From assembly GCA_005223085.1 (NCBI GenBank), contig NJBP01000075.1:1-7803 (forward strand): DNA of 7,803 nucleotides, written 5' to 3'. The stretch is from Candidatus Aerophobetes bacterium Ae_b3b (lineage in GTDB: Bacteria > Aerophobota > Aerophobia > Aerophobales > AE-B3A). The translations under genes and the position numbers were made by a program. The notes under the pieces are model-generated. The model was not told the DNA's origin, searched no databases, and worked only from the letters and a program-made list of their open reading frames with translations. Shown here one piece after another: positions 1 through 7,803 of the stretch (position 1 is the first letter of the stretch; every line of letters starts with the position of its first letter).

Positions 1-549
1 ATGGGGACTGTTCCTCGCCACAAGTTCGTCTCAGAAGATCTTATAAACTCTGCTTATGAGGATAGACCTTTACCCATTGGCTTGGGGCAGACCATTTCTC
101 AGCCTTACATCGTGGCTCTGATGACGCAGCTTTTAGGTCTTGGTGAAAAAGATAAGGTCTTAGAGGTGGGCACTGGCTCGGGTTACCAGGCGGCTATTCT
201 TTCCGGAATTGTTGAGGAGGTTTACACTATAGAAATATTTGAAGAATTGGGAAAAATGGCGGGGAAAAGATTAAGAGATCTGGGTTACCACAATGTGAAG
301 GTTAAGGTGGCTGATGGATATTATGGCTGGCCAGAGGAAGCTCCCTTTGATGCAATCATTGTTACCTGTGCTGCCACTCATATTCCCCCTCCCTTGATTA
401 AGCAGTTAAAAGACGGAGGAACAATGTGCATACCGGTAGGTAGTGTTTTCTGGACTCAAAACTTGATGCTGGTGAAAAAGAAGGACGGTGAAATTACCGC
501 CAGAAGTGTCCTTCCGGTAAGATTTGTTCCCCTGTTGGGAAAGCACTAG
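1..549 (+). CDS. pcm: protein-L-isoaspartate O-methyltransferase, 5'-truncated by window edge
   Basis: Methylates the alpha-carboxyl of L-isoaspartyl residues in damaged proteins using S-adenosylmethionine, starting their repair in the cytoplasm. The 182 visible residues open with VPRHKFV, which in Pcm proteins normally follows about 30 N-terminal residues, so the ATG at position 1 is probably internal (the preceding family motif ends in ..EAM..VPRH) and the true start lies upstream. Family marks in order: the substrate loop IGLGQTISQPYIVA (residues 26-39), the SAM motif I VLEVGTGSGYQAA (residues 53-65), the acidic motif YTIEI near residue 75-79, and the C-terminal VPVRFVPL-type ending (here LPVRFVPLLG). 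The stop is 1 bp before the next gene's GTG, suggesting translational coupling. Identity is seen directly; the repair role is family knowledge. Confidence 0.95.
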   Translation: MGTVPRHKFVSEDLINSAYEDRPLPIGLGQTISQPYIVALMTQLLGLGEKDKVLEVGTGSGYQAAILSGIVEEVYTIEIFEELGKMAGKRLRDLGYHNVKVKVADGYYGWPEEAPFDAIIVTCAATHIPPPLIKQLKDGGTMCIPVGSVFWTQNLMLVKKKDGEITARSVLPVRFVPLLGKH

Positions 550-550
550 A

Positions 551-3064
551 GTGGCCCTCTTTTTTTCTATCTTCCTGATTTCCTTCTCCATCCTTTCCTA
601 TGAAATCCTCTTGATGAGGATCTTTTCTATAACGAGCTGGTCGCACTTTGCTTATATGATCATAAGTGTTGCTCTCCTTGGTTTCGGTGGTAGCGGAACC
701 TTTATCTCCCTGTTTCAGAATAAATTAAAAAAATATTTTTATCCTTCTTTTACCATTTCTATAACGAGCTGGTCGCACTTTGCTTATATGATCATTAGTC
801 TTGCCCTCCTCGGTTTCGGTGGTAGCGGAACCTTTATCTCCCTGTTTCAGAATAAATTAAAAAAATATTTTTATCCTTCTTTTACCATCCTCTCCTTTTC
901 CTTCTCCATTTCCCTTTTCCTTTGTTTTGTCCTTTCTCAACGAATTCCCTTTGACCCTTTTCTCATCGTCTGGTATCGGCGCCAGTATCTTTATCTATTG
1001 GAATATTATCTGGTTCTTTTCGTTCCCTTTTTCTTAGGAGCAAGTTGCATTGGACTCATGTTTGCTAAATTTCCCCAGAAGATCAGTAGAGTTTACTTCT
1101 ATAATCTTTTGGGATCAGGAGGGGGCGCTTTAGGAGCGATTCTTTTTCTCTATGTTTTTACTCCTCTTCGGGTACTGGTGCTCATAACTTCAATTGCCTT
1201 CCTGGCCGCTCTAATTTCCTCATCTTATCTGGCCAGAAGGGTTTTAATTGGCCTTGTTTTCGCGTCCTTTGCCCTGATCTTTCTTTTTTTTCTCTTTCCC
1301 CCGAAACTTATGATTTCTCAATACAAAGGCTTAAGTACCGCCTTAAATCTTCCCCAGGCAAAAGTTTTAAACGAGGTCTCATCCCCTCTAGGCCTTATTG
1401 ACGTTGTCAGTAGTCCAGCTATAAGGCATGCCCCTGGCCTTAGCCTCAATTTTGAAGGCACCATTCCTCCCCAATTGGGTATTTTTATAGATGCCGACTC
1501 CATGTCTGCTATTACTGATTTTGGGGGTAGGCTCTCCAATCTAAGATTTCTAGATTATACCACCTCAAGTTTGCCCTACCATCTTCTTCGCCTACCCAGA
1601 GTACTGGTTTTAGGAGCTGGAGGGGGCTCAGAGGTTCTCACCGCCCTCTATCACCGAGCCTCATCGATCGAGGCCTTGGAAATTAACCCCCAGGTGATAA
1701 GTCTGGTACAGACTGAACACGGCGATTTTTCCAATCAGCTCTATTCCCTTCCCCAGGTGAGACCGGTAGTAGCTGAGGGACGTGGGTTTATTCAGTCCAG
1801 CGAGAAAAAATATGATCTAATTCAGATTGCCCTTTTAGACTCCTTTAGTGCTTCCTCAGCCGGGGTTTACGCCTTATCGGAAACCTATCTTTATACTCTC
1901 GAAGCTATAAAGGAGTACATAAGGCACCTTACCCCTGAGGGCATTCTCTCCATTACCAGATGGTTGAAGATGCCTCCCCGGGATGGAATTAAGATATTTG
2001 CTACCGCAGTAGAGGCTCTAGAAGATCTGGGGGTGAAAGATCCTTCCTCTCATCTCGTCTTTATAAGAAGCTGGGCTACCTCCACTTTGCTGATCAAACG
2101 ATCTTTTTTTTCTTCCTCCGAGATAATGGCAGCCAAGGAATTTTCCCGAATGAGACTATTTGATCTTATCTGGTATCCAGGCATAAAGTCAGGAGAGGCG
2201 AATCGCTACAACACTTTACCCCAGGCTTATTATTATGATGCAAGTAGAAAAATTCTTTCCCCAGAAAGAGAAAAGTTTTATCAAAATTATCTATTCTATA
2301 TAAGGCCGGCTACCGATAATTCTCCCTATTTCTTTCACTTTTTTAGGTGGAAGTCACTGCCCCACCTTCTTAAAACCATGGGGAGTCAATGGATTCCTTT
2401 TATAGAATGGGGATATATAGTTTTGATGGCCACTTTGTTTCAGGCAGTAGTGGTGAGTATAGTTTTGATTATCCTTCCCTTGTTTGGGCTCAAAAGCTCC
2501 ACCAAGGTGCCAAGGAGTAAACTACCTATTTTTGTCTATTTTCTTTTTCTGGGCTTAGGATACATGTTTGTGGAGATCTCTTTTATCCAAAAATTTACTC
2601 TTTTTTTATCTTATCCTATTTATGCGGTGGCGGTGGTAATATCAGGTTTTCTTTTTTTCTCCGGATGGGGAAGTTATCTAAGTGGACGAATCAGAATAGG
2701 CCGAGCAGGTAGTGTAGCCACTGCCGTGGGAGCAATAATAATTATCTGCCTTATCTATTTGGGGACCCTGGACAGCATTTTTCGAAGGTTCATCTCTTTA
2801 TCGGACCCCATAAAGATAGTGCTTTCCCTTCTCTTTCTTTCCCCTTTAGCTTTTTTTATGGGAATGCCCTTCCCTCTGGGGCTTAGCAGAGTTTCTGTCA
2901 AAAAGCCCTTCCTTGTGCCTTGGGCCTGGGGGGTAAACGGCTGTGCTTCTGTGATCAGCCCTGTCCTGGCCACTGTCCTGGCCACTTCCGCGGGATTTAA
3001 TCTAGTGGTGATAATGGCCCTTTCCCTATATTTCTTGGCGGCCATAATTTCAGTAAGGCTTTAA
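551..3064 (+). CDS. polytopic membrane protein with spermidine-synthase-like (SAM-binding) domain
   Basis: A protein of 837 residues in three parts: hydrophobic helices over about residues 1-250, a soluble Rossmann-type domain over about 330-600, and hydrophobic helices from about 615 to the end. The soluble domain has a motif I VLVLGAGGGSEVL (351-363), an acidic end to strand 2 (E377 in LEIN) and DSFSASSAG from D430, where true spermidine synthases carry a D-x-x-DP type motif. The C-terminal PWAWGVNGCASVISPVLA is typical of membrane-fused spermidine-synthase-like proteins. Their substrate is generally unknown, so polyamine synthesis should not be assumed. I chose GTG 551 because it lies 1 bp after the pcm stop and the protein then begins ALFFSIFLISFSILSYEILL, as relatives do; an in-frame TTG at 524 would add nine uncharacteristic residues. 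Shine-Dalgarno support is weak (GGGA at 537-540). Residues 25-112 are an unusual 44-residue tandem duplication, and the 3' end exists a second time at 3399-3553. Confidence 0.8.
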   Translation: MALFFSIFLISFSILSYEILLMRIFSITSWSHFAYMIISVALLGFGGSGTFISLFQNKLKKYFYPSFTISITSWSHFAYMIISLALLGFGGSGTFISLFQNKLKKYFYPSFTILSFSFSISLFLCFVLSQRIPFDPFLIVWYRRQYLYLLEYYLVLFVPFFLGASCIGLMFAKFPQKISRVYFYNLLGSGGGALGAILFLYVFTPLRVLVLITSIAFLAALISSSYLARRVLIGLVFASFALIFLFFLFPPKLMISQYKGLSTALNLPQAKVLNEVSSPLGLIDVVSSPAIRHAPGLSLNFEGTIPPQLGIFIDADSMSAITDFGGRLSNLRFLDYTTSSLPYHLLRLPRVLVLGAGGGSEVLTALYHRASSIEALEINPQVISLVQTEHGDFSNQLYSLPQVRPVVAEGRGFIQSSEKKYDLIQIALLDSFSASSAGVYALSETYLYTLEAIKEYIRHLTPEGILSITRWLKMPPRDGIKIFATAVEALEDLGVKDPSSHLVFIRSWATSTLLIKRSFFSSSEIMAAKEFSRMRLFDLIWYPGIKSGEANRYNTLPQAYYYDASRKILSPEREKFYQNYLFYIRPATDNSPYFFHFFRWKSLPHLLKTMGSQWIPFIEWGYIVLMATLFQAVVVSIVLIILPLFGLKSSTKVPRSKLPIFVYFLFLGLGYMFVEISFIQKFTLFLSYPIYAVAVVISGFLFFSGWGSYLSGRIRIGRAGSVATAVGAIIIICLIYLGTLDSIFRRFISLSDPIKIVLSLLFLSPLAFFMGMPFPLGLSRVSVKKPFLVPWAWGVNGCASVISPVLATVLATSAGFNLVVIMALSLYFLAAIISVRL
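624..887 (+). repeat. 132-bp in-frame tandem duplication inside the membrane-protein gene
   Basis: Unit 1 is 624-755 and unit 2 is 756-887. They agree at 128 of 132 positions. The four differences all fall within 16 bp (664/796, 668/800, 673/805, 679/811). Three are silent third-codon changes and one gives V to L in IISVALLG versus IISLALLG. Each unit encodes 44 residues that include one predicted membrane helix (around HFAYMIIS..ALLGFGGSG) and a basic NKLKKYFYPSF segment. Relatives that I recall have this segment once. The duplication keeps the frame. Confidence 0.95.
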
Positions 3065-3204
3065 AACTACAGTTGATCAGTGGCTAGTGATCAGGATTCA
3101 ATGATAATTCTTTTTTCCTGCCACCAATCTCTGATTCTTACGAGGAGCGAGAAAGTCACTTGAATTACTCAACCAAGGACCCTCAGACTCAGCATGGTCT
3201 TTGT
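3065..3204. other. unique intergenic stretch without a recognisable feature
   Basis: These 140 bp after the stop of the membrane-protein gene show no ORF, no convincing terminator hairpin and no copy elsewhere in the window. There is a small direct repeat TGATCAG (3074-3080 and 3088-3094). This stretch separates the intact gene from the first promoter cassette and has no counterpart after the duplicated gene end, where a hairpin sits instead. Confidence 0.6.
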
Positions 3205-3300
3205 TTCTTGACTTTCTTTAGAAAAGTTGTTATAGTTTGACCCACATAAGAAACGTAATAGGTGAGATTTTCTAAAACATTACCTATTCAAAAGGTAAAT
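3205..3300 (+). repeat. promoter/leader cassette, copy 1 (96 bp)
   Basis: Identical over all 96 bp to 3585-3680. It starts TTCTTGACTTTC and ends AAAAGGTAAAT. It carries a complete promoter (3208-3236) and an inverted pair AATAGGT (3257-3263) / ACCTATT (3282-3288) in the leader. In this copy the leader runs into a palindromic element and not into an intact gene, so any transcript would start without an evident product. Confidence 0.95.
3208..3236 (+). promoter_or_regulatory. sigma70-type promoter, copy 1
   Basis: The -35 hexamer TTGACT (3208-3213) and -10 hexamer TATAGT (3231-3236) are separated by exactly 17 bp, close to the housekeeping consensus. The sequence equals the promoter at 3588-3616. 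Nothing recognisable is encoded directly downstream, so this copy may be silent, may feed read-through into the gene remnant, or may be a by-product of rearrangement. Confidence 0.6.
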
Positions 3301-3334
3301 GCTCAGTAAACGCCGTGTCACATTGAATTTTCAG
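3295..3334 (+). repeat. 40-bp left flank of REP-like element, copy 1
   Basis: Identical to 4885-4924. It starts GTAAATGCTCAG and ends GAATTTTCAG immediately before the GGTAGCCGCA end of the palindromic element. The first six bases also form the end of the promoter cassette. The repeated flank means either that the mobile unit is larger than its palindromic part or that one copy arose by segmental duplication of the other. Confidence 0.9.
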
Positions 3335-3396
3335 GGTAGCCGCACCCTTCAGGGTGCGCAGGCTAAAGCCTGCGCAGGTTGAAGCCTGCGGCTACC
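3335..3396. repeat. REP/MITE-like palindromic element 1 (62 bp)
   Basis: Bounded by a perfect 10-bp terminal inverted repeat, GGTAGCCGCA (3335-3344) and TGCGGCTACC (3387-3396). The interior is a chain of short hairpins of about 18 nt: CGCACCCT-TC-AGGGTGCG, then CGCAGGCT-AA-AGCCTGCG, then a slightly imperfect third copy near the right end. It encodes no transposase. Elements of this kind are usually moved in trans or spread by recombination; no mobilising gene is present in the window. The right end lies 2 bp from the start of the duplicated gene fragment, so the element marks a rearrangement boundary. Confidence 0.88.
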
Positions 3397-3398
3397 GG

Positions 3399-3553
3399 TC
3401 CTTGTGCCTTGGGCCTGGGGGGTAAACGGCTGTGCTTCTGTGATCAGCCCTGTCCTGGCCACTGTCCTGGCCACTTCTGCGGGATTTAATCTAGTGGTGA
3501 TAATGGCCCTTTCTCTATATTTCTTGGCGGCCATAATTTTCGCTCGCCTTTAA
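3399..3553 (+). pseudogene. second copy of the 3' end of the membrane-protein gene (50 codons plus stop)
   Basis: Positions 3399-3539 match 2910-3050 at 139 of 141 bases. Both differences are silent (TCC to TCT twice). The reading frame remains open from LVPWAWGVNG to a TAA at 3551-3553 in the same place as in the intact gene, but the last codons differ: this copy ends IIFARL, the intact gene IISVRL. There is no start codon or ribosome-binding site; the fragment starts abruptly after the palindromic element. It is a remnant and not a gene in its own right. The silent pattern suggests the fragment descends from a functional allele that had diverged under selection. Confidence 0.9.
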
Positions 3554-3558
3554 AATAT

Positions 3559-3580
3559 GAGGGGTCAAGTCCTGACCCTC
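3559..3580 (+). terminator. hairpin after the gene remnant, possible intrinsic terminator
   Basis: Arm GAGGGGTCA (3559-3567), loop AGTCC and arm TGACCCTC (3573-3580) pair over eight base pairs with one bulged G. The hairpin starts 5 bp after the TAA of the gene remnant and is followed by TTGATTCTT, only a weak T-run. It sits 7 bp upstream of the -35 box of the next promoter. No counterpart follows the intact gene. It may terminate the ancestral transcript; a regulatory role at the promoter is also possible. Confidence 0.5.
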
Positions 3581-3584
3581 TTGA

Positions 3585-3680
3585 TTCTTGACTTTCTTTA
3601 GAAAAGTTGTTATAGTTTGACCCACATAAGAAACGTAATAGGTGAGATTTTCTAAAACATTACCTATTCAAAAGGTAAAT
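3585..3680 (+). repeat. promoter/leader cassette, copy 2 (96 bp)
   Basis: Identical to 3205-3300, offset 380 bp. This copy lies ahead of the aminotransferase gene and is therefore the one with a clear job. The leader inverted pair is at 3637-3643 and 3662-3668 with an 18-nt loop. The cassette is followed by 47 bp of unique leader up to the ATG at 3728. Confidence 0.95.
3588..3616 (+). promoter_or_regulatory. sigma70-type promoter of the aminotransferase/nucleotide-sugar genes
   Basis: TTGACT (3588-3593), a 17-bp spacer and TATAGT (3611-3616) give a near-consensus promoter, with a start expected near 3623 and an untranslated leader of about 105 nt. An interrupted palindrome ACTTTCTTTAGAAAAGT (3591-3607) overlaps the -35 box and spacer and could be an operator; that part is speculation. 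The downstream genes lack another obvious promoter. Confidence 0.7.
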
Positions 3681-3727
3681 TTCAGAAAAACTAGACTGTT
3701 ATTAAGAAACCACGTAAAGGAAAAAAA

Positions 3728-4852
3728 ATGAAGATTCCCTTGCTTGATTTGAAATCTCAGTACCAGACAATCGAAGAAGAAGTTAATAGGGTGGTAGAAG
3801 AGGTTCTGGAAAGTGGACATTACATCCTGGGCCCAAATGTGAAAACCCTGGAAGAGGAAATCGCTGACTATTGCGAAGTTAAGTATGCCATAGGAGTTGC
3901 CTCGGGCACAGATGCCTTAAGGCTGAGCTTATTGAGCTTGGGAGTGGGTGAAGGAGATGAGGTGATAGTTACTCCTTTTACTTTTATTGCCACTGCTGAG
4001 GTGATTACTCAGGTAGGTGCCAGACCCACCTTCGTTGATATCGAGGAAAAAAGTTTTAATCTGGATCCTGCCAAGATAGAAAAGGCCCTAACCCATAGAA
4101 CCAAAGCCATAATCCCAGTTCATCTTTATGGGCAGGCCGTAGATATGGGCAAGATAATGGACACAGCAAAAAAATACGGTTTAAAAGTAATTGAGGACGT
4201 TGCTCAAGCCTTTGGAACAGAGTATCATGGATGGGCTGCTGGCCGCCCAAAAAAGTTGGGCTCCATGGGGGATGTGGGGTGTCTTAGTTTCTTTCCGACC
4301 AAGAATCTGGGAGGATATGGTGATGGAGGAATGGTTCTAACCAATGACCATGAGGTAGCCAGAAGGATAAAAATGCTCAGAGTTCATGGTCTAGACTCAA
4401 ACTGTGGCCATTCTCTACTGGGATATAATAGTCGGCTGGATGAACTGCAAGCGGCAATTCTTAGAGTGAAGCTAAGATGCGTGGATAAATGGACAAGGAC
4501 GCGTCGCCAAAATGCATCTCTTTATGATAAGCTGTTCTCTTCTTCCACAGTCCCGGTGAGAATCCCTTGGGAGGCTCCCTATGCCAGGCATAGTTACTGT
4601 GCTTACACTATTCGGATACCCAAAAGAGACAGGTTAAGGGATTACTTGAAGAAAAAAGGGATTGAAACCAAGATTTATTATCCTCTTCCCCTGCATCTCC
4701 AGAAGGTTTATAGGGATCTCGGCTGCAGTGATCTTGATCTTCCGATGGCGGAAAGAGCCTCCAAGGAAGTTCTCTCTTTACCGATTTATCCAGAGCTACG
4801 CGAAGCGCAGATTGAGTTGGTGGTAAACGAGATTAAAAACTTTTTTTCATAG
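3728..4852 (+). CDS. DegT/DnrJ/EryC1/StrS-family PLP aminotransferase for a keto-sugar nucleotide
   Basis: A 374-residue, full-length, fold-type I aminotransferase that would transfer an amino group, typically from glutamate, to a nucleotide-linked keto-sugar in the cytoplasm. Visible marks are the N-terminal IPLLDLKSQY, the GVASGTDALRLSL cofactor region, VTPFTFIATAEVI, VPVHLYGQ-like IPVHLYGQAVDM, the PLP-ring aspartate D157 in VIEDVAQAFG, and the Schiff-base lysine K192 in FFPTKNLGGYGDGG. The style resembles WbpE-type enzymes, which act on 3-keto uronic acid nucleotides, but the substrate cannot be assigned. Between AQAFGTEY and LGSMGDVG there is a short extra segment (GWAAGRPKK) compared with the usual YKG..KxGSFGD. 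The start is well supported by AAAGGA at 3716-3721, 6 bp before the ATG. It follows a strong promoter and precedes UDP-sugar genes. Confidence 0.92.
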   Translation: MKIPLLDLKSQYQTIEEEVNRVVEEVLESGHYILGPNVKTLEEEIADYCEVKYAIGVASGTDALRLSLLSLGVGEGDEVIVTPFTFIATAEVITQVGARPTFVDIEEKSFNLDPAKIEKALTHRTKAIIPVHLYGQAVDMGKIMDTAKKYGLKVIEDVAQAFGTEYHGWAAGRPKKLGSMGDVGCLSFFPTKNLGGYGDGGMVLTNDHEVARRIKMLRVHGLDSNCGHSLLGYNSRLDELQAAILRVKLRCVDKWTRTRRQNASLYDKLFSSSTVPVRIPWEAPYARHSYCAYTIRIPKRDRLRDYLKKKGIETKIYYPLPLHLQKVYRDLGCSDLDLPMAERASKEVLSLPIYPELREAQIELVVNEIKNFFS

Positions 4853-4884
4853 TATTCAATTTAGCCGTTGACCTCAGGAGAAAA

Positions 4885-4924
4885 GTAAATGCTCAGTAAA
4901 CGCCGTGTCACATTGAATTTTCAG
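4885..4924 (+). repeat. 40-bp left flank of REP-like element, copy 2
   Basis: Identical to 3295-3334. Here it is preceded by AGGAG (4876-4880), eight bases ahead of the ATG at 4889, so it looks like a translation start; the resulting frame is MLSKRRVTLNFQGSRTL and stops at 4940-4942 within the palindromic element. I do not call it a gene. Confidence 0.85.
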
Positions 4925-5026
4925 GGTAGCCGCACCCTTTAGGGTGCGTATAAACACTAGCCGCACCCTTTAGGGTGCGTATAAACGCAGGCTAGGATTT
5001 TGCGCAGGCTGAAGCCTGCGGCTACC
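4925..5026. repeat. REP/MITE-like palindromic element 2 (102 bp)
   Basis: It has the same 10-bp ends as element 1: GGTAGCCGCA (4925-4934) and TGCGGCTACC (5017-5026). It includes two hairpins CGCACCCTTTAGGGTGCG, a spacer GCAGGCTAGGATTT and a final hairpin CGCAGGCTGAAGCCTGCG. It sits in the gap between the aminotransferase and the epimerase, so it would be transcribed in any shared mRNA and could stabilise the upstream part, or dampen read-through. Which of these applies cannot be told from sequence. Confidence 0.88.
4927..4988 (+). repeat. 31-bp tandem repeat, two units, inside element 2
   Basis: Units 4927-4957 and 4958-4988 differ only in the last two bases region (CACT versus CGCA context after TATAAA). 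Each unit carries one CGCACCCT/AGGGTGCG hairpin followed by TATAAAC. The extra unit accounts for much of the length difference from element 1 and shows that the elements grow by duplication of hairpin modules. Confidence 0.85.
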
Positions 5027-5065
5027 GGCGAGTACCAAAAATGACGGGGTTCACTGAATACTTAC

Positions 5066-5069
5066 GGAG
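5066..5069 (+). promoter_or_regulatory. Shine-Dalgarno GGAG deciding the epimerase start
   Basis: GGAG lies 7 bp before GTG 5077, a normal spacing, within GGAGAAAGGA. The alternative ATG at 5041 has only the tail of the palindromic element and AGTACCAAAA ahead of it, with no ribosome-binding site. This favours the GTG. Confidence 0.65.
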
Positions 5070-5076
5070 AAAGGAT

Positions 5077-6024
5077 GTGAGAAGCTTACTGGTAACCGGG
5101 GGAGCAGGTTTTATTGGCTCACATCTGGTGGGAAGGCTATTAAAAGAGGATGAGAAGGTAATAGTCATTGATAATTTTGATGATTACTATGATCCCAAAA
5201 TAAAGAGAGACAATATCAAGCAGTATTTGCATAATAGGAATTTTGAGTTAAGGGAAGTGGACCTGCGGGATCCGGAAGAGTTAAGAGGAGTTTTTCAATC
5301 CGATAAAATTGCTAAAGTTATCCATCTAGCGGCCAGGGCTGGAGTTAGACCCTCTTTAAAGAATCCTCTTTTGTATGAGGAGGTAAATATCAAGGGCACC
5401 TTGAATTTGTTAGAAGTATGCAAGGATTACCCGGTGGAAAATTTTATTTTTGCTTCCTCTTCTTCGGTCTATGGCACCGTCAGCACCCCCTTTGTGGAGG
5501 ATGAGAACCTTAACAAGCCTACCTCCTTTTATGCAGCTACCAAGCAGGCTGGAGAGCTCATTTGCCATACCTATCATTATCTCTACAGTATTCCCACCAC
5601 CTGCTTGAGACTATTTACTGTTTATGGTCCGAGGCAAAGACCGGAGATGGCCATACATAAATTTACCAGACTGATCGATGAAGGCAGGGAAATAACTATT
5701 TTCGGTAATGGGCATTCAAAGAGAGATTATACCTATATTTCGGACATTATTGATGGAATTATGAGAGTACTGCACAAAAAATTTGACTATGAGGTATTCA
5801 ATCTGGGTGGTTCTCAACCAATCGAGCTGAGAGAACTCGTGGCATTAATTGAATCGGGTCTGGGAAAGAAAGCCAGGATGAGATATCTACCTGATCAGCC
5901 AGGTGATCTTCCCATCACTTTTGCTGATCTCACTAAATCGAGGAAAGTACTGGGTTATAACCCCAGGATAGGAATAAAAGAAGGTATTAGAAGATTCATT
6001 GAATGGCACCGGAGTAAACCTTGA
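5077..6024 (+). CDS. UDP-glucuronate 4-epimerase-like extended SDR
   Basis: A 315-residue NAD-dependent extended short-chain dehydrogenase predicted to interconvert UDP-glucuronate and UDP-galacturonate through a 4-keto intermediate. From the GTG start the protein begins VRSLLVTGGAGFIGSHL, with the NAD glycine motif at residues 7-14. Then come DNFDDYYDPKIKRDNI, typical of the UDP-uronate epimerase branch, HLAARAGVRPSL, the serine cluster at 127-130 before VYG, the catalytic pair Y152/K156 (YAATK), RLFTVYGPRQRPEMAI, RDYTYISDIIDGI and QPGDLPITFADLTKSRKVLGY. An in-frame ATG at 5041 would add 12 residues with no family counterpart. The UDP-glucose dehydrogenase gene starts 10 bp after the stop and would supply the substrate, which supports the uronate assignment. 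UDP-glucose or UDP-GlcNAc 4-epimerase is a less likely alternative. Confidence 0.88.
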   Translation: MRSLLVTGGAGFIGSHLVGRLLKEDEKVIVIDNFDDYYDPKIKRDNIKQYLHNRNFELREVDLRDPEELRGVFQSDKIAKVIHLAARAGVRPSLKNPLLYEEVNIKGTLNLLEVCKDYPVENFIFASSSSVYGTVSTPFVEDENLNKPTSFYAATKQAGELICHTYHYLYSIPTTCLRLFTVYGPRQRPEMAIHKFTRLIDEGREITIFGNGHSKRDYTYISDIIDGIMRVLHKKFDYEVFNLGGSQPIELRELVALIESGLGKKARMRYLPDQPGDLPITFADLTKSRKVLGYNPRIGIKEGIRRFIEWHRSKP

Positions 6025-6034
6025 GAGGGTCTCT

Positions 6035-7366
6035 ATGAACATTTGTATTATTGGTACTGGGCATGTAGGATTGGTTACGGGGGCATGTTTTGCAGAGATA
6101 GGCAATCAGGTAATCTGCGTGGATAACGATGAGGAAAAAATAGGTACCCTGAAAAAAGGAAAGATGCCTATCTACGAGCCTCACCTCGAGGAACTAGTTA
6201 AGAAAAACGTTGATGAGGGGCGGCTTTTCTTTTCCACCTTGATTGAAGAAGGTGTATCGAAATCCAGCGTGATCTTCATTGCGGTGGGAACACCTCCTAA
6301 GGAAAATGGAGAGGCAGATCTATCTTCGGTGGAGAAAGTCTGTAGTCAGATCGCCCGAAATATGAAGGATTATAAGTTGGTGGTGGAAAAGAGTACTGTT
6401 CCAGTACAAACCGGACAGTGGATAAAGCGTCTCTTTAACCTGCATGATTCTCATCAGGATTTTGACATTGCCTCAAACCCTGAGTTTTTGCGGGAGGGAA
6501 GCGCTATACATGATTTTCTTAATCCGGATAGAATTGTCATTGGGGTGGAGAATGAAAGAGCAGCCAACATCTTAAAGGAACTTTACTCCCCTATTATCAA
6601 ACGTAGTTTTGACTCTTCTTTAAAATCTTCCCTGGTCAATCACATTCCCCTGCTTATAACTGACCTTCAAAGTGCAGAGCTAATAAAGCATGCCTCCAAC
6701 TCTTTTCTGGCTGCCAAGATATCCTTCATAAATGCAGTGGCTGATATTTGCGAGAGGGTAGGAGCTGACGTAGAGAAGGTAGCTCAGGGAATGGGATATG
6801 ATCCTCGCATTGTCCCGGCCTTTCTTGAAGCTGGAGTAGGTTTTGGAGGTTTCTGTTTTCCCAAAGATCTGCAGGCGTTTATCCAGATAGCGGGAAAGTT
6901 TAATTATGATTTTGCTCTTCTCAAAGAGGTAGAGAGAATAAACAAAGATAGACCAAGAAGACTGGTGGAGAAAATAGAGGAGGCTTTATGGGTGTTAAAA
7001 GATAAAACTATTGGTATTCTTGGTCTTGCCTTTAAGCCAGACACCGATGACATGAGATTCGCTCCCTCAATTGAAGTGATAAATCTATTGCAAAAGGAGA
7101 AGGCAAAAGTAAAAGTGTACGATCCAGTAGCGATGGACAGGGCTAAAATGATTTTAAAGAATGTGGAGTACGGTAAAAATCCCTACCAGGTGGCTGAGGG
7201 AAGTAATGCCTTAGTCATCGTTACTGAATGGAGTGAATTTCGAGATCTTGACCTGGCAAAAACAAAGAGTTTACTGGCCAGTCCCATCATTGTAGATGGG
7301 AGAAATATCTTCGATCCAGCCAAGATGAAAAAGCTGGGTTTTGTGTATAAGGCAATGGGAAGATGA
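6035..7366 (+). CDS. ugd: UDP-glucose 6-dehydrogenase
   Basis: Oxidises UDP-glucose twice with NAD+ to UDP-glucuronate, the entry point for uronic acid and pentose nucleotide sugars. The 443 residues match the family length. The N-terminal NAD motif is [22 protein letters not shown]. It is followed by VAVGTP-type [54 protein letters not shown], the active-site lysine region [20 protein letters not shown] (K218), the catalytic cysteine C274 in [12 protein letters not shown], and [17 protein letters not shown]. The residue before the catalytic cysteine is F where S is usual, a mild oddity. I chose ATG 6035 because the Rossmann motif then starts at residue 3 and GAGAGGG (6023-6029) lies 5 bp upstream; the in-frame ATG at 5999 would overlap the epimerase gene by 26 bp. 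The stop overlaps the next start by 4 bp. Confidence 0.95.
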
Positions 7367-7803
7367 GAATACTAATAACCGGGGGAGCAGGTTTTCTTGG
7401 TTCACATTTATGTGACTATTTGCTGGCTAAGGGTCATCAGGTGATAGCTCTGGATAATCTTATTACTGGAAAGGTCGTCAATATCGTTCATCTAGCTGGA
7501 AATGAGCATTTCCAATTCATCAAGCAGGATGTAACCGAATATCTTTATCTTAAGGGGAAAATAGACTATATCCTTCATTTTGCTTCCCCAGCCAGTCCTC
7601 TTGATTATCAAAAGTATCCTATTCAAACTTTGAAGGTGGGTTCTTTAGGAACGCACAAAGCCCTGGGCCTGGCCAGAGAGAAAAAAGCAAAATTTTTGCT
7701 TGCTTCGACTTCTGAGGTTTATGGGGATCCTCAGGTGAATCCTCAAAAAGAGGACTACTGGGGAAATGTTAACTCCCTGGGTCCAAGGGGAATGTACGAT
7801 GAA
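7363..7803 (+). CDS. UDP-glucuronate decarboxylase-like SDR, 3'-truncated by window edge
   Basis: The first 147 residues of an extended SDR, starting at an ATGA overlap with the dehydrogenase stop, a hallmark of translational coupling. It starts [16 protein letters not shown] (NAD motif), then [15 protein letters not shown] and [26 protein letters not shown], the signature of UDP-xylose synthase/UDP-glucuronate decarboxylases. TSEVYGDP supplies the catalytic Thr-Ser-Glu (T116-E118). GPRGMYDE ends at the window edge; Y145 is the expected Tyr of YxxxK, with the lysine just outside. The enzyme would oxidise and decarboxylate UDP-glucuronate to UDP-xylose. A dTDP-glucose 4,6-dehydratase-type activity is a weaker alternative. 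A full protein would be about 310-320 residues. Confidence 0.9.

Follow-up and report, generated by a model that had tools for sequence, protein, structure and literature searches.

Prokaryotic MITEs, among them MITEAba12 (113 bp), QMITE2 of Coxiella and Chunjie of Geobacter, are gene-free elements of less than 200 bp with terminal inverted repeats and target duplications; they lie mainly between genes, and their truncated copies are REP-like (PMC6382973, PMC10969869). IS66 inverted repeats span 20-30 bp, begin with GTAAGCG and are accompanied by target duplications of 8 bp (PMC11946415). GTAG-type REPs carry GTAG at the foot of a palindrome and are associated with Y1/RAYT transposase genes flanked by such palindromes, and REPs have been hypothesised to affect transcription and mRNA (PMC3733652). 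A literature search for transposable elements in Aerophobetes found none.

Here we analysed a 7,803-nt stretch of DNA (the window), which is the whole of contig C86 in a 2.04-Mb MAG. It carries members of an element family that resembles the prokaryotic MITEs in all of the features named above and differs from the named ones in its 8-bp target duplication, its other ends and its REP-like hairpin core. Like IS66 ends, the element starts with GTAA and is flanked by 8-bp target duplications, whereas the bases that follow differ (GTAAATG/GTAAGTA). We consider it probable, with good confidence, that positions 3295-3398 are a 3'-truncated copy of this dispersed non-autonomous transposon and that this remnant lies at the seam of a tandem duplication of a gene end, a spacer and a promoter/leader region, about 390-490 bp in size (Table 1).

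Table 1. Features of the duplicated locus and of the neighbouring complete element.
Feature	Position	Strand	Basis or remark
A, 3' end of the membrane/spermidine-synthase-like gene (602-3064), first copy	2910-3066	+	repeat comparison; syntenic and single in G001
Spacer x1, 134 nt	3067-3200		single-copy in the genome; neither the second copy nor G001 has it
B, promoter and leader, first copy	3201-3300	+	promoter read from the sequence, presumed active; core conserved in G001
8-mer TTCAAAAG abutting the MITE left end	3287-3294		putative left target duplication in the case of transposition to this site; right partner lost by truncation
3'-truncated MITE copy without its final ~36-38 nt and hence its right terminus	3295-3398	+	copy alignment
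MITE left terminus GTAAATGCTCAGTAAACGCCGTGTCA	3295-3320	+	copy alignment
REP-like hairpin within the MITE, GGTAGCCGC...GCGGCTACC	3335-3396		folding, -27.6 kcal/mol as DNA
A', second gene-end copy	3399-3555	+	abuts the MITE remnant; no bases shared at the join
Spacer x2, 25 nt, short palindrome GGGTCAAGTCCTGACCC	3556-3580		sequence
B', second promoter/leader copy	3581-3680	+	precedes the DegT-family aminotransferase gene (3728-4852); unoccupied site TTCAAAAG / GTAAATTTCAG
Target duplication left of the complete MITE, GGAGAAAA	4877-4884		flank comparison
Complete 181-nt MITE copy, core expanded	4885-5065	+	alignment with other copies
Target duplication right of the complete MITE, GGAGAAAG	5066-5073		flank comparison

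Repeats in the window

A preliminary description of this DNA had read 3205-3398 as two downstream sequences fused at GTAAAT. The alignments behind this reading were reproduced. Positions 3205-3300 equal 3585-3680 exactly, and over 3201-3300 against 3581-3680 the sole mismatch in 100 positions is at 3204. The stretch 3295-3398 matches both ends of 4885-5028 at 98 of 104 positions with two internal gaps. GTAAAT (3295-3300) is common to both homologies and stands at the corresponding point of each downstream copy (3675-3680 and 4885-4890); the chance of such an overlap at a fixed position is about 4^-6, or roughly 1 in 4,000. Directly downstream, 3399-3555 repeats 2910-3066 with 95% identity, of which 141 nt agree at 98.6% while six changes fall within 8 nt near the end. 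The repeats in the window are beyond chance.

The two junctions, sharing 6 bp and 0 bp, and the involvement of a rearrangement were thus correctly recognised, whereas the supposed join of sequences 1.2 kb apart was not borne out: the left terminus of an element found between unrelated flanks at about 20 sites falls exactly on position 3295. With 3205-3398 as query against its own genome we obtained 41 matches, about 20 of which start at or beside GTAAAT, and the second homology is one of these genome-wide copies. The copy at 4885 was also rejected as the specific donor of the block, as a copy on contig C71 is closer (one gap, versus two gaps and a lower score for 4885). Likewise, the 'promoter cassette' and 'membrane-gene end' turned out to be opposite ends of a single segment that was locally duplicated. 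A named kind of element thereby replaces the supposed 1.2-kb template switch or assembly error.

A dispersed MITE family

Aligning the copies together with their flanks defined a MITE with the left end GTAAATGCTCAGTAAACGCCGTGTCA and the right end TGACGGGGTTCACTGAATACTTAC. It is short, non-coding and multicopy (about 20 copies, 115-181 nt), usually measuring 115-117 nt and in its longer forms 140-181 nt. Its terminal inverted repeats are imperfect, as seen when GTAAATGCTCAGTAAACGCCGTGTCA is compared with GTAAGTATTCAGTGAACCCCGTCA, the reverse complement of the right end. Direct repeats of 8 bp that agree in at least 7 of 8 positions flank 11 of the 15 full-length copies, compared to 0 of 210 mismatched pairings. 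The family is new to this analysis, and the block at 3295-3398 is an ordinary member that keeps the left end and the hairpin core and bears private variants found nowhere else in the DNA compared. As its right end is missing, a target duplication cannot be demonstrated for this copy. Further truncated copies are present on contigs C65, C68 and C70.

Genomes from the same family and order also contain related ends and short elements, and most records of relatives that share the ends bear the label candidate Aerophobetes. Candidate Aerophobetes-related bacteria harbour a MITE family flanked by 8-bp target duplications, which in the genome studied here has a REP-like core, and this family may cause small rearrangements and broken contigs in MAGs of this kind. 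The search for a parent transposase yielded none: none of the TIR loci examined had a transposase gene enclosed by such ends, and neither did the IS66, IS256 and ISL3 searches reveal one. The IS66 transposase domain (PF03050) had no match in the own genome and 16 relatives (17 genomes, incomplete), and we do not claim kinship with IS66 on the basis of the GTAA ends and 8-bp duplications. IS256 was represented in the own genome by a fragment only and ISL3 was absent; neither family gave an element with the ends of the MITE.

At the complete copy, the listed start codon of the adjoining epimerase gene (ATG, 5041) lies inside the right end of the MITE, and the GTG at 5077 is the likelier native start. 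The right target duplication GGAGAAAG resembles a ribosome-binding site and, judged by its sequence, may serve this gene.

The hairpin core

The core at 3335-3396 folds into a single long hairpin, its 25 pairs divided among three stems (z -6.2 versus shuffles), with GTAG/CTAC at its foot, that is, a palindrome tagged by GTAG (GGTAGCCGC...GCGGCTACC). A search of Rfam with the block gave a single match, nhaA-I, at 22.7 bits and thus below the cut-off of 37, which reflects the hairpin. In relatives, e.g. G009 and G012, the hairpin is found without these MITE ends. The own genome encodes a RAYT-like Y1 transposase on contig C37 (L047:2735-3253; 172-aa ORF, PF01797, E 1e-7) with REP palindromes on both sides. 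The hairpin therefore resembles GTAG-type REPs in the tag at the palindrome foot, in its copies in the own genome and in relatives, and in the Y1 gene placed between palindromes; unlike classic REPs (20-40 bp), it is nested in a TIR-bounded MITE. Together, these findings suggest that the MITE carries a REP-like unit. The Y1 gene itself is located between riboflavin-synthesis genes, and its listed N-terminus, VAAGFSLR, is translated REP.

A hairpin of this strength, positioned between two intact predicted promoter copies upstream of degT, might have been retained for a function as terminator, mRNA stabiliser or regulator, in line with the roles hypothesised for REPs. We regard this as quite unlikely, given that copies sit at many unrelated sites, that the G001 locus does without this hairpin and that no T run follows it here. 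Even more speculatively, RAYT-type cutting at the foot of MITE-borne REP hairpins could create the breakpoints of local duplications, which would make a MITE with a nested REP a rearrangement hotspot; this hypothetical role is improbable at present, and a link between REPs and duplications would become testable if breakpoints at hairpin feet recurred.

A tandem duplication upstream of degT

The locus is laid out as A-spacer-B-MITE (truncated)-A'-spacer'-B'-degT. The predicted promoter in B consists of a -35 element TTGACT (3208-3213) and a -10 element TATAGT (3231-3236) separated by a 17-nt spacer. In the same-genus genome G001, the membrane-protein gene is followed by an inverted repeat of about 105 nt and then by degT with the same promoter core in front of it; each of these is single, and the MITE is absent. 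A and A' differ at 2 of their first 141 positions (1.4%) and B and B' at 1 of 100, whereas A or A' differs from G001 at 14-15 of 157 positions (about 9%); the duplication therefore arose in this lineage after the split from G001. The cluster of six changes in 8 nt falls at 3051-3058, and the corresponding stretch of the second copy (3540-3547) is partly nearer to G001.

The spacers x1 and x2 differ, which counts against the reading preferred here in that it calls for one or more additional insertions or replacements. The G001 gap (L052, G001:C98, about 1160-1270) holds a third version, the inverted repeat GGGGACGTGATTATTTTTT...AAAAAATAATCACGTCCCC, and since all three spacers are mutually unrelated, this short gap has changed repeatedly. 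A repeat search with x1 found none; the palindrome GGGTCAAGTCCTGACCC in x2 is possibly another small repeat.

As to the order of events, we infer that, most likely, one of the two leader copies received the MITE directly behind TTCAAAAG. The breakpoint at which the duplication was formed or trimmed would then have fallen 2 nt beyond the MITE hairpin, probably through a stalled fork or a cut at this long structure, and the right end would thereby have been lost and the remnant joined straight to the second gene-end copy. The same left end in about 20 copies with unrelated flanks speaks for a transposed MITE. Against it counts that the unoccupied B' already carries GTAAAT, the first six bases of the MITE, right where the insertion would have taken place, a coincidence of about 1 in 4,000 that is not expected from simple transposition.

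For the same reason some weight stays with microhomology-mediated template switching, in which a single event without transposition left B at GTAAAT, copied the MITE up to the hairpin foot and jumped back to the gene end, so that duplication and MITE fragment arose together. Such an event would explain the absence of a right end and of a target duplication; GTAAAT at the join in both B' and the MITE, a fragment that fills the duplication seam exactly, and the clustered changes in A/A' and in a 132-bp repeat further upstream also speak for it. We nevertheless judge it unlikely: the join is the exact MITE terminus seen at about 20 other sites, as transposition predicts, the second junction has no microhomology, and no exact donor was present among the copies compared, the best reaching 97 of 104 identities with one gap.

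We also considered whether B' is what is left of a MITE copy since lost. The likeness of GTAAATTTCAGAAAA to the MITE end was suggestive only, as 91 of 60,000 random positions gave an anchored match as good as that at 3675, and a second candidate target duplication, TTCAGAAA, matched in only 6 of 8 positions. This reading was rejected.

Integrity of the assembly

The preliminary description had also raised a graph-assembly error, and an assembler could have concatenated repeats or alleles of different strains. The MAG from which the window comes consists of 86 contigs and is 88.6% complete; the window is one entire short contig, which moreover holds a second near-identical tandem repeat (624-755/756-887) that is single in G001. 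In the other ~146 kb of the genome examined, no such close tandem pair was seen other than a 139-bp pair on contig C73 and a single repetitive coding region. Yet a graph misassembly is unlikely: with overlaps of just 6 and 0 bp, a k-mer graph would need spanning reads to pass the two junctions, and the copies have diverged by 1-5%. Moreover, the 21-mers over both junctions are unique within the DNA compared (part of the genome), the block has its private variants, and truncated MITE copies exist elsewhere in the genome. An artefact of assembly or strain mixture thus appears very improbable, and the block is probably a real but ordinary genome scar, with transposition and later truncation as the preferred origin.

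The repeat at 624-887 is a 132-bp in-frame tandem duplication (97%) within the membrane-protein gene. Matches in relatives other than G001 begin after, or late in, its first copy, and a small doubt regarding strain mixing attaches to it. The pair at the end of C73 is a direct repeat of 99% identity (L042:1-139 and 628-766).
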